A DNA stretch of 64,000 nucleotides from Streptomyces aquilus. Its GTDB lineage: Bacteria; Actinomycetota; Actinomycetes; Streptomycetales; Streptomycetaceae. Position numbers and translations under genes: made by a program. Shown piece after piece: positions 1 to 64,000 of the stretch. Positions within the stretch are counted from its first letter, which is position 1; each line of letters opens with the position of its first letter. Location: NCBI RefSeq assembly GCF_003955715.1, contig NZ_CP034463.1, forward strand, positions 9,052,001-9,116,000. The letters are read 5' to 3'. Below the pieces are notes generated by a model. It was given only the letters and a program-made list of their open reading frames with translations. It searched no databases and was not told the DNA's origin.

Positions 1-454
1 GGATCTCCGCGATCTCGGTGTGCGGGTACCCGAACACCTCGTGCAGCACGAACACCGCGCGTTCCAGCGGGGTCAGCGACTCCAGGACCACCAGCAGCGC
101 CAGGGAGACCGACTCGGCGCGCATCGCGGGGTCGTCGGCGGTGTCGTCCGCGACCAGTGGCTCCGGCAGCCACGGGCCGACGTACGTCTCGCGCCGCCGG
201 TTGATCGCGGCACGTCGGCCGAGGGCGTGGTTCACGGCGATACGGACGAGATAGGCGCGCGGGTTGGCGATCCCGTCCAGGGGCGAGTCGGTGATCCGGC
301 GCCGGGCCGTCCAGGACAGCCAGGTCTCCTGCAAGACGTCCTCGGTGTCGGCGACGCTGCCCAGCATGTTGTAGACGATGCCGAACAGCAGCTCACGATG
401 GCCGACGAAGACGTCCGTCGCCTCGTCGGCCTCGGGAAAACGAATCTTGGACAT
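1..454 (-). CDS. SigJ-like (ECF41) RNA polymerase sigma factor, 3' part missing
   Basis: The minus-strand frame opens with ATG at 454-452 and runs off the left edge, so only about 151 residues are visible. The N-terminal part contains region 2 of an ECF sigma factor (a 'MLGSVADTEDVLQETWL' stretch) and continues into region 4 ('LTPLERAVFVLHEVF'). The linker 'YVGPWLPEPL' is typical of the ECF41/SigJ group, which carries a C-terminal SnoaL-like regulatory domain instead of a separate anti-sigma factor. That domain would lie outside the window. A GGGAGG ribosome site precedes the ATG. The gene is divergent from the hemerythrin-like gene. The family call is confident; target genes are unknown. Confidence 0.85.
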   Translation of the reverse strand, partial: MSKIRFPEADEATDVFVGHRELLFGIVYNMLGSVADTEDVLQETWLSWTARRRITDSPLDGIANPRAYLVRIAVNHALGRRAAINRRRETYVGPWLPEPLVADDTADDPAMRAESVSLALLVVLESLTPLERAVFVLHEVFGYPHTEIAEI

Positions 455-507
455 GCGTGGGCCTCCCGGTACGCGCTCACTACTGCGAGGGCTTCCGGAG
501 GCGCGAA

Positions 508-534
508 TGTGACATCGGACGGCCTGAATGTGAC
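508..534 (-). promoter_or_regulatory. Candidate ECF41-type promoter repeats upstream of the sigma factor
   Basis: On the minus strand GTCACATTC occurs twice, 18 bp apart start to start (526-534 and 505-513 in plus coordinates, the second preceded by T to read TGTCACA at 508-514). ECF41 sigma factors are known to use a TGTCACA -35 element with a CGTC-like -10, and CCTC follows about 17 nt after the proximal copy. A further TGTCACA lies on the plus strand at 559-565, facing the hemerythrin-like gene. Autoregulation and control of both divergent genes is inference. Confidence 0.4.
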
Positions 535-626
535 GTGTGCCTCACCGGGAGGGCGCGGTGTCACACCGCCGCGACACCCCGGCCTCTTGACCGCGAGTCC
601 GCATCCGTGGGCCCTGAGGAGGACCG

Positions 627-1238
627 GTGACCATCGACTTCACCGCCATGTACGCGTCCCACGACGCCTTCCGCCGCGATCTGGCCCGGCTGGCCGACGC
701 CGTCGCCGAGGGACGGGCCGGCACCCCCGCGGTCCGGACCGGCTGGCAGAACTTCCAGCACCAGCTGCACGTCCACCACACCGCCGAGGACGCCGGGCTG
801 TGGCCGCGCGTCAGGGAGCGGGTCGCCGGGCGGCCGCGCGAGCTCGCGCTGCTCGACGCGATGGAGGACGAGCACTCCCGCATCGATCCCCTGCTGGCCG
901 CCGTCGACACCGCGCTGGCCGACCGCGCCCCCGAACTCGGCGATCTGGTCCGGGCGTTGACCGCGACCCTGGACGACCATCTCAAGCACGAGGAGGACGA
1001 TGCCCTGCCCCTGATCCAGGACGTCCTGACGGACGCCGACTGGGGCGCCTTCATCGGCCGCATCCGGGAGACCCAAGGGGTGCGCGGCGCCGCGGTGTTC
1101 GTGCCGTGGGTCGTCGACGGCGCCCCGCCCGCCGACCGTGCCAGGTTCCTCGGCAGCATGCCGCCGCCGGTCCGCGTCCTCAACCGCCTGTTCTGGCAGG
1201 CCGGTTACCGGCGCAAGGGGTTGTGGGCGCACGGCTGA
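627..1238 (+). CDS. Hemerythrin HHE domain protein
   Basis: This 203-residue protein starts at GTG 627 with a GAGGAGGA ribosome site at 616-623. It shows the spaced His/Glu pattern of hemerythrin-like four-helix proteins: 'ASHDAFRRD' near residue 10, 'LHVHHTAED' near 47, 'DEHSRID' near 84 and 'DHLKHEED' near 115. These residues normally bind a di-iron centre used in oxygen, nitric oxide or redox sensing. The C-terminal third (after about 140) is not part of the HHE core. It is divergent from the SigJ-like gene, so control by that sigma factor is possible but unproven. Confidence 0.85.
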   Translation: MTIDFTAMYASHDAFRRDLARLADAVAEGRAGTPAVRTGWQNFQHQLHVHHTAEDAGLWPRVRERVAGRPRELALLDAMEDEHSRIDPLLAAVDTALADRAPELGDLVRALTATLDDHLKHEEDDALPLIQDVLTDADWGAFIGRIRETQGVRGAAVFVPWVVDGAPPADRARFLGSMPPPVRVLNRLFWQAGYRRKGLWAHG

Positions 1239-1258
1239 GGGCCAGGGCAGGGGCTGGT

Positions 1259-1981
1259 TCAGGTCGCGTCGTGGAAGACCAGGCCCAGGGTGTGCCGGTG
1301 GCCGGAGCGGACCGTGCTCACGCCGTGCCGCATCGCACCGGCGGACCAGCCGCGGCGGGTGCGCACCGGGTGGTCCCGGGTGGTGAAGACCAGCCCGTGG
1401 CCCTGCCGCAGCACGGTCGACATGCCCCGGGACTGCGCCCTGGGCCGCTGCTCCACCATCAGGAACTCGCCGCCCGTGTAGTCCGTGCCGTACACGTCGA
1501 GCCCGACGACGACCTGGAGCGGGAAGACCAGCTCGCCGAACACGTCCCGGTGCAGGGCGTTCCAGTCGCCCGTCCCGTACCGCAGCAGGATCTGCGCCGA
1601 CCGGTCCTGCCCGGCCGCGTGGCAGCGCTCCAGCCACTCCGCGAGGGAGTCGGGCCAGGGCGCCGGACGGCCGAGGCGGGCCGCCCAGTCGCGGGCGACC
1701 GGCAGCAGGCGCGGGTAGAGCGCGGCCCGCAGCGCGGCCACCGGGGCGGGCAGGTCGTGGGTGAAGTACCGGTACTGGCCGGAGCCGAAGCGGTGCCGGG
1801 CCAGGTCGACGGTCGTACGGAACAGTTCCGGCTTCTCGTACAGGGCCGTCAGGTCACGGCACTCGGCGGGCGTCAGCAACGGCCCCGTGGGCGCGCTGCC
1901 GTACTCGTCCAGCTCCGCGGCGAGCGCGTCCCAGTCGGTCCCGGCGACCCGCTGGCGGGCCTGGTTCAGGGTGAGGGTCAT
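1259..1981 (-). CDS. 2OG-Fe(II) oxygenase, DNA alkylation-damage type
   Basis: This 240-residue protein belongs to the Fe(II)/2-oxoglutarate oxygenases annotated as acting on damaged DNA. The iron ligands are visible as 'LHRDVFGE' (His-x-Asp, about residue 139) and a distal His in 'RHGVSTVRSGHRHT' near 220; the following Arg would bind 2-oxoglutarate. The start ATG at 1981 lies 14 nt downstream of the ogt stop, in the same direction, so the two are very likely one operon. That neighbour (O6-alkylguanine repair) supports a role in alkylation repair. The exact lesion is not readable from sequence. Confidence 0.8.
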   Translation of the reverse strand: MTLTLNQARQRVAGTDWDALAAELDEYGSAPTGPLLTPAECRDLTALYEKPELFRTTVDLARHRFGSGQYRYFTHDLPAPVAALRAALYPRLLPVARDWAARLGRPAPWPDSLAEWLERCHAAGQDRSAQILLRYGTGDWNALHRDVFGELVFPLQVVVGLDVYGTDYTGGEFLMVEQRPRAQSRGMSTVLRQGHGLVFTTRDHPVRTRRGWSAGAMRHGVSTVRSGHRHTLGLVFHDAT

Positions 1982-1994
1982 GAGGGTCCTCCCG

Positions 1995-2510
1995 TCAGAC
2001 GAGCGTCGGTTGCAGTGCGCCCTCGTGCGTGAGCAGCCGCACCTTGCGCTCCACGCCGCCCGCGTACCCGCGCATCGAGCCGTCGGCGCCGATCACCCGG
2101 TGGCAGGGCCGCACGATCAGCAGGGGGTTGGCGCCGAGCGCCGCGCCCACGGCCGGGGTGTCGGCCCGCGCCACACCGAGCCGCGCGCCGAGCGCGCCGT
2201 ACGTCGTCGTGGTGCCGTACGGGATCGCGTCGACCGCCTGCCACACGCGCCGCTGGAAGTCGGTGCCGTCGGCGGCGAACCGCAGGTCGAAACGGGTGAG
2301 CCGGCCCGCGAAGTACGCGGCGAGCTGGGCGGTGGCCTCGCTGAAGGCGTCGTCGTCGCGCCGCCAGTCGGCGCGGACGGCCGGTGCGGTGCGCTGCCCC
2401 GGCATCGACAGTGAGGTGAGCACCCCTGCCCGGCCCACGAGGAGCAGCTCGCCGAGAGGGCTCTCGATCGTCGTGAAGGTCGTCGTGTCCGTGTGCGCGT
2501 GTGTGTCCAT
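1995..2510 (-). CDS. ogt: Methylated-DNA--protein-cysteine methyltransferase
   Basis: A 171-residue single-domain O6-alkylguanine-DNA alkyltransferase. The active-site 'RPCHRVIG' motif, with the acceptor Cys near residue 137, is intact, and the helix-turn-helix and 'RRVWQAVDAIPYGTTTTYGALG' region before it match the family. It removes alkyl groups from O6-guanine (and O4-thymine) by irreversible transfer to the Cys. It is the first gene of a probable two-gene repair operon with the 2OG oxygenase. The length is usual for the stand-alone Ogt form without an Ada regulatory domain. Confidence 0.93.
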   Translation of the reverse strand: MDTHAHTDTTTFTTIESPLGELLLVGRAGVLTSLSMPGQRTAPAVRADWRRDDDAFSEATAQLAAYFAGRLTRFDLRFAADGTDFQRRVWQAVDAIPYGTTTTYGALGARLGVARADTPAVGAALGANPLLIVRPCHRVIGADGSMRGYAGGVERKVRLLTHEGALQPTLV

Positions 2511-2646
2511 GGCTACGAGTCTGCTGCGCCGGGCGGCCCGTCACCGGCGGGATTCGGACGTCGTGCTGAGCGCCCCAGGTACCCGCCAAGAAGGGCTATG
2601 ACCTGGGGGTATTTACGGGTCAGTACCCCAGCGGTACCGTTGGGGC

Positions 2647-2892
2647 ATGCCAGCTCTCAACGTGGAGTTCAGTGATCGTGAACTAGAGGACCTGCGGCAG
2701 ATCGCCAAGGAGCGCGGTACGTCGATGAAGGCCCTCGTCCGGGAGGCGGCCGCCGCCGACATCGCGCGGCACCGTGCCCTGAAGGAAGGCGCGGAGGCGT
2801 TCCGGCGGTTCTTCGCGACCCACGCCGACGAGTTCGCGGCCGCCTTTCCCGACGACGAACCGGCCGGGCACGGCGAGCGGCGGGCCGGCTGA
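2647..2892 (+). CDS. Ribbon-helix-helix type antitoxin
   Basis: An 81-residue protein with a short beta strand ('ALNVEFSDRE') followed by two helices ('LEDLRQIAKERGTSMKALVREA'), the pattern of CopG/RHH DNA-binding antitoxins. The acidic C-terminal tail would be the part that wraps the toxin. The stop is 3 nt before the ATG of the Doc-like protein, so the pair is translationally close, as in toxin-antitoxin operons. A ttta..ggtcagtacccc stretch upstream may hold the promoter. The antitoxin role is inferred from fold pattern and partner. Confidence 0.75.
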   Translation: MPALNVEFSDRELEDLRQIAKERGTSMKALVREAAAADIARHRALKEGAEAFRRFFATHADEFAAAFPDDEPAGHGERRAG

Positions 2893-2895
2893 CCG

Positions 2896-3273
2896 ATGGC
2901 CTCCGTCGTCCACATCGACGTCCCCTGGCTGCTCCAGCGTCATGAAGAGGTCCTGCCGGACCAGCCCACGATCAACGACTTCTCGGCACTGGTGGCCGCC
3001 GTCGCCCGGCATCGCGTCGACCCGCCGAGGCTCGGCGTGGACTCCGACCCCGCCTGGCGGGCCGCCGCGCTGCTGCACACCCTCGCCCTGCTCAAGCCGC
3101 TGCCCGCGGCCAACGCCCGCTTCGCCTGCGCGACGGCGGTGGCGTACATGTTCGTCAGCGGCGTCGGCATCGACCCGCCCTACGGCGCCCTGGTCGACCT
3201 CGCCCGCGACCTGATCTCCGGCAAGGCCGACGTCTACGGCGCCGCGGACCGGTTGCGCTCCTGGCAGATCTGA
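2896..3273 (+). CDS. Doc/Fic-like toxin with a degenerate active site
   Basis: A 125-residue all-helical protein resembling Doc. The region equivalent to the Fic motif HPFxDGNKR reads 'KPLPAANARFA' (about residues 73-83): the catalytic His is Lys and the G-N-K-R part is changed to A-N-A-R. The following 'ATAVAYMFVSGVGID' matches the helix after the Fic loop. Doc kinases phosphorylate EF-Tu; with the His missing this protein may be inactive or work differently. It directly follows an RHH antitoxin gene. The homology call rests on position and motif shape, not on an intact active site. Confidence 0.65.
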   Translation: MASVVHIDVPWLLQRHEEVLPDQPTINDFSALVAAVARHRVDPPRLGVDSDPAWRAAALLHTLALLKPLPAANARFACATAVAYMFVSGVGIDPPYGALVDLARDLISGKADVYGAADRLRSWQI

Positions 3274-3379
3274 GACGCGGCCGCACGAGGCACCGGCCGG
3301 CAGGGCCGAGACGCGGCCGCACGACGCACCGGCCGGCAGAGCCGAGACGCCGGCGCACCCGGCGCCGGCCGGCCTGGCC
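3272..3379. repeat. Three tandem 36-bp repeats after the toxin stop codon
   Basis: Units at 3272-3307, 3308-3343 and 3344-3379 share the pattern gagacgcggccgcac...ccggccggc..ggcc. Units 1 and 2 differ at only two positions; unit 3 is more diverged. The first unit begins inside the TGA stop codon of the Doc-like gene. There are no spacers between units. Confidence 0.9.
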
Positions 3380-3432
3380 GACCCCGGTCTGCCCTCGGGG
3401 CCGCCGACCGAGGGCGGGAGGATCGGGGTCGG
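3378..3432. terminator. Nested hairpin after the toxin-antitoxin operon
   Basis: The arms ccgaccccg (3378-3386) and cggggtcgg (3424-3432) pair, and inside them gccctcgg (3391-3398) pairs with ccgagggc (3408-3415). There is no T tract, as is usual for Streptomyces terminators. It lies in the 580-nt non-coding stretch before the lectin gene. Confidence 0.5.
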
Positions 3433-3550
3433 CGGCCGGTTGCGCACAGGAGAGCCGCCGTCCTGTGCGTGGCCTCCGAGGGGCCGATACCAGTGCACTA
3501 CGGGGTGGTGCGCGCCGGGAGCGTGCGCGATGCCCCGGCGCGTGCGCGTG

Positions 3551-3571
3551 TTTCACACGGGGCGTGTGAAA
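3551..3571. promoter_or_regulatory. Inverted repeat tttcacac-N5-gtgtgaaa
   Basis: A perfect 8-bp inverted repeat with a 5-nt spacer, about 290 nt upstream of the lectin-domain gene. It could be an operator or a small hairpin. The remaining sequence up to 3857 contains no gene that I can support and no riboswitch that I recognise. Confidence 0.35.
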
Positions 3572-3857
3572 TAGCGAAAGCAAGGAGGGGAGAGCTGCGC
3601 CGACCTTGTTTCTGACTATCTTTCAACGATGCTGATGTTGCTCAAGTGCCTTGTTGGTCATGACCCCGTTGTGCAAGGGTGAACTACCCGTGCGGGGGGT
3701 AAAGGCCGGGTCTTCATTCGTCCCGTGGGGAACCGGGCCGGACGAGCCGCCGTGAATTCACGCTCCTCGCGCATCACCGGAGAGGACGCAACCGTCCCCG
3801 CTCCTTTTCGGCGAGTTGAACCACAGAACCACATGCGCGTGGGAAGGAACCCGCTCA

Positions 3858-5474
3858 GTGCCCACCCCCCACCCCCCTCGCCCTCCGTACCCGCCGCCCG
3901 GCGGGGTTCCGGGGGAATCCGACGACGACCTCGCCGCCCATCTGCGCGGCCGTCCGGACGGCGAAGCGGCCCAGTCGGCCGCGCTTTTGATGGCGCGTCA
4001 CTGGCAGCCGGTCCACGAGTACGCCGTCATCTGCCTGGCCGCCCGCTCGGAGGTGGCCTCCATGGTCACCGCGGCCGCCTTCCACCAAGTCCTCGACCGG
4101 CTCGCCCTCGGCGAGCCCGCCACCGCGCTGCGCCCCCGCCTCCTCGTACGCGCGCGGGACACCGTCCGCGAGTGGTCGGCCGAGGACCGAATATCCGGTG
4201 TTCTGCCAGATCTCGCGAAACCCGCCGGCGGTCGCGGTATGCGGGCGGCGAAGTCCATGACGCCCGAAAACCGCAAACTCGCCGAGCGGTCATTCCTCGC
4301 GCTGCCCGGACTCGCCCGCTGTCTGCTCTGGCACACCGAGGTCGAGGCCGAGCCGATAGCCGTCCCCGCCGGCCTGCTCGGTATGGACACCGTCAGCGCC
4401 TCGGCCGCTCTCGAACAGGCGCGTGACAAATTCCGTGAGGGTTGTGTACATGCCCATCGGGAACTCGCGCCGACCAAGGATTGCCGGTTCTACAACCGCC
4501 TCCTCGATGTCCCGATTCGCCGCGGCGGCGCACTGTTGCCGGATGTCCAGCGGCATCTGGACGAGTGCTCCTACTGCCGATTCGCCGCCGAACAACTCGG
4601 CCATTTCGAGGGCGGGTTGGGCACGCTGCTCGCCGAGGCCGTGCTCGGCTGGGGAGCCCGTCGCTATCTCGACTCCCGGCGCGGACAAGGTGCGCAGGAC
4701 TCCCGCGCGCAGGGCGGCGGCCGGCACGGCGGCGGACGCCGGCGGCTGCTGTCCCGCATCCCCACGCCCGGCCGCCGTCCCCCCGAGGCCCCCCGCCCCT
4801 CCCGGGTGCTGCTCACCGGAGTGGGCCTCGCCTCCGCCGGACTGATCGCCAGTGTGCTCGCCGCGAGCCTGTGGTCGGACGACGGCGGCGTCGACCCGGC
4901 CGCCTCCACCAGCGCCACCGGCAGCGAGTCGGCTCCGGACGGCGTCTCCGCGTCCCCGCCGGGCACCGCCCAACTCCCCCTGGTGCCCAGCAGATCCAGG
5001 CTGCGCAACGTCGGCTCCGACCTCTGCCTCGACATCCGGGGCGCGGTACGGAAGGGCGCCGCGACCGAGCTGGAGGCCTGCTCGGACGACGACACCCAGA
5101 AGTGGACGTACGACGAGGACGACGGGCTGCTGCGCAGTGCCGCCGACCCCGACCTGTGCCTCGACTCGCACGCCGACGCCGGTGTGGTCATCCTCGGCAC
5201 CTGCGCCGACGACAAGGGCAAGCGGGCCGCCGACGTGCGCTACGACATCACCGTGCAGGGCGAGTTGCTCACCCGCTGGGACGACCAGCTCGCCGTCACC
5301 TCCACCAGCGGGGAGCCGGACGCCGACATCGTCGTCAAGGTCCGTGACGGCTCCGACCAGCAGCGCTGGGTGACGGACTCCGTCTCGCCCAGCACCGGCG
5401 CCCTGTCGGTCCCCGACTCCGATGCCCCGTCCGTGCGGGCCGTCGACCTCAGCGAGCAGGGGCGGGCCCGCTGA
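3858..5474 (+). CDS. Membrane protein with zinc-finger-like segment and ricin-type lectin domain
   Basis: I place the start at GTG 3858 because GGAAGGAA (3842-3849) sits just upstream; an upstream ATG at 3816 has no ribosome site. The 538-residue product has a helical N-terminal region of about 200 residues that looks like a sigma-factor-related module, then 'QRHLDECSYCRFA' (His-x3-Cys-x2-Cys, the anti-sigma zinc-finger pattern) near residue 236. A transmembrane helix follows at about 330-350 ('VLLTGVGLASAGLIASVLAASLW' region). Outside is a beta-trefoil R-type lectin domain with 'QKWTYD' and 'QQRWVT' repeats. It overlaps the dehydrogenase gene by 26 nt, tail to tail. Role: probably links an extracellular ligand to a cytoplasmic response; this is inference. 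Confidence 0.75.
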   Translation: MPTPHPPRPPYPPPGGVPGESDDDLAAHLRGRPDGEAAQSAALLMARHWQPVHEYAVICLAARSEVASMVTAAAFHQVLDRLALGEPATALRPRLLVRARDTVREWSAEDRISGVLPDLAKPAGGRGMRAAKSMTPENRKLAERSFLALPGLARCLLWHTEVEAEPIAVPAGLLGMDTVSASAALEQARDKFREGCVHAHRELAPTKDCRFYNRLLDVPIRRGGALLPDVQRHLDECSYCRFAAEQLGHFEGGLGTLLAEAVLGWGARRYLDSRRGQGAQDSRAQGGGRHGGGRRRLLSRIPTPGRRPPEAPRPSRVLLTGVGLASAGLIASVLAASLWSDDGGVDPAASTSATGSESAPDGVSASPPGTAQLPLVPSRSRLRNVGSDLCLDIRGAVRKGAATELEACSDDDTQKWTYDEDDGLLRSAADPDLCLDSHADAGVVILGTCADDKGKRAADVRYDITVQGELLTRWDDQLAVTSTSGEPDADIVVKVRDGSDQQRWVTDSVSPSTGALSVPDSDAPSVRAVDLSEQGRAR

Positions 5475-6564
5475 CTATGTCCCGGGGCGGATCGCCCGCC
5501 AGATAGCCGGCCACGTTCTGGACGGCGGCCAGGGCGATCCGCACCAGCGTCTCGCGGGTGACGCCCCCGACGTGGGGTGACAGCACCACGTTCGGGGCGC
5601 GCAGCAACCGCAGGGCCGGGGTGGGCGGTTCGGGGTCGAAGACGTCGAGGCCCGCCCCGGCCAGGGCGCCCTTCTCCAGGGCGTCGGCGAGGGCGTCCTG
5701 GTCGATCAGGGCGCCCCGCGCGGTGTTGACGACGAACGCGGTCGGTTTGAGCAGCGCGAGCCGCGGGGCGTCGAGGAGGTGGCGCGTGTCGTCGGTCAGG
5801 GGCGCGTGCAGCGAGACGTAGTCGGAGACGCGCAGCAGTTCGTCGAGCGGTACATGGCGGGCGCCGCCCAGCCGCGCCTCCGTCTCCTCCGGCACCCGGC
5901 GCCGTCCCGCGTAGACGACGCTCATGTCGAACGCGACCGCGCGCCGGGCCACTTCGCGCCCGATCTGCCCCAGGCCGACGATGCCCAGCGTCTTGCCCGA
6001 CAGTTCGGTCAGGGACCGCTGGAGGCGGGGGAGCGCCCAGTCGGCCTCGACGAGGGCGTTGTGGGCCGGGACCAGTTGCTTGGCCAGCGCGAGCATCAGG
6101 GCGAAGGTCTGCTCGGCCACGTTCTGCGCCTCGGCGCCGCTGGAGCCGATGGTGCAGACCGGTACCGCGAGGTCCCGGGCGGCCTCGACGTCGACGTAGT
6201 CGAAGCCGTGGCTCGCGCACTGCACCAGCCGCAACTCGGGTGCGGCGGCGAGGTGTTCGGCGGTGACGGGGGCGAGGGCCGTGATGACGACGTGCGCCGC
6301 GCGCAGGGCTTCAGGGTTCTCGTCGGTCCGCTCGACGACCGTGACCTCGGCCTCGCCGGGGAAGAGCGTGGCGAGCCCGGCTCCGGCGGCCCGGCCGCCG
6401 ACGTGCGGGGCGATGACGGCGAGTACGTTCTTCGGGGCGGTCACGGCGGGCTCTTCGGCCTCGGGTGCGGTGACGGCGGGCTCTTCGGCCTCGGGGGTGG
6501 TCACGGCGGGCTCTCCCGCCTCGGGTGCGGTGACGGCGGGCTCTTCGGCTTCGGGGGCGGTCAT
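5449..6564 (-). CDS. D-2-hydroxyacid dehydrogenase, NAD-dependent
   Basis: A 371-residue member of the D-isomer 2-hydroxyacid dehydrogenases. The NAD loop 'GIVGLGQIGREVA' and the catalytic residues are present: Arg in 'VNTARGALID', Glu in 'DVFDPEPP' and His in 'LSPHVGGVT'. The ATG overlaps the stop of the FMN oxidase gene upstream (ATGA, 6561-6564), so the two are translationally coupled. The first 40 residues are four repeats of a TAPEAEEPAV-like decapeptide that are not part of the enzyme fold. GTG codons within repeat units 2 and 4 could be alternative starts; the enzyme proper starts at 'PKNVLAVIAPHV'. Substrate unknown. Confidence 0.85.
   Translation of the reverse strand: MTAPEAEEPAVTAPEAGEPAVTTPEAEEPAVTAPEAEEPAVTAPKNVLAVIAPHVGGRAAGAGLATLFPGEAEVTVVERTDENPEALRAAHVVITALAPVTAEHLAAAPELRLVQCASHGFDYVDVEAARDLAVPVCTIGSSGAEAQNVAEQTFALMLALAKQLVPAHNALVEADWALPRLQRSLTELSGKTLGIVGLGQIGREVARRAVAFDMSVVYAGRRRVPEETEARLGGARHVPLDELLRVSDYVSLHAPLTDDTRHLLDAPRLALLKPTAFVVNTARGALIDQDALADALEKGALAGAGLDVFDPEPPTPALRLLRAPNVVLSPHVGGVTRETLVRIALAAVQNVAGYLAGDPPRDIVSGPAPAR
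6440..6559 (-). repeat. Four 30-bp tandem repeats at the start of the dehydrogenase gene
   Basis: Units at 6440-6469, 6470-6499, 6500-6529 and 6530-6559 are near identical and encode (T-x-P-E-A-x-E-P-A-V)4. On the coding strand each unit carries GAGCCCGCC followed by GTGACC or GTCACC. This resembles the true gene start GAGCCCGTATGACC, so the array looks like an amplification of the initiation region. Confidence 0.9.
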
Positions 6565-7730
6565 ACGGGCTCCTCGATGAGGTCGGCGGGGCCCACGGTG
6601 GTGGGTGTGGCGTGTCCGGACAGGGCGAGGGTGAGGTCGAGTTCGGCGAGCAGACAGCGGATCACGTGCTCGACGCCGGCCTGTCCGTCGAGGCCGAGGC
6701 CGTAGACGTACGGCCGTCCGACGAGCACCGCTCGCGCGCCGAGCGCGAGGGCCTTGAAGACGTCGTCGCCGGTGCGGACGCCGCTGTCGAACAGGACGGT
6801 GAGCCGGTCGCCGACCGCCTCGGCGACCCGGGGCAGCGCGTCGGCCGCGCCGATCGCCCCGGCGACCTGCCGGCCGCCGTGGTTGGAGACGACCACGCCG
6901 TCCATCCCGGCATCGGCGGCCAGCCGCGCGTCGTCCGGGTGCTGGATGCCCTTCAGCACGATGGGGCCGTCCCAGTTCTCGCGCAGGAACGCCAGGTCCG
7001 GCCAGGTCTTCGCGGGGTCCGCGAACATGCCCACGAAGTGCAGCACCGCCGCGTTCGGGTCCTCGTGCACCGGCTTGGCCAGGGCCGCCTGGAACGCCGG
7101 GTCGGAGAAGTAGTTGGCGGTGCCGACGCCGTGCAGGAACGGCAGGTACGCCTGGTCCAGGTCGCGGGGCCGCCACGCCAGCAGGGGAGTGTCCAGGGTG
7201 ACGACGAGCACCGTGAATCCGGACGCCTTGGCCCGCCGCAGGAAGCTCCGGGCGACCTCCGGGTCCTTGGGCCAGTACAGCTGGAACCAGCGCTCGGCGT
7301 CCCCCATCGCCTCCGCGACCTGCTCCATCGGCGTGCTGGAGGCGGAGGACAGGATGTACGGCACGCCCTGCGCGGCGGCGGCCCGGGCGGCGGCCGACTC
7401 GGCGTCCGGGTGCATGATCGACAGCACGCCGACCGGTGCCAGGGCCAGCGGGGCGGGCAGGGACCGGCCTAGGACCTCGACGGCGAGGTCCCGCTCGTGC
7501 ACGTCCCGCAGCATGCGCGGCACGATCCGCCGGCGCTTCAGCGCGGCCCGGTTGGCCCGGGCCGTGCTGCCGTCGCCCGCGCTGCCCGCCACGTACCCGA
7601 CCGGCCCCGGCCCGAGCCGCTGCTCGGTGAGCTCCTCCAGGCGGGTCAGGTCGGTCGGGAGCCGCGGTACGGCCCCCGACAGCCCGTTGAGATAGATCTC
7701 GTACTGGAAGTCCGCCCAGTGCTTGGCCAT
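6561..7730 (-). CDS. FMN-dependent alpha-hydroxy-acid oxidase (lactate 2-monooxygenase-like)
   Basis: A 389-residue TIM-barrel flavoprotein. The catalytic 'SNHGGRQVAGA' motif (His as base, Arg binding the carboxylate) is intact near residue 288, and 'LFDSGVRTGDDVFKALALGA' plus 'VGRPYVYGL' form the phosphate-binding end for FMN. The 'FQLYWPKDPEVARSFL' and 'YWP' segments are typical of the lactate 2-monooxygenase branch. The start at 7730 has a GAGAGGCGGG ribosome site. It is coupled to the NAD-dependent 2-hydroxyacid dehydrogenase, so the pair probably interconverts or oxidises 2-hydroxy acids. The true substrate cannot be read. Confidence 0.88.
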   Translation of the reverse strand: MAKHWADFQYEIYLNGLSGAVPRLPTDLTRLEELTEQRLGPGPVGYVAGSAGDGSTARANRAALKRRRIVPRMLRDVHERDLAVEVLGRSLPAPLALAPVGVLSIMHPDAESAAARAAAAQGVPYILSSASSTPMEQVAEAMGDAERWFQLYWPKDPEVARSFLRRAKASGFTVLVVTLDTPLLAWRPRDLDQAYLPFLHGVGTANYFSDPAFQAALAKPVHEDPNAAVLHFVGMFADPAKTWPDLAFLRENWDGPIVLKGIQHPDDARLAADAGMDGVVVSNHGGRQVAGAIGAADALPRVAEAVGDRLTVLFDSGVRTGDDVFKALALGARAVLVGRPYVYGLGLDGQAGVEHVIRCLLAELDLTLALSGHATPTTVGPADLIEEPV

Positions 7731-7810
7731 CCGTGGGTCCCGCCTCTCGTCGCTGAGAACGCGTTGCGCTCCGACGATACTGACGGGTAAGGGCCGTTCA
7801 GCACACCGGG

Positions 7811-9394
7811 TCAGCCCCCGTTGGCCGCGGTGACGGGCGCCGGTTCGGCGGACTCCGCGCCCGGCCCGGTGATGGCCGGCACCGGCACGTCGACGGTCCG
7901 CGCCAGCCGCGCGCCCTCCGGCCCGTACACGGCCCGCGGTTCGGGGAACACCCGCAGCAGCGTCAGGAACAGCACCGCGGAGACCACCAGCGACAGCGGC
8001 AGGCTGATGTCGACGCCGTTGGCGAGGTCGCCCAGCGGGCCGACGAACTGGCCCGGGATGTTGGTGAAGAGCACACCGAGCAGCGCGGAGACCCACCAGG
8101 CGGTCATGCCGCGCCAGTTCCAGCCGTGCGCGAACCAGTAACGGCCGCCGCTCTGACGGCGGTTGAAGACCTGGAGGGCCTCCGGGTCGTACCAGCCGCG
8201 CCGGGTGTGGAAGCCCAGGATCATCACGACCATCCACGGTGTGGTGCAGGTGATGATCATCGTGGCGAACGTCGAGATCGACTGGACGAGGTTCAGGCCG
8301 AACCGCCCGATGAAGATGAACGCGATCGACGCGACGCCGACCAGCAGCGTCGCCTGCACCCGGGACAGCCGCGGGAACACCGAGGAGAAGTCGAGGCCGG
8401 TGCCGTACAGCGCGGTCGTGCCGGTCGACATGCCGCCGATCAGGGCCAGCAGACACACCGGCAGGAAGAACCAGCTCGGCGAGATGGCGAGCAGTCCGCC
8501 CACGAAGTCGGGGGCGGCCGGGTCGACGTAGTCCGGTGCCTTGGTCGCGATGATGCTGGCGGTCGCCAGGCCGAACAGGAACGGCAGCAGCGTGGCGATC
8601 TGGGACAGGAAGGCCGCGCCGATGACGCGGCGGCGCGGGGTGCTCGCCGGGATGTAGCGCGACCAGTCGCCGAGGAAGGCGCCGAACGACACCGGGTTGG
8701 ACAGCACGATCAGGGCGGCGCCGATGAAGGACGGCCAGAACAGGGACTGCGTCGCCGCGTCCGCCGAGTCCGTGAAGACGCCCGCGTACGACGGGTCGAA
8801 GTCGCCGGCGAAGGCGATCGCGCCGACCAGGAACAGCACGCTCGCCGAGGTCACCGCGACCTTGTTGACGAACAGCATGAACCGGAAGCCGTACACGCAC
8901 ACCGCGAGGACCAGACAGGCGAACAGCGCGTAGGCCACGACGTAGCTCAGATCGCCGCGCGGCAGTCCGAACAGCCGGTGGGCGCCGCCGACCAGGGCGT
9001 CGCCGGAGCTCCACACCGAGATGGAGAAGAACGCGATCGCCGTCAGCAGGGAGAGGAACGAGCCGACCACACGGCCGTGCACTCCGAGATGCGCCGAGGA
9101 GGAGACGGCGTTGTTGGTGCCGTTGACCGGCCCGAACACCGCCATCGGACACAGGATCAGCGCACCGGCGACGACGCCCAGCACGGTGGCCGCGAGGCCC
9201 TGCCAGAAGGAGAGGCCGAAGAGGATCGGGAAGGCGCCCAGCACACAGGTGGAGAAGGTGTTGGCGCCGCCGAAGGCGAGCCGGAACAGGTCCAGCGGGG
9301 TGGCGGTGCGGTCCGCGTCGGGGATGCGGTCGACACCGTGGGTCTCGACCTCGGTCAGGGACGGCGCGGACGAAGGGTCGGGCTGCGGGGACAA
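7811..9394 (-). CDS. NCS1-family nucleobase/cation symporter
   Basis: A 12-helix permease of the NCS1 (cytosine/purine/allantoin) family, with conserved elements such as 'GANTFSTCVLGAFPILFG' in helix 1 and 'VFGPVNGTNNAVS' in helix 2. I choose TTG at 9394 (527 residues) because GGAG lies six nt before it and the family sequence starts there. The frame is open to an ATG at 9565, which would add a Pro/Arg-rich 57-residue tail unlike the family. The ligand is not clear. The 200 nt upstream contain no recognised riboswitch. Confidence 0.82.
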   Translation of the reverse strand: MSPQPDPSSAPSLTEVETHGVDRIPDADRTATPLDLFRLAFGGANTFSTCVLGAFPILFGLSFWQGLAATVLGVVAGALILCPMAVFGPVNGTNNAVSSSAHLGVHGRVVGSFLSLLTAIAFFSISVWSSGDALVGGAHRLFGLPRGDLSYVVAYALFACLVLAVCVYGFRFMLFVNKVAVTSASVLFLVGAIAFAGDFDPSYAGVFTDSADAATQSLFWPSFIGAALIVLSNPVSFGAFLGDWSRYIPASTPRRRVIGAAFLSQIATLLPFLFGLATASIIATKAPDYVDPAAPDFVGGLLAISPSWFFLPVCLLALIGGMSTGTTALYGTGLDFSSVFPRLSRVQATLLVGVASIAFIFIGRFGLNLVQSISTFATMIITCTTPWMVVMILGFHTRRGWYDPEALQVFNRRQSGGRYWFAHGWNWRGMTAWWVSALLGVLFTNIPGQFVGPLGDLANGVDISLPLSLVVSAVLFLTLLRVFPEPRAVYGPEGARLARTVDVPVPAITGPGAESAEPAPVTAANGG

Positions 9395-9599
9395 GGGGGC
9401 TCCAGCGAAGGGGACCGGCGGTGGAGCGCGTCGTGGCGCGGGGAGGGGCTTCGGCGGGGCGGCCGGTCGTCGTCGCGGGGGTGTGCGGCGGGAGAGGAGG
9501 CCGTCCTCTCGGGGGTCTGCCGACGGTAAGGCCGGGGTCGGGGGCCGCACCAGAGGACGGTTCATCCATCATGCGTGTCAGGGATGTGCAAAACCTCCA

Positions 9600-10172
9600 T
9601 CAGTCGGTGGCGGTACCTCCCTCGCTCGGGTCCGTCGGGGCGTCCTCCGGCTCGGCGTCGGGCCCCTGCGCGCGGACCCGCTGGACGTGTTCGAGGGAGT
9701 CGCGCAGTTCGGTGAGCCAGTCGTCGGTGTGCTTCTGGACCAGGCGGACGCACCAGGCGAGCGCGTCGCTGCGGCTGCGGGCCACGCCGCCCGCGATGAG
9801 CGTGTCCAGGACCTGGCGCTCGGGCTGCCGCAGCCGGGTCATCACGGGCGCGGCCACATGCGTGAAGAGGGCGCGTTCCCCGGCGCACTCCACGCCCCAG
9901 GACACCTTGCGGCGGAACCGGTGCTCGGCCTCGCGGGCCACCTCGATCCGGGTCTCGCGGGTGCGCTCCCGGAACTCCTGCATCCGGCTCCGCACGGCCG
10001 CCTCCCGCTCGGTGGCCGAGGCGCCCTCGGTCAGCCGGGGTGCGGGGATGCGGCCGATGACGGTGATCTCCTCGCGGTCGACGGTCAGGTCGGCCAGTTC
10101 CTCGAAGAGGTCGTCGGGCAGCCGCCCGGCGAACCAGCCGCGCAGCTTCTCTCGTTGCTCGGTCGTAATCAT
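9600..10172 (-). CDS. Uncharacterised protein with C-terminal ribbon-helix-helix-like segment
   Basis: A 190-residue soluble protein starting at ATG 10172. The first two thirds are charged and helical. From about residue 130, 'RQPERQVLDTLIAGGVARSRSDALAWCVRLV' looks like a ribbon-helix-helix unit: a strand, then a helix, a turn with S-R-S-D and a second helix. The tail is acidic and Pro-rich. I do not recognise a named family. A palindrome over its own start codon fits autoregulation, which is common for RHH proteins. It lies upstream of the permease gene in the same direction, separated by about 200 nt. Confidence 0.6.
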   Translation of the reverse strand: MITTEQREKLRGWFAGRLPDDLFEELADLTVDREEITVIGRIPAPRLTEGASATEREAAVRSRMQEFRERTRETRIEVAREAEHRFRRKVSWGVECAGERALFTHVAAPVMTRLRQPERQVLDTLIAGGVARSRSDALAWCVRLVQKHTDDWLTELRDSLEHVQRVRAQGPDAEPEDAPTDPSEGGTATD

Positions 10173-10186
10173 GTAATGACGATTAC
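10165..10186. promoter_or_regulatory. Palindrome over the start codon of the RHH-like gene
   Basis: gtaatc (10165-10170) and gattac (10181-10186) form an inverted repeat around the ATG at 10170-10172, with an extra gtaat copy between them. Binding there would block translation start or transcription. It is a candidate autoregulatory operator. Confidence 0.45.
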
Positions 10187-10496
10187 TCCGCCGGAACGTG
10201 AACGCAAGGGAACGGGACGGAGTGCGCCGAGAGCTCAACCGGAATGTTTCAGGCCGATTGCAGAGCGGGTGTGAACCGGCCATTCGGTCGGTGGCGACGA
10301 TCAAGAACCGTGCGGTTACTGGGCTCCGGTGTTCGAATTCCGTGACTTCGCGCCACTGATTCAACACGAAAGGTTACTGAAACGCGTGGGGTCGATGTGT
10401 GTTCCGGCCGCGGACTCGGCAGACTCGCGCTCGCCGCCCCGGCACCGACCGTGCCGGGCGCGGCACCACCCTCGTATCAGCGGAAGGATGCACACC
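10187..10496. other. Non-coding stretch between the RHH-like gene and the inhibitor gene
   Basis: About 310 nt without a supported gene. It must hold the promoters for both divergent genes. A gttcgaattcc motif near 10330 resembles a tRNA T-loop, but no tRNA fold surrounds it. A GGAAGG ribosome site ends the stretch. Confidence 0.4.
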
Positions 10497-10919
10497 ATGC
10501 GGAACACCGCGCGCTGGGCAGCGACCCTCGCCCTCACGGCCGGCGCCGTCTGCGGCCCCCTCACCGGAGCCGCGCTGGCCGCCCCGGACTCGCTCTACGC
10601 CCCCTCCGCCCTGGTCCTCACTCTGGGCCACGGCGACAGCGCCGCCACCGCCACCCCGGCCCGCGCCGTCACCCTGACCTGCGCACCGACCGCCTCCGGC
10701 ACGCACCCCGCGGCGGCCCTGGCCTGCGCCGAACTGCGTGGCGTGGGCGGCGACCTCGACGCGTTCCAGGTCCGTGACGGCGTGCAGTGCACCAAGCAGT
10801 ACGACCCCGTGGTCGTCACCGTCGACGGTGTCTGGCAGGGCAAGCGCGTCTCCTACGAGCGCACCTTCGCCAACGAGTGTGTGAAGGGCTCCCTCGGGGC
10901 GAGCCTCTTCACCTTCTAG
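10497..10919 (+). CDS. Secreted subtilisin inhibitor (SSI family), Lys at P1
   Basis: A 140-residue precursor starting at ATG 10497; GGAAGG at 10482-10487 is correctly spaced for it and too close for the ATG at 10488. Residues 1-28 are a signal peptide ending in 'GAALA'. The mature part is a Streptomyces subtilisin inhibitor with four Cys for two disulfides and the strongly conserved end '[13 protein letters not shown]'. The reactive-site loop reads 'CTKQYDPV' where classic SSI has 'CPMVYDPV', so P1 is Lys. That predicts good inhibition of trypsin-like proteases. A strong hairpin terminator follows. Confidence 0.95.
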
Positions 10920-11009
10920 AGCCGGGGTCGCGGGGTTCCCGTGGAACCGGACGGCCGCCCGTGGCTGGGGAGCGCGGGCGCCGTCACGAGGACCCCCGTG
11001 ATCTCGCAC

Positions 11010-11052
11010 CGAGGGCCGGCCGGGCGGAGTGGGGCCACCCGGCCGGCCCTCG
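11010..11052 (+). terminator. Strong hairpin after the inhibitor gene
   Basis: cgagggccggccggg (11010-11024) pairs perfectly with cccggccggccctcg (11038-11052) around a 13-nt loop. No T tract follows. It ends the SSI transcription unit. Confidence 0.75.
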
Positions 11053-11171
11053 CAGTCAAGGCCGCCGCCCGGGGATGCCGGGCAACGGCGGAAACCGGCC
11101 GAGCGGCTCCGAGGGCCATGACAGCCGTCGTATACGCGGAGTTTCCGAGACCGCCCTCAGTCGGCCGCCCC

Positions 11172-11268
11172 GCGTCCGCTGCTCACTGAGTTCGGGCTCC
11201 TGGAGGGCCCGCCGGTACCGACGAGTGCGGAGGAGCGTCCGCTGCTCACCGAGTCCGGGCTCCTGGAG
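11172..11268. repeat. Direct repeat of 34 bp, 63 bp apart
   Basis: gcgtccgctgctcac...ggag occurs at 11172-11205 and 11235-11268 with two mismatches. In the frame of the next gene both copies would read R-P-L-L-T-E-x-G-L-L-E, with a period of 21 codons, but this part has no start codon. Confidence 0.85.
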
Positions 11269-11274
11269 CCCGTC

Positions 11275-11679
11275 TTGGAGATGGAGTTCACGGCGCACTT
11301 CCCGCGCGAAGGCGGTACGGCGGCCTCGGACGCCGCCGCTGCCGCGGTCATCGGCGTGATCGAGGCGCCGACGGCCTTCGTCGTCGCCCTCCTGGAGGCC
11401 GCGCACCGCGTGAACGGCTGCCTCCTGGCCCGGACGACGGCCGAGATCTGCCGGATCGTCCTCACGGCGGACCGCGCCGGCATCACCGTCGCGGGCACCG
11501 ACGACACGACGACCACCCTGGACCGCACCGACGAGGACGGGACCCGGGACCTGCCCGTGTCGGCCGTCGTCGACGGGCTGCACATCCACCACGGCCCCGA
11601 GGGCCACGTCTGGGTGGTGTGGCACGGCGCCTGGTGCGCCGGCGCCGACGACAGCGTGTCCCCGCGGCGGGTGCCCTAG
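11275..11679 (+). CDS. Uncharacterised small protein, start uncertain
   Basis: A 134-residue protein of no family I recognise. It is open from 11122, but the first usable starts are TTG 11275 (GGAG six nt upstream) and ATG 11281. The sequence has an Ala-rich helical part (about 15-50), two Cys ('NGCLLAR', 'EICRIVL') and a C-terminal beta-like part with 'GLHIHHGPEGHVWVVWHGAWC'. The upstream in-frame 21-codon repeat without a start suggests a shortened or frameshifted N-terminus: an ATG at 11118 in another frame reads MTAVVYAEF and stops at 11189. The stop overlaps the small gene on the other strand. Moderate confidence that it is translated. Confidence 0.5.
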   Translation: MEMEFTAHFPREGGTAASDAAAAAVIGVIEAPTAFVVALLEAAHRVNGCLLARTTAEICRIVLTADRAGITVAGTDDTTTTLDRTDEDGTRDLPVSAVVDGLHIHHGPEGHVWVVWHGAWCAGADDSVSPRRVP

Positions 11680-11846
11680 TCGCCCTCGGACTCCTCCTGG
11701 GCGCGGGTGTTGGGGGTGATGGCCTCGCCGGCCTCGCCCCGTCGGCGGCGCTGTTCCTCGGTCTCCCGGGTGTGGCGTTCCGCCTCCTCGATCTTGCGCA
11801 GGACCTGCTCCGTGGCCGTCTCGGGGCGCTTCTTGTCGTGGGTCAT
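11676..11846 (-). CDS. Small highly charged protein (56 aa)
   Basis: ATG at 11846 with a GAGAGGAGAG ribosome site opens a 56-codon frame ending in TAG at 11676. The peptide starts MTHDKKRPETATEQ and is very rich in Glu, Arg and Lys, predicted helical ('VLRKIEEAERHTRETEEQRRRR'), then a short Gly/Pro tail. It lies 24 nt downstream of the exopolyphosphatase-like gene in the same direction, so it is probably in its operon. Third-position GC is high in this frame, supporting coding. No function can be assigned. Confidence 0.6.
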   Translation of the reverse strand: MTHDKKRPETATEQVLRKIEEAERHTRETEEQRRRRGEAGEAITPNTRAQEESEGD

Positions 11847-11870
11847 CACGCTCTCCTCTCTCAGGTTCTC

Positions 11871-12878
11871 TCAGTTCGTCGCGGCCGCGATGCGCAGCGG
11901 CACGAGTTCCTGGCCGCCGTTGTCCTCACCGCGGCGGCTGACCCCCGCCCACCAGGACGGGCCGTCCTCGATGTGGCGCAGCAGGATGCCCTCGCGGATC
12001 GCCCACGGGCAGATGCTGACGGCCTTGATGCCGGTCAGCTTCATGGCCGTGTGGCCGACCAGCGCGCCGGCCAGGCTCTGGCCGGCCCGTGGCGCGGAGA
12101 TGCCGGGGAGCAGAGCGCGCTCGGCGGCGGGCAGGCCGGCCAGCCGGGTGATCGCCGCACGCAGGTCCGAGCGGCGCAACTCCCGTTCCACGAACGGTCC
12201 GTGCCGCCCGGGCCGCGCTCCGCACAACCTGCCCAGCTGCTGGAACGTACGGGACGTGGCCACCGCCGTGTGCGGCCCCTCCCAGCGGATCCGGGCCGCC
12301 ACGTCCCGCAGCTGATGCCGGACCCGGCGCCGCAGCGCCCGCAGCAGCTCCGGCGACGGCGGGTCCTCGCCGCGGAAGAACTCGTGGGTCAGCCGGCCCG
12401 CGCCCAGCGGCAGCGAGGCCACGAAGTCCGGCAACCTGCCGCGTCCGAAGGCCACTTCGAGGGAGCCGCCCCCGATGTCCAGCAGCGCCAGCGGCCCCGA
12501 CCGCCAGCCCATCCAGCGCCGTGCCCCGAGGAAGGTCAGCTCCGCCTCCAGTTCGCCGGGCAGGGTGCACAGCTCGACCCCGGTGCGGGTGCGTACGGCA
12601 CGCAGCACCTCTCGGCAGTTCGGCGCGCCGCGCACCACCGCCGTGGCGAAGGCCAGCGGAGGGGCCGAGCCCCACTCGGTCGCCGTCCGGTCCGCCTCGG
12701 CCACGGCGGCGACGAGTCTGTCGACCGCCTCCTCGGGCACGGGGCCACCCGGCTCCACCTGTTCGGACAGGCGCAGCCGCCATTTCGCGGTGTGCACGGG
12801 CAGCGGTACCCCGCCCTCGGCGTCCGCCACCACCAGCCGGACCGTCTTCGACCCCACATCCACCACGCTGATTCGCAT
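11871..12878 (-). CDS. Ppx/GppA-type exopolyphosphatase-like protein
   Basis: A 335-residue protein of the ASKHA-fold Ppx/GppA family. The N-terminal phosphate-1 loop reads 'VVDVGSKTVRLVVAD' (usually a-D-x-G-T/S-N-S) and the phosphate-2 loop 'ALLDIGGGSLEVAFG' is near residue 140. The acid 'GELEAELTF' lies just before it. These proteins hydrolyse polyphosphate or pppGpp; actinobacterial members of this short type often differ in activity. ATG 12878 starts at the family N-terminus; a GTG 36 nt upstream is possible. The small 56-aa gene follows it. Confidence 0.85.
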   Translation of the reverse strand: MRISVVDVGSKTVRLVVADAEGGVPLPVHTAKWRLRLSEQVEPGGPVPEEAVDRLVAAVAEADRTATEWGSAPPLAFATAVVRGAPNCREVLRAVRTRTGVELCTLPGELEAELTFLGARRWMGWRSGPLALLDIGGGSLEVAFGRGRLPDFVASLPLGAGRLTHEFFRGEDPPSPELLRALRRRVRHQLRDVAARIRWEGPHTAVATSRTFQQLGRLCGARPGRHGPFVERELRRSDLRAAITRLAGLPAAERALLPGISAPRAGQSLAGALVGHTAMKLTGIKAVSICPWAIREGILLRHIEDGPSWWAGVSRRGEDNGGQELVPLRIAAATN

Positions 12879-12959
12879 GGACCCGTGAGTACCCGATGCG
12901 GGGCCTTTCCTCACCGCGCCGGCGTGTGATGCGCGCTAACCGGACAGGCACGGCGGCGA

Positions 12960-12997
12960 AGAGGGGCCGCCGTCTCCCTGATGACGGCGGCCCCTCT
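12960..12997 (-). terminator. Hairpin terminator after the MFS gene
   Basis: agaggggccgccgtc (12960-12974) pairs perfectly with gacggcggcccctct (12983-12997) around an 8-nt loop. It lies 31 nt after the MFS stop codon. Confidence 0.8.
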
Positions 12998-13027
12998 GCT
13001 CGGGGGAATCGGGGGAACTCGCGGGAA

Positions 13028-14533
13028 CTACATGTGGACCATGGGTGCGGCGTCCGGGTCCTGCTCCGGCACTCCGCGGCGGTAGAGCAGGAACGCGATC
13101 AGCGTGCCGACCGCGAACAGGCCCGCCGACCACCAGAAGGCGGTGGTGTAGCTCTCGATGGTGGCCTGGGCCTGGACCAGCTTGTTGCTCTGGTCCTTGC
13201 CGGCCAGGTAGTCGGTCGCGGCGCTCGCGGCCAGGGTGTTCAGCAGCGCCGTACCGATCGAACCGCCCACCTGCTGCATGGCGTTGACGGTGGCGGAGGC
13301 GACACCGGCGTCCTCCGCGGCGACCCCGCCGGTGGCCAGCTGCATCGCGGGCGGCATGACCAGGCCGAGTCCGAAACCGATCACGATCAGCTGCGGCAGC
13401 ACCGCGCTGGAGTACGAGGACCCGACCCCGATGCCGGTCAGCCAGGCCATGCCGACCGCGGCGATGCCGAAGCCCAGCGGGATGACGGCCTTCGGGCCCA
13501 TCCGCGGCACCAGCTTGGTCGTGCCCACCTGGGCGGCGACCATCAGCGCGGCGACCATCGGCAGGAACGCGACACCGGTCTTCGTCGGGCTGAAGCCGAG
13601 GTTGAGCTGGAGGTAGTAGGTGAGGAAGAGGAAGACACCGAACATGCCGCCGCCGGAGATCAGCACGGCGAGGAAGGAGGCGGCGCGGTTGCGGTCGAGC
13701 AGGATGCGCAGCGGCAGCAGCGGGTGCGCGGCCTTGGTCTGCCACCAGGAGAAGGCGGCCAGCAGGACACCGCCGGCGATCAGGAAGCCCCAGGTCGCGG
13801 GCGAGTCCCAGTCGTGCGTCTCGGCGTTGGAGAAGCCGTAGACCAGGGAGAACAGACCGGCGGCGACCAGGACCGTGCCCGGCACGTCCAGCTTGGAGTT
13901 CCCGGCGTCGCGGTGGTTGTGCAGCAGGAGCCAGCCGCCGGCGAAGGCGGCGACGGCGATGACGACGTTGACGTAGAGCGTCCAGCGCCAGTCGAAGGCG
14001 TCGGTCAGGATGCCGCCGAGCAGCAGACCCACCGCACCGCCGGCGCCGGCGATGGCGCCGTAGACGCTGAAGGCCTTGGCGCGTTCCTTGGCGTCGGTGA
14101 ACGTGGTGTTCAGCAGCGACAGCGCGGCGGGCGCGAGGAGGGCGCCGAAGGCACCCTGGAGGGCACGGGCGGTGACCAGCATCTCGAAGTTGGTCGCGGC
14201 ACCGCCGAGCGCGGAGACCGCGGCGAAGCCGGCCACTCCGATCAGGAACGCCGTCTTGCGGCCGAAGAGGTCGGCGATGCGGCCGCCGAGCAGCAGGAGG
14301 GAGGCGAAGGCCAGCGCGTAGGCGGTGACGATCCACTGCCGGTTGCCGTCGGAGAACCCGAGGTCGGCCTGCGCCGAGGGCAGGGCGATGTTCACGATGG
14401 TGGCGTCGAGGACCACCATCAGCTGGGCGAGGGCGATGACGGCGAGGATCCACCACCGCTTGTTCGAGGAGGCGTCGGACGGCGCCTCGACCGCGCCCGC
14501 CTGGGCGTTCTCGGTCAGGGTCTTCTGGGACAT
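13028..14533 (-). CDS. MFS drug exporter, DHA2 (14-helix) type
   Basis: A 501-residue proton-driven exporter. Motif A 'GGRIADLFGRKTAFL' is near residue 83 and motif C 'GAIAGAGGAVGLLLGGIL' near residue 160, both typical of EmrB/QacA-like 14-helix antiporters. The N-terminal 25 residues are cytoplasmic and the C-terminus is short. It is divergent from an alpha/beta hydrolase gene across a promoter region with two strong palindromes, so it is probably inducible by the compound it pumps. No regulator gene is adjacent. Substrate unknown. Confidence 0.92.
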   Translation of the reverse strand: MSQKTLTENAQAGAVEAPSDASSNKRWWILAVIALAQLMVVLDATIVNIALPSAQADLGFSDGNRQWIVTAYALAFASLLLLGGRIADLFGRKTAFLIGVAGFAAVSALGGAATNFEMLVTARALQGAFGALLAPAALSLLNTTFTDAKERAKAFSVYGAIAGAGGAVGLLLGGILTDAFDWRWTLYVNVVIAVAAFAGGWLLLHNHRDAGNSKLDVPGTVLVAAGLFSLVYGFSNAETHDWDSPATWGFLIAGGVLLAAFSWWQTKAAHPLLPLRILLDRNRAASFLAVLISGGGMFGVFLFLTYYLQLNLGFSPTKTGVAFLPMVAALMVAAQVGTTKLVPRMGPKAVIPLGFGIAAVGMAWLTGIGVGSSYSSAVLPQLIVIGFGLGLVMPPAMQLATGGVAAEDAGVASATVNAMQQVGGSIGTALLNTLAASAATDYLAGKDQSNKLVQAQATIESYTTAFWWSAGLFAVGTLIAFLLYRRGVPEQDPDAAPMVHM

Positions 14534-14579
14534 GGCAGAACCACTCCAGGGAAGTCGTTCGGATTTTACGAAGTCGTAA

Positions 14580-14594
14580 ACGAAACTGTTTCGT
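14580..14594. promoter_or_regulatory. Palindrome acgaaac-t-gtttcgt (operator candidate 1)
   Basis: A perfect 7+1+7 inverted repeat 47 bp upstream of the MFS start. It shares the CGAAAC/GTTTCG half-sites with the second palindrome, as expected for one regulator binding both. Confidence 0.6.
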
Positions 14595-14616
14595 ACACAT
14601 CGAGGCTAGAGCACTT

Positions 14617-14642
14617 CCAGCGAAACGGCAACGTTTCGCTGG
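14617..14642. promoter_or_regulatory. Palindrome of 11-bp arms (operator candidate 2)
   Basis: ccagcgaaacg (14617-14627) and cgtttcgctgg (14632-14642) are perfectly complementary around gcaa. The site ends 15 nt before the hydrolase start codon, so binding would shut the hydrolase promoter. Confidence 0.6.
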
Positions 14643-14657
14643 AGAGGGAGGTCGAGT

Positions 14658-15458
14658 GTGACCGGCGGCACGTTCGGGGTCGAGAACGCGGAGCTGTACT
14701 ACGAGGTGCGGGGGAGTGGTCCGGCGCTGCTGATGATCAGCGGGGCGGGCGGGGACGCGGGCTACTACGCGCAGGTCGCGACGGACCTCGCCGACGCGTT
14801 CACGGTCATCACCTACGACCGGCGCGGCAACTCCCGCAGCACGGGGCGCACCGGGGCGCCGATGAGCCTCGCCGAGCAGGCGGCCGACGCCCGCGCGCTC
14901 ATCGCCGGGCCGGCCGGCGGCCGGGCGCTGGTGTTCGGCAACAGCGGGGGTGCCGTCATCGGGCTGACGCTGGCGGCGCTCCATCCCGAGTGCCTGGCCG
15001 GTCTGATCGCCCACGAACCGCCCGCCGTGAACGTCCTGCCCGCCGACGATCCGGAGCGCGAGTTCTTCGCCGACGTCGCCGACCGCTACGCACGGGGCGG
15101 CGCCCCGGCCGCGGGCCGCCGGTTCGCCGAGACGGTCCGCGGCGAGGGGACGTACCGCTGGCCGGACGATCTGTGGCGGCGCTTCCTGGGCAACCAGGAC
15201 CATCTCTTCGGCACCGAGTGGCCCGGCTTCGCCGGCTTCCGGCCCGACGAGGGCGCGCTGAAGTCGGCGCCCTTCCCGATCGTCCTGGCCGCCGGCGCGG
15301 AGGACCACGACACCTACTACGCGCGCCCCTCCGTCGAGATCGCCCGCAGGATCGGGGCACCCTGGGTGGAGTTCCCCGGCATCCACATGGAGTTCCTGCG
15401 GGATCCGGCCCGGTTCGCGGCGGCGCTCAGGGCGGTGCTCGCGCAGATGGTGGAGTGA
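14658..15458 (+). CDS. Alpha/beta hydrolase
   Basis: A 266-residue alpha/beta-hydrolase. The nucleophile elbow 'VFGNSGGAVIG' puts Ser near residue 97; the oxyanion region 'MISGAGGDAGYY' is near 27; the base His is in 'FPGIHMEFLRDP' near 240. The start is GTG 14658 with GGAGAGGGAGG upstream. It is divergent from the MFS pump with shared palindromes, so the pair may respond to and dispose of the same compound. The reaction (esterase, lactonase or other) cannot be told. Confidence 0.85.
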   Translation: MTGGTFGVENAELYYEVRGSGPALLMISGAGGDAGYYAQVATDLADAFTVITYDRRGNSRSTGRTGAPMSLAEQAADARALIAGPAGGRALVFGNSGGAVIGLTLAALHPECLAGLIAHEPPAVNVLPADDPEREFFADVADRYARGGAPAAGRRFAETVRGEGTYRWPDDLWRRFLGNQDHLFGTEWPGFAGFRPDEGALKSAPFPIVLAAGAEDHDTYYARPSVEIARRIGAPWVEFPGIHMEFLRDPARFAAALRAVLAQMVE

Positions 15459-15466
15459 GGAACGTG

Positions 15467-15502
15467 TATGCCTTGACCGGCATATAACCATGGAGGCATA
15501 TT
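15467..15502 (+). promoter_or_regulatory. Promoter with overlapping ArsR-type operator
   Basis: ttgacc (15473-15478) and catatt (15497-15502) are 18 bp apart and look like -35 and -10 boxes. tatgcc (15467-15472) and ggcata (15479-15484) flank the -35 box as an inverted repeat, with a third ggcata at 15495-15500. Binding of the ArsR protein here would block RNA polymerase. Confidence 0.5.
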
Positions 15503-15508
15503 GGACTC

Positions 15509-15838
15509 ATGTCCGACGCCGCGCTCTGGGCCGCCCTCGCCGATCCCCACCGCCGGGCCATCGTCGCGCTGCTCCTGGAGCGGCCGCGGCCCGTCGGGGA
15601 GATCGTGGAGGCATGCGGCCTGAGCCAGCCGAGCACCTCGAAGCATCTGAAGGTGCTCAGAGAGGCCGGTCTGGTCCGGGTCCGGCAGGAGGCGCAGCGC
15701 CGCGTCTACGCCCTCGACCCGGCCCCGATCGCCGCCCTCGACGCCTGGCTCGCCCCCTACCGGAGGCTGTGGAACAGCAGTCTGGACGCGCTGGGCCGAC
15801 GCCTGGACGACTCCGAGGAACCCCTCCCGAAGGACTGA
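15509..15838 (+). CDS. ArsR-family transcriptional regulator
   Basis: A 109-residue winged-helix protein. The recognition region 'CGLSQPSTSKHLKVLREAGLVRVR' (about 37-60) and the start 'ALWAALADPHRRAIVALLLERP' are characteristic. There are no clustered Cys or His metal-binding residues, so it belongs with the ArsR proteins found next to SRPBCC (AHSA1) genes and not with metal sensors. The SRPBCC gene follows after 5 nt. It probably represses its own promoter through the ggcata repeats. Confidence 0.93.
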   Translation: MSDAALWAALADPHRRAIVALLLERPRPVGEIVEACGLSQPSTSKHLKVLREAGLVRVRQEAQRRVYALDPAPIAALDAWLAPYRRLWNSSLDALGRRLDDSEEPLPKD

Positions 15839-15843
15839 CAGCC

Positions 15844-16353
15844 ATGTCCGCAGACCTGACCGGCACCTACCTGACCCTCGACGACGGCCGCCCCGCCGTC
15901 CGCTTCAGCCGCACCTACGGCCATCCGATCGACCGCGTCTGGCAGTTCGTGACCGACGCCGACGAACTCGCCCACTGGTTCCCGTCCCGCGCCGAGATCG
16001 ACCTGCGCCCGGGCGGCGAGGTGCGGTTCAGCGGCGACCCCAACATGCCGGAATCCACCGGCCGCGTCCTCGCCGTCGAAGCGCCCCGGCACCTCTCCTT
16101 CGCCTGGGGTGACGACGAACTGCGCTTCGACCTGGAGGAGTTGGGCGACAAGAGCACCCGCTTCACGCTCACCAACGTGCTCAGCGAGGAGAACACCGCC
16201 GCCCGCAACGGCGCCGGCTGGGAGGTCTGCCTGGCCGCCCTGGACCGGCACGCCGACGGCTCGCCCGGGAGCCGGGCGCCCTGGAAGGAGTTCTACGACG
16301 GCTATGTCGCCGCCGGTGCCCCGTCCGGCGCGCCCGTGCCCGGGCTCGACTGA
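15844..16353 (+). CDS. SRPBCC (AHSA1-like) domain protein
   Basis: A 169-residue START-like protein; 'FSRTYGHPIDRVWQFVTDADELAHWF' and 'LRPGGEVRFSG' mark the AHSA1 branch of the SRPBCC fold. These proteins bind hydrophobic ligands in a cavity; the fold alone does not give the ligand. It is the second gene of a two-gene operon with ArsR. It converges with the NHLP export operon, stop to stop 3 nt apart, with no room for a separate terminator. Confidence 0.88.
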   Translation: MSADLTGTYLTLDDGRPAVRFSRTYGHPIDRVWQFVTDADELAHWFPSRAEIDLRPGGEVRFSGDPNMPESTGRVLAVEAPRHLSFAWGDDELRFDLEELGDKSTRFTLTNVLSEENTAARNGAGWEVCLAALDRHADGSPGSRAPWKEFYDGYVAAGAPSGAPVPGLD

Positions 16354-16356
16354 CGC

Positions 16357-19173
16357 CTACGCCATCTGCCGCCTCACCAGCTCGTGCAGCCGCCCGTTCG
16401 TGTCCGCGAGGAGGTGTGCGGGCGGGCCCTGCTGGGCGACCTTGCCGTCCTCCATCACGATCACGCGGTCGGCGTCCAGCACCGTGGACAGACGGTGCGC
16501 GATGACGATGCGGGTGGCGTTGAGGGCCTTCGTGGACTCGATGACCGTGCGCTGCGTCTCGTTGTCGAGGGCGCTGGTCGCCTCGTCGAAGAACAGGATG
16601 CGCGGGCGGCGGATCAACGCCTGGGCGATCATGAGCCGTTGACGCTGGCCGCCGGAGACGGCTCCGCTGCCGGAGACGATCGTGTGCAGGCCCATCGGCA
16701 TCCGCTGGATGTCCTCCGCGAGCCCCGCCATCTGCGCCGCCGCCATCACCTCCTCCGGGGTGTACGGCTCGTTGCCGCAGATGACGTCCATGATCGAGCC
16801 GGTGAACGGCTGGGCGTGCTGGAGCACCACCCCGCACTGCCGGCGCACCGCCGACTGGTCGAGGGCCGCCAGGTCCTGCCCGTCGTACAGCACACTGCCG
16901 GAGACCGGCGGGTCGAAGCCGATCAGCAGCCTGAGCAGCGTCGACTTGCCGCAACCGCTCGGGCCGACGATCGCCACGAACTCGCCCGGCTTCACCTCGA
17001 AGGACACGTCGTCGAGGATCAGCGGGCCGTCGTCCGAGTAGCGGAAGGACAGCCGGCGCGCCTCGATCCCGCCGGACAGCGGGCCCGGCCGGGTGCTCGC
17101 CGTGCGGACCTCCGGGGTGGCCTCCAGGACCGGCTTGATCTCCTCGAACAGCGGCAGCGCGCCCACCGCCGACACGAACGCGCCGGTCAGCTGGGTCACG
17201 GACGTCAGCACCATCGTCACCGAGGTGTTGAAGCTCAGGAACGCCGCCGCCGACATCGACCCGCGCGCCGGGCCCGCCAGCAGCATGAACATCAGCAGCG
17301 TGCAGACCGGCAGATACACCGCGCCCATCACCGTGGTGAGGTTCTTGATCCGCCCCACCTTCTGCTGGAGCTCACGGCTGCGCGCGAACTGGGCGGCCCA
17401 GGCCGCGTAGGCGTAGTTCTCGGCGGCCGCGACCCGCAGCTTGGGCAGCCCGCGCAGGGTCTGGAACGCCTGGTTGTTCAGCTTGTTGCCGAGCACCACC
17501 AGGCGCCGCTGCCAGCGCACCTGCCACAGTCCGAGCCCGAGGAACACCCCGGCGATCACGACCAGCATGCCGATCGCCGCGAACGCCATCGGCACGCTGT
17601 ACCAGAACAGCAGGCCCAGGTTCATCGCGCCGACGGTCACCGACTGGGCGACCACCGGACCGACACCGGCCAGCAGCCGGCGGATCGCGCTGATGCCCAT
17701 CGCCGCGCTCGCCAGCTCACCCGTCGAACGCTCGGTGAAGAACTTGGTGGGCAGCCTCAACAGCCGGTCCCACACGGCCGGTTGGAGGGTCGCCTCGATC
17801 CGTCCCTCCAGGCGCAGGATCGTCAGGTTCTGCAACAGCATGAAGGTGGCGGCGACGAGACTGCCGACCATCACCGCCAGACAGACCTGGACGATCAGAT
17901 GCGTCTGGGCCTTCGGTACGAACTCACCCAGCACCTTGCCGGTGGCGATGGGCACGATCGCGCCGATCGCCACCGTGACGAGGCCGCTGAGCAGGAGGTT
18001 CGTCAGGTCGCCGCCCATGTTCTGCATGCTGAACCGCAGCAGCCGCAGCGGACTGAGCGCCCGGTCGGGCAGCGGGCGGTAGAACATCACCGCGCGCGGC
18101 TCGAACTCCTCCGCGTTGGCCTTCTCGACCGGCGTCTCCCGCCCCGTCGCCGGATGCACCGCCACATAGCCGCCGCGCCGCCACAGCAGCGCGACCGGCG
18201 CCCCGGACAGCGCCCGATGGCCCACCAGCGGGCCGACGTTGTCCCGCCACCAGGTGCCGTCCAGCCGGACCGCCCGGGTGCGCACCCGCGAGGCGAGCGC
18301 GATCTGCTCCACCGGGTCGAGCCGGTCGCTGCCGGTGCCGGACTGCGCCGGATCGGTCAGGGTGATCCCGGCCGCCTGCGCCACCAGCTTGCACGCCGCG
18401 TACGAGGCGTCCGCGTCGGCGGCCGTGGCGCGCTTGCCCGACGCCTTGCCGATCGACGCCAGCAGCGTCCGGTCGGCCTGCGCGCGGACCGCCTCACCGG
18501 CCTTGATGCCCTCGGCGGTGCGGGTCTCGTGGGTGCGTTCCAGCTGCTCGATCCAGCGGTCCAGCGTGGTCAGCAGCCGGTACTGCTGGTCGACCATGGA
18601 CTGCCACACCGCGGGGTCCATCAGCAGGTCGGCGGCGGCCTCCGCGCCGTACACCGAGCCGTACTGCACACTGCCCGGCGGGACCTGCATCCAGAAGACG
18701 TCGTCGTCGGTGATCTCCGCGGCGCGTTCGCTCGCCATCGGCGCCTGGAAGAGGATGGACAGGCTGCGGCCGACACCGAGGGCGAGGGCGTACTCCAGCG
18801 GGCTCGTCGTCGGCGGGACGTACTGCGGGTTGCCGTACTCGTCGTAGGACCAGGTCTGGGTGTTCGCGGGCTGGTACAGCTCGCGCAGCCCGATGCGGTG
18901 CACCACGCAGTCCCTGAGCGGGCGGGCCACCAGGGTGTGCTGGGGGCCCGGTGTCGGGCCGAGCAGCAGCGAGCCCGCCTCCAGGCGGCCCAAGTGGTGC
19001 CAGTGGCCCTGCTGTTCGGCGTCCACCGCGAACAGGTCCACCGCACCGGACGCCACCAGCCACAGCACCTGCGGCCCTTCGAGGTCCAGGCGGGTGTGCC
19101 CGGCGAGGTCGTACGGCGTGCCCATCGAGCCGAGGGCCTGGAGGACGAGGTCCCCCTCGGGTGCGGTCGTCAT
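16357..19173 (-). CDS. NHLP bacteriocin-export ABC protein (permease/ATPase, second component)
   Basis: A 938-residue protein of the NHLP export type. About 300 N-terminal residues resemble a cyclic-nucleotide-binding-like domain followed by a helical part. Six membrane helices lie around 395-650. The ATPase has Walker A 'GPSGCGKSTLL' (about 737), signature 'VSGGQRQRLMIAQAL' and Walker B 'ILFFDEATSALD', then the H-loop 'VIAHRLST'. It has no peptidase domain and would form a heteromeric exporter with the C39-containing partner encoded 1 nt upstream. It is the last gene of the operon. Strong family call. Confidence 0.93.
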   Translation of the reverse strand: MTTAPEGDLVLQALGSMGTPYDLAGHTRLDLEGPQVLWLVASGAVDLFAVDAEQQGHWHHLGRLEAGSLLLGPTPGPQHTLVARPLRDCVVHRIGLRELYQPANTQTWSYDEYGNPQYVPPTTSPLEYALALGVGRSLSILFQAPMASERAAEITDDDVFWMQVPPGSVQYGSVYGAEAAADLLMDPAVWQSMVDQQYRLLTTLDRWIEQLERTHETRTAEGIKAGEAVRAQADRTLLASIGKASGKRATAADADASYAACKLVAQAAGITLTDPAQSGTGSDRLDPVEQIALASRVRTRAVRLDGTWWRDNVGPLVGHRALSGAPVALLWRRGGYVAVHPATGRETPVEKANAEEFEPRAVMFYRPLPDRALSPLRLLRFSMQNMGGDLTNLLLSGLVTVAIGAIVPIATGKVLGEFVPKAQTHLIVQVCLAVMVGSLVAATFMLLQNLTILRLEGRIEATLQPAVWDRLLRLPTKFFTERSTGELASAAMGISAIRRLLAGVGPVVAQSVTVGAMNLGLLFWYSVPMAFAAIGMLVVIAGVFLGLGLWQVRWQRRLVVLGNKLNNQAFQTLRGLPKLRVAAAENYAYAAWAAQFARSRELQQKVGRIKNLTTVMGAVYLPVCTLLMFMLLAGPARGSMSAAAFLSFNTSVTMVLTSVTQLTGAFVSAVGALPLFEEIKPVLEATPEVRTASTRPGPLSGGIEARRLSFRYSDDGPLILDDVSFEVKPGEFVAIVGPSGCGKSTLLRLLIGFDPPVSGSVLYDGQDLAALDQSAVRRQCGVVLQHAQPFTGSIMDVICGNEPYTPEEVMAAAQMAGLAEDIQRMPMGLHTIVSGSGAVSGGQRQRLMIAQALIRRPRILFFDEATSALDNETQRTVIESTKALNATRIVIAHRLSTVLDADRVIVMEDGKVAQQGPPAHLLADTNGRLHELVRRQMA

Positions 19174-19174
19174 C

Positions 19175-21397
19175 TCAGCGCTCCCTGACCAGAGCCGCGT
19201 ACGCGCCGCCGCGCGCCACCAGCTCCTCGTGCCGTCCGCGTTCCACGATCGTGCCGTGCTGGAGTACGACGATCTCGTCGCTGTCCCGCACGGTGCTCAG
19301 CCGGTGCGCGATCACCACACAGGCGCAGCCGCGCTTGCGGAGGTTGTCCATCACCGTCTGCTCGGTCTCTGCGTCCAGTGCGCTCGTCACCTCGTCGAGG
19401 ACGAGGATGCTGGGCCGCCGGACCAACGCCCGCGCGATCTCCAGGCGTTGACGCTGGCCGCCGGAGAAGTTCCGGCCGTCCTGCTCGACCCGGCTGTTGA
19501 TGCCACCGGGGCGACGCATCACCACGTCGTACAGGGCGGCGTCCCGCAGCGCGTCCACCACCGCGTCGTCCGGGATCGACGGGTCCCACAGCGCCACGTT
19601 GTCGCGGACCGAGCCCTCGAAGAGGAAGACGTCCTGGTCGACGAAGGAGACGGAGGAGGCGAGGGCGCCGCGCGGGATGTCCTCCAGGCGCCGGCCGTCG
19701 ATGCGGATGACGCCCTCCCAGGGCGCGTACAGGCCGGATATCAGCCGGGAGACCGTCGACTTGCCGCTGCCCGAACCGCCGACCAGCGCCACCTGCTGCC
19801 CCGGGCCGACCGTCAGGTCGAAGCCGGTCAGCAGGGGCTTGTCCAGCGGGTTGTAGCCGAAGGAGATGTTCTGGAGCTCCACGTGCCCGTGCAGCCGGCG
19901 GGTCGACTCGGCGCCGCCGGCCCGGCCGTAGAGCGGGTCGGCCTGGAAGTTCTCCACGTCCTTCAGGCGGGCCACGTCGGCCGCGAAGTCCTGGATGCGG
20001 CCCGCGACGCCGTTGAGGCGGGTGATGGGGGCGGTGAAGCGGGTGACCAGCGACTGGAAGGCGACGAGCAGGCCGACCGAGATACCGCCCTCGACGGCGC
20101 GCATGCCGCCGATCCACAGGATCACCGCGCTGTTCAGCGAGGCCAGCGTCGGCGCGACCACGCCCAGCCAGGCGGACGGCACCCCGAGCCGCTGCTGCTC
20201 CTCCAGGGTGGTGGCGTGCTGCCCGGCCCACTTGCGGAAGTAGCCGTCCTCGCCGCCGGTCGCCTTCATCGTCTCGATCAACTGAAGGCCCGTGTAGGCG
20301 GTGTTGGTCAACCGGGCGCTGTCCGCGCGGAGTTTGGCGGTGCGGGTGGCGCGCAGCCGGATGACCACGCGCATGGCGACGATGTTCAGCAGCGCGACGC
20401 CGATGCCGACGAACGTCAACTGCGGGTCGTAGGTGTAGAGGAGGACGGCGTAGAGAACGACGACCACCGCGTCCACGCCCGCCGCCGCGAGATCGCGGGC
20501 CAGCGTCTCGGCCACCGCGTCGTTGGACTGGAGCCGCTGCACCAGGTCGGCCGGGCTGCGCTGGGAGAAGAACGTCACCGGCAGCCGCAGCAGATGGCGC
20601 AGGAAGCGGGCGCTGGAGAGGGTCGAGGAGATGATGCGGCCGCGCAGCAGGTTCGCCTGCTGGAGCCAGGTCAGGACCAGGGTGAGCGCCACACACGTTC
20701 CCATCGACGCGAACAGCACGCCGAGCAGGGAGGTCTGGCCCCCGATGAGGAACATGTCGATGTAGACGCGGCTCAGCGCGGGCACCGCCGCGCCCACCAG
20801 CACCAGCAGCAGGCTCGCCAGCACCGCGGCCGGCATGGTGCCCGCGGTGCCGCGCAGCCGGGCCGGCATCGCGCCCAGCACCCCGGGCTTGCGGCCACCC
20901 TTGGTGAAGCCGTCACCCGGCTCCATGATCAGGACGACGCCGGTGAAGCTGGAGTCGAAGTCCTCCATCGGCACGAACCGGCGGCCCTTGCCGGGGTCGT
21001 TGATGTAGACGCCGCGGCGGCCGAAGCGGCGGCCCATGCCGTCGTAGACGACGTAGTGGTTGAACTCCCAGAACAGCACGGCCGGCGCCTTCACCTCGGC
21101 GAGGGCGGCCGTGTCCATCTGCATGCCCTTGGCCGTCAGACCGTAACCGCGGGCCGCCTTCAGCAGGTTGCTGGCGCGCGAGCCGTCGCGGGAGACACCG
21201 CACGCGATGCGCAGCTCCTCCAGCGGGACGTGCTTGCCGAAGTGGCCGAGGACCATCGCGAGGGAGGCGGCGCCGCACTCCACGGCCTCCATCTGGAGAA
21301 CGGTGGGCGTGCGGACCGTCTTGCCCTTGCCCTTGGGCACCGGGCGCTTGGGCGGGGCGGACCGGCGGCGGCTACGGGTCTCCTGTGCGGTGCTCAC
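19175..21397 (-). CDS. NHLP-family export ABC protein with C39 peptidase domain
   Basis: A 740-residue peptidase/permease/ATPase. I start it at GTG 21397, which overlaps the TGA of the HlyD-like gene (GTGA) and so is coupled. The C39 domain has Cys in 'AVECGAASLAMVLG' (about 43), His in 'EFNHYVVYDG' and Asp in 'YINDPGKG': an intact Cys protease that should cut after the Gly-Gly of the leader. Six membrane helices follow, then Walker A 'GGSGSGKST', signature 'NFSGGQRQRLEIARAL' and Walker B 'ILVLDEVTSALD'. It should both mature and export the precursor. Confidence 0.95.
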   Translation of the reverse strand: MSTAQETRSRRRSAPPKRPVPKGKGKTVRTPTVLQMEAVECGAASLAMVLGHFGKHVPLEELRIACGVSRDGSRASNLLKAARGYGLTAKGMQMDTAALAEVKAPAVLFWEFNHYVVYDGMGRRFGRRGVYINDPGKGRRFVPMEDFDSSFTGVVLIMEPGDGFTKGGRKPGVLGAMPARLRGTAGTMPAAVLASLLLVLVGAAVPALSRVYIDMFLIGGQTSLLGVLFASMGTCVALTLVLTWLQQANLLRGRIISSTLSSARFLRHLLRLPVTFFSQRSPADLVQRLQSNDAVAETLARDLAAAGVDAVVVVLYAVLLYTYDPQLTFVGIGVALLNIVAMRVVIRLRATRTAKLRADSARLTNTAYTGLQLIETMKATGGEDGYFRKWAGQHATTLEEQQRLGVPSAWLGVVAPTLASLNSAVILWIGGMRAVEGGISVGLLVAFQSLVTRFTAPITRLNGVAGRIQDFAADVARLKDVENFQADPLYGRAGGAESTRRLHGHVELQNISFGYNPLDKPLLTGFDLTVGPGQQVALVGGSGSGKSTVSRLISGLYAPWEGVIRIDGRRLEDIPRGALASSVSFVDQDVFLFEGSVRDNVALWDPSIPDDAVVDALRDAALYDVVMRRPGGINSRVEQDGRNFSGGQRQRLEIARALVRRPSILVLDEVTSALDAETEQTVMDNLRKRGCACVVIAHRLSTVRDSDEIVVLQHGTIVERGRHEELVARGGAYAALVRER

Positions 21398-22200
21398 GGC
21401 AGCAGCCAATCGACGGGACGCTGGTCGGCGAGACGGATCGAACCCCGGGCCACGGTCATGGAGGTGAGGGCGAACGGCGGCCCGTCCGCCGACGACCACC
21501 GGTAACCGCTCTTCGTACCGGACGACTTGTCCAGCCTCACCGTCACGGCCACCGGCCTGCCGTCCTTCGTGAACTGCTCGCCGAGCTGGCTGTCGCCGAG
21601 GAACGCGGAGATCTGCTGCGCCGACTGCGCCGAACGGTCCACCGCCTTCACATGGCCGCGCAGCACGCCGTACTCCTGCGTCGGCACCGACGACACCGTC
21701 AGGTCCACGGCCGCGTTCGCGGGGATCGAGGCGGCGTTCTCGGCGGGGACGTACACGGTGGCGTACAGCGGATCGGAGGCGTGCGCGACCCTCTCCACGG
21801 CCGCCACGTTGGCGCCGGTCTGGATGATCTGGCCGATGGTGGCGGCGAGCGCGGTGACCCGGCCCGCGGCGACCGAGCGGACGACGGTGTCACCGTCCGC
21901 GGTGCGCACCTTCAACACCGGGGAGTCGGCGGGCAGCCGCTCGCCCTGCTCGGCTAGGACGGCGGTGACCTGGCCCGCGACCGGGCTCTGCAGGATGTAA
22001 CTGCCCTGCCCGTGGGTGAGGATGGCGGGCGCGCCCACGGTGGAGGCGACCGAACCGGTGACCGCCCACACTGACGCGGCGGCCATCACGACCACCGTCA
22101 CGGACAGCGCGAGCCACCCCTGAGGGCGGGCGAACCGCACCGGAAGGTCGAGCTCCTCCGGCGACTGGAGCTTGGCGAGGGCCTGTTGGCGGAACTGCAC
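21394..22200 (-). CDS. NHLP-system HlyD-like secretion protein
   Basis: A 268-residue membrane-fusion-type adaptor. I choose GTG 22200 because GAGGGAAAG lies six nt upstream and the product then starts in the family manner ('QFRQQALAKLQSPEELDLPV'). A GTG at 22215 is the alternative. One transmembrane helix lies near 33-53. The external part has the lipoyl-like half 'SPVAGQVTAVLAEQGERLP' and a beta-barrel end. In actinobacteria without an outer membrane it may form an external guide for the exported peptide. It is the first gene after the precursor gene. Confidence 0.9.
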   Translation of the reverse strand: MQFRQQALAKLQSPEELDLPVRFARPQGWLALSVTVVVMAAASVWAVTGSVASTVGAPAILTHGQGSYILQSPVAGQVTAVLAEQGERLPADSPVLKVRTADGDTVVRSVAAGRVTALAATIGQIIQTGANVAAVERVAHASDPLYATVYVPAENAASIPANAAVDLTVSSVPTQEYGVLRGHVKAVDRSAQSAQQISAFLGDSQLGEQFTKDGRPVAVTVRLDKSSGTKSGYRWSSADGPPFALTSMTVARGSIRLADQRPVDWLLP

Positions 22201-22231
22201 GGAACTTTCCCTCACCTGAAAACGAGGAAGG

Positions 22232-22297
22232 ACCGGCTGACGGCAGCCGGTTGAGTCAGGACATCCGAGAGCCCCGGAGCCGGGGAGCGGCTCCGGG
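22232..22297 (-). terminator. Two hairpins between precursor and export genes (attenuator candidate)
   Basis: accggct/agccggt (22232-22238, 22245-22251) and cccggagccg/cggctccggg (22273-22282, 22288-22297) form two stems in the 117-nt gap. Such partial terminators or RNA stabilisers would let the precursor message exceed that of the transporters. Confidence 0.55.
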
Positions 22298-22317
22298 ACT
22301 CACGGCACGAGGTGCGA

Positions 22318-22533
22318 TCAGAGACCGGCGACCAGGTTCGTGACCGGGGCCACGGAGAGGCCGGTGGTGCCCTCGACCGTGCCGACGACCGTGTCGACCA
22401 GGCCGGAGACCGGGGCGACGCCGTCCACCAGGCCGGTGACGGTGCCCAGGGCGTTCAGCTGCAGGCCGCCGGAGACGTTGTCGAGCTCGGCGTCGGAGAT
22501 CTCGACGGTCTCAACCTGGGGGGTGGAGTTCAT
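22318..22533 (-). CDS. Gly-Gly leader peptide precursor of the NHLP export operon, Cys-free
   Basis: A 71-residue peptide; ATG 22533 has a GAAGGGAAG ribosome site. The acidic leader 'EISDAELDNVSGG' ends in the double-Gly site (residues 22-23) expected for the C39 domain of the neighbouring ABC protein. The 48-residue remainder is rich in Val, Gly, Leu and Thr with two related stretches, 'TGLVDGVAPVSGLV' and 'TGLSVAPVTNLV'. It contains no Cys, His, Trp or Tyr, so lanthionine or thiazole chemistry cannot occur on Cys. Peptides of this type in Streptomyces are sometimes called type A2 lantipeptides; the sequence here does not support that name. Product activity is unknown. Confidence 0.85.
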   Translation of the reverse strand: MNSTPQVETVEISDAELDNVSGGLQLNALGTVTGLVDGVAPVSGLVDTVVGTVEGTTGLSVAPVTNLVAGL

Positions 22534-22993
22534 GGTGGAACTTCCCTTCATATGGATATTCACAAGGGGGGAGCGGACCCCTGGCAGGGGCGGCCGCGTG
22601 CCGCAGGCGCCAGGCACCCGTTTCCGGAAAACCCTTCGCGGCTGCCGCGGTGCGATGGATAAAAGCACGCGCCGGGCACGGGCTTCCAATCAACCAACCG
22701 CCTCACCAGGGCACTTGAGTCCCACAGGCAACGAACCGTGCAGGCATGCGCACGTCTCTGCGGCGACTTCTTCACAAGCGGGACGTCCTCGGTTCACACG
22801 AGGCCTTGCGGCCCGCGAGGCGAATCCGACACTCCCGCCCCAATGACGTACGCGGCGGAGCACGCTTGTGCAGATCCGCCGCGCACGGTGACTTGGTTGG
22901 GTATTGGATGTGCAGATTCGCTGAAGCCGGGATTCCGCGGGAACTTCGGAACCGACCGTTGCCGACCGATCGCGGACCGTGTCAGTCCGGTTG
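22534..22993. other. Non-coding stretch upstream of the precursor gene
   Basis: About 460 nt with no supported gene, of visibly lower GC than the surroundings. It must carry the promoter of the NHLP operon on the minus strand. I cannot pick out convincing -35 and -10 boxes. Short ORFs here lack ribosome sites and codon bias. Confidence 0.5.
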
Positions 22994-23407
22994 TCAGCCG
23001 AGAAGTGCGTAGACCGTGCTCGCCCGGGCCGCGAGTTCCCCTGAGCCCGCGTCGGTCATCGTGATGTCGGCGAACGCCATGCGCCGACCCAGCTTGGTGA
23101 TCACCGCCTGGATCAGGACATCCGAACCGGACACCGCGCGCTGGAACGACGTCGACTGCTGCACGGTCGTCATCGGCCCGTAGCCGCCTCGCGCCGCCGC
23201 CACGGCGATCACGGTGGCGGTGTCCGCGGCGGCCATCAGCGCCTGCCCCGACAGCGCGCCGCCCTCCCGGGACAGCCGGTCCGACCAGGGAAGGCGCAGG
23301 GTCGCCCGGTCCGCGCCCAGGGACTCGACCGACAGGCCCAGGTCGAGCACCCAAGGGGCGAAGTTGGCGGAGAGGATCTTGTCGGCTTCGGCGGTGGTCA
23401 TCGTCAT
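22994..23407 (-). CDS. PaaI-family hot-dog thioesterase
   Basis: A 137-residue single hot-dog domain. The 'GGALSGQALMAAADTATVIAV' segment corresponds to the family's central helix with the catalytic Asp/Glu region, and 'TTVQQSTSFQRAVSGSDVLIQAVITKLGRR' forms the following strands. Such enzymes hydrolyse aryl- or acyl-CoA esters as tetramers. The ATG at 23407 begins at the family N-terminus; no strong ribosome site is visible, and the frame stays open to 23515. It stands alone between two unrelated transcription units. Confidence 0.8.
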   Translation of the reverse strand: MTMTTAEADKILSANFAPWVLDLGLSVESLGADRATLRLPWSDRLSREGGALSGQALMAAADTATVIAVAAARGGYGPMTTVQQSTSFQRAVSGSDVLIQAVITKLGRRMAFADITMTDAGSGELAARASTVYALLG

Positions 23408-23606
23408 ATGGGGGATTGTTCCCGCTCCCGCGCCGCCGGACGCGGATCCCGGCCGGTCCCGTGGCCGATTCGGTACTGCAAAGAGACTGCCAACAAACGG
23501 AATTGAACGCCCCACGTGCCTCCTGCGTACCCCTTGCCATCCAGGCGCCCCGAACAGCCGCCGACGAACGGTGGCACTGACCCCGTCCTTCAGGAGGTCG
23601 AGAAGT

Positions 23607-24977
23607 TTGAGTCACAAGCGAATCCCCAAGCGCAAGGCCGCGATCGCGGCAGGCGGCGTGGTGGCGCTCGGAGCGGCGGCGATCCTCCTGCCCAACGCCA
23701 ACGCCTCCCAGGACGGCTCCTCGTCCAACGGGGCCGCGGCAGCGCCGAAGACGCTGAAGGCGTCGGACGCATCGGATCTCGCCTCACAGCTCCAGGAACT
23801 GCTCGGCGAGGCCTTCGCCGGTTCGTACTACGACACGGACCAGAAGCAGCTCGTCGTCAACGTCGTCTCGGGCGACAACAACAACGTCATCGTCCAGGCC
23901 GAGAAGGCCGGCGCGAAGATACGCGAGGTCGACAACAGCCTCGCCGAACTCGCCGCGGGCGCGCAGACGCTGAAGACCCGGGCGACCATCCCGGGCACCG
24001 CGTGGGCCGTCGACCCCAGGACGAACAAGATCCTGGTCACCGCCGACAGCACGGTCACCGGCGCCAAGTGGGACCGGCTGGAGTCGACGGTCGACACTCT
24101 CGGCTCGGGCATGGCGACCATCAAGAAGTCGGCCGGCACCTTCAAGACCTTCGTCTCCGGCGGCGACGCCATCTTCGGCGGCGGCGCCCGCTGCTCGGCC
24201 GGGTTCAACGTCACCGCGGGCGACGGCAGCCCGGCCTTCCTGACGGCCGGTCACTGCGGGGTCGCGGCGGCCGAGTGGTCCGACGCGCAGGACGGCCAGC
24301 CGATCGCCACCGTCGACCAGGCCACGTTCCCCGGCGACGGTGACTTCGCGCTCGTGAAGTACGACGACCCGGCCACGGTCGCGCCGAGCGAGGTCAACGT
24401 CGGCGACGGCCAGACCGTGCAGATCTCCCAGGCCGCCGACGCCGAGGTGGGCCTCCAGGTCTTCAGAATGGGCAGCACCACCGGGCTCAAGGACGGCCAG
24501 GTCCTCGGACTCGACGCCACGGTGAACTACCCGGAGGGCACGGTCACCGGCCTCATCCAGACCGACGTCTGCGCCGAGCCCGGCGACAGCGGCGGCTCGC
24601 TGTTCACCCAGGACGGGCTGGCCATCGGCCTGACCTCCGGTGGCAGCGGCGACTGCACGGTCGGCGGCGAGACCTTCTTCCAGCCGGTCACCACCGCCCT
24701 GGAGGCGGTCGGCGCGACCCTCGGCGCGGGCGACGCGGCGGGCGGCGGCGAGCAGGCGGGCGCCGGTGACGAGGCCGGTGCGGATGCCGGCGACGAGGCG
24801 GGCGCGGGCGAGGAAGCCGGTGCCGGCCAGGAGGTCGGCGGCGAGGAAGCGGGCGCCGGCCAGGAAGTCGGCGGTGAGGAGGCCGGCCAGCAGGCCGGTG
24901 GCGGCCAGGAGGTCGGCGGCCAGGACACCGGTGCGGGTGCCGAACAGGGCGACTCCGGCCTGACCGAGACCCACTGA
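23607..24977 (+). CDS. Secreted S1-family (alpha-lytic/streptogrisin-like) serine protease with Gly/Glu-rich tail
   Basis: The start is TTG 23607 with AGGAGG at 23592-23597, giving 456 residues. A basic signal peptide ('KRIPKRKAAIAAGGVVALGAAAILL') is followed by an alpha-lytic-type pro-region of about 150 residues. The protease domain has His in 'TAGHCG', Asp in 'GDGDFALVKY' and Ser in 'EPGDSGGSLF', with Cys pairs at 'ARCSAG/GHCG' and 'DVC/GDC'. The last 80 residues are a low-complexity tail of Gly, Ala, Glu and Gln with repeats like AGQEVGGEE. That tail is unusual for streptogrisins and could be a wall- or surface-associated linker. Confidence 0.9.
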   Translation: MSHKRIPKRKAAIAAGGVVALGAAAILLPNANASQDGSSSNGAAAAPKTLKASDASDLASQLQELLGEAFAGSYYDTDQKQLVVNVVSGDNNNVIVQAEKAGAKIREVDNSLAELAAGAQTLKTRATIPGTAWAVDPRTNKILVTADSTVTGAKWDRLESTVDTLGSGMATIKKSAGTFKTFVSGGDAIFGGGARCSAGFNVTAGDGSPAFLTAGHCGVAAAEWSDAQDGQPIATVDQATFPGDGDFALVKYDDPATVAPSEVNVGDGQTVQISQAADAEVGLQVFRMGSTTGLKDGQVLGLDATVNYPEGTVTGLIQTDVCAEPGDSGGSLFTQDGLAIGLTSGGSGDCTVGGETFFQPVTTALEAVGATLGAGDAAGGGEQAGAGDEAGADAGDEAGAGEEAGAGQEVGGEEAGAGQEVGGEEAGQQAGGGQEVGGQDTGAGAEQGDSGLTETH

Positions 24978-25000
24978 CCCCGCTTCACCAGCTCCACGGA

Positions 25001-25040
25001 CACGCGGTCCGACCCTCCGGCGGGAGGGCCGGACCGCGTT
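25001..25040. terminator. Bidirectional hairpin between protease and phosphatase genes
   Basis: acgcggtccg-a-ccctcc (25002-25018) pairs with ggaggg-c-cggaccgcgt (25023-25039) with one mismatch in the stem. It lies between two convergent genes and can serve both. Confidence 0.75.
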
Positions 25041-25044
25041 CGTG

Positions 25045-27180
25045 TCACCGCGCCCGCAGCAGCAGCAACGCCACGTCGTCGATCCGCTCCTGCGCGGCCC
25101 CGCCCTGCCCCACCAGTTCGTCCGCCAACGCGTCCAGCGGCAGATCCCCGGCCTCCGCCAGCCGCCGGCCCAGATCGGCGAGAGCGTCCTCGATGTCGAC
25201 GCCCGGGGACTCGATGAGGCCGTCGGTGTAGAGGACCAGCACGCTGCCCGGAGCCAGCTCGACCTCGGTCGTCGGATACGTCGCCGAGCCGTCGATGCCC
25301 AGCAGCGGACCGCCGGCCAGGTCGAGGACGCGCACCCTGCCGTCCGGGCGGCGCAGCAGCGGCGGAGGATGTCCCGCCCGTGCCATCACGGCCCGCCCGT
25401 GGGCCGGATCGAGCCGTAGGTACAGACAGCTGGCGAAGAGGTCCGAGCCCAGGTCGATCAGCAGCCGGTTGGTGCTGCTCATGACGTCCTGCGGGGCCTG
25501 TCCGACGGTCGTGTACGCCCGTACCGCGGTCCGGATCTGCCCCATCAGCCCGGCCGCCGTGACGTTGTGCCCCTGCACGTCCCCGATCACCGCCGACGCC
25601 ACCCCGTGCGAGGGCACCAGGTCGTAGAAGTCGCCGCCGATGTCCATGCCCTGCGTGGCCGGCAGATAGCGGGCGGCCGCGTGGATGCCGGGCAGCGCCG
25701 GGAGCGAGTGGGGGAGCAGGGCCTCCTGGAGGCCGTGGGCGAGCCGGTGTTTGGCGTCGTACAGCATCGCCCGTTCCAGGGCCTGCGCGATCAGCCCGCC
25801 GAGGCTCGTCAGGACCGCCCGTTCGTCCGCCGGGAAGGGGTGCGGCTCGGCGTAGGCCAGTACGCAGGTGCCCACCGGCCGGCCGGAGGCGATCAGCGGC
25901 AGATACGCCCAGGCGGCGAACCCGTCCGGGGTCGCGTTCCGGACCGGATACAGGCGCTCCAGCTCCCGCCGCGAGTCGAAGAACGCCGGCACCCCGCTGT
26001 TCAGGGCCTGCGTGCCCGGCGTCGGCTCGGTCAGCGGCAGCCCGTCGAACCGCTCCACGACACGCGGGTCGGGATAACCGCGGTGGCCCAGCACATGCAG
26101 TCGTCCCGCCCGGGACGCGAGCATGACCAGGGCCTGCCCGCCGACCGCCGGGACGATCTCGTCCGCGACGAGCTGCACCACGTCCTCCACGCCCGCCGCC
26201 TCGGTGAGCGCCCCGGCCAGGCTCAGCACCTGCGAGATGGTCACCAGCCGGGAGGGGGCGCCGTCCCCCTGCGGAGCGGTCCGGCTCATCTCCGCCACCG
26301 CTCGCGCCCGGCTGATGCGCACGCTCAGCCCGGTCGTGCTCGGATACAGCCGGAACGACAGCCAGTCGCCGGGCGGCCGCAGCGCCACGAACGACGTCGT
26401 CTGCTGACTGATCAGCGCGGCCCGGTAACGGTCCTCGTACACCGGGTCGTTGAGCCAGGGCACCGACGCCCAGGGCTGGGTGCCGAGGAGTCTGCTGACG
26501 GGGACGCCGATCAGCTCGGCCGCCGCCGCGTTGGCGAACGCGATCCGGCCGTGCAGATCCAGCGAGCACAGTCCGTACGGCAGCCGCGACACCATCCGGG
26601 CCGCCTCCACCGTGCCGAGGGTGCCCGCCGCCCCGCCGGCCGCCGTCCCGGCCAGCAGATCCGGTTCCGGGAACACCGGGCGGCTCTCCTCGGCGGCCCG
26701 CTCCAGGCGTACCGCGAGCCGCCCGCAGGCCGCGCTCAGATGGTCCCGCTCCCGGTCGGACAGCTCCGGCGGATGCGAGCCGGGCCAGGTCACGAAGATC
26801 GCGCCGTGCACCTTGGTGTCCGTCGCCACCGGCAGCGCGGCCAGCGCGAAGGGGTAGGGGAGCACCACCGCGATCCGCGGATAGCGGCGGGCCATCTCCT
26901 CCTCGCCGCCCACCCACACCAGCCGCCGCTCCCGGACCGCCTCGGCGACCGGGATCGGCGCGCTGAGCCCGACCCGCTCCCACGGCGCCGCGAAGGCCCG
27001 CGGCAGCCCGGCCATCACCGCCATCTCCAGGACCGGCTCGCCGGACGCCAGCAGGTACACCGCGCCCGAGTGGGCGTGCACCTCGTCCATCATCGAGGCC
27101 AGTGCCAGGGACAGCAGCGGCCGGCCGACCCGCGTCCGGGCGGCCGCCGGCGCCTGCGCGGTCCTCGGCACGTCGGACAC
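25045..27180 (-). CDS. SpoIIE-type PP2C phosphatase with GAF and PAS sensors
   Basis: A 711-residue protein starting at GTG 27180 behind GAGGAGGTG. It has a GAF-like domain (about 20-190), a PAS domain ('VSRLPYGLCSLDLHGRIAFANAAA', about 220-310), a second GAF domain (about 325-480) and a PP2C/SpoIIE phosphatase domain (about 490-711) with the metal-binding 'MDIGGDFYDL', 'VIGDVQGHN' and 'DDVALLLL' motifs. Such proteins dephosphorylate anti-anti-sigma factors. No anti-sigma kinase domain is fused, unlike the second phosphatase in this window. It is divergent from ramR across 321 nt. Confidence 0.92.
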   Translation of the reverse strand: MSDVPRTAQAPAAARTRVGRPLLSLALASMMDEVHAHSGAVYLLASGEPVLEMAVMAGLPRAFAAPWERVGLSAPIPVAEAVRERRLVWVGGEEEMARRYPRIAVVLPYPFALAALPVATDTKVHGAIFVTWPGSHPPELSDRERDHLSAACGRLAVRLERAAEESRPVFPEPDLLAGTAAGGAAGTLGTVEAARMVSRLPYGLCSLDLHGRIAFANAAAAELIGVPVSRLLGTQPWASVPWLNDPVYEDRYRAALISQQTTSFVALRPPGDWLSFRLYPSTTGLSVRISRARAVAEMSRTAPQGDGAPSRLVTISQVLSLAGALTEAAGVEDVVQLVADEIVPAVGGQALVMLASRAGRLHVLGHRGYPDPRVVERFDGLPLTEPTPGTQALNSGVPAFFDSRRELERLYPVRNATPDGFAAWAYLPLIASGRPVGTCVLAYAEPHPFPADERAVLTSLGGLIAQALERAMLYDAKHRLAHGLQEALLPHSLPALPGIHAAARYLPATQGMDIGGDFYDLVPSHGVASAVIGDVQGHNVTAAGLMGQIRTAVRAYTTVGQAPQDVMSSTNRLLIDLGSDLFASCLYLRLDPAHGRAVMARAGHPPPLLRRPDGRVRVLDLAGGPLLGIDGSATYPTTEVELAPGSVLVLYTDGLIESPGVDIEDALADLGRRLAEAGDLPLDALADELVGQGGAAQERIDDVALLLLRAR

Positions 27181-27501
27181 GCCGACCACCTCCTCGCGCG
27201 CCCCGAGGGACCCGGAGCCCGGAGCCCGGCGTGCGACGGGCTCCGGGATCAAATCTGCCCCCTGGCGGCGGGACGCGCACGGCGAGCGGACCGGACCCGG
27301 CGGCGGCCGCGCCCTCTACCCCGTCCACCCCCGCCCATGCCCCCGCAATCGAAGCGCGGGGCAGCGTACGAGAGCCGTCCGTGCGCCCCCGCGCACCCCG
27401 TTGGCCGGTTCTTCGCGCCAGGGAAAGGTGCCGAACACGAACAATGGGGCAGACGTTTCTCACCCATGGAACCGGCGAACGGCAACGCGAGGGGACGGGC
27501 A
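27181..27501. other. Divergent promoter region between the phosphatase and ramR
   Basis: 321 nt without a supported gene. ccccgc/gcgggg (27341-27346, 27356-27361) can form a small hairpin. Promoters for both genes must lie here; I see no convincing boxes. Confidence 0.4.
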
Positions 27502-28110
27502 GTGATCCGGGTTCTTCTGGTGCACGACGAGTGTCTGGTCAGATCGGTCCTGGCGGAGTGGCTGCGCCGGGAACCGGACCTGGGGGTCTACGACACCCCG
27601 TGGCGCAGCGCGCCCGGCCGACTGCGATCCCTGCTGCCGGACGTCTGCGCGGCCGACCTGGAGTGCGCGGACAGCTACGGGCTCGCGCCGCTCGGCGAAC
27701 TCGGGGCCCGGCCTGCGGGGACGCCCTCGCCGCGCCTCCTCGTCCTCGCCAGCGCGAACCGCCCCGGCCTGCTGAAACGGGCCGTGGAGGCGGGGGCGCT
27801 CGGCTACGTGGACAAGGAGGGTTCGCCCGAGCATCTGGTCCGCGGGATCCGCCGGGTCGCGGAAGGAAAACGTTTCGTCGACGACTCGCTGGGCTTCGGC
27901 TTCCTCAAGGCCGCCGAGATGCCGCTGACCCGGCGGGAGCTGAGCGTGTTATCCCTGGCCGCCGAGGGGGCCTCCGTCGCGGAGATCGCCGGGAGCCTGC
28001 ACCTGTCCCACGGGACCGTGCGCAACTACATGGCGGCCATCAACCGCAAGACCGGAGCCCGCAACCGCGTCGACGCGATCCGGATCTCCCAGGGCGAGGG
28101 CTGGCTGTGA
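27502..28110 (+). CDS. ramR: RamR/AmfR-type response regulator of the lantipeptide locus
   Basis: A 202-residue regulator starting at GTG 27502 with GAGGGGA upstream. The receiver-like domain starts 'VIRVLLVHDECLVRS' and keeps 'AADLEC' at the phospho-Asp site and Lys in 'YVDKEGS'. The LuxR-type DNA-binding domain is at about 140-200 ('LTRRELSVLSLAAEGASVAEIAGSLHLSHGTVRN'). No kinase is adjacent, as for known RamR/AmfR. Leu in 'ELSVLSL' is encoded by the rare TTA codon at 27949-27951, implying dependence on the bldA tRNA. It lies next to the ram genes and is convergent with ramB, which it overlaps by 162 nt. Confidence 0.92.
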   Translation: MIRVLLVHDECLVRSVLAEWLRREPDLGVYDTPWRSAPGRLRSLLPDVCAADLECADSYGLAPLGELGARPAGTPSPRLLVLASANRPGLLKRAVEAGALGYVDKEGSPEHLVRGIRRVAEGKRFVDDSLGFGFLKAAEMPLTRRELSVLSLAAEGASVAEIAGSLHLSHGTVRNYMAAINRKTGARNRVDAIRISQGEGWL

Positions 28111-29796
28111 CGGCACCGGCGACCAGCTGCCCACGAGGTCGCGGTAGAGCGCTGAGCGTTCCAGCAGCTCGTCGTGGGTGCCGTACGCCGTCGTCCGGCC
28201 GTCCATGACCAGGACCCGGTCGGCCCGGCGGGCCGAGCTGATGCGGTGCGCGACGACCACCAGCGTGCCGCCGGGCCGCGCGGCGAAGGCCCGTTCCGCG
28301 CGTTCCTCGGCGGACGGGTCCAGATGGCAGGTCGCCTCGTCGAGCAGGACGAGCGGGGCGTACGACAGCCAGGCCCGGGTGAGGGCGATCAGCTGGCGTT
28401 CCCCCGCGGAGAGCGCCGCCGGTTCGACCGTGGCGGCGGGTCCGCCGAGCGCGTCGAGCAGCGGGAGCAGCCCCACCGCGTCGGCGGCGGCGAGGAGTTC
28501 CGCCTCGGGCACGGGGTCGGGCCGCAGCAGCCCCAGGTTCTCGGCGAGGGTGCCGGAGTGGACGTACGCCTCCTGCGGGACCAGCACCCGGCGGGCCGCG
28601 GCCTCGGACCCCGGCACCGGACAGCCGCAGACCCGGATCACGCCGTGCCCGGGCTCCAGCACCCCGGCGACCAGCGCGGTGAGCGTGGACTTGCCGATGC
28701 CGCTCGGGCCGACGACGGCCAGATGGGCGCCGGGCCGCAGCTCCAGGTCCAGGCCGTCGACGACGGGGGCCGCGGCGGGGCCGTAGGCGAAGGTGACGCA
28801 CTCGAGGGTGAGGGCCGGGATGCCGGGCGGGGTGCCGGCGGGGCGCGACAGCTGCCCGGTCGGGGTGGCGGATGCCGAGCCGTCCTCGCGGAGCAGCCGC
28901 CGCAGGACCACCACCAGGCGTGAGCCGCTGGTGCCCAGGCCGTGCACCAGGTTGCGCAGGGCGGGCAGCAGGGACTGGGTGACGTAGGACAGAGCGCCGA
29001 CCAGGGCGCCAGGGGTGACGCCCTGCCCGAGGAGCCAGGGGGCGGCCACCAGCAGGAGCACGATCGGGAGCTCGCCGCCGATCGTCAGCGCGGCCACCCG
29101 CGGCACGCCCCAGCGGGCCAGTGAGACCGCGGCCCGTCGTTCGGCCTCGATGTGGCGCCCGGTGTCGGCGGCCACCCGTTCCTCCGCCCCGGCCGCGGTG
29201 ATGTCCCGCAGCCCCGGACAGACCGCGCCGTACCGCTCGGCGAGCGCCTCGTCGGCGACGAGGAACGCCTCCTGGCGGCGGGCCAGCGGACGGAGCGTCG
29301 CCAGGAAGAGGGCCAGGCCGGCGAGCAGGGGGAGGCCGACGAGCAGGAGGAGGGGCGGGGCGAGCGAGAACAGGCCGATCAGCGCGCCGGCCGCGGTGAA
29401 CACGAACGAGCGCGACACCATCACCAGCCCGGCGAAGGTGTCCCGGGCGATCTCGGTCTGCTGGGTGAGCCCGGACAGCGCCGCGGGGTCCCCCTCCCGG
29501 ACCCCGCGCGCCACGACCCGCCTCACCAGCCCGTCCCTGAGCGGTTCCACCAGCTCGGCCACCGCCGTGTGGACCCGGGCCGTGCCGAACGCCCCGACGA
29601 GCACCCCGAGCCCGGCCACCCCGAGCCAGGCCAGCCCGGTGTTCGGCCGCCCCGCCAGGAAGCCGTCGTCCAGGGCGCGGGCGGGGGCGTAGCCGGTGAG
29701 GAACGTCTGCCCCGTCTCCAGCAGGGACCAGACGGCAAGCCGGACGACGACCCGCCACCGGTCCCGGAGAAAGCGCAGCCCGCGCCGGGTGATCAT
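27949..29796 (-). CDS. ramB: ABC transporter permease/ATPase of the lantipeptide locus (RamB-like)
   Basis: A 615-residue half-transporter: membrane domain in the first 320 residues, then the ATPase with Walker A 'GPSGIGKSTL', signature 'LSAGERQLIALTRAWL', Walker B 'LVLLDEATCHLD' and H-loop 'VVVAHR'. The ATG at 29796 overlaps the stop of a mini-ORF (ATGA). The first in-frame stop is TAA at 27949-27951, deep inside ramR, so about 50 residues after 'RDLVGSW' are encoded antisense to ramR and look like extra tail. With RamA it should export the morphogen peptide. The start at 29895 (GTG) is an alternative. Confidence 0.88.
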   Translation of the reverse strand: MITRRGLRFLRDRWRVVVRLAVWSLLETGQTFLTGYAPARALDDGFLAGRPNTGLAWLGVAGLGVLVGAFGTARVHTAVAELVEPLRDGLVRRVVARGVREGDPAALSGLTQQTEIARDTFAGLVMVSRSFVFTAAGALIGLFSLAPPLLLLVGLPLLAGLALFLATLRPLARRQEAFLVADEALAERYGAVCPGLRDITAAGAEERVAADTGRHIEAERRAAVSLARWGVPRVAALTIGGELPIVLLLVAAPWLLGQGVTPGALVGALSYVTQSLLPALRNLVHGLGTSGSRLVVVLRRLLREDGSASATPTGQLSRPAGTPPGIPALTLECVTFAYGPAAAPVVDGLDLELRPGAHLAVVGPSGIGKSTLTALVAGVLEPGHGVIRVCGCPVPGSEAAARRVLVPQEAYVHSGTLAENLGLLRPDPVPEAELLAAADAVGLLPLLDALGGPAATVEPAALSAGERQLIALTRAWLSYAPLVLLDEATCHLDPSAEERAERAFAARPGGTLVVVAHRISSARRADRVLVMDGRTTAYGTHDELLERSALYRDLVGSWSPVPSQPALALGDPDRVDAVAGSGLAVDGRHVVAHGPVGQVQAPGDLRDGGPLGGQG

Positions 29797-29843
29797 GACG
29801 GCCCGCCGTCCGTGAACCGGCCACGCGCGGGACGGCCGCTCAT
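29793..29843 (-). CDS. Coupled mini-ORF 2 between ramA and ramB (16 aa)
   Basis: ATG 29843 opens 'MSGRPARGRFTDGGPS' and its TGA overlaps the ramB ATG. The ATG itself overlaps the TGA of mini-ORF 1. It may serve only to carry ribosomes from ramA to ramB; a function for the peptide itself is doubtful. Confidence 0.3.
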   Translation of the reverse strand: MSGRPARGRFTDGGPS

Positions 29844-29944
29844 GCCGGCTCCCCGTCCGTGGACGACGTCCACCGCGCGGGACGGGCACTCTCACGGGTG
29901 CCCTGTGGGTGAGCGCCGGTCCACCGCGCCGGCCAGGCGCTCAC
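29796..29944 (-). repeat. Imperfect 47-52 bp tandem repeats of the ramA/ramB junction
   Basis: On the coding strand similar units begin with (A/G)TGA at 29944, 29895, 29843 and 29796. Each of the first three continues with a CCCGCGCGGTGGAC-like stretch, and stretches like CACGGACGGGGAG precede the units. They look like repeated copies of the gene end plus next gene start. Confidence 0.75.
29840..29944 (-). CDS. Coupled mini-ORF 1 between ramA and ramB (34 aa)
   Basis: GTG 29944 overlaps the ramA stop (GTGA) and opens a 34-codon frame, 'SAWPARWTGAHPQGTRESAR' followed by a second PARWT copy and 'TDGEPA'. Its TGA overlaps the ATG of mini-ORF 2. The internal repeat SAxPARWT matches the DNA repeats. 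Probably a by-product of junction duplication that keeps translational coupling. Confidence 0.35.
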   Translation of the reverse strand: MSAWPARWTGAHPQGTRESARPARWTSSTDGEPA

Positions 29945-31638
29945 GTCGGGTCCTCCCCGTCCGTGAACACCGCCCGGTAGCCCGGCAGGTGCCACAGCTC
30001 CTCGTGCCGTCCCACCGCCCGGACCCGCCCGCCGTCCAGCCAGGCCACCGCGTCCGCGCGGGCCGCCGTCGCCGCGCGGTGGGCGATCAGCAGCCGGGTG
30101 CCGTGCGTGCGGGAGCCGAGCAGGGACGCGGTGATCTGCGCCTCCGTCACGGTGTCGAGGCTGGAGAGGGCGTCGTCGAGGACGAGGAGGCGGCTTTCGT
30201 GGGCGAACGCCCGTGCCAGGCCCAGGCGTTGGGCCTCGCCTCCGGAGCGCGGGGCGTCGGCGCAGAGCGTGGCGTACCCGGCGGGCAGCCGGCTCACGAA
30301 GTCGTCGGCGTGTGCGGTGCGGGCGGCAGCGCGGACGCGCGCGGGGGAGGCGGGCGTGGGGCCGAGGCCGATCTCCTCCTCCAGCGTGCCGCCCAGCAGC
30401 GCGGGCCGGTCGAAAGCGTGCCGGACCGCGCCGCGCAGCTCGTCGTGGGTCAGCTCGCGCAGCGGGACACCGTCGAGCAGCACCTCCCCGGCGTCCGGGT
30501 CGGCGAGCCGTCCGGCGAGCGCGGCGAGCAGGGACTTGCCGGCGCCGGACCGGCCCACCACGGCGAGGGTCGTCCCGCCGGGCACCACGAGATCGACGCC
30601 GTCCAGGACCACCCGGTCGCCGCGCCGGGCGGTCACCCCGCGCAGTTCCAGCCGACCGGGACCGGGCGGCAACCGCCGGTCGCCGTGCACCCGGACGGGC
30701 TCGGCCAGCACCTCGGTGAGCCGGCCGGTGGCCGCGCGGGCCCGGGCGAGGCCGGCGAGCTGCCCGACGAGCATGCCGACGCCGCCGGCGAGGACCGCGT
30801 ACCGCGAGGCCGCGAGCATCTCGCCGACGGTGACCCGGTGCCGGGCGAGCAGCAGACCGGCGACGGCGACGACACCGAGCTGGAGCAGCGGGGCCACGGC
30901 GACGGACTGGCCGGCGGCCCGCCCCTGCACCTGCCACATGCGGTGTCCGGCCCGGGACAGCGCGGGCAGCGGCCGGAGGACGCGGGCGCTCTCCCGCTCC
31001 GCCGCACCGGCCGCCAGGATGGTGCGGTGCCCGTCGACGGCCTCCGCGAGCGCCGCCGCGATCCGTCCCTGCTCGCGCTGGTAGTGGGCGACACACTCGC
31101 GGGTGTCACGGGCGAAGGCGCGCAGCAGCAGCGCCAGCACGGGCGCGCCGGCCAGCAGGACGGCCGCGAGCCACGGGTCGATCAGGGCGAGGGCGACCAG
31201 TGCGCCGACCGGGCCCGCGAGGGCGGCCGGCACGGCGGCGCGGGCGGTCGGCGCGGTACCGGCCTGGGCGGCGTTGCCGACGAGGCGGGCGACGAGGTCG
31301 CCGGGCCCGAAGCGTTCGGCGGCGCGCGGGCCGACGGCCAGGACATGGCCGGTCAGCCGCTCGCGCAGCCAGGAGGTGGTGCGGGCGTCGAGGGTGCCGC
31401 CGAGCACGGTCTCGGCCGCGTCGAGCAGGGCGAGCAGCAGCACGAGCGCGGCGCAGTACGTCACCCACCGGGTCGCCGGCGCCCCGGCCAGCAGCAGGTC
31501 GAGGGCGCGGCCCAGCGCGGCGGGCAGCAGCAGCCCGGTACCGACGGCAGCCGTGCTCACCAGACACAGGGCCAGACACCTTCCGGGCGCCGGCCCGAGA
31601 GGCCCGAACGTCGTACGCGCTGCCGGTGGCGTGGTCAT
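29941..31638 (-). CDS. ramA: ABC transporter permease/ATPase of the lantipeptide locus (RamA-like)
   Basis: A 565-residue half-transporter starting at ATG 31638 with GGAGGGAAGG upstream. Six membrane helices lie in the first 300 residues. The ATPase has Walker A 'GRSGAGKSLL', a signature reading 'RSGGEAQRLGLARAF' (E-A-Q in place of the usual Q-R-Q), Walker B 'LLVLDDALSSLD' and H-loop 'LLIAHRAAT'. No peptidase domain is present, so leader removal needs another protease, as in SapB-type systems. It lies directly after the precursor gene and is linked to ramB through two overlapping mini-ORFs. Confidence 0.9.
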   Translation of the reverse strand: MTTPPAARTTFGPLGPAPGRCLALCLVSTAAVGTGLLLPAALGRALDLLLAGAPATRWVTYCAALVLLLALLDAAETVLGGTLDARTTSWLRERLTGHVLAVGPRAAERFGPGDLVARLVGNAAQAGTAPTARAAVPAALAGPVGALVALALIDPWLAAVLLAGAPVLALLLRAFARDTRECVAHYQREQGRIAAALAEAVDGHRTILAAGAAERESARVLRPLPALSRAGHRMWQVQGRAAGQSVAVAPLLQLGVVAVAGLLLARHRVTVGEMLAASRYAVLAGGVGMLVGQLAGLARARAATGRLTEVLAEPVRVHGDRRLPPGPGRLELRGVTARRGDRVVLDGVDLVVPGGTTLAVVGRSGAGKSLLAALAGRLADPDAGEVLLDGVPLRELTHDELRGAVRHAFDRPALLGGTLEEEIGLGPTPASPARVRAAARTAHADDFVSRLPAGYATLCADAPRSGGEAQRLGLARAFAHESRLLVLDDALSSLDTVTEAQITASLLGSRTHGTRLLIAHRAATAARADAVAWLDGGRVRAVGRHEELWHLPGYRAVFTDGEDPT

Positions 31639-31665
31639 GCGAACCTTCCCTCCGACGTGCGGACC

Positions 31666-31702
31666 CCGGGCGGCCCCTCCCCCGCGGGAGCGGACCGCCC
31701 GG
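31666..31702 (-). terminator. Nested hairpin between precursor and ramA
   Basis: ccgggcgg (31666-31673) pairs with ccgcccgg (31695-31702), and ctccc/gggag pair inside. The position after the precursor stop fits partial termination that keeps precursor message above transporter message. Confidence 0.5.
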
Positions 31703-31724
31703 AGCCCTGGACACACGGCGCTTG

Positions 31725-31841
31725 TCAGAGACAGAGCGTGACGCTCGCGGCGCTGACGCAGGACAGCAGGCTGAGGCTGCTGTTGCCACCGCCGCCCGTC
31801 GTCTCGTCGGCTTCCATCGTCTGAAGGTCGAGAAGTGCCAT
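31725..31841 (-). CDS. ramS: SapB/AmfS-family class III lantipeptide precursor
   Basis: A 38-residue peptide; ATG 31841 has GAGAGGAAAG upstream. The leader 'MALLDLQTMEAD' has the L-x-D-L-Q motif that class III synthetases recognise. The core holds two S-x2-S-x3-C units, 'SSLSLLSC' (S21, S24, C28) and 'SAASVTLC' (S30, S33, C37), exactly the spacing used for two labionin or lanthionine rings in SapB and AmfS. The product is expected to be a surface-active morphogen that helps aerial hyphae emerge. It is the second gene of the locus, 50 nt after the synthetase stop. Confidence 0.95.
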   Translation of the reverse strand: MALLDLQTMEADETTGGGGNSSLSLLSCVSAASVTLCL

Positions 31842-31891
31842 GTCGCTTTCCTCTCTTCGGTGTTGTCGTCACCCGTGGGGACGGGGTCGGA

Positions 31892-34498
31892 TCACGGCTC
31901 CGTCCTTCGCGGAACCGCGCTGTGGGGCCGCCCGAGCGGCGGCAGGAAGGGCAGATGCGCGTCCGCCCCGGCGTCGAGGGCCGCGCCGAGCGCGAGCAGA
32001 CAGCCGGCCGTGCCGGTGCCCAGATCCATCGACAGCCGCATCATCTGGTGTCCGGGGAAGGCCAGTTGGCCCTGATAGGACATGGAGAACCAGCCGAGCC
32101 CGTCGATCTGCCCGGCGAGCCGCTCCCTGGCTCCGGGCGTGGAGGTGCGGGCGAGATACAGGATCAGCCCGGCCCGGCCCTGGAAGAGTCCCGGCTGTAC
32201 GTAGAAGCGGAAGGTGGCGGCGGTGAGGATGCCGGCCCGGACGTCCGTCAACTCGCCACCGGTGTGGGCGAGATGGTCGTCCAGCACCATGCCGATGCCC
32301 GCGCTCCCCTCGCCGAGGTACGGCAGCGTCCGCCAGCCCTCGTCGACCTCCAGCGACCCGCTCGGGTGCGTGACACAGACGTCCAGGTCCCGCTGGAGCG
32401 CGACCCCGGCCGCCTTCAACAGCCGTTCCTCACCCGTGCGTTCGTACTCCCGCAGCAGGAACAGCGCGGGCCCGCTCGCCCCGCGCAACAGCCCGGCCCG
32501 GCGCCGCCGGGTGCTGTCCGGAAGAGGTTCTTCGAGACGTCGTACGAGGATGTCGGCGGCCTCCGCGGCACGCTCCCGCAGCTCCGACTCGCCGGTCGTG
32601 CGGGCGAGTTCGGCGAGGACCAGGCCCAGGCCGGCCAGTCCGCCGTGCAGGTCGGAGGAGAGGTTCTGCCAGCGTTCGGCGAGGATCGAGCCGACCAGGT
32701 CGAGAGCGCGCTGCCGGTGTCCGAGCCGGTCCAGGACGTGGGCGACGCCCGCGAGCCCGTCGTACAGCCCGAGCGGCGTGCCCGTCGGCGGGGGCGCGGT
32801 GCGGGCCAGCAGCCAGCGTTCGCCCTCCTCGTACCGCTCGGCGCCGACCGCGTCCAGCGCGTACAGCACGCCGGCCGCGCCGTGCGCCAGGCCGAGTCCG
32901 CCGCCGTCGTTGAACTGGGTGATGTCGCCCGGGAAGAGCCGGTCGTCGCGCTCGGGGGTGGCCGAGGCGAGGATCGCCTTCACCATGGAGTCGCGGCTGT
33001 AGGGCCAGTCGGCGGGCTCGACGAAGGGCTTGACCAGCGCGGGCGCCGACGCCCCGGTGTTCCGGGTGATCTCCGCGACCGCCTCGTCGAGGAACTCCTT
33101 CGGCACGTCCGGGAACTGACGGAGGATCACCTCCGCCAGATGGGCCGCCTTGCCGCGGTCGACCACGAACAGCGTGGTGACCGGCAGGAACAGGGCGATC
33201 CGCAGACACGCCAGCGCGTAACGGTCGACGTCGGCGCCCGTGCGGTCCGGCGGCGCGAAGAAGCCGGGGTGCGCGACGACCTGGCGGCCCTGCTCGTCGA
33301 TCGGCGCGGCGGCCTCGAAGTCGAGCAGGGACACCGACTCCCCGTCGGGCCCGACCATGATGTTGAAGACGTGCAGGTCGTTGAAGACGATCCCGCGCGC
33401 GTGGATCGCCGCCACCGCCCGCTCGACACCGGCGTGGATGCGCAGCGCCCAGGCCGTGTAGTCGGCCACCGCCCGCGGATCGGGGTCGGGGGCGAGCAGC
33501 GGGTGCCGCTCGGCGAAGAACGAGTTCAGCGGCCGCCCCTCCAGGAACTCCATGACCAGGAAACGGTGGTCGCCGAGCGTGAACCAGTCCCGCACCTCCG
33601 GCACCACGCCGGTCCCCGCCACCCGCTCCAGCGCGTACTTCTCGCGTTCCAGCCGGGCGATCGCGTCCGCCCCGTCCGCGGCGAGGCCCGCGTGCGGCCG
33701 GCCCTCCTTGAGGACGACTTTGCTGCCGTCCCGGGTGTCGGTGCCCGCGTAGACCCCGCCGCCGTTGGAGAAGTGCAGCGCCTTCTCGATCCGGTACGGC
33801 AACTCGCCCACCGTCGTGGTGTTGCGCGCCGCCAGCTGCGGGGCCAGAAAGGCCGGCAGCGTCACCCACTCCGGGACCTGGAAGGACGGCGCCCTGCGGT
33901 CCGGCACCAGGGTGCCCTCGCCGTTCCGTACCGCCGGCACCAGCGAGCCCCGCTCGTCGACGATGAACTGACGTGCGAAGGCCCCGTAGCGGACGTAGAG
34001 CGGCCCCTCGTCCCAGCGCAGGTCGGTCAGGATGTACGGCCCCTCGAACCCCTCCAGGAGCCTGCCCAGCTCGCACAGCACCGTGTGGAGCTGCTCCTCG
34101 TCGGCCGGGTACAGGGTGACGAACTTGCCGCTGCCATCGCGGGGCGCGTACTTGGTGTTCCGCAGATGCAGCAGATGCGGTCCGGGCACGAACTTGAACG
34201 GGATGCGACGCGGCACGCAGTAGTCCCAGACGATCGCCGCGATCCGCTCCGCGTTCGCCCGGGTGGCCGAGGCGTGGACCTTCCAGCCCTGCGCCGGACC
34301 GGCCACCGGCCCGCCGTCCGGGCCGAGCGGCGTCAGCGTCAGCCAGTCGCCGATGCGCGCCGCGTCCCAGCCGGCCGGCACCTCGCGCCGCGCCGCCTCG
34401 AACACAGGCGCCGCCTGGCGCGCTCCCGCGGACAGCCGGTCCGGCGTGTCGTAGAAGTGCCGGTCGGCGAGCGCGTACACCTCGTACCGCTTGTCCAT
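31892..34498 (-). CDS. ramC: Class III lanthionine synthetase (LanKC, RamC/AmfT-like)
   Basis: An 868-residue trifunctional enzyme with a strong GGAGGGGGAGG site before ATG 34498. The N-terminal 200 residues form the lyase-like part; a Ser/Thr kinase-like domain follows (about 225-500) with the ATP Lys in 'KVVLKEG', catalytic Asp in 'FNDLHVFNIMV' and 'LLDFEAA' for DFG. The C-terminal cyclase (about 520-868) keeps the repeated Gly motifs ('HGAAGVLYAL', 'DLHGGLAGLGL') but no Cys/His zinc ligands, as expected for class III. It phosphorylates and eliminates Ser in RamS, then cyclises. Confidence 0.95.
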   Translation of the reverse strand: MDKRYEVYALADRHFYDTPDRLSAGARQAAPVFEAARREVPAGWDAARIGDWLTLTPLGPDGGPVAGPAQGWKVHASATRANAERIAAIVWDYCVPRRIPFKFVPGPHLLHLRNTKYAPRDGSGKFVTLYPADEEQLHTVLCELGRLLEGFEGPYILTDLRWDEGPLYVRYGAFARQFIVDERGSLVPAVRNGEGTLVPDRRAPSFQVPEWVTLPAFLAPQLAARNTTTVGELPYRIEKALHFSNGGGVYAGTDTRDGSKVVLKEGRPHAGLAADGADAIARLEREKYALERVAGTGVVPEVRDWFTLGDHRFLVMEFLEGRPLNSFFAERHPLLAPDPDPRAVADYTAWALRIHAGVERAVAAIHARGIVFNDLHVFNIMVGPDGESVSLLDFEAAAPIDEQGRQVVAHPGFFAPPDRTGADVDRYALACLRIALFLPVTTLFVVDRGKAAHLAEVILRQFPDVPKEFLDEAVAEITRNTGASAPALVKPFVEPADWPYSRDSMVKAILASATPERDDRLFPGDITQFNDGGGLGLAHGAAGVLYALDAVGAERYEEGERWLLARTAPPPTGTPLGLYDGLAGVAHVLDRLGHRQRALDLVGSILAERWQNLSSDLHGGLAGLGLVLAELARTTGESELRERAAEAADILVRRLEEPLPDSTRRRRAGLLRGASGPALFLLREYERTGEERLLKAAGVALQRDLDVCVTHPSGSLEVDEGWRTLPYLGEGSAGIGMVLDDHLAHTGGELTDVRAGILTAATFRFYVQPGLFQGRAGLILYLARTSTPGARERLAGQIDGLGWFSMSYQGQLAFPGHQMMRLSMDLGTGTAGCLLALGAALDAGADAHLPFLPPLGRPHSAVPRRTEP

Positions 34499-34573
34499 GC
34501 CTCCCCCTCCTTGGCCCGGTATCGAGCTTCCAGCGGGCGGGGTGGCCACGGACAGTCACCTGTGTCACGAGAT

Positions 34574-34659
34574 CACCGTGCGGAACGCATGCGTAAAGAC
34601 TTGTTCGGCGACTTTCGATCCCGACCGCCGCGCCACCCCCGCGGACACCGCACGGAACG
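34574..34659. promoter_or_regulatory. Direct repeat CACCGNNCGGAACG between ramC and the phosphatase gene
   Basis: caccgtgcggaacg (34574-34587) and caccgcacggaacg (34646-34659) are 72 bp apart in the shared promoter region. They could bind a regulator such as RamR, or, since GGAAC is a common ECF -35 element, mark a sigma-dependent start for the plus-strand gene. Confidence 0.3.
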
Positions 34660-34677
34660 GTCACAGGGGCTGCGCGC

Positions 34678-37143
34678 GTGTCGCATAAGCGCTGTAATGG
34701 CGACGTGGTCAGTGAGGGAGCTGCGGGGCGCAGAACGAGAACGCTGCGTGCCGAAGTTGCCCTCAAAGCGCTCACGGCCGGCCCCGACTCGCCCGAACGA
34801 CTGCGGGGCGTACTCGAACAGGTGCTCGTTTTCGCCAGGGCCTCCTTCGCCGCCGTGTACGCCCCGAGCGAGGACGGCGAGCTGCTCTGCCTGGTGGACG
34901 CGGCCGGGGTGCCGCGCACGCTGTACGGCTTGCGGGACGCCTACCCCCTGGCCGGCGGCTCCCCGGTGGCCGAGGCGCACCGCGGCGGCCGGTCGGCCTG
35001 GCTGGGCCCGGAGGAGCTCGCCGAGTGCGCCGAGGCGCGGCGCCTGCCGTCCCGGGACTTCCATCTGGCGGCCCTGCCCGCCCGCCGCGACGGCGGAGGC
35101 TGCCTCGTCGCCGTGAGTGAGCGCCCCGACGGCTTCGACACCGACGACCGCAAGTGCCTGGAGCTCCTCGCCGACGCCGTGGCCTGTCCCGCCCCGGCCG
35201 CGGCCGCCGAGGGCGGGGAACTGCCCGCGGGCGCGTTCAGCCTCGCCCTGGACACCGGCCGCATCGAGGTCGGCGACGACATCCTGGACCTGTTCGCGAT
35301 GCGCAGGGAGGACTTCGACGGCCGCGTGGAGACCCTGCTGGCGCTCACCGTGCCCGAGGACCTGCCCGGCCTGATGTCCGTCACCGAGGCCGACCACATG
35401 TCCCTCGGCGACCGCGAGCTGGAGTTCCGGGCCCTTCAGCCCACCGGGCCACCCAAGTGGCTCAGACTGCGCGGCCGACTGCTGCCCGGCGGCGAGGGCC
35501 GCCCCGCCCGCCTCGTCGGCACCGTCGCCGACGCCTCCACCCTGCGCTCCGACGTCACCGACGTGGCCCGCATCCAGCGCCTGGCCGCCGCCCTCGCCAC
35601 CGCGGGCACCGTCCGTGACGTCAGCCAGGCCGTCGTCTCCGCCCTGCGCAAGCCGCTGCGCGCCGACCGGATCGCGCTGGCCGAGCTGGAGAACGACCGG
35701 CTCGTCGTCACCGTCCTCGACCCGCCCGACCCCGAGTCCTGGCCCGAGCTGTGGCGCCTGGAGTGGCGTACCGAGTGGCCCGACGCCCCCGTGCGCGCCA
35801 TGCCCACCCTCGCCGCCGCCCTCAGCGAGGGCCGCGCCCAGATCTGGCCCGCCGGCACCGCCCTGGAGCCAGCCCTCGCCGACGTCGGCCCCGGCGGCCT
35901 CGCCGTGCTGCCGCTGCCCGCCGCGGGACGCATGGCCGGCGCCTGCCTGATCGGCTGGGACACGCCGCACGAGTTCGGACCCGACGAACGCGCCCTGCTC
36001 ACCGCCTCCGCCGGGCTCGCCGGACAGGCCCTGATGCGCGCCCACGCCTTCGACGCCGAGCACGAACTCGTCGGCATGCTCCAGCGCCAGCTGCTGCCCC
36101 GCCGGCTGCCCAAACTCCCCGGCGCGATCGCCGTCGCCCGCTATCTGCCCAGCACCGCCGGACTGGAGCTCGGCGGCGACTGGTACGACGTGATCCCGCT
36201 GCCCGACAACCACGTCGCCCTCGTCATCGGCGACGTCCAGGGCCACAGCGCCGGCGCCGCCACCCTCATGGGCCAGATGCGCACCGCCCTGCGCGCCTAC
36301 GCCGTCGAGGGCCACCCCCCGGACGTCGTCGTCTCCCACGCCAACCGGCTCCTCACGGACATGGAGACCGACCTCTTCGCCACCTGCGCCTACGTCGACC
36401 TCGACATGGAGGAGGGCTCCGCCTGGTGCGTCCGGGCCGGCCACCTCCCGCCGGTGCTGCGGCACCCGGACGGCACGACCGAGATCACCGAGACCGAGGG
36501 CGGCCCGCCGCTCGGCGTCGTCGCCCAGGCGGACTTCCCGATGACCCCGCTGCGGCTGCGGCCCGGCACCCTGATCGCCCTGGTCACCGACGGCCTGGTG
36601 GAGTCCGCCGACGCCGACATCGACGAGGGCATGGAGCGCTTCGCCCACGGCCTGTCCGTCTCCGACCCCGCCCACCTCGGCCTCGTCGCCGACGGCCTGC
36701 TCGGCAACGCCCGCCGCAGCGACGACGTCGCCCTGCTCCTGGTGCGCTACGACGGCATGGCCACCCACCCGCTGCGCGAGAACTGGACGGTGTGGCGGGT
36801 CCCGCAGGCCGTCGGCCACGCCCGCCGCTTCACCCGGCGCACCCTGCGCTCCTGGAACGTGCCCGAGGACGCCCAGGACACCGTCCTGCTCATCGTCTCC
36901 GAACTCGTCACCAACGCCCTCGTGCACACCGACGGCCGGGTCCGCCTCGACCTCACCCTCGTCAACCACCGCCTGCGCGTCGCCGTCGCCGACGCCTCGC
37001 CCCGCACCCCGGTCAAACCGACCAGCATCGGCTGGGAGGCCACCGGCGGCCGCGGCATCCTGCTGGTCGAGGCCATGTCGGCGGCCTGGGGGAGCCTGCC
37101 GGTCAGCGGCGGCAAGCAGGTGTGGAGCGAGGTCACGTTCTGA
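34678..37143 (+). CDS. SpoIIE-type phosphatase with fused anti-sigma kinase-like domain
   Basis: An 821-residue protein. The first 460 residues hold GAF- and PAS-like sensor modules. A PP2C/SpoIIE domain spans about 465-690 with 'LELGGDWYDVI', 'VIGDVQGHSAG' and 'SDDVALLLV'. The last 120 residues are a GHKL ATPase of the RsbW/SpoIIAB type, with the N-box 'IVSELVTNALVHT' and 'GGRGILLVEAMS'. The combination suggests a self-contained partner-switching regulator of a sigma factor. The GTG 34678 start is the first of two candidates (34705 is the other). It is divergent from ramC; a developmental link is inference. Confidence 0.9.
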   Translation: MSHKRCNGDVVSEGAAGRRTRTLRAEVALKALTAGPDSPERLRGVLEQVLVFARASFAAVYAPSEDGELLCLVDAAGVPRTLYGLRDAYPLAGGSPVAEAHRGGRSAWLGPEELAECAEARRLPSRDFHLAALPARRDGGGCLVAVSERPDGFDTDDRKCLELLADAVACPAPAAAAEGGELPAGAFSLALDTGRIEVGDDILDLFAMRREDFDGRVETLLALTVPEDLPGLMSVTEADHMSLGDRELEFRALQPTGPPKWLRLRGRLLPGGEGRPARLVGTVADASTLRSDVTDVARIQRLAAALATAGTVRDVSQAVVSALRKPLRADRIALAELENDRLVVTVLDPPDPESWPELWRLEWRTEWPDAPVRAMPTLAAALSEGRAQIWPAGTALEPALADVGPGGLAVLPLPAAGRMAGACLIGWDTPHEFGPDERALLTASAGLAGQALMRAHAFDAEHELVGMLQRQLLPRRLPKLPGAIAVARYLPSTAGLELGGDWYDVIPLPDNHVALVIGDVQGHSAGAATLMGQMRTALRAYAVEGHPPDVVVSHANRLLTDMETDLFATCAYVDLDMEEGSAWCVRAGHLPPVLRHPDGTTEITETEGGPPLGVVAQADFPMTPLRLRPGTLIALVTDGLVESADADIDEGMERFAHGLSVSDPAHLGLVADGLLGNARRSDDVALLLVRYDGMATHPLRENWTVWRVPQAVGHARRFTRRTLRSWNVPEDAQDTVLLIVSELVTNALVHTDGRVRLDLTLVNHRLRVAVADASPRTPVKPTSIGWEATGGRGILLVEAMSAAWGSLPVSGGKQVWSEVTF

Positions 37144-37284
37144 CCACTCGTACGAGTGCACCGTGCACTGATCGCGCACGGCGCCGGTCGCTCCGAGCCA
37201 CCCCGCGTCACCTCGGCCTTTGCGGGGCAGGCAAGCCGCACCACGCACGGCCGGCCACGGGGGAACGGGACTAAGGTGAACCAG

Positions 37285-38352
37285 ATGAAGGCTCTAGTCC
37301 TCTCTGGCGGTGCCGGTACCCGCTTGCGGCCGATCACCCACACCTCGGCCAAACAACTCGTTCCCGTGGCGAACAAGCCCGTCCTGTTCTACGGCCTGGA
37401 GTCCATCGCGGCCGCCGGGATCACCGAGGTCGGCATGATCGTCGGGGACACGGCCGCCGAGATCGAGGAAGCGGTCGGCGACGGCTCGAAGTTCGGCCTG
37501 GAGGTCACCTACATCCCCCAGGAGCGCCCCCTCGGCCTCGCCCACGCCGTGCTGATCGCCCGGGAGTTCCTCGCCGACGACGACTTCGTGATGTACCTCG
37601 GCGACAACTTCATCGTCGGCGGCATCGCCGCCCTCGTCGACGAGTTCCGCGCCCACCGCCCCGACGCGCAGATCCTCCTCACCCGCGTCCCCGACCCGCG
37701 CGCCTTCGGTGTCGCCGAGCTCGACGCCGCGGGCCAGGTGATCGGCCTGGAGGAGAAGCCCGAGACCCCCAAGAGCGATCTCGCGCTGGTCGGCGTCTAC
37801 CTGTTCACGCCTGCCATTCACGACGCGGTCCGGGCCATCGCCCCGTCCTGGCGCGGCGAGCTGGAGATCACCCACGCCATCCAGCACCTCATCGACGCCC
37901 GCGCCGACGTCCGCTCCACGGTGATCAAGGGCTACTGGAAGGACACCGGCAACGTCACCGACATGCTGGAGGTCAACCGCACCGTCCTGGAGACCGTCGC
38001 GCACCGCATCGACGGCGAGGTGGACGAGCGCTCCGAGCTCGTCGGCCGGGTCGTCCTCGAAGAAGGCGCGCGGATCGTCAACTCCCGCATCGTCGGACCC
38101 GTGATCATCGGCTCCGGCACCGTCGTCGAGGACTCCTACGTCGGCCCCTTCACCTCGCTCGCCGAGAACTGCCGCGTCACCGACAGCGAGTTGGAGTTCT
38201 CCATCGTGCTGCGGGACTCCTCGATCCGGGGCGTGGGGCGTATAGAGTCCTCCCTCATCGGCCGGCACGTCGAGGTCACCCCGACGACCGGTATGCCCGC
38301 TGCCCACCGTCTAGTGCTCGGAGACCACAGCAAGGTGCAGATCCGTTCATGA
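37285..38352 (+). CDS. rmlA: Glucose-1-phosphate thymidylyltransferase, long form
   Basis: A 355-residue enzyme; ATG 37285 has AAGGTGA upstream. The signature 'LSGGAGTRLRPITHTSAKQL' is at the N-terminus, with sugar-binding 'YLGDNFIVGG' (about 106) and 'GLEEKPETPKS'. Residues after about 245 form a left-handed beta-helix-like C-terminus, the long form often found in secondary-metabolite or surface-sugar clusters (StrD type). It makes dTDP-glucose from glucose-1-phosphate and dTTP. Its stop overlaps the rmlB start (ATGA), so the two are coupled. Confidence 0.93.
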   Translation: MKALVLSGGAGTRLRPITHTSAKQLVPVANKPVLFYGLESIAAAGITEVGMIVGDTAAEIEEAVGDGSKFGLEVTYIPQERPLGLAHAVLIAREFLADDDFVMYLGDNFIVGGIAALVDEFRAHRPDAQILLTRVPDPRAFGVAELDAAGQVIGLEEKPETPKSDLALVGVYLFTPAIHDAVRAIAPSWRGELEITHAIQHLIDARADVRSTVIKGYWKDTGNVTDMLEVNRTVLETVAHRIDGEVDERSELVGRVVLEEGARIVNSRIVGPVIIGSGTVVEDSYVGPFTSLAENCRVTDSELEFSIVLRDSSIRGVGRIESSLIGRHVEVTPTTGMPAAHRLVLGDHSKVQIRS

Positions 38353-39323
38353 ACCTCCTCGTCACCGGCGCCGCCGGCTTCATCGGCTCCCAGTACGTGC
38401 GCAGGCTCCTGGCCTCGGCGGACTCCGACGCGTCCCGGATCACCGTGCTGGACAAGCTGACCTACGCCGGCACCCTGGACAACCTCGAACTGGAGCATCC
38501 CCGCCTTGAGTTCGTGCAGGGCGACATCCGGGACGCGGAGCTGGTCGACAAGCTGATGGCCGACGCGGACCAGGTCGTGCACTTCGCCGCCGAGTCCCAC
38601 GTGGACCGCTCGATCGCCGGCGCCGGCGACTTCGTGCTCACCAACGTGGTCGGCACCCAGACCCTGCTGGACGCCGCCCTCAGACACGGCACCGGCCCGT
38701 TCGTGCACGTCTCCACCGACGAGGTCTACGGCTCCATCGACGAGGGCTCCTGGCCCGAGACCCACCCGCTCGCGCCGAACTCGCCGTACTCCGCCTCCAA
38801 GGCCTCCTCCGACCTGCTCGCCCTCGCCTACCACCGCACCCACGGCCTGGACGTCCGCGTCACCCGCTGCTCCAACAACTACGGGCCGCACCAGTTCCCG
38901 GAGAAGGTGATCCCGCTCTTCATCACCCATCTCCTCGACGGCAGGAACGTCCCGCTGTACGGCGACGGCCGCAACGTCCGCGACTGGCTGCACGTCGACG
39001 ACCACTGCCAGGGCGTCGACCTCGTCCGCACCAAGGGCCGGGCCGGCGAGGTCTACAACATCGGCGGCGGCACCGAACTGAGCAACAAGGAACTCACCGG
39101 GCTGCTGCTCCAGGCATGCGGCGCCGGCTGGGACATGGTCGAGTACGTCGAGGACCGCAAGGGCCACGACCTGCGCTACTCCGTCGACTGGACCAAGATC
39201 CGCACCGAACTCGGCTACGCTCCCCGGCACGACTTCGCCACCGGCCTCGCCGACACCGTCGCCTGGTACCGCGCCCACCGCACCTGGTGGGAGCCGCTCA
39301 AGCGACGCATCACCCCTCACTAA
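38349..39323 (+). CDS. rmlB: dTDP-glucose 4,6-dehydratase
   Basis: A 324-residue extended short-chain dehydrogenase. 'VTGAAGFIGSQYVRRLL' binds NAD at the N-terminus, 'HVSTDEVYGSIDEG' carries the Thr-Asp-Glu catalytic triplet near 122, and 'YSASKASSDLLAL' the Tyr-x3-Lys pair near 148. It converts dTDP-glucose to dTDP-4-keto-6-deoxyglucose. It is coupled to rmlA. No rmlC or rmlD follows in this window, so the next steps must be encoded elsewhere or a different sugar is made. Confidence 0.95.
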   Translation: MNLLVTGAAGFIGSQYVRRLLASADSDASRITVLDKLTYAGTLDNLELEHPRLEFVQGDIRDAELVDKLMADADQVVHFAAESHVDRSIAGAGDFVLTNVVGTQTLLDAALRHGTGPFVHVSTDEVYGSIDEGSWPETHPLAPNSPYSASKASSDLLALAYHRTHGLDVRVTRCSNNYGPHQFPEKVIPLFITHLLDGRNVPLYGDGRNVRDWLHVDDHCQGVDLVRTKGRAGEVYNIGGGTELSNKELTGLLLQACGAGWDMVEYVEDRKGHDLRYSVDWTKIRTELGYAPRHDFATGLADTVAWYRAHRTWWEPLKRRITPH

Positions 39324-39378
39324 GCACGGTCCGACCGTGGGCCCGACCGTCGGCCCCAGGAAAGGAATACGTCGAGCT

Positions 39379-40197
39379 ATGTCGATCAGAACAACTGTGA
39401 AGAACGTGTTGGGTGAGAAGAACGTGCGTGTCGTGCGCCAGTTGAAGCGACGTATCTCCGGCCAGCCGCCCCAGCCGGTCAAGAAGAAGCCCACCGGGAT
39501 CGACGCCATCTCCCACGACCTCAACAAACTCGCCGTGCACTTCAAGACGGACAAGTGGGGCGCGCACCGCTACACCCAGCACTACCAGAGGCACCTCCAG
39601 CACCTGAAGAACGAGGAGTTCAACCTGCTGGAGATCGGTATCGGCGGCTACAACCGGCCCGGCCAGGGCGGCGCCTCGCTGCGCATGTGGAAGGCGTTCT
39701 TCCCGAAGGCGCAGATCTTCGGCATGGACATCCAGGACAAGTCCCATGTCGACGAGGACCGCATCACGACGTTCATCGGCGACCAGTCCGACCCGTCGTC
39801 GCTGAACGCCGTCGCCGACAAGATCGGTGACCTCGACGTCATCATCGACGACGGCAGCCACCGTCCCCCGCACGTGCTCACCACGTTCGCCACGCTCTTC
39901 CCGCGCCTCAAGGACGGCGGCATCTACGTCGTCGAGGACACCCAGTCGTCGTACTGGCCCGAGTGGATGGGCAGCGAGGACCTCGACGACCCGAACACCA
40001 GCATGGCGATGCTCAAGCGGCTGACGGACGGCCTCAACTACGAGGAGTTCGTGGACGAGCACTACCAGCCCAGCTACACCGACCTCAACGTCGTGGGCGT
40101 GCACTTCTACCACAACCTGGTGATCATCGAGAAGGGCAAGAACGCCGAGGGCACCAACAAGCGCAGTGCGCTGAAGGCGCGTTACGCCAAGAAGTGA
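39379..40197 (+). CDS. SAM-dependent sugar O-methyltransferase-like protein
   Basis: A 272-residue class I methyltransferase from ATG 39379 (upstream CAGGAAAGGAA). 'FKTDKWGAHRYTQHY' and 'LLEIGIGGYNRPGQGG' resemble the catalytic domain of macrolide sugar O-methyltransferases (MycE/TylE type), followed by 'IFGMDIQDKSHV' and the metal-binding 'IIDDGSHRP'. It sits downstream of rmlA and rmlB, which fits methylation of a deoxysugar or surface saccharide. The first 30 residues are basic. Substrate assignment is inference. Confidence 0.8.
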   Translation: MSIRTTVKNVLGEKNVRVVRQLKRRISGQPPQPVKKKPTGIDAISHDLNKLAVHFKTDKWGAHRYTQHYQRHLQHLKNEEFNLLEIGIGGYNRPGQGGASLRMWKAFFPKAQIFGMDIQDKSHVDEDRITTFIGDQSDPSSLNAVADKIGDLDVIIDDGSHRPPHVLTTFATLFPRLKDGGIYVVEDTQSSYWPEWMGSEDLDDPNTSMAMLKRLTDGLNYEEFVDEHYQPSYTDLNVVGVHFYHNLVIIEKGKNAEGTNKRSALKARYAKK

Positions 40198-40208
40198 TCC
40201 CGGTCCCG

Positions 40209-40265
40209 GACGGCAATTGAGCGCGGCCCCCATGGACTCCATGGGGGCCGCGCTCAATTGCCGTC
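40209..40265. terminator. 57-nt perfect palindrome between convergent genes
   Basis: 28-nt arms at 40209-40236 and 40238-40265 are perfectly complementary around one base. It lies 11 nt after the methyltransferase stop and 2 nt before the glycosyltransferase stop (minus strand), so it can terminate both transcripts. Confidence 0.9.
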
Positions 40266-40267
40266 GG

Positions 40268-42223
40268 CTACTTGCCGCGGTTCCTGACCCGGTGGGCCGC
40301 CCCGCGCAGCACCCTGCCCAGGGTGCGCCGGACCCTGCGGGCCAGCCGCTGCGCGGCGCCGTGGCCGGGCGCGGCCACCGGACGGACGGTGTCCCCGGAG
40401 ACGCGCAGGGCGAGCGGCAGCACGAGGAAGCGCGGCTCGGGCGCGTTCGGCACCGGGCTCAGCGCCACCCGCCACCGCGCCCCGCTCAGCTCGGCGAGCG
40501 GCAGATCGGCCTCCAGCACCGACCCCAGCCGCTCGTCCGCGGCGGGGGAGAGGGTGCCCGGCACATCGACGATCTCGGCCGCGCCGAGCCGCAGCACCAC
40601 CTTGGTCTCCCCGGCGGCCTGGAACGGCACGGCGGTGCTGATCCGGGCGCCGTCCACCGCGACGGTGCCCGGCGTGACCCGGTCGAGGCCGAGCCGCTTG
40701 GTCGCCCGGTCCACGTCGAGGGCGAAGTTGCCGTGCGGATGGGTCCAGTACGGCAGGACCACGCGCCCGCCGCCCAGGCCGGCCTGCGGCCGGGGCCGGT
40801 TCTCGGCCGGGGCAGGACCCAGCCGGCACTCCTTGGTCCAGCCGCCCAGCCGGACCCGTACGAAGGCGTCCCACAGACCGTCGTCCGGCGCCGCCCCGCC
40901 CGCCGCCGTGGCGGGATCGACGGACGCCGTGGCCCGCAGCACCAGGCGCACCCGGTCGCCGCCCTGGTCGGGCACCGTCTCCCGGACGACCCGCACGGGC
41001 TGGAAGTGCTGGGCGGCGCTGGTCCGTTCACGCAGCAGCAGATCGCCCGTGGCCTTGTCGAAGCGGGCGACGGAGTCGGCGCACACCCAGGCGATCGCCT
41101 CGGCCGCGTCCAGCGGCGGAGCGTCCTGCGCCAGGGCGCCCCGCGCGGGGAACCGCATCGGCTCGCCGCCCGAGGTGAACTCGGCGCTCAGCGAGACCTC
41201 CAGCACCCCGTCCCGCCACTCGACGCCCTCCGGAACGGCCCTCAGGGCGATTCCGGCCTCCCACTCGGCGAACGCCATGAGGTCGTCGTAGCGGTCCGCG
41301 GTGATCAGCGCGGCCACCACCCGCTGGGCGGGCGGCAGACCGGCCGCGACACCGGGCCCGAAGCGGTCGACGACGGTCGAGTGGATCTCCGCGAACAGGG
41401 CCCGGCGGTAGTCCTCGGGCAGCCCGAGCAGACGCCGGCCGCGCATCCGCTCGACCATCTCGTTGCGCAGCCAGCGCCGGAAGAGGCGGTCCCGCAGATC
41501 GCCCGGCTTCGTGTAGGTCTCGACGACGTCGAGGGCCTCACGCAGGTTCTTGAAGTACCCGGCCGGCTCGAACTGCTGGAAACCGGCGTTGGAGGCGTCG
41601 TCCCGGCGTACGTGGTAGTAGCAGACGTAGTCGCTGAGCACGGACACGTTCTCCGCGCGCAGATACGCCTCGGCGATGAAGACATGGTCCTCGAGGCGCC
41701 GCCTGCCCTCCGGGAAGCGCAGGCCGATGTCGTCCAGGAAGGCCCGGCGGAACATCTTGTGCGGCGTGAGGCTGTCGATCAGCGGCGCGTTCTCGACGCT
41801 CGCGTGCGGGCGGTTGCGGCGGAACAGCTCCACCGGCACGGGACGGCCCTTGCCGGCCATCTTGCCCACGATCACATCGGCGCCGTTGGCCACGCCGTAG
41901 TCGTACATCCGCTCCAGGGCCTCGTTGCCGAGGTAGTCGTCGTTGTCGACGAACATCACGAACTCGCCCCGGGCGGCCTCGATCCCGACGTTGCGGGGCT
42001 TGCCGGACCAGCCGGAGTTCTCCTGGTGGATGACTCGGACGCGTGGGTCCTCGGCAGCGAGCTCATCGAGCCGGCCGGGCGTTGAGTCGGTGGAACCGTC
42101 GTCGACGAAGATCACTTCGTACTCGTCGGGAGGCAGCGACTGCCTCTTCAGAGACGCGATGCAGTCCTCGATGTAGACCCCGGGGTTGTACACGGGGACG
42201 ACGACGCTGACCTTGACCGGCAT
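40268..42223 (-). CDS. GT2 glycosyltransferase, TarS-like
   Basis: A 651-residue protein. The GT-A domain occupies about 1-330, with 'VVVPVYNPGVYIEDCI', the metal/nucleotide 'VFVDDGSTDST'-type and 'MFVDNDDYLG' acidic motifs and 'RRLEDHVFIAEAYL' for the catalytic region. This arrangement, including 'LTPHKMFRRAFLD', resembles wall-teichoic-acid glycosyltransferases such as TarS. The remaining 320 residues are beta-rich, probably accessory or trimerisation domains. It lies tail to tail with the rmlA-rmlB-methyltransferase genes, suggesting glycosylation of a surface polymer. Confidence 0.82.
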   Translation of the reverse strand: MPVKVSVVVPVYNPGVYIEDCIASLKRQSLPPDEYEVIFVDDGSTDSTPGRLDELAAEDPRVRVIHQENSGWSGKPRNVGIEAARGEFVMFVDNDDYLGNEALERMYDYGVANGADVIVGKMAGKGRPVPVELFRRNRPHASVENAPLIDSLTPHKMFRRAFLDDIGLRFPEGRRRLEDHVFIAEAYLRAENVSVLSDYVCYYHVRRDDASNAGFQQFEPAGYFKNLREALDVVETYTKPGDLRDRLFRRWLRNEMVERMRGRRLLGLPEDYRRALFAEIHSTVVDRFGPGVAAGLPPAQRVVAALITADRYDDLMAFAEWEAGIALRAVPEGVEWRDGVLEVSLSAEFTSGGEPMRFPARGALAQDAPPLDAAEAIAWVCADSVARFDKATGDLLLRERTSAAQHFQPVRVVRETVPDQGGDRVRLVLRATASVDPATAAGGAAPDDGLWDAFVRVRLGGWTKECRLGPAPAENRPRPQAGLGGGRVVLPYWTHPHGNFALDVDRATKRLGLDRVTPGTVAVDGARISTAVPFQAAGETKVVLRLGAAEIVDVPGTLSPAADERLGSVLEADLPLAELSGARWRVALSPVPNAPEPRFLVLPLALRVSGDTVRPVAAPGHGAAQRLARRVRRTLGRVLRGAAHRVRNRGK

Positions 42224-42381
42224 GAGGCTCGGTCCCCCTTGGGTCGCTTGTCGTTTCTGTCATGGTGCGGTGCTTGTGGCCAGATGCTAACCCGACGCCG
42301 CAGTGGTTGATGTTGCGACCACCGCTCGGATCGCATACCGATCGTGTCAAGGTTGACGATCTTCCCGGATAGTCTGACCGC

Positions 42382-42882
42382 GTGCGTCTGCTTCTGCTGT
42401 CCGACACCCATCTGCCCCGGCGCGCCAAGGAGCTCCCGGCCCCGCTGCTGGCCGAACTCCCGCGCGCCGACGTGGTGTTCCACGCGGGCGACTGGGTCGA
42501 CACGGCCACCCTGGACCTGCTGGAGCGGCTCAGCCGCCGCCTCGTCGGCGTCCACGGCAACAACGACGGACCGGCACTGCGGGCCCGGCTGCCGGAGGTC
42601 GCGTACGCCGAACTCGGCGGCCTGCGCTTCGCGGTGGTCCACGAGACCGGCCCCGCGCAGGGCCGCGAGGCACGCTGTGCCGCCCGCTTCCCCGACGCCG
42701 ACGTGCTGGTCTTCGGACACAGTCACATCCCCTGGGACACCACCGCCCCGACCGGTCTGCGGCTGCTCAACCCCGGCTCCCCGACGGACCGGCGGCGCCA
42801 GCCGCACTGCACGTACATGACGGCGACCGTCGAGGACGGCCGCCTGGACGACGTGCTGCTGCACCGGCTGCCTCCGCGGTAG
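42382..42882 (+). CDS. YfcE/MJ0936-type metallophosphoesterase
   Basis: A 166-residue calcineurin-like phosphoesterase from GTG 42382. The metal-binding residues are intact: 'LLLSDTHLP' (Asp-x-His), 'FHAGDWVD', 'VHGNNDGP' (Asn-Asp), 'AVVHETG' and 'VFGHSHIP' (Gly-His-x-His). The size is that of the small YfcE branch, which hydrolyses phosphodiesters in vitro. No operon partner. Natural substrate unknown. Confidence 0.9.
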   Translation: MRLLLLSDTHLPRRAKELPAPLLAELPRADVVFHAGDWVDTATLDLLERLSRRLVGVHGNNDGPALRARLPEVAYAELGGLRFAVVHETGPAQGREARCAARFPDADVLVFGHSHIPWDTTAPTGLRLLNPGSPTDRRRQPHCTYMTATVEDGRLDDVLLHRLPPR

Positions 42883-42891
42883 CCGGTCGCG

Positions 42892-42916
42892 GCACCTCAT
42901 GAGGAAGAAGAGGTGC
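42892..42916 (+). terminator. Weak hairpin after the phosphoesterase gene
   Basis: gcacctc (42892-42898) pairs with gaggtgc (42910-42916) around an 11-nt loop, 9 nt after the stop codon. Confidence 0.4.
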
Positions 42917-43011
42917 ATCGCTGTACGTCCTCCTCCGTTGCGCGCCGTCTACCCCTGGGAGCCGGTCTCAACCCCTAATTCGTTGGACGCTGCCGCCGTC
43001 GCCCCGCTGAG

Positions 43012-43932
43012 ATGGACGGCGTGCTGATCGACACCTCGCTCGTACGCCGTCTGCTGACCGCCCAGTTCCCGCAATGGGCCCACCTCCCGCTCGCCCCGGT
43101 GCCGCAGTCCGGCATGGACAACGCGACCTTCCGGCTCGGTGACGAGCTGTCCGTACGGCTGCCGCGGTACGCCCACTGGTCCGGGCAGGTGGCCCGGGAA
43201 CACCGCTGGCTGCCCCGGCTCGCCCCGCGTCTGCCGCTGGCCGTGTCCGAACCGCTGGAGATCGGCGAACCGGGCGAGGGCTACCCCTACCCCTGGTCGG
43301 TGTACCGCTGGCTGGTGGGCGAGACGGCGACGACCGAGGCTCTGGCCGACCCGGTGCGGGCCGGGCTGGATCTGGCGGGGTTCGTCAACGCGCTGAAGGA
43401 CATCGACGCGACCGGCGGTCCCGGTCCCGAGCAGAGCAACGCCTTCCGTGGCGTCCCCCTGGGCGACCCGCGTGACTCGCTGGCCGCCGAGGCGCGCGTC
43501 CGGCCCAAGCTGGAGGCGCTGGCGGGAACGGGGATGGTCGACATCGACGCCGTGACGGAGGTGTGGGAGGCGGCCCTCGCCGCGCCCGCCTGGCACAAGC
43601 CGCCGGTGTGGATCCACGGTGACCTGGCGACGGGCAATCTGCTGATGCGCGACGGCCGGCTGAGCGCCGTCATCGACTTCGGGACGCTCGCCGTCGCCGA
43701 CCCGGCGGTCGACCTCCAGCCCGCGTGGATGTTCTTGCCGCCGCAGGGTCGCGAGGCCTTCCGTGAGGCGGTCGACGCCGACGAGGCGACCTGGGCGCGG
43801 GCGCGCGGGTGGGCGCTGGCCGGGTCGCTGCCGGTGCCGGACGACCCGTTCTTCCAGCAGGACCCCGCACGGGTGACGGCGGCCCTCGATCACCTGGAGC
43901 AGGTCGTCGAGGATCACCGGCGACACGGCTGA
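43012..43932 (+). CDS. Aminoglycoside phosphotransferase-like kinase
   Basis: A 306-residue APH/ChoK-fold protein. The Brenner motif 'WIHGDLATGNLLM' (catalytic Asp near 204) and 'AVIDFGTLAVADPAVDL' (metal-binding Asp near 222) are intact. The N-terminal lobe contains 'SGMDNATFRLGDELSVRLPR', including the usual Arg of this subfamily. Many such chromosomal homologues are not antibiotic kinases, so resistance should not be assumed. ATG 43012 has no clear ribosome site; GTG 43021 is an alternative. Confidence 0.82.
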   Translation: MDGVLIDTSLVRRLLTAQFPQWAHLPLAPVPQSGMDNATFRLGDELSVRLPRYAHWSGQVAREHRWLPRLAPRLPLAVSEPLEIGEPGEGYPYPWSVYRWLVGETATTEALADPVRAGLDLAGFVNALKDIDATGGPGPEQSNAFRGVPLGDPRDSLAAEARVRPKLEALAGTGMVDIDAVTEVWEAALAAPAWHKPPVWIHGDLATGNLLMRDGRLSAVIDFGTLAVADPAVDLQPAWMFLPPQGREAFREAVDADEATWARARGWALAGSLPVPDDPFFQQDPARVTAALDHLEQVVEDHRRHG

Positions 43933-43951
43933 GGCCCCACGGCTTCTTCTC

Positions 43952-45055
43952 TCAGGTTCCCCGGGGATGGATGGCGCCCGCGGTCGCCGTCAGCGGGGTG
44001 CCGGTGCCGCCCCACCGCAGCGCGACGATCTCCGCGGCGACCGAGACGGCCACCTCCTCGGGCGTACGGGCGCCCAGGTCGAGCCCCACCGGGGAGCGCA
44101 GCCGTGACAGTTGACGGTCCGTCAGTCCGCCGTCGACCAGCCGCTTCATCCGGTCGTCGTGGGTACGCCGGCTGCCCATCGCGCCGATGTACGCGGCGGG
44201 CCGCCGCAGCGCCTCCTGGAGCAGCGGGACGTCGAACTTGGGGTCGTGGGTGAGGACGCAGATCACCGTGCGCTCGTCGGTGTCGGTGCCCTGGAGGTAG
44301 CGGTGCGGCCAGTCCACGACGACCTCCACGCCCGGCGGGAAGCGCTTGGGGGTGGCGAACACCGGCCGGGCGTCGCAAACAGTCACCCGATAGCCGAGGA
44401 AGTCGCCGATCCGGGCGACCGCGGCGGCGTAGTCGATGGCGCCGAAGACCAGCATCCGCGGGGGCGGGGCGAAGGAGTGCAGGAAGACACTCACCGCGTC
44501 CTCCCGGCGCTCGCCCCGCGGACCGTAGTGCCGCAAGCCCGTTGCCCCGAGGGCGAGTTCACCGCGCGCGTCGGCGGTGACCGCCGCGTCCAAGCCCGTC
44601 GTGCCGAGGGTGCCCGCCACCCGGTCCGGCCACACGGCGAGGGTCGCGCCGCGCGGCGCCGGACCGTCGGTCACCGTGGCCACGGTCACCGGCCGCCCCG
44701 CGGCCACGGACGCGGCGACCTCGCCGAAGGCCGGGTCCAGCGCAGGCGTGACGGGCCGCACCAGCAGCGTGATCTCGCCGCCGCAGGTGAGCCCGACCGC
44801 GAAGGCGTCCTCGTCGCTGTACCCGAAGGTCTGAAGCCGCGCCTCCCCGCTCGCCACCACCTCCTGAGCCAGCTCGAACACCGCCCCCTCCACACATCCC
44901 CCCGACACACTGCCGACGACCTCCTCGCCGGGCCCGACCGCCATCGCGGCACCCGGATCACGCGGCGCACTGCGGCTCACGGCCACGACGGTCGCCAACC
45001 CGAACGGCGCTCCCGCCGCGTACCAGGCGCTCAGCGCCGGGAGAATCTCACGCAC
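43952..45055 (-). CDS. xdhC: XdhC/CoxI-family molybdoenzyme maturation protein
   Basis: A 367-residue protein with both family domains: N-terminal XdhC_CoxI ('GSVSGGCVEGAVFELAQ' near 48-64) and C-terminal Rossmann-like part ('MLVFGAIDYAAAVARI' near 200; 'HDPKFDVPLLQEALRR' and 'YIGAMGSRRTHDDR' near 270-300). XdhC proteins help sulfurate and insert the molybdenum cofactor into xanthine dehydrogenase-type enzymes. No such enzyme is encoded nearby. It overlaps nothing and is divergent from the ribosomal-protection gene. Confidence 0.9.
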   Translation of the reverse strand: MREILPALSAWYAAGAPFGLATVVAVSRSAPRDPGAAMAVGPGEEVVGSVSGGCVEGAVFELAQEVVASGEARLQTFGYSDEDAFAVGLTCGGEITLLVRPVTPALDPAFGEVAASVAAGRPVTVATVTDGPAPRGATLAVWPDRVAGTLGTTGLDAAVTADARGELALGATGLRHYGPRGERREDAVSVFLHSFAPPPRMLVFGAIDYAAAVARIGDFLGYRVTVCDARPVFATPKRFPPGVEVVVDWPHRYLQGTDTDERTVICVLTHDPKFDVPLLQEALRRPAAYIGAMGSRRTHDDRMKRLVDGGLTDRQLSRLRSPVGLDLGARTPEEVAVSVAAEIVALRWGGTGTPLTATAGAIHPRGT

Positions 45056-45217
45056 GATCCGCTCCTCTCACGATCGCCGCTAGCGTCGCATCCGGGCCGC
45101 CGGCAGCTCCGTATCGCCACACTCCACCCGCGGGTGGGGCGTTAATCCGTTGCCGCCCCGCACGCCGATCTGCTGCACTGCAAGGGACCCACAGGCGATC
45201 GATGAAGGAGAGCAGTA

Positions 45218-45328
45218 GTGCGCACTGCACGCATGTCCACCCAAGAAGGAATGACCCCCTCTTCGAAGGACATGACGCTTCGTGCACTTGCTCAACCTCG
45301 GGATTCTCGCCCATGTCGACGCCGGTAA
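45218..45328 (+). CDS. Leader ORF overlapping the ribosomal-protection gene (36 aa)
   Basis: GTG 45218 with AAGGAG about eight nt upstream opens a 36-codon frame ending in TAA at 45326-45328, 47 nt into the next gene in another frame. The peptide begins MRTARMSTQEG and ends in an Arg-rich 'RDSRPCRRR'. It has a better ribosome site than the main gene. Leader peptides that couple expression to ribosome state are known for tet(M)-type genes; a similar role here is inference. Confidence 0.4.
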   Translation: MRTARMSTQEGMTPSSKDMTLRALAQPRDSRPCRRR

Positions 45329-47246
45329 GACCAGCCTGACCGAGCGGCTGCTGCACTCGGTCGGGGTGATCGACGAGATCGGCAGCGTCGACGCCGGCAG
45401 TACACAGACCGACACCCTCGCGCTGGAGCGCCGGCGCGGCATCACCATCAAGTCGGCCGTCGTCTCGTTCGCGGTCGACGACATCACCGTCAACCTCATC
45501 GACACCCCCGGCCACCCTGATTTCATCGCCGAGGTGGAGCGCGTCCTCGGCGTGCTCGACGGGGCCGTCCTGGTCGTCTCGGCCGTCGAGGGCGTCCAGG
45601 CGCAGACCCGCGTCCTGATGCGGACGCTCCAGCGGCTGCGCATCCCCACGCTGATCTTCGTCAACAAGATCGACCGCCGCGGGGCACGGTACGACGCTGT
45701 CCTCGACGCCCTCGCCGAGCGGCTCACGCCCGCGATCGTGCCGATGGGGCGAGCCGTGGAACTCGGCGCCCGGGAGGCGGCGTTCGTCCCCGGTCCGGTG
45801 GCGCCCGACGTCCTCGCCGACCATGACGACGAGTTGCTCGCCGCGTACGTCGACGGGACTCTCGCGGACGAGCGGCTGCGGTCCGCTCTCGTCGCCCAGA
45901 CCCGGCAGGGCCTCGTCCACCCGGTGTATTTCGGCTCGGCCGTCACCGGCGCCGGGGTGCCCGAACTGATCGACGGGATCAAGCAGTTGCTGCCCGCCGC
46001 CGACGGCGACCCGGAAGGGACCGTCTCCGGCAGCGTGTTCAAGGTCGAGCGGGGTCCGGCGGGGGAGAAGGTGGCGTACGCGCGGCTGTTCTCCGGCACC
46101 CTGCGCACCCGTGACCGCGTTCCCTTCGGTCCCGGGCGCGAGGAGGGCCGGGTCACCGCGGTCAGCGTCTTCGACCACGGGACGGACGTCCGTGCGGACG
46201 CGGTCCCGGCGGGCCGGATCGCGCGGCTGTGGGGGCTGGGGAACATCCGCATCGGCGACACGATCGGCGAACCCCGCAAACGGCACGGCCACTTCTTCTC
46301 CCCGCCCACCCTGGAGACCGTCGTCGTCCCCGGCCCGGGCACCGACCGCAGGGCCCTGCACCTGGCCCTCACCCAGCTCGCCGAACAGGACCCGCTGATC
46401 GACCTGCGCCACGACGAGGTGCGCCAGGAACTGTCCGTCTCCCTCTACGGCGAGGTCCAGAAGGAGGTCATCGAGGCCACCCTCGCCGAGGAGTTCGGGC
46501 TCGCCGTCGGCTTCCGGGAGACCACACCGCTGTGCGTCGAACGCCCGACGGGGACGGGCGCAGCCGCCGAGTTCATCAAGAAGGAGGCCAACCCCTTCCT
46601 CGCCACTATCGGCCTGCGCGTCGACCCGGCCCCGCCCGGCACCGGCGTCACCTTCGGCCTGGAGGTGGAGCTGGGGGCGATGCCGTACGCCTTCTTCCGT
46701 GCGGTCGAGGACACCGTCCGCGAGACCCTCGCCCAGGGGCTGCACGGCTGGCAGGTCGCCGACTGCGCGGTCACCATGACCCACTCGGGCTACTGGCCCC
46801 GGCAGAGCCACGCCCACCAGGGCTTCGACAAGAGCATGTCCAGCACCGGCGCCGACTTCCGCGGCCTGACCCCGCTGGTCCTCGCCGAGGCGCTGCGCCG
46901 GGCGGGCACGCGGGTGTACGAGCCGATGCACCGCTTCCGGCTGGAGGCCCCGGCGGACACGCTGGGCGCGCTGCTGCCGGTGCTGTCCGCGGCGCGCGCG
47001 GTGCCGGAGACCACCGAGACGCGGGGTGCGCTGTGCGTGCTGGAGGGCGTGGTCCCGGCGGCCCGGGTGCACGGCCTCGAACAGCGGCTGCCGGGGCTGA
47101 CCCGAGGCGAGGCCGAGTGGGAGAGCGCCTTCGAGGACTACGCGCCGGTGGCGGGCGGGGACGACGTCCCCGAGCGTCCGCGGACCGACCACAACCCGCT
47201 CAACCGCAAGGAGTATCTGCTGAACGTAACGGGCCGAAGGGGTTAG
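45282..47246 (+). CDS. Tetracycline-resistance ribosomal protection GTPase (OtrA/TetM type)
   Basis: A 654-residue EF-G-like translational GTPase. G motifs are intact: 'AHVDAGKTSLTERLL' (G1), 'RGITIKSA' (G2), 'DTPGHPDF' (G3) and 'NKIDRR' (G4). The domain IV region ('CAVTMTHSGYWPRQSH') and C-terminal 'DHNPLNRKEYLLNV' match the ribosomal protection family and not EF-G itself. These proteins remove tetracycline from the 30S subunit; related actinobacterial proteins occur in non-producers, so the drug role is likely but not certain. GTG 45282 has GAAGGA 11 nt upstream and lies inside the leader ORF. Confidence 0.88.
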   Translation: MHLLNLGILAHVDAGKTSLTERLLHSVGVIDEIGSVDAGSTQTDTLALERRRGITIKSAVVSFAVDDITVNLIDTPGHPDFIAEVERVLGVLDGAVLVVSAVEGVQAQTRVLMRTLQRLRIPTLIFVNKIDRRGARYDAVLDALAERLTPAIVPMGRAVELGAREAAFVPGPVAPDVLADHDDELLAAYVDGTLADERLRSALVAQTRQGLVHPVYFGSAVTGAGVPELIDGIKQLLPAADGDPEGTVSGSVFKVERGPAGEKVAYARLFSGTLRTRDRVPFGPGREEGRVTAVSVFDHGTDVRADAVPAGRIARLWGLGNIRIGDTIGEPRKRHGHFFSPPTLETVVVPGPGTDRRALHLALTQLAEQDPLIDLRHDEVRQELSVSLYGEVQKEVIEATLAEEFGLAVGFRETTPLCVERPTGTGAAAEFIKKEANPFLATIGLRVDPAPPGTGVTFGLEVELGAMPYAFFRAVEDTVRETLAQGLHGWQVADCAVTMTHSGYWPRQSHAHQGFDKSMSSTGADFRGLTPLVLAEALRRAGTRVYEPMHRFRLEAPADTLGALLPVLSAARAVPETTETRGALCVLEGVVPAARVHGLEQRLPGLTRGEAEWESAFEDYAPVAGGDDVPERPRTDHNPLNRKEYLLNVTGRRG

Positions 47247-47274
47247 TGGGGTCGAAGAGCCGAGAAAACCTGAG

Positions 47275-47291
47275 ACTTACTCATGAGTCAG
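47275..47291. promoter_or_regulatory. Operator ACTTACT-N4-AGTCAG upstream of the GH5 gene
   Basis: The 17-bp site contains the palindrome actcatgagt and matches, in both halves, the site at 50610-50626 near the TetR gene. A ttgacg element at 47298-47303 follows directly, so binding would affect that promoter. Confidence 0.6.
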
Positions 47292-47327
47292 AAGGTATTG
47301 ACGGTGTCCTGATATCACCGGACTGTA

Positions 47328-49196
47328 GTGAACATGCCGAACTTGCGGGCCCGTCTGCTGGTTGTTCTGGTTGTCCTCTGCGGACTCTGCGGTTTCCTCA
47401 CGGTGGCGGGCTCCCCGTCCGCCACCGCGGCCACCGTCCCCGGCTCCCTCTCCTTCGACGGCACGGCGCTCACGGTGTCCGGCGGTCGCTTCACCGACGG
47501 ACACGGCCGCGAGGTCGTGCTGCGCGGCTACAACGTCTCCGGCGAGACCAAGCTCGCCGAGAACCACGGCCTGCCCTTCGCCTCCGTCGCCGACGCCCAG
47601 AAGTCGGCGAAGGCCCTGCGTGCCCTCGGCGGCGGCAACTCCGTCCGCTTCCTGCTCTCCTGGGCCTACGCCGAACCGGTGCAGGGCCAGGTCGACACCG
47701 CGTACCTGTCCGCCGCCACCGCCCAGATGCGTGCCTTCCTCGACGCGGGCATCCGCGTCTACCCCGACTTCCACCAGGACCTCTACTCCCGGTACCTCTT
47801 CGACGACGACAGCTGGTACACGGGTGACGGCGCCCCCAAGTGGGCGGTGGATCTGGGCAATTACCCCGACGAATCCTGCGGGATCTGCTTCGTGTGGGGC
47901 CAGAACATCACCCAGAACGGCGCGGTGAAGGCCGCCCAGTACGACTTCTGGCACAACGCCCACGGCCTCCAGGACGCTTTCCTCACCACGGCCCAGAAGG
48001 TCATGGCGTACATCAAGCAGAACGTGAGCACCGAGGAGTTCGCCGGCGTCATCGGCTTCGACCCCTACAACGAGCCGTACGCCGGCACCTACGACTCCGG
48101 CCAGGCCAGCCGCAGTTGGGAACGCGACCTGCTGTGGCCCTTCTACGTGAGGTTCCGGGCCCGCATGGACGCGGCGGGCTGGCAGGACAAGCCCGCCCTG
48201 GTCGAGCCCAACCTCTTCTGGAACGGCAACGTCAGCAAGGAGGAGGGCGGTCTCCTCGACGCGGGCTCCATCGGCTCCCGGTACGTCTTCAACACCCACT
48301 TCTACGACCAGAAGGCCATCTCCGGCATCCTGATGTGGGGCAACGCCTCGGACGGCCAGTACGTGAGCGACTTCGGCACCGTCCGCGACCGCGCCGCGGC
48401 GCTCGGCACCACGGCGGTCGTGAGCGAGTTCGGCCACCCGCTGAACGGCTCCACCGCCGGCAAGGCACCGACCGTGCTCAAAGCCATGTACCAGGCCCTG
48501 GACTCCCGGGTGAAGGGCGCCAACTGGTGGACCTCGCCCGCCGGTTCGGGCCAGGTGCTGTCCGGTTCGCAATGGCAGTGGGACATCTACAACGGCCGCC
48601 ACAGCGAGCTGATGAACGGCAACCCCGACAAGGTGCAGACCAGCGGGGACGCCTGGAACGACGAGGACCTGTCCGCCGTACGCCTCGACGACAACGGGGT
48701 GGTGACGCTCCGTCAGGACGCCAGGCTCCTGGACCGCCTCTACCCGAGCGCGACCTCCGGCAGCACCCTCGCCTTCACCTATGAGGACCGCTCCCGCGAC
48801 GGCTCCACGACCCTGACCTGGAACCCGGTGCCCAGCTCACTGCCGAACGTGTCCGCCCTGGTGGGCTCCGGACAGTACGGCCTGCTGGTGTGGCGCTCGG
48901 GCAGCGGCACTGCCCCCACCGAGCTGCACCTGCCCGCCTCCTTCCCGACCGCGACGACCACGGTCGTCTCCGACCTGGGCACGGCGTACGCCCCGCCGGC
49001 CTACACGTCCTCGACCCCGATCGGCACGGCCCCGGAACCCGGCGGCACGGGCAGCCGACGCCTGCTGCTCACCGACGGGGACTCCGGCACCCTGCACTAC
49101 GCGCTGGTCACCAACGGGGCGACGGCGCCGTCGGCGACGGTGCTGAACGCGGCCAGGGCCGAGCTGGCGACTTGGGCGGCGTCGAAGTTCAGCTGA
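47328..49196 (+). CDS. Secreted GH5 glycosidase, endoglycoceramidase-like
   Basis: A 622-residue protein with a signal peptide ('RARLLVVLVVLCGLCGFLTVAGSP...ATA', cut near residue 35). The GH5-type catalytic domain has the acid/base Glu in 'DPYNEPYAG' (about 246) and the nucleophile Glu in 'VVSEFGHPL' (about 368). 'VLRGYNVSGETKL' at the start and the long C-terminal beta domain match endoglycoceramidase-like members, which cut glycans from sphingolipid-type glycosides. GTG 47328 (or ATG 47334) has no ribosome site, so it may be leaderless. Probably controlled by the TetR protein at 50701. Confidence 0.85.
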   Translation: MNMPNLRARLLVVLVVLCGLCGFLTVAGSPSATAATVPGSLSFDGTALTVSGGRFTDGHGREVVLRGYNVSGETKLAENHGLPFASVADAQKSAKALRALGGGNSVRFLLSWAYAEPVQGQVDTAYLSAATAQMRAFLDAGIRVYPDFHQDLYSRYLFDDDSWYTGDGAPKWAVDLGNYPDESCGICFVWGQNITQNGAVKAAQYDFWHNAHGLQDAFLTTAQKVMAYIKQNVSTEEFAGVIGFDPYNEPYAGTYDSGQASRSWERDLLWPFYVRFRARMDAAGWQDKPALVEPNLFWNGNVSKEEGGLLDAGSIGSRYVFNTHFYDQKAISGILMWGNASDGQYVSDFGTVRDRAAALGTTAVVSEFGHPLNGSTAGKAPTVLKAMYQALDSRVKGANWWTSPAGSGQVLSGSQWQWDIYNGRHSELMNGNPDKVQTSGDAWNDEDLSAVRLDDNGVVTLRQDARLLDRLYPSATSGSTLAFTYEDRSRDGSTTLTWNPVPSSLPNVSALVGSGQYGLLVWRSGSGTAPTELHLPASFPTATTTVVSDLGTAYAPPAYTSSTPIGTAPEPGGTGSRRLLLTDGDSGTLHYALVTNGATAPSATVLNAARAELATWAASKFS

Positions 49197-49211
49197 GAAG
49201 ATCGCGTGTCG

Positions 49212-49239
49212 GGTGCGGGTGCCACGACGCACCCGCACC
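49212..49239. terminator. Hairpin between convergent GH5 and beta-propeller genes
   Basis: ggtgcgggtgc (49212-49222) pairs perfectly with gcacccgcacc (49229-49239) around a 6-nt loop, 16 nt after the GH5 stop. Confidence 0.75.
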
Positions 49240-49261
49240 TCTCCACGACCGCGGCCGCCCC

Positions 49262-50509
49262 TCAGGACGCCGGGCTCGTCCAGTTCGCCGCGACATGGCC
49301 GAGCCGCACCCGCTGCGGGTGGTCGCCCACCGGCACCGACACCGTCTTCTGGCCGGTGGCGAAGTCGATCGCCGTGACCTGGTCGGCGCCGCTCTCGGAG
49401 ATGACGCAGCTCTTGCCGTCGCCGCTGACCGTCGCCCAGTACGGCTTCGACGCGGTGACCAGCGGACCCTCCTGGAGCGTGCTGCGGTTGACGACGGTCG
49501 CGTAGTCGTCCATGGTCCCGGCGACGCACAGCTTGCTGCCGTCGGGACTCATCGAAAGCCCGTGGTGGCGCGAGTCGTTGACGAACGTGGTGCGGTCGTC
49601 GCTGGTCGCCGGGTTCTTCGGCAGGGTCTTCGTCCGGGTGATCTTGTCCGTGGCGAGGTCGTACTCGAAGAAGCCGTTGAAGAACGACACCTGGAAGTAC
49701 AGCTTGGACTCGTCCGGCGAGAACACGGCCGGGCGCACCGCGTCGGAGTAGTCGGTGAGACCGAGCGCGTCCAGCTTCGGCCGCATGTCGATGGTCCTGA
49801 CCTGCTGGTACGTCGTCGCGTCCACGACCGTGATGTGCCGGTCGCCCTTCGTCCAGTCCAGCCACGGGGCGTCGGTGCTCGTGTTCACGTCACCGATCGC
49901 CATGTTGTAGATGTACTTGCCGTCCTTGGTGAAGATGTTCTCGTGCGGCTTGTCGCCGGTGGCGAACTTGCCGACCTGCTTGCCGGTGTCGATGTCGAGG
50001 ACGTGCACGGTGTTCGCGGTCGAGGCGGACACCGCCACCCGGGTGCCGTCGGGGGAGACCGCCATGTGGTCGGAGCGGTAACCCGACACGGGGAAGCGCC
50101 AGTTGATCTTCCCGGTGGCCAGGTTGATCGACACGACGTCGGCGAAGCTCGGCCGGGAGACGACCACCGAGGTGCCGTCCGGCGTGGTGTACATGTCGTC
50201 GGCGAACTGGTCGTGGCCCTCGCCGACACCGTTGCGGATCGCCATGAAGTAGATCCACTTGATCGGATCGGCGTTGATCTCCGCCATCCGCGCGTCCTTG
50301 TCGGGGATGACGTTGATCCGGCCGACCTTGGCCAGACTTCCGGTGGACTGGAGGACGTCGGCGGTGCCGTCCCAGTTGTTGCCGACGAACAGCACCTCGC
50401 GCAGGGCGGCGGCATCGGCCGCGGAGGCGGCGGAGGCCGCCGGGACGGTGGCGGTCAGGGCGACGGCGGCGGTCAGGGCGCACAGGTGCCGGGTTCTGAA
50501 GGCAGGCAT
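49262..50509 (-). CDS. Secreted YncE-like beta-propeller protein
   Basis: A 415-residue protein from ATG 50509 (GGAGAGA upstream) with a signal peptide ending near 'ASAASAADA' (residue 31). The rest is repeated blades of the type 'MAVSPDGTRVAVSASTANTVHVLDIDTGKQVG', the YncE/lactonase-like seven-bladed propeller. No catalytic residues can be named. It shares an operator with the GH5 gene and is divergent from the TetR gene, so it probably belongs to one induced set acting outside the cell. Confidence 0.82.
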   Translation of the reverse strand: MPAFRTRHLCALTAAVALTATVPAASAASAADAAALREVLFVGNNWDGTADVLQSTGSLAKVGRINVIPDKDARMAEINADPIKWIYFMAIRNGVGEGHDQFADDMYTTPDGTSVVVSRPSFADVVSINLATGKINWRFPVSGYRSDHMAVSPDGTRVAVSASTANTVHVLDIDTGKQVGKFATGDKPHENIFTKDGKYIYNMAIGDVNTSTDAPWLDWTKGDRHITVVDATTYQQVRTIDMRPKLDALGLTDYSDAVRPAVFSPDESKLYFQVSFFNGFFEYDLATDKITRTKTLPKNPATSDDRTTFVNDSRHHGLSMSPDGSKLCVAGTMDDYATVVNRSTLQEGPLVTASKPYWATVSGDGKSCVISESGADQVTAIDFATGQKTVSVPVGDHPQRVRLGHVAANWTSPAS

Positions 50510-50609
50510 GACGGCTCTCTCCTCTGAATGGCGTTCATGAGTAGGACATGCCAAAACGGGACTCCGGAAGGCGGCTCTCCGAAACTGAACACGGATGCTT
50601 TCAGAGTCA

Positions 50610-50626
50610 ACTTACTGAAAAGTAAG
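50610..50626. promoter_or_regulatory. Operator ACTTACT-N4-AGTAAG between the propeller and TetR genes
   Basis: cttac and gtaag form an inverted repeat in the 190-nt divergent promoter. The site matches 47275-47291 in 12 of the 13 fixed positions. It is likely the binding site of the adjacent TetR protein. Confidence 0.65.
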
Positions 50627-50700
50627 GAAGGGGCGCCCTGTCCACAAGACTCCGCGCACGACAAAATTGGCGAGCCAGTGGACGATCAACGGAGGTGACC

Positions 50701-51354
50701 GTGGCGGGCAGGCTCAAGGCGCCGACCGGCCGCTACGGCGGCAAGACCGCGGAGGAACGGCAGGCGGAACGCCGCCGCCGCTTCCTGGACGCCGCGCTGC
50801 AACTGTTCGGCGACACACCGGGCTTCCGCAACACGACGGTGGCGGCGCTGAGCGAGGCCGCGGGCCTGTCCACGCGACAGTTCTACGAGGAGTTCCGCAC
50901 GCTGGAGGACGTCCTCGCCGCGCTGCACCTCCAGGTGAACGAATGGGCGGAGCAGGCGGTCGTGGCGGCGGTCGCGGAGGCGGACACACTGCCCCTGCCC
51001 GAGCGTGCTGCCGCGATCTTCCGGGCGTACGCCGCGAACGTCACCGGCGACCCGCGCCGGATCCGGATCACCTTCGTCGAGATCATCGGGGTCAGTCCGC
51101 GGATGGAAGAACAGCGGCTGGCCCGGCGGGCGGGGTGGGTGGAGCTCGTGTGCGCGGAGGCGGGGGCGGCGGTGGCGCGGGGGGAGGCCGCGCCTCGGGA
51201 TTATCGGCTGCCGGCCACGGCGTTCATCGGGGCCGTCAATGGGTTGCTCCATGACTGGAGCTCCGGGTGGGTCGATGCCTCGCTGGACGAGGTGGTGGAG
51301 GAGTTGGTGCGGCAGTTGTTGGCGATTTTGCGGCCCGTGGGGTGGGAGGGCTGA
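50701..51354 (+). CDS. TetR-family transcriptional regulator
   Basis: A 217-residue regulator; GTG 50701 is preceded by GGAGG at the correct spacing, better than GTG 50695. The DNA-binding domain spans about 20-75, with 'TTVAALSEAAGLSTRQFYEEFRTLEDVL' as the helix-turn-helix. The ligand domain carries 'RIRITFVEIIGVSPRMEEQRLAR'. It is divergent from the beta-propeller gene and flanked by a palindrome that recurs before the GH5 gene. Ligand unknown; a lipid- or glycan-derived signal would fit the targets but is inference. Confidence 0.92.
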   Translation: MAGRLKAPTGRYGGKTAEERQAERRRRFLDAALQLFGDTPGFRNTTVAALSEAAGLSTRQFYEEFRTLEDVLAALHLQVNEWAEQAVVAAVAEADTLPLPERAAAIFRAYAANVTGDPRRIRITFVEIIGVSPRMEEQRLARRAGWVELVCAEAGAAVARGEAAPRDYRLPATAFIGAVNGLLHDWSSGWVDASLDEVVEELVRQLLAILRPVGWEG

Positions 51355-51414
51355 TTCGGTTGCCCGCGGCGCCGCAGATCGATACAGCCCCGCGCCCTTC
51401 AGTGGCGTTGCCGC

Positions 51415-52659
51415 TCAGCCTCTCAGGCAGTTCACCGCCTCCAGTACAGGGGCCACGCCGTCCTCCTTGCGAATGCGTGCCCCCAGCTCCCGCGCCCGCT
51501 CCCGGTACCCGGCCTCGCGCGTGATCCTCGTCAGCGCCGACGCCAGTCTGTCCGTGGTCAGGCGGCGGAGCGGTACCGCCGTCGGCGCCACGCCCAGGGC
51601 GACCAGGCGCTGCGACCAGAAGCCCGCGTCGAACTGGATCGGTACCGGCACCGCGGGCACCCCGGCCCTCAGTCCCGCTCCGGTCGTGCCCGCGCCCGCG
51701 TGATGGACGACCGCGGCCATGTGCGGGAACAGTGCCGAGTGCGCGATCTCGCCGACGGTCAGCATGTCCTCGCCGTCCGCCGCGAGCCCTGCCCAGCCTC
51801 GCTGGAACACCCCACGCAGCCCCGCCCGCCGCAGCGCCCGCACGATGTCGGCGCTGAGGCGTTCGGGGTCGGGGACGGTGGCGCTGCCGAGGCCGACGAA
51901 GACGGGTGGCGGACCCGCTTCGAGGAAGTCCCGTACCTCGGGCGGGAGTTCGGCCGACACGTCGTACGGCCACCAGTAGCCCGCCACGTCCAGTCCGGGC
52001 CGCCAGTCGCTCGGCCGGGCCACCACCAGGGGGCTGAAGCCGTGCTGGACGGGCCAGTTCCGCCGCTCCCGGCGCCGCAGTGCCGTGCCGATTCGAACCT
52101 GTCCCAGACCCAGGCGGGTGCGCACCTCGGGGATCACCGAGGAGAAGACGTATTCGATGGCCATGCTCACGCCGTGTCCGGCCACCCGGTTGCCGAGCGT
52201 GCCCCAGGAGCCGCCGCCGAGCATCGGAGGGGCGAACTCCCTTGTCGCGGCGACCGGTTGCAGGCTGAGGCCGAGGGTTGGCAGGGAGAGGCCCTCGCCG
52301 ATGGTGTGGCCGAGGGGCGCGAGGGAGGCCGACAGGAGGAGTACGTCGGCGGCGCGGGCCGCCGCCACCAGGTCGTCCGCCATCGTGCCCGCCAGCGCCC
52401 GTGCCATCGTGACCGCCCGCAGCAGCTTGCCGGGTCCGGTGGCGCTGCGGTGGAGCCCTTTCCCGCGCTCGGACTCCAGTACCGTCCGCGGGTCCACCGG
52501 CAGGGCGTGGAACCCGAGCCCGGAGCCTGCCACCAGCGGCTCGAAGGAGCCGTGCGTGACCAGGGTGACCTCGTGCCCGGCCCGCAGCAGGCCGTGCCCC
52601 AGGCCGGTGAAGGGGGCCACGTCGCCCCGGGAACCCGCCGTCATGATTGCTACGCGCAC
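51415..52659 (-). CDS. GT1-family glycosyltransferase (sterol/macrolide glucosyltransferase-like)
   Basis: A 414-residue GT-B enzyme from GTG 52659. The N-terminal domain starts 'VAIMTAGSRGDVAPFTGLGHGL', typical of sterol-glucosyltransferase and antibiotic glycosyltransferases. The donor-binding part contains 'PPVFVGLGSATVPDPERL' (about 250) and 'HHAGAGTTGAGLRAGVPAVPVPIQFDAGFW' (about 320-350), including the His and the acid-Gln replacement 'QFD'. It probably attaches a sugar to a hydrophobic acceptor. It is divergent from the alpha-galactosidase gene; no operon partner. Confidence 0.9.
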   Translation of the reverse strand: MRVAIMTAGSRGDVAPFTGLGHGLLRAGHEVTLVTHGSFEPLVAGSGLGFHALPVDPRTVLESERGKGLHRSATGPGKLLRAVTMARALAGTMADDLVAAARAADVLLLSASLAPLGHTIGEGLSLPTLGLSLQPVAATREFAPPMLGGGSWGTLGNRVAGHGVSMAIEYVFSSVIPEVRTRLGLGQVRIGTALRRRERRNWPVQHGFSPLVVARPSDWRPGLDVAGYWWPYDVSAELPPEVRDFLEAGPPPVFVGLGSATVPDPERLSADIVRALRRAGLRGVFQRGWAGLAADGEDMLTVGEIAHSALFPHMAAVVHHAGAGTTGAGLRAGVPAVPVPIQFDAGFWSQRLVALGVAPTAVPLRRLTTDRLASALTRITREAGYRERARELGARIRKEDGVAPVLEAVNCLRG

Positions 52660-52739
52660 GAGCGCCAGTATGTCGGGATCGCGGCCCGCAGCGGGTGAAC
52701 GACCCGTGCGGAGGGGCGAGTTCGCGCCTGTCGCAGCCG

Positions 52740-52768
52740 TTGACTTCCGCCTCCCGCGGCTCTACTTT
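52740..52768 (+). promoter_or_regulatory. Candidate promoter of the alpha-galactosidase gene
   Basis: TTGACT (52740-52745) and TACTTT (52763-52768) are separated by 17 bp, a good housekeeping-type arrangement, about 82 nt before the chosen start codon. Confidence 0.5.
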
Positions 52769-52849
52769 CGGCGCGCGATACGTTCGGGTAGTCGGTACTC
52801 GTTCGAGATGTCGACCAAGCCGGGCGTTCTTCCCTTCCGAAGGAGCCGC

Positions 52850-54817
52850 ATGTTTCCCCCACCCCGCACGCCCCGCGGCGGGCGCCTGCGCCGCGCCAGA
52901 GCCGTCACCGTACGCGCCGTCGTCCTCGCCCTCACCGCCACCGCCGCCCTGCTCTTCGCCCAGCCCACCCCGGCCCAGGCGGCGACGAGCCGGCAGATCG
53001 CCGTGCCCACCGCGCCGATGGGCTGGGCCTCCTGGAACAGCTTCGCCGCCGCCATCGACCACGACGTGATCAAGCAGCAGGTCGACGCGTTCGTGGCGGC
53101 GGGGCTGCCGGACGCGGGCTACAAGTACATCAACATCGACGAGGGGTGGTGGCAGGGCACCCGGGACAGCGCCGGGAACATCACCGTCGACGAGTCCGAG
53201 TGGCCCGGCGGCATGAAGGCCATCGCCGACTACATCCACAGCAAGGGCCTGAAGGCGGGCATCTACACCGACGCCGGCAAGGACGGCTGCGGCTACTACT
53301 ACCCGACCGGCCGCCCCGCCGCCCCCGGCTCCGGCAGCGAGGGCCACTACGACCAGGACATGCTCCAGTTCTCGCAGTGGGGCTTCGACTTCGTGAAGGT
53401 CGACTGGTGCGGTGGTAACGCGGAAGGCCTCGACGCGGCGACGACGTACAGGTCGATCAGCGACGCGGTGGCCAGGGCGACGGCCGCCACCGGTCGTCCG
53501 CTCACCCTGTCGGTCTGCAACTGGGGCAACCAGAACCCCTGGAACTGGGCCCCGGGGCTCGCGCCCATGTACCGGACCAGCACCGACATCATCTTCTGGG
53601 GCAACAGCCCGTCCCAGACGAACATGCTGTCCAACTTCGACCAGGGCCTGCACCCGCTCGCCCAGCACACCGGCTACTACAACGACCCCGACATGCTGAT
53701 GGTCGGCATGCCCGGCTTCACCGCCGCCCAGAACCGCACCCACATGAACCTGTGGGCCATCTCCGGCGCCCCCCTCCTCGCGGGCAACAACCTCGCCGGC
53801 ATGTCCACCGAGACGGCGAACATCCTCAAGAACCCCGAGGTCATCGCCGTCGACCAGGACGCACGCGGCCTCCAGGGCGTCAAGGTCGCCGAGGACACCA
53901 CAGGCCTTCAGGTGTACGGCAAGGTCCTCTCCGGCCAGGGCAACCGTGCCGTCGTGCTCATGAACCGCACCTCGTCCACGCAGAACATCACCGTCCGCTG
54001 GTCCGACCTCGGTCTCACCAACGCGAACGCGACCGTCCGTGACCTGTGGGCCCGCTCCGACATCGGTTCGTACGGCACGAGTTACACCGCCAGTGTCCCG
54101 GCGGGCGGCTCCGTGATGCTGAAGGTCACCGGCGGCACCGAGCAGTCGGCCGGCACCTACACCGGCACGGCGGGCTTCACCGGTGTGGCCGCCGGCAGCA
54201 CCGGGATCAAGACCGTCGACGTCGCCTACACCAACAACACCTCCAGCGCCCGTACCGCGACCCTCAAGGTCAACGGCCAGGGCTCGACAACCGTCTCCTT
54301 CCCGCCCACCGGCTCCTCCCAGGGCACGATCTCGGTGATGGTCGGCCTCTCCAAGGGCTCCGCGAACACGCTGGCCTTCACGGGCGCGCCCACCCTCGCC
54401 GACATCACGGTCCGCCCGCTGCCCGGCGCGAACAGCACCCTTGTGACAGGGAGCGGCTCCAGTCGCTGCCTCGACGTCTATGACAACACCCTCACCAACG
54501 GCACCCAGGCCGAGCTCTGGGACTGCAACGGCGGCCAGAACCAGCAGTGGACGTACACCTCCCGCAAGGAACTCGTGGTGTACGGCGACAAGTGCCTGGA
54601 CGCCTACAACCTCGGCACCACCAACGGCACCAAGGTCGTCATCTGGGACTGCAACGGCCAGAACAACCAGAAGTGGAACGTCAACAGCGACGGCACGATC
54701 ACCAATGTCAACGCCGGTCTCTGCCTGGACGCCAATGGCGCCGGCACGGCCAACGGCACGCTGATGGTGCTGTGGACGTGCAACGGCCAGAGCAACCAGA
54801 AGTGGACGCAGAGCTAG
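52850..54817 (+). CDS. Secreted GH27 alpha-galactosidase with ricin-type lectin domain
   Basis: A 655-residue enzyme. ATG 52850 has AGGAG four nt upstream; ATG 52808 is in frame but lacks one. A long signal peptide with an Arg-rich start ends near 'PAQA' (residue 45). The GH27 domain (about 50-430) has the nucleophile Asp in 'FVKVDWCGG' and the acid/base Asp in 'YYNDPDMLM'. A CBM35-like module follows (about 435-535), then a beta-trefoil R-type lectin with three Q-x-W repeats ('NQQWTY', 'NQKWNV', 'NQKWTQ'). It releases alpha-galactose from plant-type oligo- or polysaccharides. Confidence 0.95.
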   Translation: MFPPPRTPRGGRLRRARAVTVRAVVLALTATAALLFAQPTPAQAATSRQIAVPTAPMGWASWNSFAAAIDHDVIKQQVDAFVAAGLPDAGYKYINIDEGWWQGTRDSAGNITVDESEWPGGMKAIADYIHSKGLKAGIYTDAGKDGCGYYYPTGRPAAPGSGSEGHYDQDMLQFSQWGFDFVKVDWCGGNAEGLDAATTYRSISDAVARATAATGRPLTLSVCNWGNQNPWNWAPGLAPMYRTSTDIIFWGNSPSQTNMLSNFDQGLHPLAQHTGYYNDPDMLMVGMPGFTAAQNRTHMNLWAISGAPLLAGNNLAGMSTETANILKNPEVIAVDQDARGLQGVKVAEDTTGLQVYGKVLSGQGNRAVVLMNRTSSTQNITVRWSDLGLTNANATVRDLWARSDIGSYGTSYTASVPAGGSVMLKVTGGTEQSAGTYTGTAGFTGVAAGSTGIKTVDVAYTNNTSSARTATLKVNGQGSTTVSFPPTGSSQGTISVMVGLSKGSANTLAFTGAPTLADITVRPLPGANSTLVTGSGSSRCLDVYDNTLTNGTQAELWDCNGGQNQQWTYTSRKELVVYGDKCLDAYNLGTTNGTKVVIWDCNGQNNQKWNVNSDGTITNVNAGLCLDANGAGTANGTLMVLWTCNGQSNQKWTQS

Positions 54818-55131
54818 ACCTGACAGAAGGCGAGGACGCCGACGGCCGCCGCGCTGCCGAGCAGCAGGCACGCCAGCAGCCGTCGGCGCAGCGCCCGGTA
54901 TCTCGCCTCGTACTCGTCCCGCAGGCTCCCGGCCCGCACCGCGGTGCGCTGCCAGGAGGCGCGGGCGAGTGCGAGGTACTCCGCCTCGAAACGGCGCTCC
55001 AGCTCGGCCCGCTGCGTGTCCGTCAGCCAGTGCAGGGGTGCGGTGAACCGCTCGGCGGCCGTGCGGCCTTCCTGCCGGGTGGCGGCGAGCAGCAGATGGC
55101 CCTCGATGTCGTTGACGAACGTGTCCCTCAT
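54814..55131 (-). CDS. Small membrane protein coupled to cytochrome oxidase subunit I
   Basis: A 105-residue protein whose ATG overlaps the ctaD stop (ATGA, 55128-55131). It is charged and helical ('[22 protein letters not shown]') with one transmembrane helix near the C-terminus ('[18 protein letters not shown]'). The family is unknown to me. The tight coupling suggests a partner or assembly role for this oxidase subunit. The stop overlaps the alpha-galactosidase stop by 4 nt on the other strand. Confidence 0.7.
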
Positions 55132-56729
55132 CGCGCGGTCAACTCCCGTGCCGGCGCGGGGGCGTGGTGCAGGTCGTACGCGGGGGACTCGCTGCGGATG
55201 CGGGGCAGGGTGAGGAAGTTGTGCCGCGGCGGGGGACAGCTGGTCGCCCACTCCAGGGAACGGCCGTAGCCCCACGGGTCGTCGGACGCGACCGGCTCGC
55301 CGTACTTGGCCGTCTTCCAGATGTTGTAGAAGAACGGCAGGAGCGAGGCGCCGAGCACGAGCGAGAAGATGCTCGACAGGGTGTTGAGGGGCGTCAGTCC
55401 CTCCACCGCCAGATAGTCCGGAATCCGGCGCTGCATACCGTTGACCCCCAGCCAGTGCTGGACGAGGAACGTGCCGTGGAAGCCGACGAACAGCGTCCAG
55501 AACGTGATCTTGCCGAGGCGCTCGTCGAGCATCTTGCCGGTCATCTTCGGCCACCAGAAGTGGAAGCCGGAGAACATCGCGAAGACGACGGTGCCGAAGA
55601 CGACGTAGTGGAAGTGCGCCACCACGAAATACGAGTCCGACACCGCGAAGTCGATGGGCGGGGACGCGAGCATCACCCCTGTCAGACCGCCGAACACGAA
55701 CGTGACCAGGAAGCCGGTGGCCCAGAGCATCGGGGTCTCGAACGACAACGAGCCCTTCCACATCGTTCCGATCCAGTTGAAGAACTTCACGCCGGTTGGC
55801 ACGGCGATGAGGAACGTCATGAAGGAGAAGAACGGCAGCAGCACTCCGCCGGTGACGTACATGTGGTGGGCCCACACGGTCACGGACAGACCGGCGATCG
55901 CGATGGTGGCGCCGATCAGGCCCATGTAGCCGAACATCGGCTTGCGGGAGAAGACCGGGATGACCTCGGAGATGATGCCGAAGAACGGTAGCGCGATGAT
56001 GTACACCTCTGGATGGCCGAAGAACCAGAAGAGGTGTTGCCACAGCAACGCCCCGCCGTTGGCGGAGTCGAAGACGTGGGCGCCGAACTTGCGGTCCGCC
56101 TCCAGCGCGAAGAGGGCCGCGGCCAGCACGGGGAAGGCGAGCAGGACCAGGACGGCGGTCAGCAGCACGTTCCACACGAAGATCGGCATGCGGAACATGG
56201 TCATGCCCGGCGCACGCATGCAGATGATCGTGGTGATGAAGTTGACCGAGCCGAGGATGGTGCCGAAGCCGGAGAAGGCCAGACCCATGATCCACATGTC
56301 GGCGCCGACGCCCGGGGAGCGCACGGCGTCCGAGAGCGGGCTGTAGGCGAACCAGCCGAAGTCGGCCGCGCCCTGCGGGGTGAGGAAGCCGCCGACCGCG
56401 ATGAGCGAGCCGAACAGGTACAGCCAGTAGGCGAACATGTTCAGACGCGGGAAGGCGACGTCGGGGGCACCGATCTGGAGCGGCATGATCCAGTTCGCGA
56501 AGCCGGCGAACAGCGGCGTCGCGAACATCAGCAGCATGATCGTGCCGTGCATCGTGAACGCCTGGTTGAACTGCTCGTTCGACATGATCTGCAGACCAGG
56601 CCGGGCGAGCTCGGCGCGCATGAGCAGCGCCATCACGCCACCGATGCAGAAGAACGCGAACGACGTGACGAGGTACAGCGTTCCGATCGTCTTGTGATCC
56701 GTGGTCGTCAGCCACTTCAGGTGTCTCAT
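55128..56729 (-). CDS. ctaD: Cytochrome c oxidase subunit I (stand-alone paralogue)
   Basis: A 533-residue, 12-helix haem-copper oxidase subunit. Ligands are present: low-spin haem His in '[10 protein letters not shown]', CuB His with cross-linked Tyr in 'GHPEVYII', CuB His pair in 'AHHMYVTGG', and haem His pair in '[10 protein letters not shown]'. K- and D-channel regions look intact. Subunits II, III and IV are not encoded nearby, so this is likely an extra copy besides the main cta operon. Start ATG 56729; a small membrane gene is coupled behind it. It is divergent from an ECF sigma gene. Confidence 0.93.
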
Positions 56730-56835
56730 GCCCCGCCTGTGTCCGCGCCCCGCCCGGACGTCACACTTCGGGGACGCGACGAGAATCACCGAAGACGGCT
56801 GTGACGATCCCGAAGGTGCCGGACACGAACGGAAC

Positions 56836-57387
56836 ATGAGCAACGACGACGACTTCGCCGCTGCCTATCGCGAGCACTACTGGGCGGTCAGCCGCTATGT
56901 CGCGCGGCGACTGGACGGGCGGCCGAGCGAGGTGGAGGAAGTGGTGGCGGAGGTGTTCACCGTCGCCTGGCGACGCCGTGCCGACCTGCCGCCGACCCCG
57001 CTGCCCTGGTTGTACGGCGTGGCACGCAACTGCCTGGCCAACGCGGTACGCGGCCACGGGCGCAGGCGGCGCCTGGTGGACCGGCTGGGCAACGACGACA
57101 CGGCACACGGACGCCACATCGAGGCGGGCCCGGAAGCGGAGACCCCCGGCGCCTGGGTGCACGATGCCCTCGCCCGGCTCTCCCCGGCCGACCAGGAGGT
57201 GCTGCGGCTCACCGCGTGGGAGGAACTCGGCATCGAGGAGGTCGCCGTCGTCCTCGGCTGCGGCCGCCGCGCCGCGTCGATGCGGCTGCATCGGGCCCGG
57301 CGCCGGCTGAGAGCCGAGATCGACCGGATGTGCCCCACGACCTCCGAGAGCCCCGCGATCCCCGCGAAGGAATACGGCCATGGCTGA
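56836..57387 (+). CDS. ECF-type RNA polymerase sigma factor
   Basis: A 183-residue sigma factor. Region 2 is near 10-75 ('[20 protein letters not shown]', '[16 protein letters not shown]'); region 4 near 110-165 ('[44 protein letters not shown]'). ATG 56836 has only a weak ribosome site; the frame stays open to 56701. The next gene overlaps its end by 8 nt and encodes a membrane protein that may act as anti-sigma factor. It is divergent from ctaD, 106 nt apart. Confidence 0.9.
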
Positions 57388-58270
57388 CGAACTCGACCTG
57401 CTGCGCCGCGCCAACCCGGTGCCCACCGACGGCCCCCACTACGGCGACGGCCCCCTCGACCACCACGCCGAGCGCCGGCTCGACGCGTTGCTGCGGCAGC
57501 GGACCGCCCGCCGCCCCCGGCTGTACTGGGGGCTGGCGGCCGGCGGAGTCGTCGCCGCGCTCGTCTCGGCGCTGCTGTTCACCGGCCAGACCACCGCGCC
57601 GGCGGTCGCCGCACCCCGCCCGCTGGTAGTTCAGGCGGACTCCACCCCCGTACCCCTGGAAACCCTGGCCGAGCGGGCTCGGGCGGCGGACAGTTCGGCC
57701 GTGCTCCGCAAGGGCACCCACGTGCGGACCTGGAGCCTCGGCATGAGTGACGGCAAGCCGCCGATCACCTACCCGGAGGAGCGCATCGTCCGCTGGAACG
57801 CCGACGACAGCCACACGGAGACCGTCGACGACGGCCACGACCGCACCACCCGGACGTACCCGCCCAGTTGGAGCGACGCCCCGCCGCAGTCCCCGCCCCC
57901 GCACGACGTGGCCCGGCTGCGCGCCTACCTCCAGGAGGCCGCGTACAGCAGGACTCCGCTCACCACGGGCGAGCTCCTCGACGCCGTCGACTACGTGCTC
58001 GACACCTGGCAGCTCGGCGCCCGGGAGTCGGCGGCGCTCGCCCAACTGCTCGCGGACACCGACGGGTTGAAGCCCGTCGGACAGGTGACGGACCGGCTGG
58101 GGCGGCGCGGACAGGCGTACGTGTACGAGCAGTCCGGCCTCCGCAAGATGCTGATCATGGACCCGGCCACCGGCGCCGTGCTCGGCCTGGAGACCACCTT
58201 CACGAAGGCGGAGCCCGAGTACGGCGTGAAAGCCGGTGACGTCATGGACTACAGCGCCTGGACGCGCTGA
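57380..58270 (+). CDS. CU044_5270-type membrane protein, candidate anti-sigma factor
   Basis: A 296-residue protein coupled to the ECF sigma gene. A cytoplasmic part of about 45 residues ('[13 protein letters not shown]...AERRLDALLRQR') is followed by one transmembrane helix (about 48-67, 'LYWGLAAGGVVAALVSALLF') and a large external domain. The layout matches the CU044_5270 family that commonly accompanies ECF sigma factors. No zinc-finger motif is present in the short N-terminus. Sensing an external signal and holding the sigma factor is inferred from context. Confidence 0.8.
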   Translation: MADELDLLRRANPVPTDGPHYGDGPLDHHAERRLDALLRQRTARRPRLYWGLAAGGVVAALVSALLFTGQTTAPAVAAPRPLVVQADSTPVPLETLAERARAADSSAVLRKGTHVRTWSLGMSDGKPPITYPEERIVRWNADDSHTETVDDGHDRTTRTYPPSWSDAPPQSPPPHDVARLRAYLQEAAYSRTPLTTGELLDAVDYVLDTWQLGARESAALAQLLADTDGLKPVGQVTDRLGRRGQAYVYEQSGLRKMLIMDPATGAVLGLETTFTKAEPEYGVKAGDVMDYSAWTR

Positions 58271-58271
58271 C

Positions 58272-59120
58272 TCACGCCCCGAGCTGCCGGGTGGCGGCGT
58301 CCACCGTCTGCTCCAGCAGCGTCGCGATCGTCATCGGACCGACGCCGCCCGGCACCGGGGTGATGAGGGAGGCCCGCTCGACGGCGGAGTCGAAGTCGAC
58401 GTCGCCGATGTTGCCCGGGTTGTACCCGGCGTCGATCACGACCGCGCCGGGCTTGATGTCCTGGCCCTTGATGAGCTGCGGCCGGCCCACGGCGGCGACC
58501 ACGATGTCCGCCTCCCGGACGACCGCCGACAGGTCCGTCGTACGCGAGTGGCAGTACGTCACCGTCGCGTCCCGGGCAAGCAGCAGCATGCCGGCGGGCT
58601 TGCCGAGGATCGCGCTGCGGCCGACGACCACGGCCCGCTTGCCGGACGGGTCGACGTCGTACGCGTCGAGCAGCCGCATGATGCCGCCGGGGGTGCAGGA
58701 CACGAAGCCCGGCAGGCCGAAGCTCATCGTCGCGAACGAGGCGAACGTGACGCCGTCGACGTCCTTCTCGGGGGCGATCGCCTCGAACGCGGCGCGCTCG
58801 TCGATGTGGGCGCCCATGGGGTGCTGGAGCAGGATGCCGTGCACGGCGGGGTCGGCGGAGAGCTCCTCAAGCGTGCCCACCAGGTCCTCGGTGGTGGTCG
58901 CCGCGGGCAGCTCCACGTGCCGGGAGGCGATGCCGGCCTTGCGGGAACGGTTCTGCTTCATGCGGACGTACGTCACGGAGGCGGGGTCCGCGCCGACCAG
59001 TACGGTCGCGAGACAGGGCGTCGTGCCGGTGCGTGCGGTGAGGTCGGCGGCGCGCCGGGCGGTGTCCTCGACGATGCGTCGGGCGAGCGCGGTGCCGTCC
59101 ATGAGACGTGCCTGGGTCAT
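58272..59120 (-). CDS. folD: Methylenetetrahydrofolate dehydrogenase/cyclohydrolase
   Basis: A 282-residue bifunctional enzyme. The catalytic Lys lies in 'TYVRMKQNRSRKAG' (about 56), the substrate region is 'QHPMGAHIDE', and 'VVVGRSAILGKPAGMLLL' and 'TPVPGGVGPMTIATLL' are the NADP-binding and C-terminal signatures. It interconverts methylene-, methenyl- and formyl-THF for purine and methionine synthesis. It is monocistronic and preceded by a ZTP riboswitch, which ties expression to purine/folate one-carbon status. Its stop is 2 nt from the stop of the convergent membrane protein gene. Confidence 0.97.
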   Translation of the reverse strand: MTQARLMDGTALARRIVEDTARRAADLTARTGTTPCLATVLVGADPASVTYVRMKQNRSRKAGIASRHVELPAATTTEDLVGTLEELSADPAVHGILLQHPMGAHIDERAAFEAIAPEKDVDGVTFASFATMSFGLPGFVSCTPGGIMRLLDAYDVDPSGKRAVVVGRSAILGKPAGMLLLARDATVTYCHSRTTDLSAVVREADIVVAAVGRPQLIKGQDIKPGAVVIDAGYNPGNIGDVDFDSAVERASLITPVPGGVGPMTIATLLEQTVDAATRQLGA

Positions 59121-59148
59121 GATCCACTCCTGGGCTGACAGTCGGGTT

Positions 59149-59226
59149 CGCCCAGGCGCACGGCTTCATGTCGTACGGGCCGCTCCCCGGTGGTGCTCCA
59201 CCTCAGCGCCAGTCACGGCCCGCCCC
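59149..59226 (-). promoter_or_regulatory. ZTP (pfl motif) riboswitch upstream of folD
   Basis: Read on the minus strand, the leader contains GGCCGTGACTGGCGC, AGGTGGAGCACCACCGGGG with AGCG, and after a variable arm GCCGTGCGCCTGGGCG. These are the conserved blocks of the pfl RNA, including the P1/P2 internal loop and the CGCCTGGGC of the 3' pseudoknot half. The aptamer ends 29 nt before the folD start codon. ZTP/ZMP accumulates when 10-formyl-THF is short, and these riboswitches turn on one-carbon genes, which fits folD. Confidence 0.92.
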
Positions 59227-59230
59227 CAGC

Positions 59231-59467
59231 CTAACCCCGGCGCCGCCTGCGCAGGCCGTGCGGGGTCGGGGGGAGTGCGCGGGGCCGGGTCCGCCGTAGC
59301 ACCGACCGCATCAGCGCGGCGGACGCCAGCCGGGTTGCCGCCGAGGCCGGCAGCGTGCGGCGGGAGCGCACCGGGAACGATCGGCCGAGGCCCGCACGCG
59401 CCGAGAAGGTCCAGGTCAACCGGGACGTGATCTGGACCTTCGGCAGACTTCTCCCTACTCGTCCCAT
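59231..59467 (-). CDS. Possible small Arg-rich protein overlapping the SnoaL-like gene end
   Basis: ATG 59467 overlaps the last codons of the SnoaL-like gene and opens a 78-codon frame. From 'KVQITSRLTWTFSAR' on, the third codon position is almost always G or C, which supports translation. The peptide is very basic (ends 'GLRRRRRG') and I do not recognise it. No good ribosome site is visible. The stop lies just upstream of the riboswitch. Confidence 0.35.
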   Translation of the reverse strand: MGRVGRSLPKVQITSRLTWTFSARAGLGRSFPVRSRRTLPASAATRLASAALMRSVLRRTRPRALPPTPHGLRRRRRG

Positions 59468-59808
59468 GCCTGGAGCATGATCTGTTCGGCGATCTTGCCG
59501 TCGCGCAGCGTGATCATGGATTCGGCGAAGACCCGGACCCCGTCCGAGTACTCGCAGGACTCGGTGTAGGCGACCTGGTCGCCCTGCATGATGCACTTCT
59601 CCAGCTTGTGCGCCTTGATGTCGCGGCTGTAGACGTCCTCCAGAAGCTCGCCGATCTCGTTCCGGCCGTGCAGGACCCTGGGATTGCTGGGCTGGGTGTT
59701 GCGGTCCACGATGCGCAGCTCCGCGTCGTCCGCGTAGAGCGACAGCAGATTCGCGGCCTTGTCTCCCTCGATGCCCTGACGCAATGTCTCCGTGCTGAAC
59801 GCGCCCAT
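59455..59808 (-). CDS. SnoaL-like/NTF2-fold protein
   Basis: A 117-residue protein from ATG 59808 with AGGAGG seven nt upstream. The pattern 'LLSLYADDAELRIVDRN', 'VLHGRNEIGELLEDVY', 'YTESCEYSDGVRVFAESMITLRDGKIAEQIMLQAWD' is that of the SnoaL-like NTF2 fold, a cone-shaped domain with a hydrophobic pocket. Members are enzymes, ligand binders or immunity-like proteins, so function is open. It stands alone. Confidence 0.82.
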   Translation of the reverse strand: MGAFSTETLRQGIEGDKAANLLSLYADDAELRIVDRNTQPSNPRVLHGRNEIGELLEDVYSRDIKAHKLEKCIMQGDQVAYTESCEYSDGVRVFAESMITLRDGKIAEQIMLQAWDE

Positions 59809-59977
59809 GATGACCTCCTGTGAGGCCCGCGGCCCGAGGGGAGGGGCCGCCCGGGTCTCACCTTCGAGACTCCTCCGCCCCGCCGGTCTCGGCAAGCGCA
59901 ACCGGGGCACTGCGCCTGACGGGTGAGAGCGGTCCGGCACCCGTGTCCGCGCCGGGCGTGTCGGCGTTGCTGACAAC

Positions 59978-60268
59978 ATGATCTCCACTCGACGTATCGT
60001 CGCCGTCGTCGGTCTCGCCGCCGGTGTCACCGGCCTCGCCGCCCCGATGGCGAGCGCGGCCCCCGTGGACGCCGACACCGCCAGGCTCAGCCCGATGGCC
60101 ACGCTCGACTCCCTGTCCGTGAGCGACATCCCCGCGGAGCACAAGGCCGAGATCCCGCGCCCGACCGAGCAGCTGGCCCAGCTCAACCGCCTGAACGACC
60201 TGAACCAGCTGAGCCAGGTGACCGACCTGGTCGCCCCCGTCACCGGGCTGCTGCCGGGTATCCAGTAG
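59978..60268 (+). CDS. Small secreted protein (96 aa)
   Basis: A signal peptide (residues 1-28, ending 'PMASA') is followed by a 68-residue mature part with a helical, Leu/Asn/Gln-rich repeat ('LAQLNRLNDLNQLSQ') and the end 'VTDLVAPVTGLLPGIQ'. It has no Cys. I know this as a conserved type of uncharacterised secreted protein in Streptomyces. The C-terminal VAPVTGL motif recalls the VAPV motifs in the NHLP-exported precursor. No operon partner and no convincing ribosome site at ATG 59978. Confidence 0.7.
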   Translation: MISTRRIVAVVGLAAGVTGLAAPMASAAPVDADTARLSPMATLDSLSVSDIPAEHKAEIPRPTEQLAQLNRLNDLNQLSQVTDLVAPVTGLLPGIQ

Positions 60269-60375
60269 TGATCTGATCCGTGTACGGACTCGTACGCGCA
60301 CGTCCACACCAAGGGCCGTCCGGGCAACCGGGCGGCCCTTGACATTGCCCGGGGCCGCGCGGAGCATGCGCTTAG

Positions 60376-60397
60376 CAAGTGAATCTTGGTTCACTTG
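60376..60397. promoter_or_regulatory. Palindrome caagtgaa-N6-ttcacttg upstream of the aldehyde dehydrogenase gene
   Basis: Perfect 8-bp arms with a 6-bp spacer, 56 nt before the start codon; aacgttttct follows. It is a good operator candidate, but no regulator gene is adjacent. Confidence 0.5.
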
Positions 60398-60452
60398 GCG
60401 AACGTTTTCTCGCAGTGCACACATTGTCGTGGCGAACGAAGAGGTCCGCATC

Positions 60453-61913
60453 ATGCCCATCACCCGCGAACTCCTCATCGGCGGCAAGGACGTGCCCGCC
60501 GCCTCCGGCCGGACGGCCGAGGACCTCAACCCGTACACCGGGGAGGTGTACGCGACCGTCGCGGCGGCGGGCCCCGAGGACGTGCGGCGGGCCGTGGACG
60601 CGGCCGACGCGGCGTTCGAGGAGTGGGCGGCGCTGGCCCCCTTCGCCCGGCGCGCGATCCTGTTGAAGGCGGCCGATCTGCTGGAGGGCAAGGGCGACCA
60701 GGTCGCCGAGCTCATGGCGGGCGAGGCCGGCGGCACCCGGCCGTGGGCGTACTTCAACGTGGCGCTCGCCGCCAACATGCTGCGCGAGGCGGCGGCCGGC
60801 GTGACGGCCCCGCGCGGCGAGGTGCTCACCGCGCAGGAGCAGGGCGCCCTCGGCCTCGCGGTGCGCGAGCCGGTGGGCGTGGTCGCCGCGTTCGCGCCGT
60901 GGAACGCGCCGGTCATCCTCGGTGTACGGGCGGTCGCGGCGCCGCTGGCCGCGGGCAACACGGTCGTGGTCAAGGCGAGCGAGGACGCGCCGCTGGCCTG
61001 CGGCCTGTTCGTGGCCGACGTGCTGCGTGAGGCCGGGCTGCCGGACGGCGTGCTGAACGTGATCACCAACGACCGGGCGGACGCCGCCGAGATCGCCGAG
61101 GTCCTGATAGCCGACGAGCGGGTGCGGGCCGTGAACTTCACCGGCTCCACCAACGTCGGCCGCATCATCGGCGAGCACGCGGCACGTCATCTCAAGCCCG
61201 CCGTCCTGGAGTTGGGCGGCAAGAACGCGGTGATCGTGCTGGCCGACGCGGACGTGGACTACGCCGTCGACGCCGTCACCTTCAGTGTGTTCATGAACGC
61301 CGGGCAGATCTGCATGTCCGGTGACCGCATCCTCGTCCACGAGTCCCTCGCCGAGGAGTTCACGCGGAAGTTCGCCGCCAAGGCCGCCTCGCTCCCGTCC
61401 GGCGACCCCTCCGACCCGCACACCGTGGTCGGCCCGCTGGTCGCCGCCTCCGCCGCGCAGCGGGTGGCCGGGCTGGTCGAGGACGCGGTCGCCAAGGGCG
61501 CGAAGGTCCTCACCGGCGGCGGCAAGCCGGACGGCGCGGTCCACCCGGCGACCGTGCTCACGGACGTGCCGAAGGACGCCGAGCTCTATCACGCGGAGGC
61601 GTTCGGGCCGGTGTGCGTGGTGGAGACGTTCGCCGACGACGCCACCGCGGTGGCCGTCGCCAACGACACCGACAACGGCCTGACCTGCGGCATCATCACC
61701 GAGAACGCCACCCACGGCCTCGCTGTCGCGCGTCGGATCCGCACCGGCATCGTGCACATCAACGACCAGTCGGTGGCCGACGAGCCGCAGGCCCCCTTCG
61801 GCGGCTTCAAGGCCTCCGGGTACGGCCGCTTCGGTGGCCGCTGGGGCATCGAGGCCTTCTCCAACACCCGCTGGGTGACCATCGCCACCCAGCAGGCGCA
61901 CTACCCCTTCTAG
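60453..61913 (+). CDS. NAD(P)-dependent aldehyde dehydrogenase (aryl-aldehyde type)
   Basis: A 486-residue ALDH. Catalytic residues are present: Cys in 'AGQICMSGDR' (about 285), general-base Glu in 'VLELGGKNAVIV' (about 251), oxyanion Asn in 'FAPWNAPVIL' (about 152) and the cofactor loop 'FTGSTNVGRIIGE'. The 'DQSVADEPQAPFGGFKASGYGRFGG' end resembles benzaldehyde/salicylaldehyde dehydrogenases. Start ATG 60453 with GAAGAGG upstream; GTG 60429 is an alternative. A palindrome upstream suggests inducible control. It converges with the siderophore genes. Confidence 0.9.
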   Translation: MPITRELLIGGKDVPAASGRTAEDLNPYTGEVYATVAAAGPEDVRRAVDAADAAFEEWAALAPFARRAILLKAADLLEGKGDQVAELMAGEAGGTRPWAYFNVALAANMLREAAAGVTAPRGEVLTAQEQGALGLAVREPVGVVAAFAPWNAPVILGVRAVAAPLAAGNTVVVKASEDAPLACGLFVADVLREAGLPDGVLNVITNDRADAAEIAEVLIADERVRAVNFTGSTNVGRIIGEHAARHLKPAVLELGGKNAVIVLADADVDYAVDAVTFSVFMNAGQICMSGDRILVHESLAEEFTRKFAAKAASLPSGDPSDPHTVVGPLVAASAAQRVAGLVEDAVAKGAKVLTGGGKPDGAVHPATVLTDVPKDAELYHAEAFGPVCVVETFADDATAVAVANDTDNGLTCGIITENATHGLAVARRIRTGIVHINDQSVADEPQAPFGGFKASGYGRFGGRWGIEAFSNTRWVTIATQQAHYPF

Positions 61914-61941
61914 CCGCCCTGCTCCGGTTCTAGCCGCCCTG
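61908..61941. repeat. Duplicated 14-bp segment holding both stop codons
   Basis: ttctagccgccctg occurs at 61908-61921 and 61928-61941. The first copy supplies the TAG of the dehydrogenase; the second, read on the other strand, supplies the TAG of the decarboxylase. Confidence 0.85.
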
Positions 61942-63132
61942 TCCCGGCCCGGCGTCCAGGAAGTGGAAGCCGGGCCGCGGGTGCATCAGGAAGTCGTGGT
62001 GGGAGATGTTCCAGGCGTAGGCACCCGCCAGCGAGAACAGCACCCGGTCACCGGCCCGCAGCCCGGCGGCGGGCACCCGGCGCGCGAGGGTGTCCTTCGG
62101 TGTGCACAACTGCCCGGCCAGCGTGACGTGTTCGCCCTCGGCCGCGGGGCGCGGCCACGGATGCGGCCACGCCTCGACCGGGAGGACCGCGCAGGGCTGG
62201 TCGTGGCCCTTCGTCGCCGGGGTCCGCAGGTGGTGGGTGCCGCCCCGGACCACGGCGAACTCCTCGCCGTGACTGTGCTTCACGTCCAGCACCTCCGTGG
62301 CGTACCAGCCGCAGTACGCCGTCAGCGCCCGGCCCGGCTCGATCCGCAGCGTCAACTCCGGGTGGGTCTCGGTGAGTCGGGCGAGCCCGCTGCCGTATGC
62401 CGCCCAGTCGAAGCGACGCTCGGGAGCGGTGTAGTCGACGTGCATGCCGCCGCCGACGTTGACCTCGGCGAGCGGGACGCCGAGGCCGGTGGCCCAGGCG
62501 ACCACCGCCTCGGCCGCAGCGAGGAGCTCGGACGCCTCCAGACCGCTCGCCAAGTGGGCGTGGACGCCGCGGAGTTCGAGGTGCGGGTAGGTGCCGTCGG
62601 CGAGCGTGCGCACGACCTCGGCGGCCTGGCCCGGGTCCATGCCGAACGGGGTCGGACGCCCGCCCATCGCCAGTGAGCTGCCCGCCAACGAGCCGTCCGA
62701 GAGGGGCAGGTTGACGCGCGGCAGCACCGCGACCCGCCGTCCGCCGCTCCGCGCCAGCTCGGCCAGCATCCGCAGCTCGTACGCGCTCTCGACATGGAAG
62801 CGCTCGACTCCCTGTTCCAGCGCCGCCCTCACCTCGTCCGGCGTCTTGCCGGGCCCGCCGAAGGCGAGCGGACGGCCGGGCACGGCCTTGGCGACATGGG
62901 CGAGTTCGCCGCCCGAGGAGACCTCGTAGCCGTCGACGTACGGACCGAGCGCGGCGAGGATCTCCGGTTCGGGGTTGGCCTTGGCCGCGTAGTAGAGCTC
63001 CACGCGTTCGGGGAGTGCGTCCCGGACGGTCGCGGCGTGGGCGCGGAGCGCCGCCAAGTCGTAGAGGTAGGCGGGGAGTTCGTCGGGGAGAAGGGAACGG
63101 GCGTGGTCGTGGACCGTGCGGGTCGTCGTCAT
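61930..63132 (-). CDS. Type III PLP-dependent decarboxylase of the siderophore locus
   Basis: A 400-residue alanine-racemase-fold decarboxylase (ornithine/diaminopimelate type). PLP Lys is in 'LYYAAKANPEPEIL' (about 50), phosphate-binding Gly loop in 'VNVGGGMHVDY' (about 215), 'IEPGRALTAYCGWY' near 255, and the Cys of the partner-site motif in 'AGQLCTPKDTLARR' near 325. In NIS siderophore clusters such enzymes make a diamine or remove a carboxylate from an intermediate. Its ATG overlaps the stop of the IucA/IucC gene (ATGA). Exact substrate unknown. Confidence 0.88.
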   Translation of the reverse strand: MTTTRTVHDHARSLLPDELPAYLYDLAALRAHAATVRDALPERVELYYAAKANPEPEILAALGPYVDGYEVSSGGELAHVAKAVPGRPLAFGGPGKTPDEVRAALEQGVERFHVESAYELRMLAELARSGGRRVAVLPRVNLPLSDGSLAGSSLAMGGRPTPFGMDPGQAAEVVRTLADGTYPHLELRGVHAHLASGLEASELLAAAEAVVAWATGLGVPLAEVNVGGGMHVDYTAPERRFDWAAYGSGLARLTETHPELTLRIEPGRALTAYCGWYATEVLDVKHSHGEEFAVVRGGTHHLRTPATKGHDQPCAVLPVEAWPHPWPRPAAEGEHVTLAGQLCTPKDTLARRVPAAGLRAGDRVLFSLAGAYAWNISHHDFLMHPRPGFHFLDAGPGQGG

Positions 63133-64000
63133 CGGGTGCTCCCGGTCAGGATGTCCTCGGCGAGCGGGGACGGCAGGCGGACGTACCCGGCCTCACGGTC
63201 GGCCTTGCGCTCCCAGCGGGTGAGCAGGTTGGCCTTCGCGGGCAGCGGGACGCCGGCGAGGAGGGCGGCCAGGCGCGGCGGGCAGCCGTGGCGGTCCGCG
63301 TAGGCCTGGAGCGTCGCCCGCACGCGGTTCCACAACGCGGCCTCCGCCTGCGGGTGCAGGTCGGCGAGGGCTGCGAGCAGCTCGGCCACATGATTGACCA
63401 GCAGGCAGTAGACGACCCGGTCCCAGCCGCGCCGCGCGTCGTACGTCATCGGGGTCGCGACCTCGGGCGGCAGCGCGGCCAGGGTGTCGGCGTGGTGCTC
63501 GGGGATCAGCTTGGTGCCCTCCAGGTCGCGGAAGAGGACCTGGGCGGGCCGGCCGGCGCGGTCCACGCAGACCAGGACGTTCTGGAGGTGGGGTTCCAGG
63601 ACCAGGCCATGGTCGAAGTAGGCGGCCAGGACCGGGGGGATCAGCAGGTCGAGATAGGCCGACCACCAGTCGAGGGCCGCGCGGGCGTCCGGGGTGCCGA
63701 GGAGGCGGGAGATCTGTGCGGCGCTGGTCGGGTACTCGTCGGCCACCGCGGCGGCCAGCAGCGGGGTGGTGCCGGGCGCGAGCCGCGCGGGCAGGCCCTC
63801 GCGGACGATGACGCCGAAGCCCTCGAACAGGGCCCGGTCCGGGGCGCCGTCGGGGCCCGGCAGGGCGAGGGTGCGGTAGGCGGGCTCGCGCAGCACGGCG
63901 CTGCCGGGGAAACGCTGGGCGAGGTCGGCCAGGGCCGGGGCGAGGGCGCGGGTCAGGGCGACGGCGCCGGACAGCTCGTAACTGCTGTTCTTGCGCAGGC
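63129..64000 (-). CDS. IucA/IucC-family NIS siderophore synthetase, 5' part missing
   Basis: The frame enters from the right edge and ends at 63129; about 290 residues of the C-terminal half are visible. 'HGLVLEPHLQNVLVCVDRAG' with 'VLFRDLEGTKLI' is the conserved C-terminal active-site region of NIS synthetases, and 'LPAKANLLTRW' near the end is the FhuF-like/IucA-type closing motif. These ATP-dependent enzymes condense citrate or a dicarboxylate with an amine or alcohol. It is coupled to the PLP decarboxylase; the rest of the cluster lies beyond the window. Confidence 0.9.
   Translation of the reverse strand, partial: LRKNSSYELSGAVALTRALAPALADLAQRFPGSAVLREPAYRTLALPGPDGAPDRALFEGFGVIVREGLPARLAPGTTPLLAAAVADEYPTSAAQISRLLGTPDARAALDWWSAYLDLLIPPVLAAYFDHGLVLEPHLQNVLVCVDRAGRPAQVLFRDLEGTKLIPEHHADTLAALPPEVATPMTYDARRGWDRVVYCLLVNHVAELLAALADLHPQAEAALWNRVRATLQAYADRHGCPPRLAALLAGVPLPAKANLLTRWERKADREAGYVRLPSPLAEDILTGSTR

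Follow-up and report, generated by a model that had tools for sequence, protein, structure and literature searches.

The window (the whole analysed stretch of 64,000 nucleotides from Streptomyces aquilus) carries on its minus strand an operon of a Cys-free double-glycine precursor peptide followed by HlyD, C39-ABC and NHLP-ABC export genes, with no modifying enzyme linked to it. A second, unlinked precursor is present 4 Mb away in the same genome; it shares the leader but not the core, and its promoter and 5' UTR resemble those of the operon. By gene order, peptide length and composition, the operon matches SCO0753-SCO0756 of S. coelicolor, reported in 2019 (available part of PMC6629963), and the original prediction of an undescribed system was therefore not upheld; its reading of export without a linked modifying enzyme was retained. 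Overall, the operon had been noticed before, while the wider set of unlinked precursors may be newly noticed here. The coordinates of the features are as in Table 1.

Table 1. Annotated features of the operon and its surroundings (positions in the window)
Feature	Position	Strand	Details
Ppx/GppA phosphatase	11871..12914	-	Pfam; like SCO0757 (exopolyphosphatase); outside the proposed mechanism
NHLP export ABC permease/ATPase (ABC2)	16357..19173	-	TIGR03797; 938 aa; 896.1 bits, cut-off 709.4
C39 peptidase/permease/ATPase	19175..21397	-	TIGR03796; 1023.6 bits, cut-off 853.3
NHLP-type HlyD	21394..22215	-	TIGR03794; 273 aa; 147.8 bits; SCO0754 counterpart
Conserved hairpin, peptide gene/hlyD intergenic region	22269..22301	-	13 consensus pairs; no U-run
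Gly-Gly precursor gene	22318..22533	-	71 aa; 23-aa leader to VSGG, 48-aa core
Promoter-like TGCTTTTATCC box and 5' UTR	22534..22667	-	box 22657-22667; RNA model R1
GTGnnGnAnTCGCC direct repeat, second copy	22762..22775	-	57 nt downstream of first copy
GTGnnGnAnTCGCC direct repeat, upstream copy	22819..22832	-	candidate response-regulator site
4HBT thioesterase gene	22994-23515		Pfam
S1 (alpha-lytic-type) protease gene	23214..24977	+	divergent; matched in 79/80 loci
PAS-GAF-SpoIIE phosphatase	25045..27252	-	matched in 73/80 loci

Translation of the precursor gene gave the leader MNSTPQVETVEISDAELDNVSGG and then the core. As originally described, this core has no Cys, His, Tyr or Trp, and it likewise has no Lys, Arg, Phe, Met or Ile; Thr and Ser both occur. 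The predicted arrangement of Gly-Gly peptide and export genes was confirmed on the minus strand. The segment first proposed for it (21394-22533) spans only the peptide and HlyD, with the rest of the exporter reaching 16357. A homology search returned 625 precursor homologues at E ≤ 0.01, so the gene is not a chance reading frame. The 120 listed homologues were 83-94% identical, all the organism-named ones were from Streptomyces and none of their 120 cores contained Cys. A match to the operon peptide was found in 30 of 40 same-genus genomes of a class sample. NCBIfam and Pfam searches with the 71-aa precursor at E ≤ 1 did not produce the nitrile-hydratase-like or Nif11-like leader models, and the Pfam Type-A lantibiotic model scored 12.4 bits against a cut-off of 21.7. 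A single AlphaFold2 run on the precursor gave a mean pLDDT of 52 with no confident fold.

ABC1 and ABC2 exceeded the NCBIfam cut-offs for the NHLM export set and HlyD was slightly below its own (156.2 bits). The start of the C39-ABC gene was placed at a GTG overlapping the hlyD stop, the open frame itself running from 21499. Comparison of the C39 exporter with solved structures showed expected ABC transporters in all 60 matches shown, C39-type bacteriocin transporters included. The order of peptide and then HlyD, ABC1 and ABC2 directly downstream was present in all 80 named loci. HlyD of at least 59% identity was found in 24 of the 36 genomes searched, of which 16 were already precursor-positive by leader search and the other 8 had a divergent Gly-Gly precursor upstream. 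Among 20 control genomes, picked for having no leader match, 11 had any HlyD and 8 had one of at least 59% identity. Three genomes with an HlyD of only 38-39% identity had YcaO genes in place of the precursor, and a nitroreductase gene was also present in both of the two that were checked. Linked modifying enzymes would therefore have shown in this comparison, since these distant NHLP exporters of the same genus have YcaO genes beside them.

Pfam was searched with twelve reading frames around the operon, from 9.6 to 31.9 kb of the window. These comprised AHSA1, alpha/beta hydrolase, MFS, Ppx/GppA, 4HBT thioesterase, S1-type protease and SpoIIE phosphatase proteins, two ABC proteins and three frames without a Pfam match; LanM/LanC, YcaO, radical SAM and nitrile hydratase proteins were absent from the twelve, as had been predicted for the 16-24 kb genes. 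The true start of the S1 protease is probably further in than 23214. Besides the export genes, the neighbours shared by more than half of the 80 loci were the protease and the SpoIIE phosphatase (Table 1), the Ppx phosphatase (56/80) and the MFS transporter (51/80). The original prediction had named a modifying enzyme conserved across homologous loci as evidence against it, and among the scanned recurrent neighbours of the 80 loci no such enzyme, LanM included, recurred near the operon. Its doubt over the label type A2 lantipeptide was also borne out, and a lanthipeptide identity was set aside, as the core has no Cys and no LanM is near the operon.

Upstream of the precursor gene, the 5' UTR contains a hairpin which encloses a GAAGGG ribosome-binding site (22544-22549). 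An assignment of TTGATT...TGCTTTGATCC as -35/-10 elements was dropped because it is not canonical, and the element was kept as promoter-like. With one mismatch or fewer, the GTGnnGnAnTCGCC repeat was found in two copies in 44 of 81 upstream regions, one copy in 35 and none in 2, and in 0 of 80 control stretches. The intergenic hairpin showed compensatory changes at 3 of its 13 pairs (18 sequences) and may act in partial termination or RNA processing. Rfam gave one sub-threshold match on this hairpin (mraW, 21.3 vs 50 bits), and in four related loci no match reached its gathering score.

The operon 5' UTR is related to those of some unlinked precursor genes. Model R1 was built without the remote UTR, the UTR of the operon being one of its rows, and over the 10.4 Mb genome it matched two places only, the operon UTR and the remote UTR (E = 2.1e-8 for the latter). 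A search in 20 other, picked genomes produced 21 matches, of which 4 duplicated rows of the model, and every match preceded a precursor of this family. BLASTP alignment of the operon and remote precursors was limited to residues 1-24 with 75% identity; their cores shared 14 identities over 52 columns, a score reached in 22 of 500 shuffles. The C39 domain of the operon was the only one found in this one-contig genome, which also has one such HlyD match, and export of the remote precursor in trans by the exporter of the operon is therefore probable.

Fifteen orphan loci were fetched, mostly from genomes chosen for second copies where at least two leader matches were present, so they are a selected sample and, like the controls, give no P value for an enrichment of orphans with the exporter. 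R1 matched at E ≤ 0.05 in 8 of the 15, while 6 had neither an R1 match nor a TGCTTTGATCC box and one (L055) had the box without an R1 match. Cys was present in the core at 3 of these 15 loci. Among the same-genus genomes of the class sample, a second, weaker precursor match occurred in 8 of the 30 matching ones and in none of the 10 non-matching ones; R1 preceded the second match of S. aquilus only, the other 7 having no R1 match. An operator common to operon and orphans was set aside, as GTGnnGnAnTCGCC is absent from most orphan upstream regions, and a shared regulator is therefore at most tentative. The original prediction made no mention of the unlinked genes, which keep the leader and in some cases a 5' UTR related to that of the operon.

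The best explanation is SCO0753-type export of unmodified peptides, from both the operon and unlinked genes, that act on the envelope; taken as a whole it is given somewhat better than even confidence. The precursor would be expressed from a regulated promoter, on a transcript with a structured 5' UTR, the C39 domain of the adjoining NHLP exporter would cut its double-glycine leader and the acidic, Gly/Val-rich 48-residue core would leave the cell, its unmodified state being suggested by the gene content near the operon. The same exporter would probably serve unlinked precursors elsewhere in the chromosome which keep the leader and partly the promoter and UTR, with different cores. The most likely role of the secreted peptides would be at the envelope or hyphal surface of the producer itself, perhaps by self-association in membranes, and not that of a classical bacteriocin. 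As reported in the available part of PMC6629963, SCO0753 is a Cys-free hydrophobic peptide with a secretion operon, conserved in many Streptomyces, two-component-controlled and of unknown function. It was the most strongly raised gene in a dispersed-growth strain with activated Sco5282/Sco5283, and in the null mutant it was almost silent together with its export genes. The envelope role is only correlative, because the same part of the paper ascribes dispersal mainly to lowered matB and other genes. A further reading is a dispersed Streptomyces regulon of unmodified Gly-Gly peptides, in which one C39/NHLP exporter serves several unlinked precursors, a promoter and structured 5' UTR are common to the operon and some of these and to nothing else in the genomes searched, and cores diversify under a recognisable leader and UTR as interchangeable surface or membrane peptides tied to hyphal envelope physiology. 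This is a tentative proposal, weighed lower because the UTR is common to some of the orphans and not to all.

Unmodified class IIb-like bacteriocins, in which the operon and remote peptides would be antibacterial, possibly partners, and leave through one C39 transporter, were considered unlikely. Bacteriocins are common cargo of C39 exporters, GxxxG motifs were present in 119 of the 120 listed cores and an orphan homologue (P0161) passed the cerein 7B/lactobin A model TIGR03949 with 27.8 vs 21.5 bits, but the operon peptide itself was under the cut-off of every bacteriocin model in NCBIfam and Pfam, among them the class IIb lactococcin G-beta (13.6 vs 37) and Bacteriocin_IIc (11.6 vs 27.1) models. 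S. coelicolor literature also groups the operon with bacteriocin clusters, the available part giving no activity test. Against this grouping, the neighbours found in 12 or more of the 80 loci included no recognised immunity gene, though small genes of unknown type may hide one, and the operon peptide occurs widely in the genus with little change in sequence. Class IIb-like bacteriocins are usually cationic, whereas the cores here are acidic, with a net charge of -2 or -3 in 81 of 81.

A RiPP whose modifying enzyme comes from a distant gene of the genome, and which is then exported here, appears improbable. Unlinked precursors are known in this family, the Thr and Ser of the core would suit such a product and a haem-oxygenase-like/methyltransferase pair lies 7.6-8.6 kb off in 21-23 of the 80 loci; however, neither the window nor the recurrent close neighbours of the 80 loci supplied a linked enzyme, the operon-type cores listed have no Cys, and the related NHLP exporters, probably for modified peptides, keep their YcaO genes linked. 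A secreted signalling peptide sensed by a sensor kinase was given equally little weight. Two-component control of SCO0753 (available part of PMC6629963) and the presence of several cargoes for one exporter are in its favour, but the recurring neighbours of the 80 loci included no recognised sensor kinase; a LuxR-type regulator recurs about 5.6 kb off in 24 of them. A hydrophobic core of 48 residues is also on the long side for a pheromone.

The database name lantipeptide misleads natural-product mining for such peptides, which here are apparently unmodified cargo. Streptomyces is among the best-studied bacterial genera, and the peptide gene of S. coelicolor is the one most raised by an activated two-component system that controls morphology (available part of PMC6629963). 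Should scattered precursors depend on a single exporter, their leader, and for some the UTR, would be a handle for listing the secreted set of a genome, and a single exporter deletion would test the function of the whole set.

Comparison with known systems showed that SCO0753-SCO0756 (available part of PMC6629963) has the peptide gene, HlyD, two ABC genes and an exopolyphosphatase gene in the same order; in the window, AHSA1, hydrolase and MFS genes separate exporter and Ppx. SCO0753 is annotated with 77 aa, 57% hydrophobic residues and no Cys, and the window peptide from an in-frame upstream ATG has 77 aa and 58% (own residue set). Unlinked precursors, a shared UTR and comparison with YcaO-linked exporters are unmentioned for SCO0753-SCO0756 in the available part of that paper. 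NHLP (NHLM) bacteriocin export systems (TIGR03794/03796/03797) are alike in the three export components and the Gly-Gly leader and differ in their nitrile-hydratase-like or Nif11-like leader model and linked modifying enzyme. Class II (type A2) lanthipeptides share the double-glycine leader and C39 exporter, but not the Cys-free core, the lack of a nearby LanM or the sub-threshold Type-A lantibiotic score. Class IIb two-peptide and cyanobacterial CTB-family bacteriocins have Gly-Gly peptides, GxxxG motifs and weak leader matches in common with the operon peptide, which differs in its acidic cores, in having no recognised recurrent immunity gene and in the unlinked position of the second leader-bearing peptide.

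Finally, dispersed precursors of the prochlorosin type are numerous, combine a single leader with varied cores and are modified in trans by one promiscuous LanM, whereas here cleavage and export alone would be common to the set, together with, in part, the promoter and UTR.

The original prediction of a Gly-Gly precursor with NHLP export genes was found to be real, with gene order and NCBIfam scores in agreement. The 71-aa precursor gene is followed on its 3' side by hlyD, a C39-peptidase ABC exporter gene (ABC1) and a second NHLP ABC gene (ABC2). The operon ends at 16357; the interval first proposed covered the peptide and HlyD and left the remainder of the exporter, down to that end, outside. 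ABC1 and ABC2 scored well above the NHLP cut-offs of NCBIfam and HlyD just below. In the leader, MNSTPQVETVEISDAELDNVSGG, positions -4, -7 and -12 relative to the cleavage point are hydrophobic, as is typical of C39 leaders, and the 48-aa core is without C, H, Y, W, K, R, F, M and I. Between the peptide gene and hlyD lies a strong, conserved hairpin that lacks a U-run and may have a role in setting the peptide-to-exporter ratio.

Coordinates of features in the window, elsewhere in the same genome and in fetched loci
Feature	Location	Strand	Remark
Gly-Gly precursor gene, 71 aa	window 22533-22318	minus	
Conserved hairpin	window 22269-22301		
S1-type protease gene	window 23214-24977		flanks operon
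PAS-GAF-SpoIIE phosphatase gene	window 25045-27252		flanks operon
Ppx/GppA gene	window 11871-12914		compare SCO0757
Second precursor, own genome	5078831-5079052		4 Mb away, between MFS and AraC-type genes
Tandem orphan pair	L063:9257-9965		
Tandem orphan pair	L064:9753-10597		
Weak R1 match at locus L204	G139:C1:6708042-6708154		5' of precursor
Haem-oxygenase-like/methyltransferase pair, exemplar	L082:17829-19726		

Among 80 named loci, the best 80 of 346 relatives (79 titled Streptomyces and one 'Actinobacteria bacterium'), peptide identity to the window precursor reached 100%, which points to Streptomyces as the source of the window, and the three export genes lay 3' of the peptide in all 80. 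Recurring neighbours were the S1-type protease (79 loci), the SpoIIE phosphatase (73), Ppx (56) and MFS (51). Pfam searches with exemplars of further neighbour families found in at least 12 of the 80 loci identified ABC proteins, LuxR-type and ArsR-type regulators, a 4HBT thioesterase, sugar-nucleotide enzymes, AHSA1, an alpha/beta hydrolase and a subtilisin inhibitor, and one family had no match. The sole tailoring-enzyme lookalike is a haem-oxygenase-like protein (23/80 loci) and methyltransferase (21/80) pair, distal at 7.6-8.6 kb downstream of the peptide and confined to a minority of the set. At six distant operon loci, ten neighbouring genes gave ordinary products (G6PD, a globin-type flavoprotein, a succinyl-CoA-type ATP-grasp ligase, MFS, GH30, SDR and an RpiR regulator) or, in three cases, no match. 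No modifying enzyme recurred close to the operon in the 80 named loci, and the claim that none is linked to it held.

A HlyD search of 36 genomes gave matches of at least 59% identity in 24, of only 38-39% in three and none in nine; one of the 24 had an additional second match at 34%. One in-frame TAG lay inside the HlyD match in each of the genomes G064, G142 and G150. Eight genomes with a close exporter and no leader match had a divergent precursor directly upstream. The three distant exporters (loci L162, L163 and L164, same genus) all had YcaO genes nearby, and a nitroreductase gene was present at both loci checked (L162 and L163). These exporters form a second NHLP lineage, probably belonging to thiazole/oxazole-type peptide clusters, and the YcaO genes near all three indicate that modified-peptide NHLP systems exist in the genus with their enzymes kept linked.

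The genome holding the window (10.39 Mb, one contig) contains a second precursor; ten reading frames scanned around it, within a fetched stretch of 20 kb, held no exporter. BLASTP alignment of the two precursors was limited to residues 1-24 (75% identical), and their cores showed no clear relatedness (a score at least as high in 22 of 500 shuffles). As a single C39 domain (E ≤ 0.001) and a single HlyD match (E ≤ 1e-15) were found in this genome, the window exporter would be the evident route for the remote precursor. A leader search matched 204 of 394 family genomes, and 20 regions were fetched, mostly second copies, of 11-20 kb each and some ending at contig ends. They comprised five operons and 15 orphans, two tandem pairs included. 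Orthologues of HlyD, C39-ABC and ABC2 were absent from the fetched stretch at all 15 orphan loci; unrelated ABC proteins (29-37%) occurred in two (L051 and L055). The tandem pairs share the leader and differ in their Gly-rich cores, with no exporter in the approximately 10 kb fetched on either side. Orphan cores were Gly/Val/Ala/Ser-rich and mostly Cys-free, with Cys in 3 of 15. Among 45 homologues of the own-genome orphan, three carried Cys, as did L204, where a very different core follows a weak match (E 2.5e-4) to R1, the RNA model of the precursor 5' UTR. One orphan type was recurrent in mostly different neighbourhoods.

R1 was built on 18 UTRs (12 operon and 6 orphan), with the own-genome orphan UTR left out. 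Over the whole own genome it matched two places, the operon UTR (a model row, E 4.6e-27) and the remote precursor UTR (E 2.1e-8). In 20 picked genomes, 21 matches were found in 16 of 16 with the system (four identical to model rows) and zero in 4 of 4 without. A Gly-Gly precursor lay directly 3' of 20 matches by pattern, and direct reading placed the remaining one (L200) in front of such a precursor too. Eight of the 15 orphans matched at E ≤ 0.05 and seven did not, one of the five fetched operons (L067) had no match, and among eight second precursor matches of the class sample only the own-genome one had R1 on its 5' side. An R1-type UTR therefore distinguishes the operon and a subset of the orphans, with no other place matched in the genomes searched. 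Pairing was retained in 94.4% of cells over 65 aligned UTRs; the nine two-sided pairs, against 5.0 ± 1.3 in shuffles (0/500 reached nine) and at most five when slid, are support, not proof, for the structure, as the alignment was fitted to it and the rows are related. The ribosome-binding site, GAAGGG in all 81 sequences, lies within the last hairpin.

A profile from 15 precursors matched 30 of 40 same-genus genomes and 1 of 354 others (weak, E 8.2e-4) in the class sample; operons extend to a second genus within the family (L061, L066 and L067). Nonsynonymous/synonymous ratios in the 81 sequences nearest to the query, by a method that ignores codon bias, were 0.18 (leader) and 0.54 (core): the core evolves faster than the leader yet under constraint. 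GxxxG was present in 119 of 120 listed cores. The conserved, acidic, GxxxG-rich core together with two-component control suggests a peptide that associates with itself at the membrane or surface of the producer. Alternatively, it may act as a bacteriocin. In one paper, a 'type A2 lantipeptide' gene was taken as antimicrobial on the strength of its name (PMC13047742).

The window operon is an already known one, of the SCO0753-SCO0756 type, and the initial description of an undescribed system is at odds with PMC6629963. There, SCO0753 (77 aa, no cysteines, 57% hydrophobic, function given as unknown) lies upstream of SCO0754 (HlyD) and SCO0755-0756 (ABC), and SCO0757 is an exopolyphosphatase; SCO0753 was the most raised gene in the activated Sco5282 kinase strain, which showed dispersed growth, and almost silent in the null mutant (PMC6629963). 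In the accessible parts of other papers, SCO0753 was raised in an aor1 mutant (PMC5733086), SCO0756 slightly lowered in a copper-homeostasis mutant (PMC6414726) and sco0756 raised in a ppm1 mutant (PMC5882110), while the covered text of a review of the two-component system left the peptide unnamed (PMC9739842). Neither a peptide function nor unlinked precursors were evident from titles and abstract openings in the mostly non-subscription literature. With translation started at an in-frame ATG located 18 nt further 5', found in 34 of 81 sequences, the window peptide is 77 aa long and 58% hydrophobic, compared with 77 aa and 57% for SCO0753.
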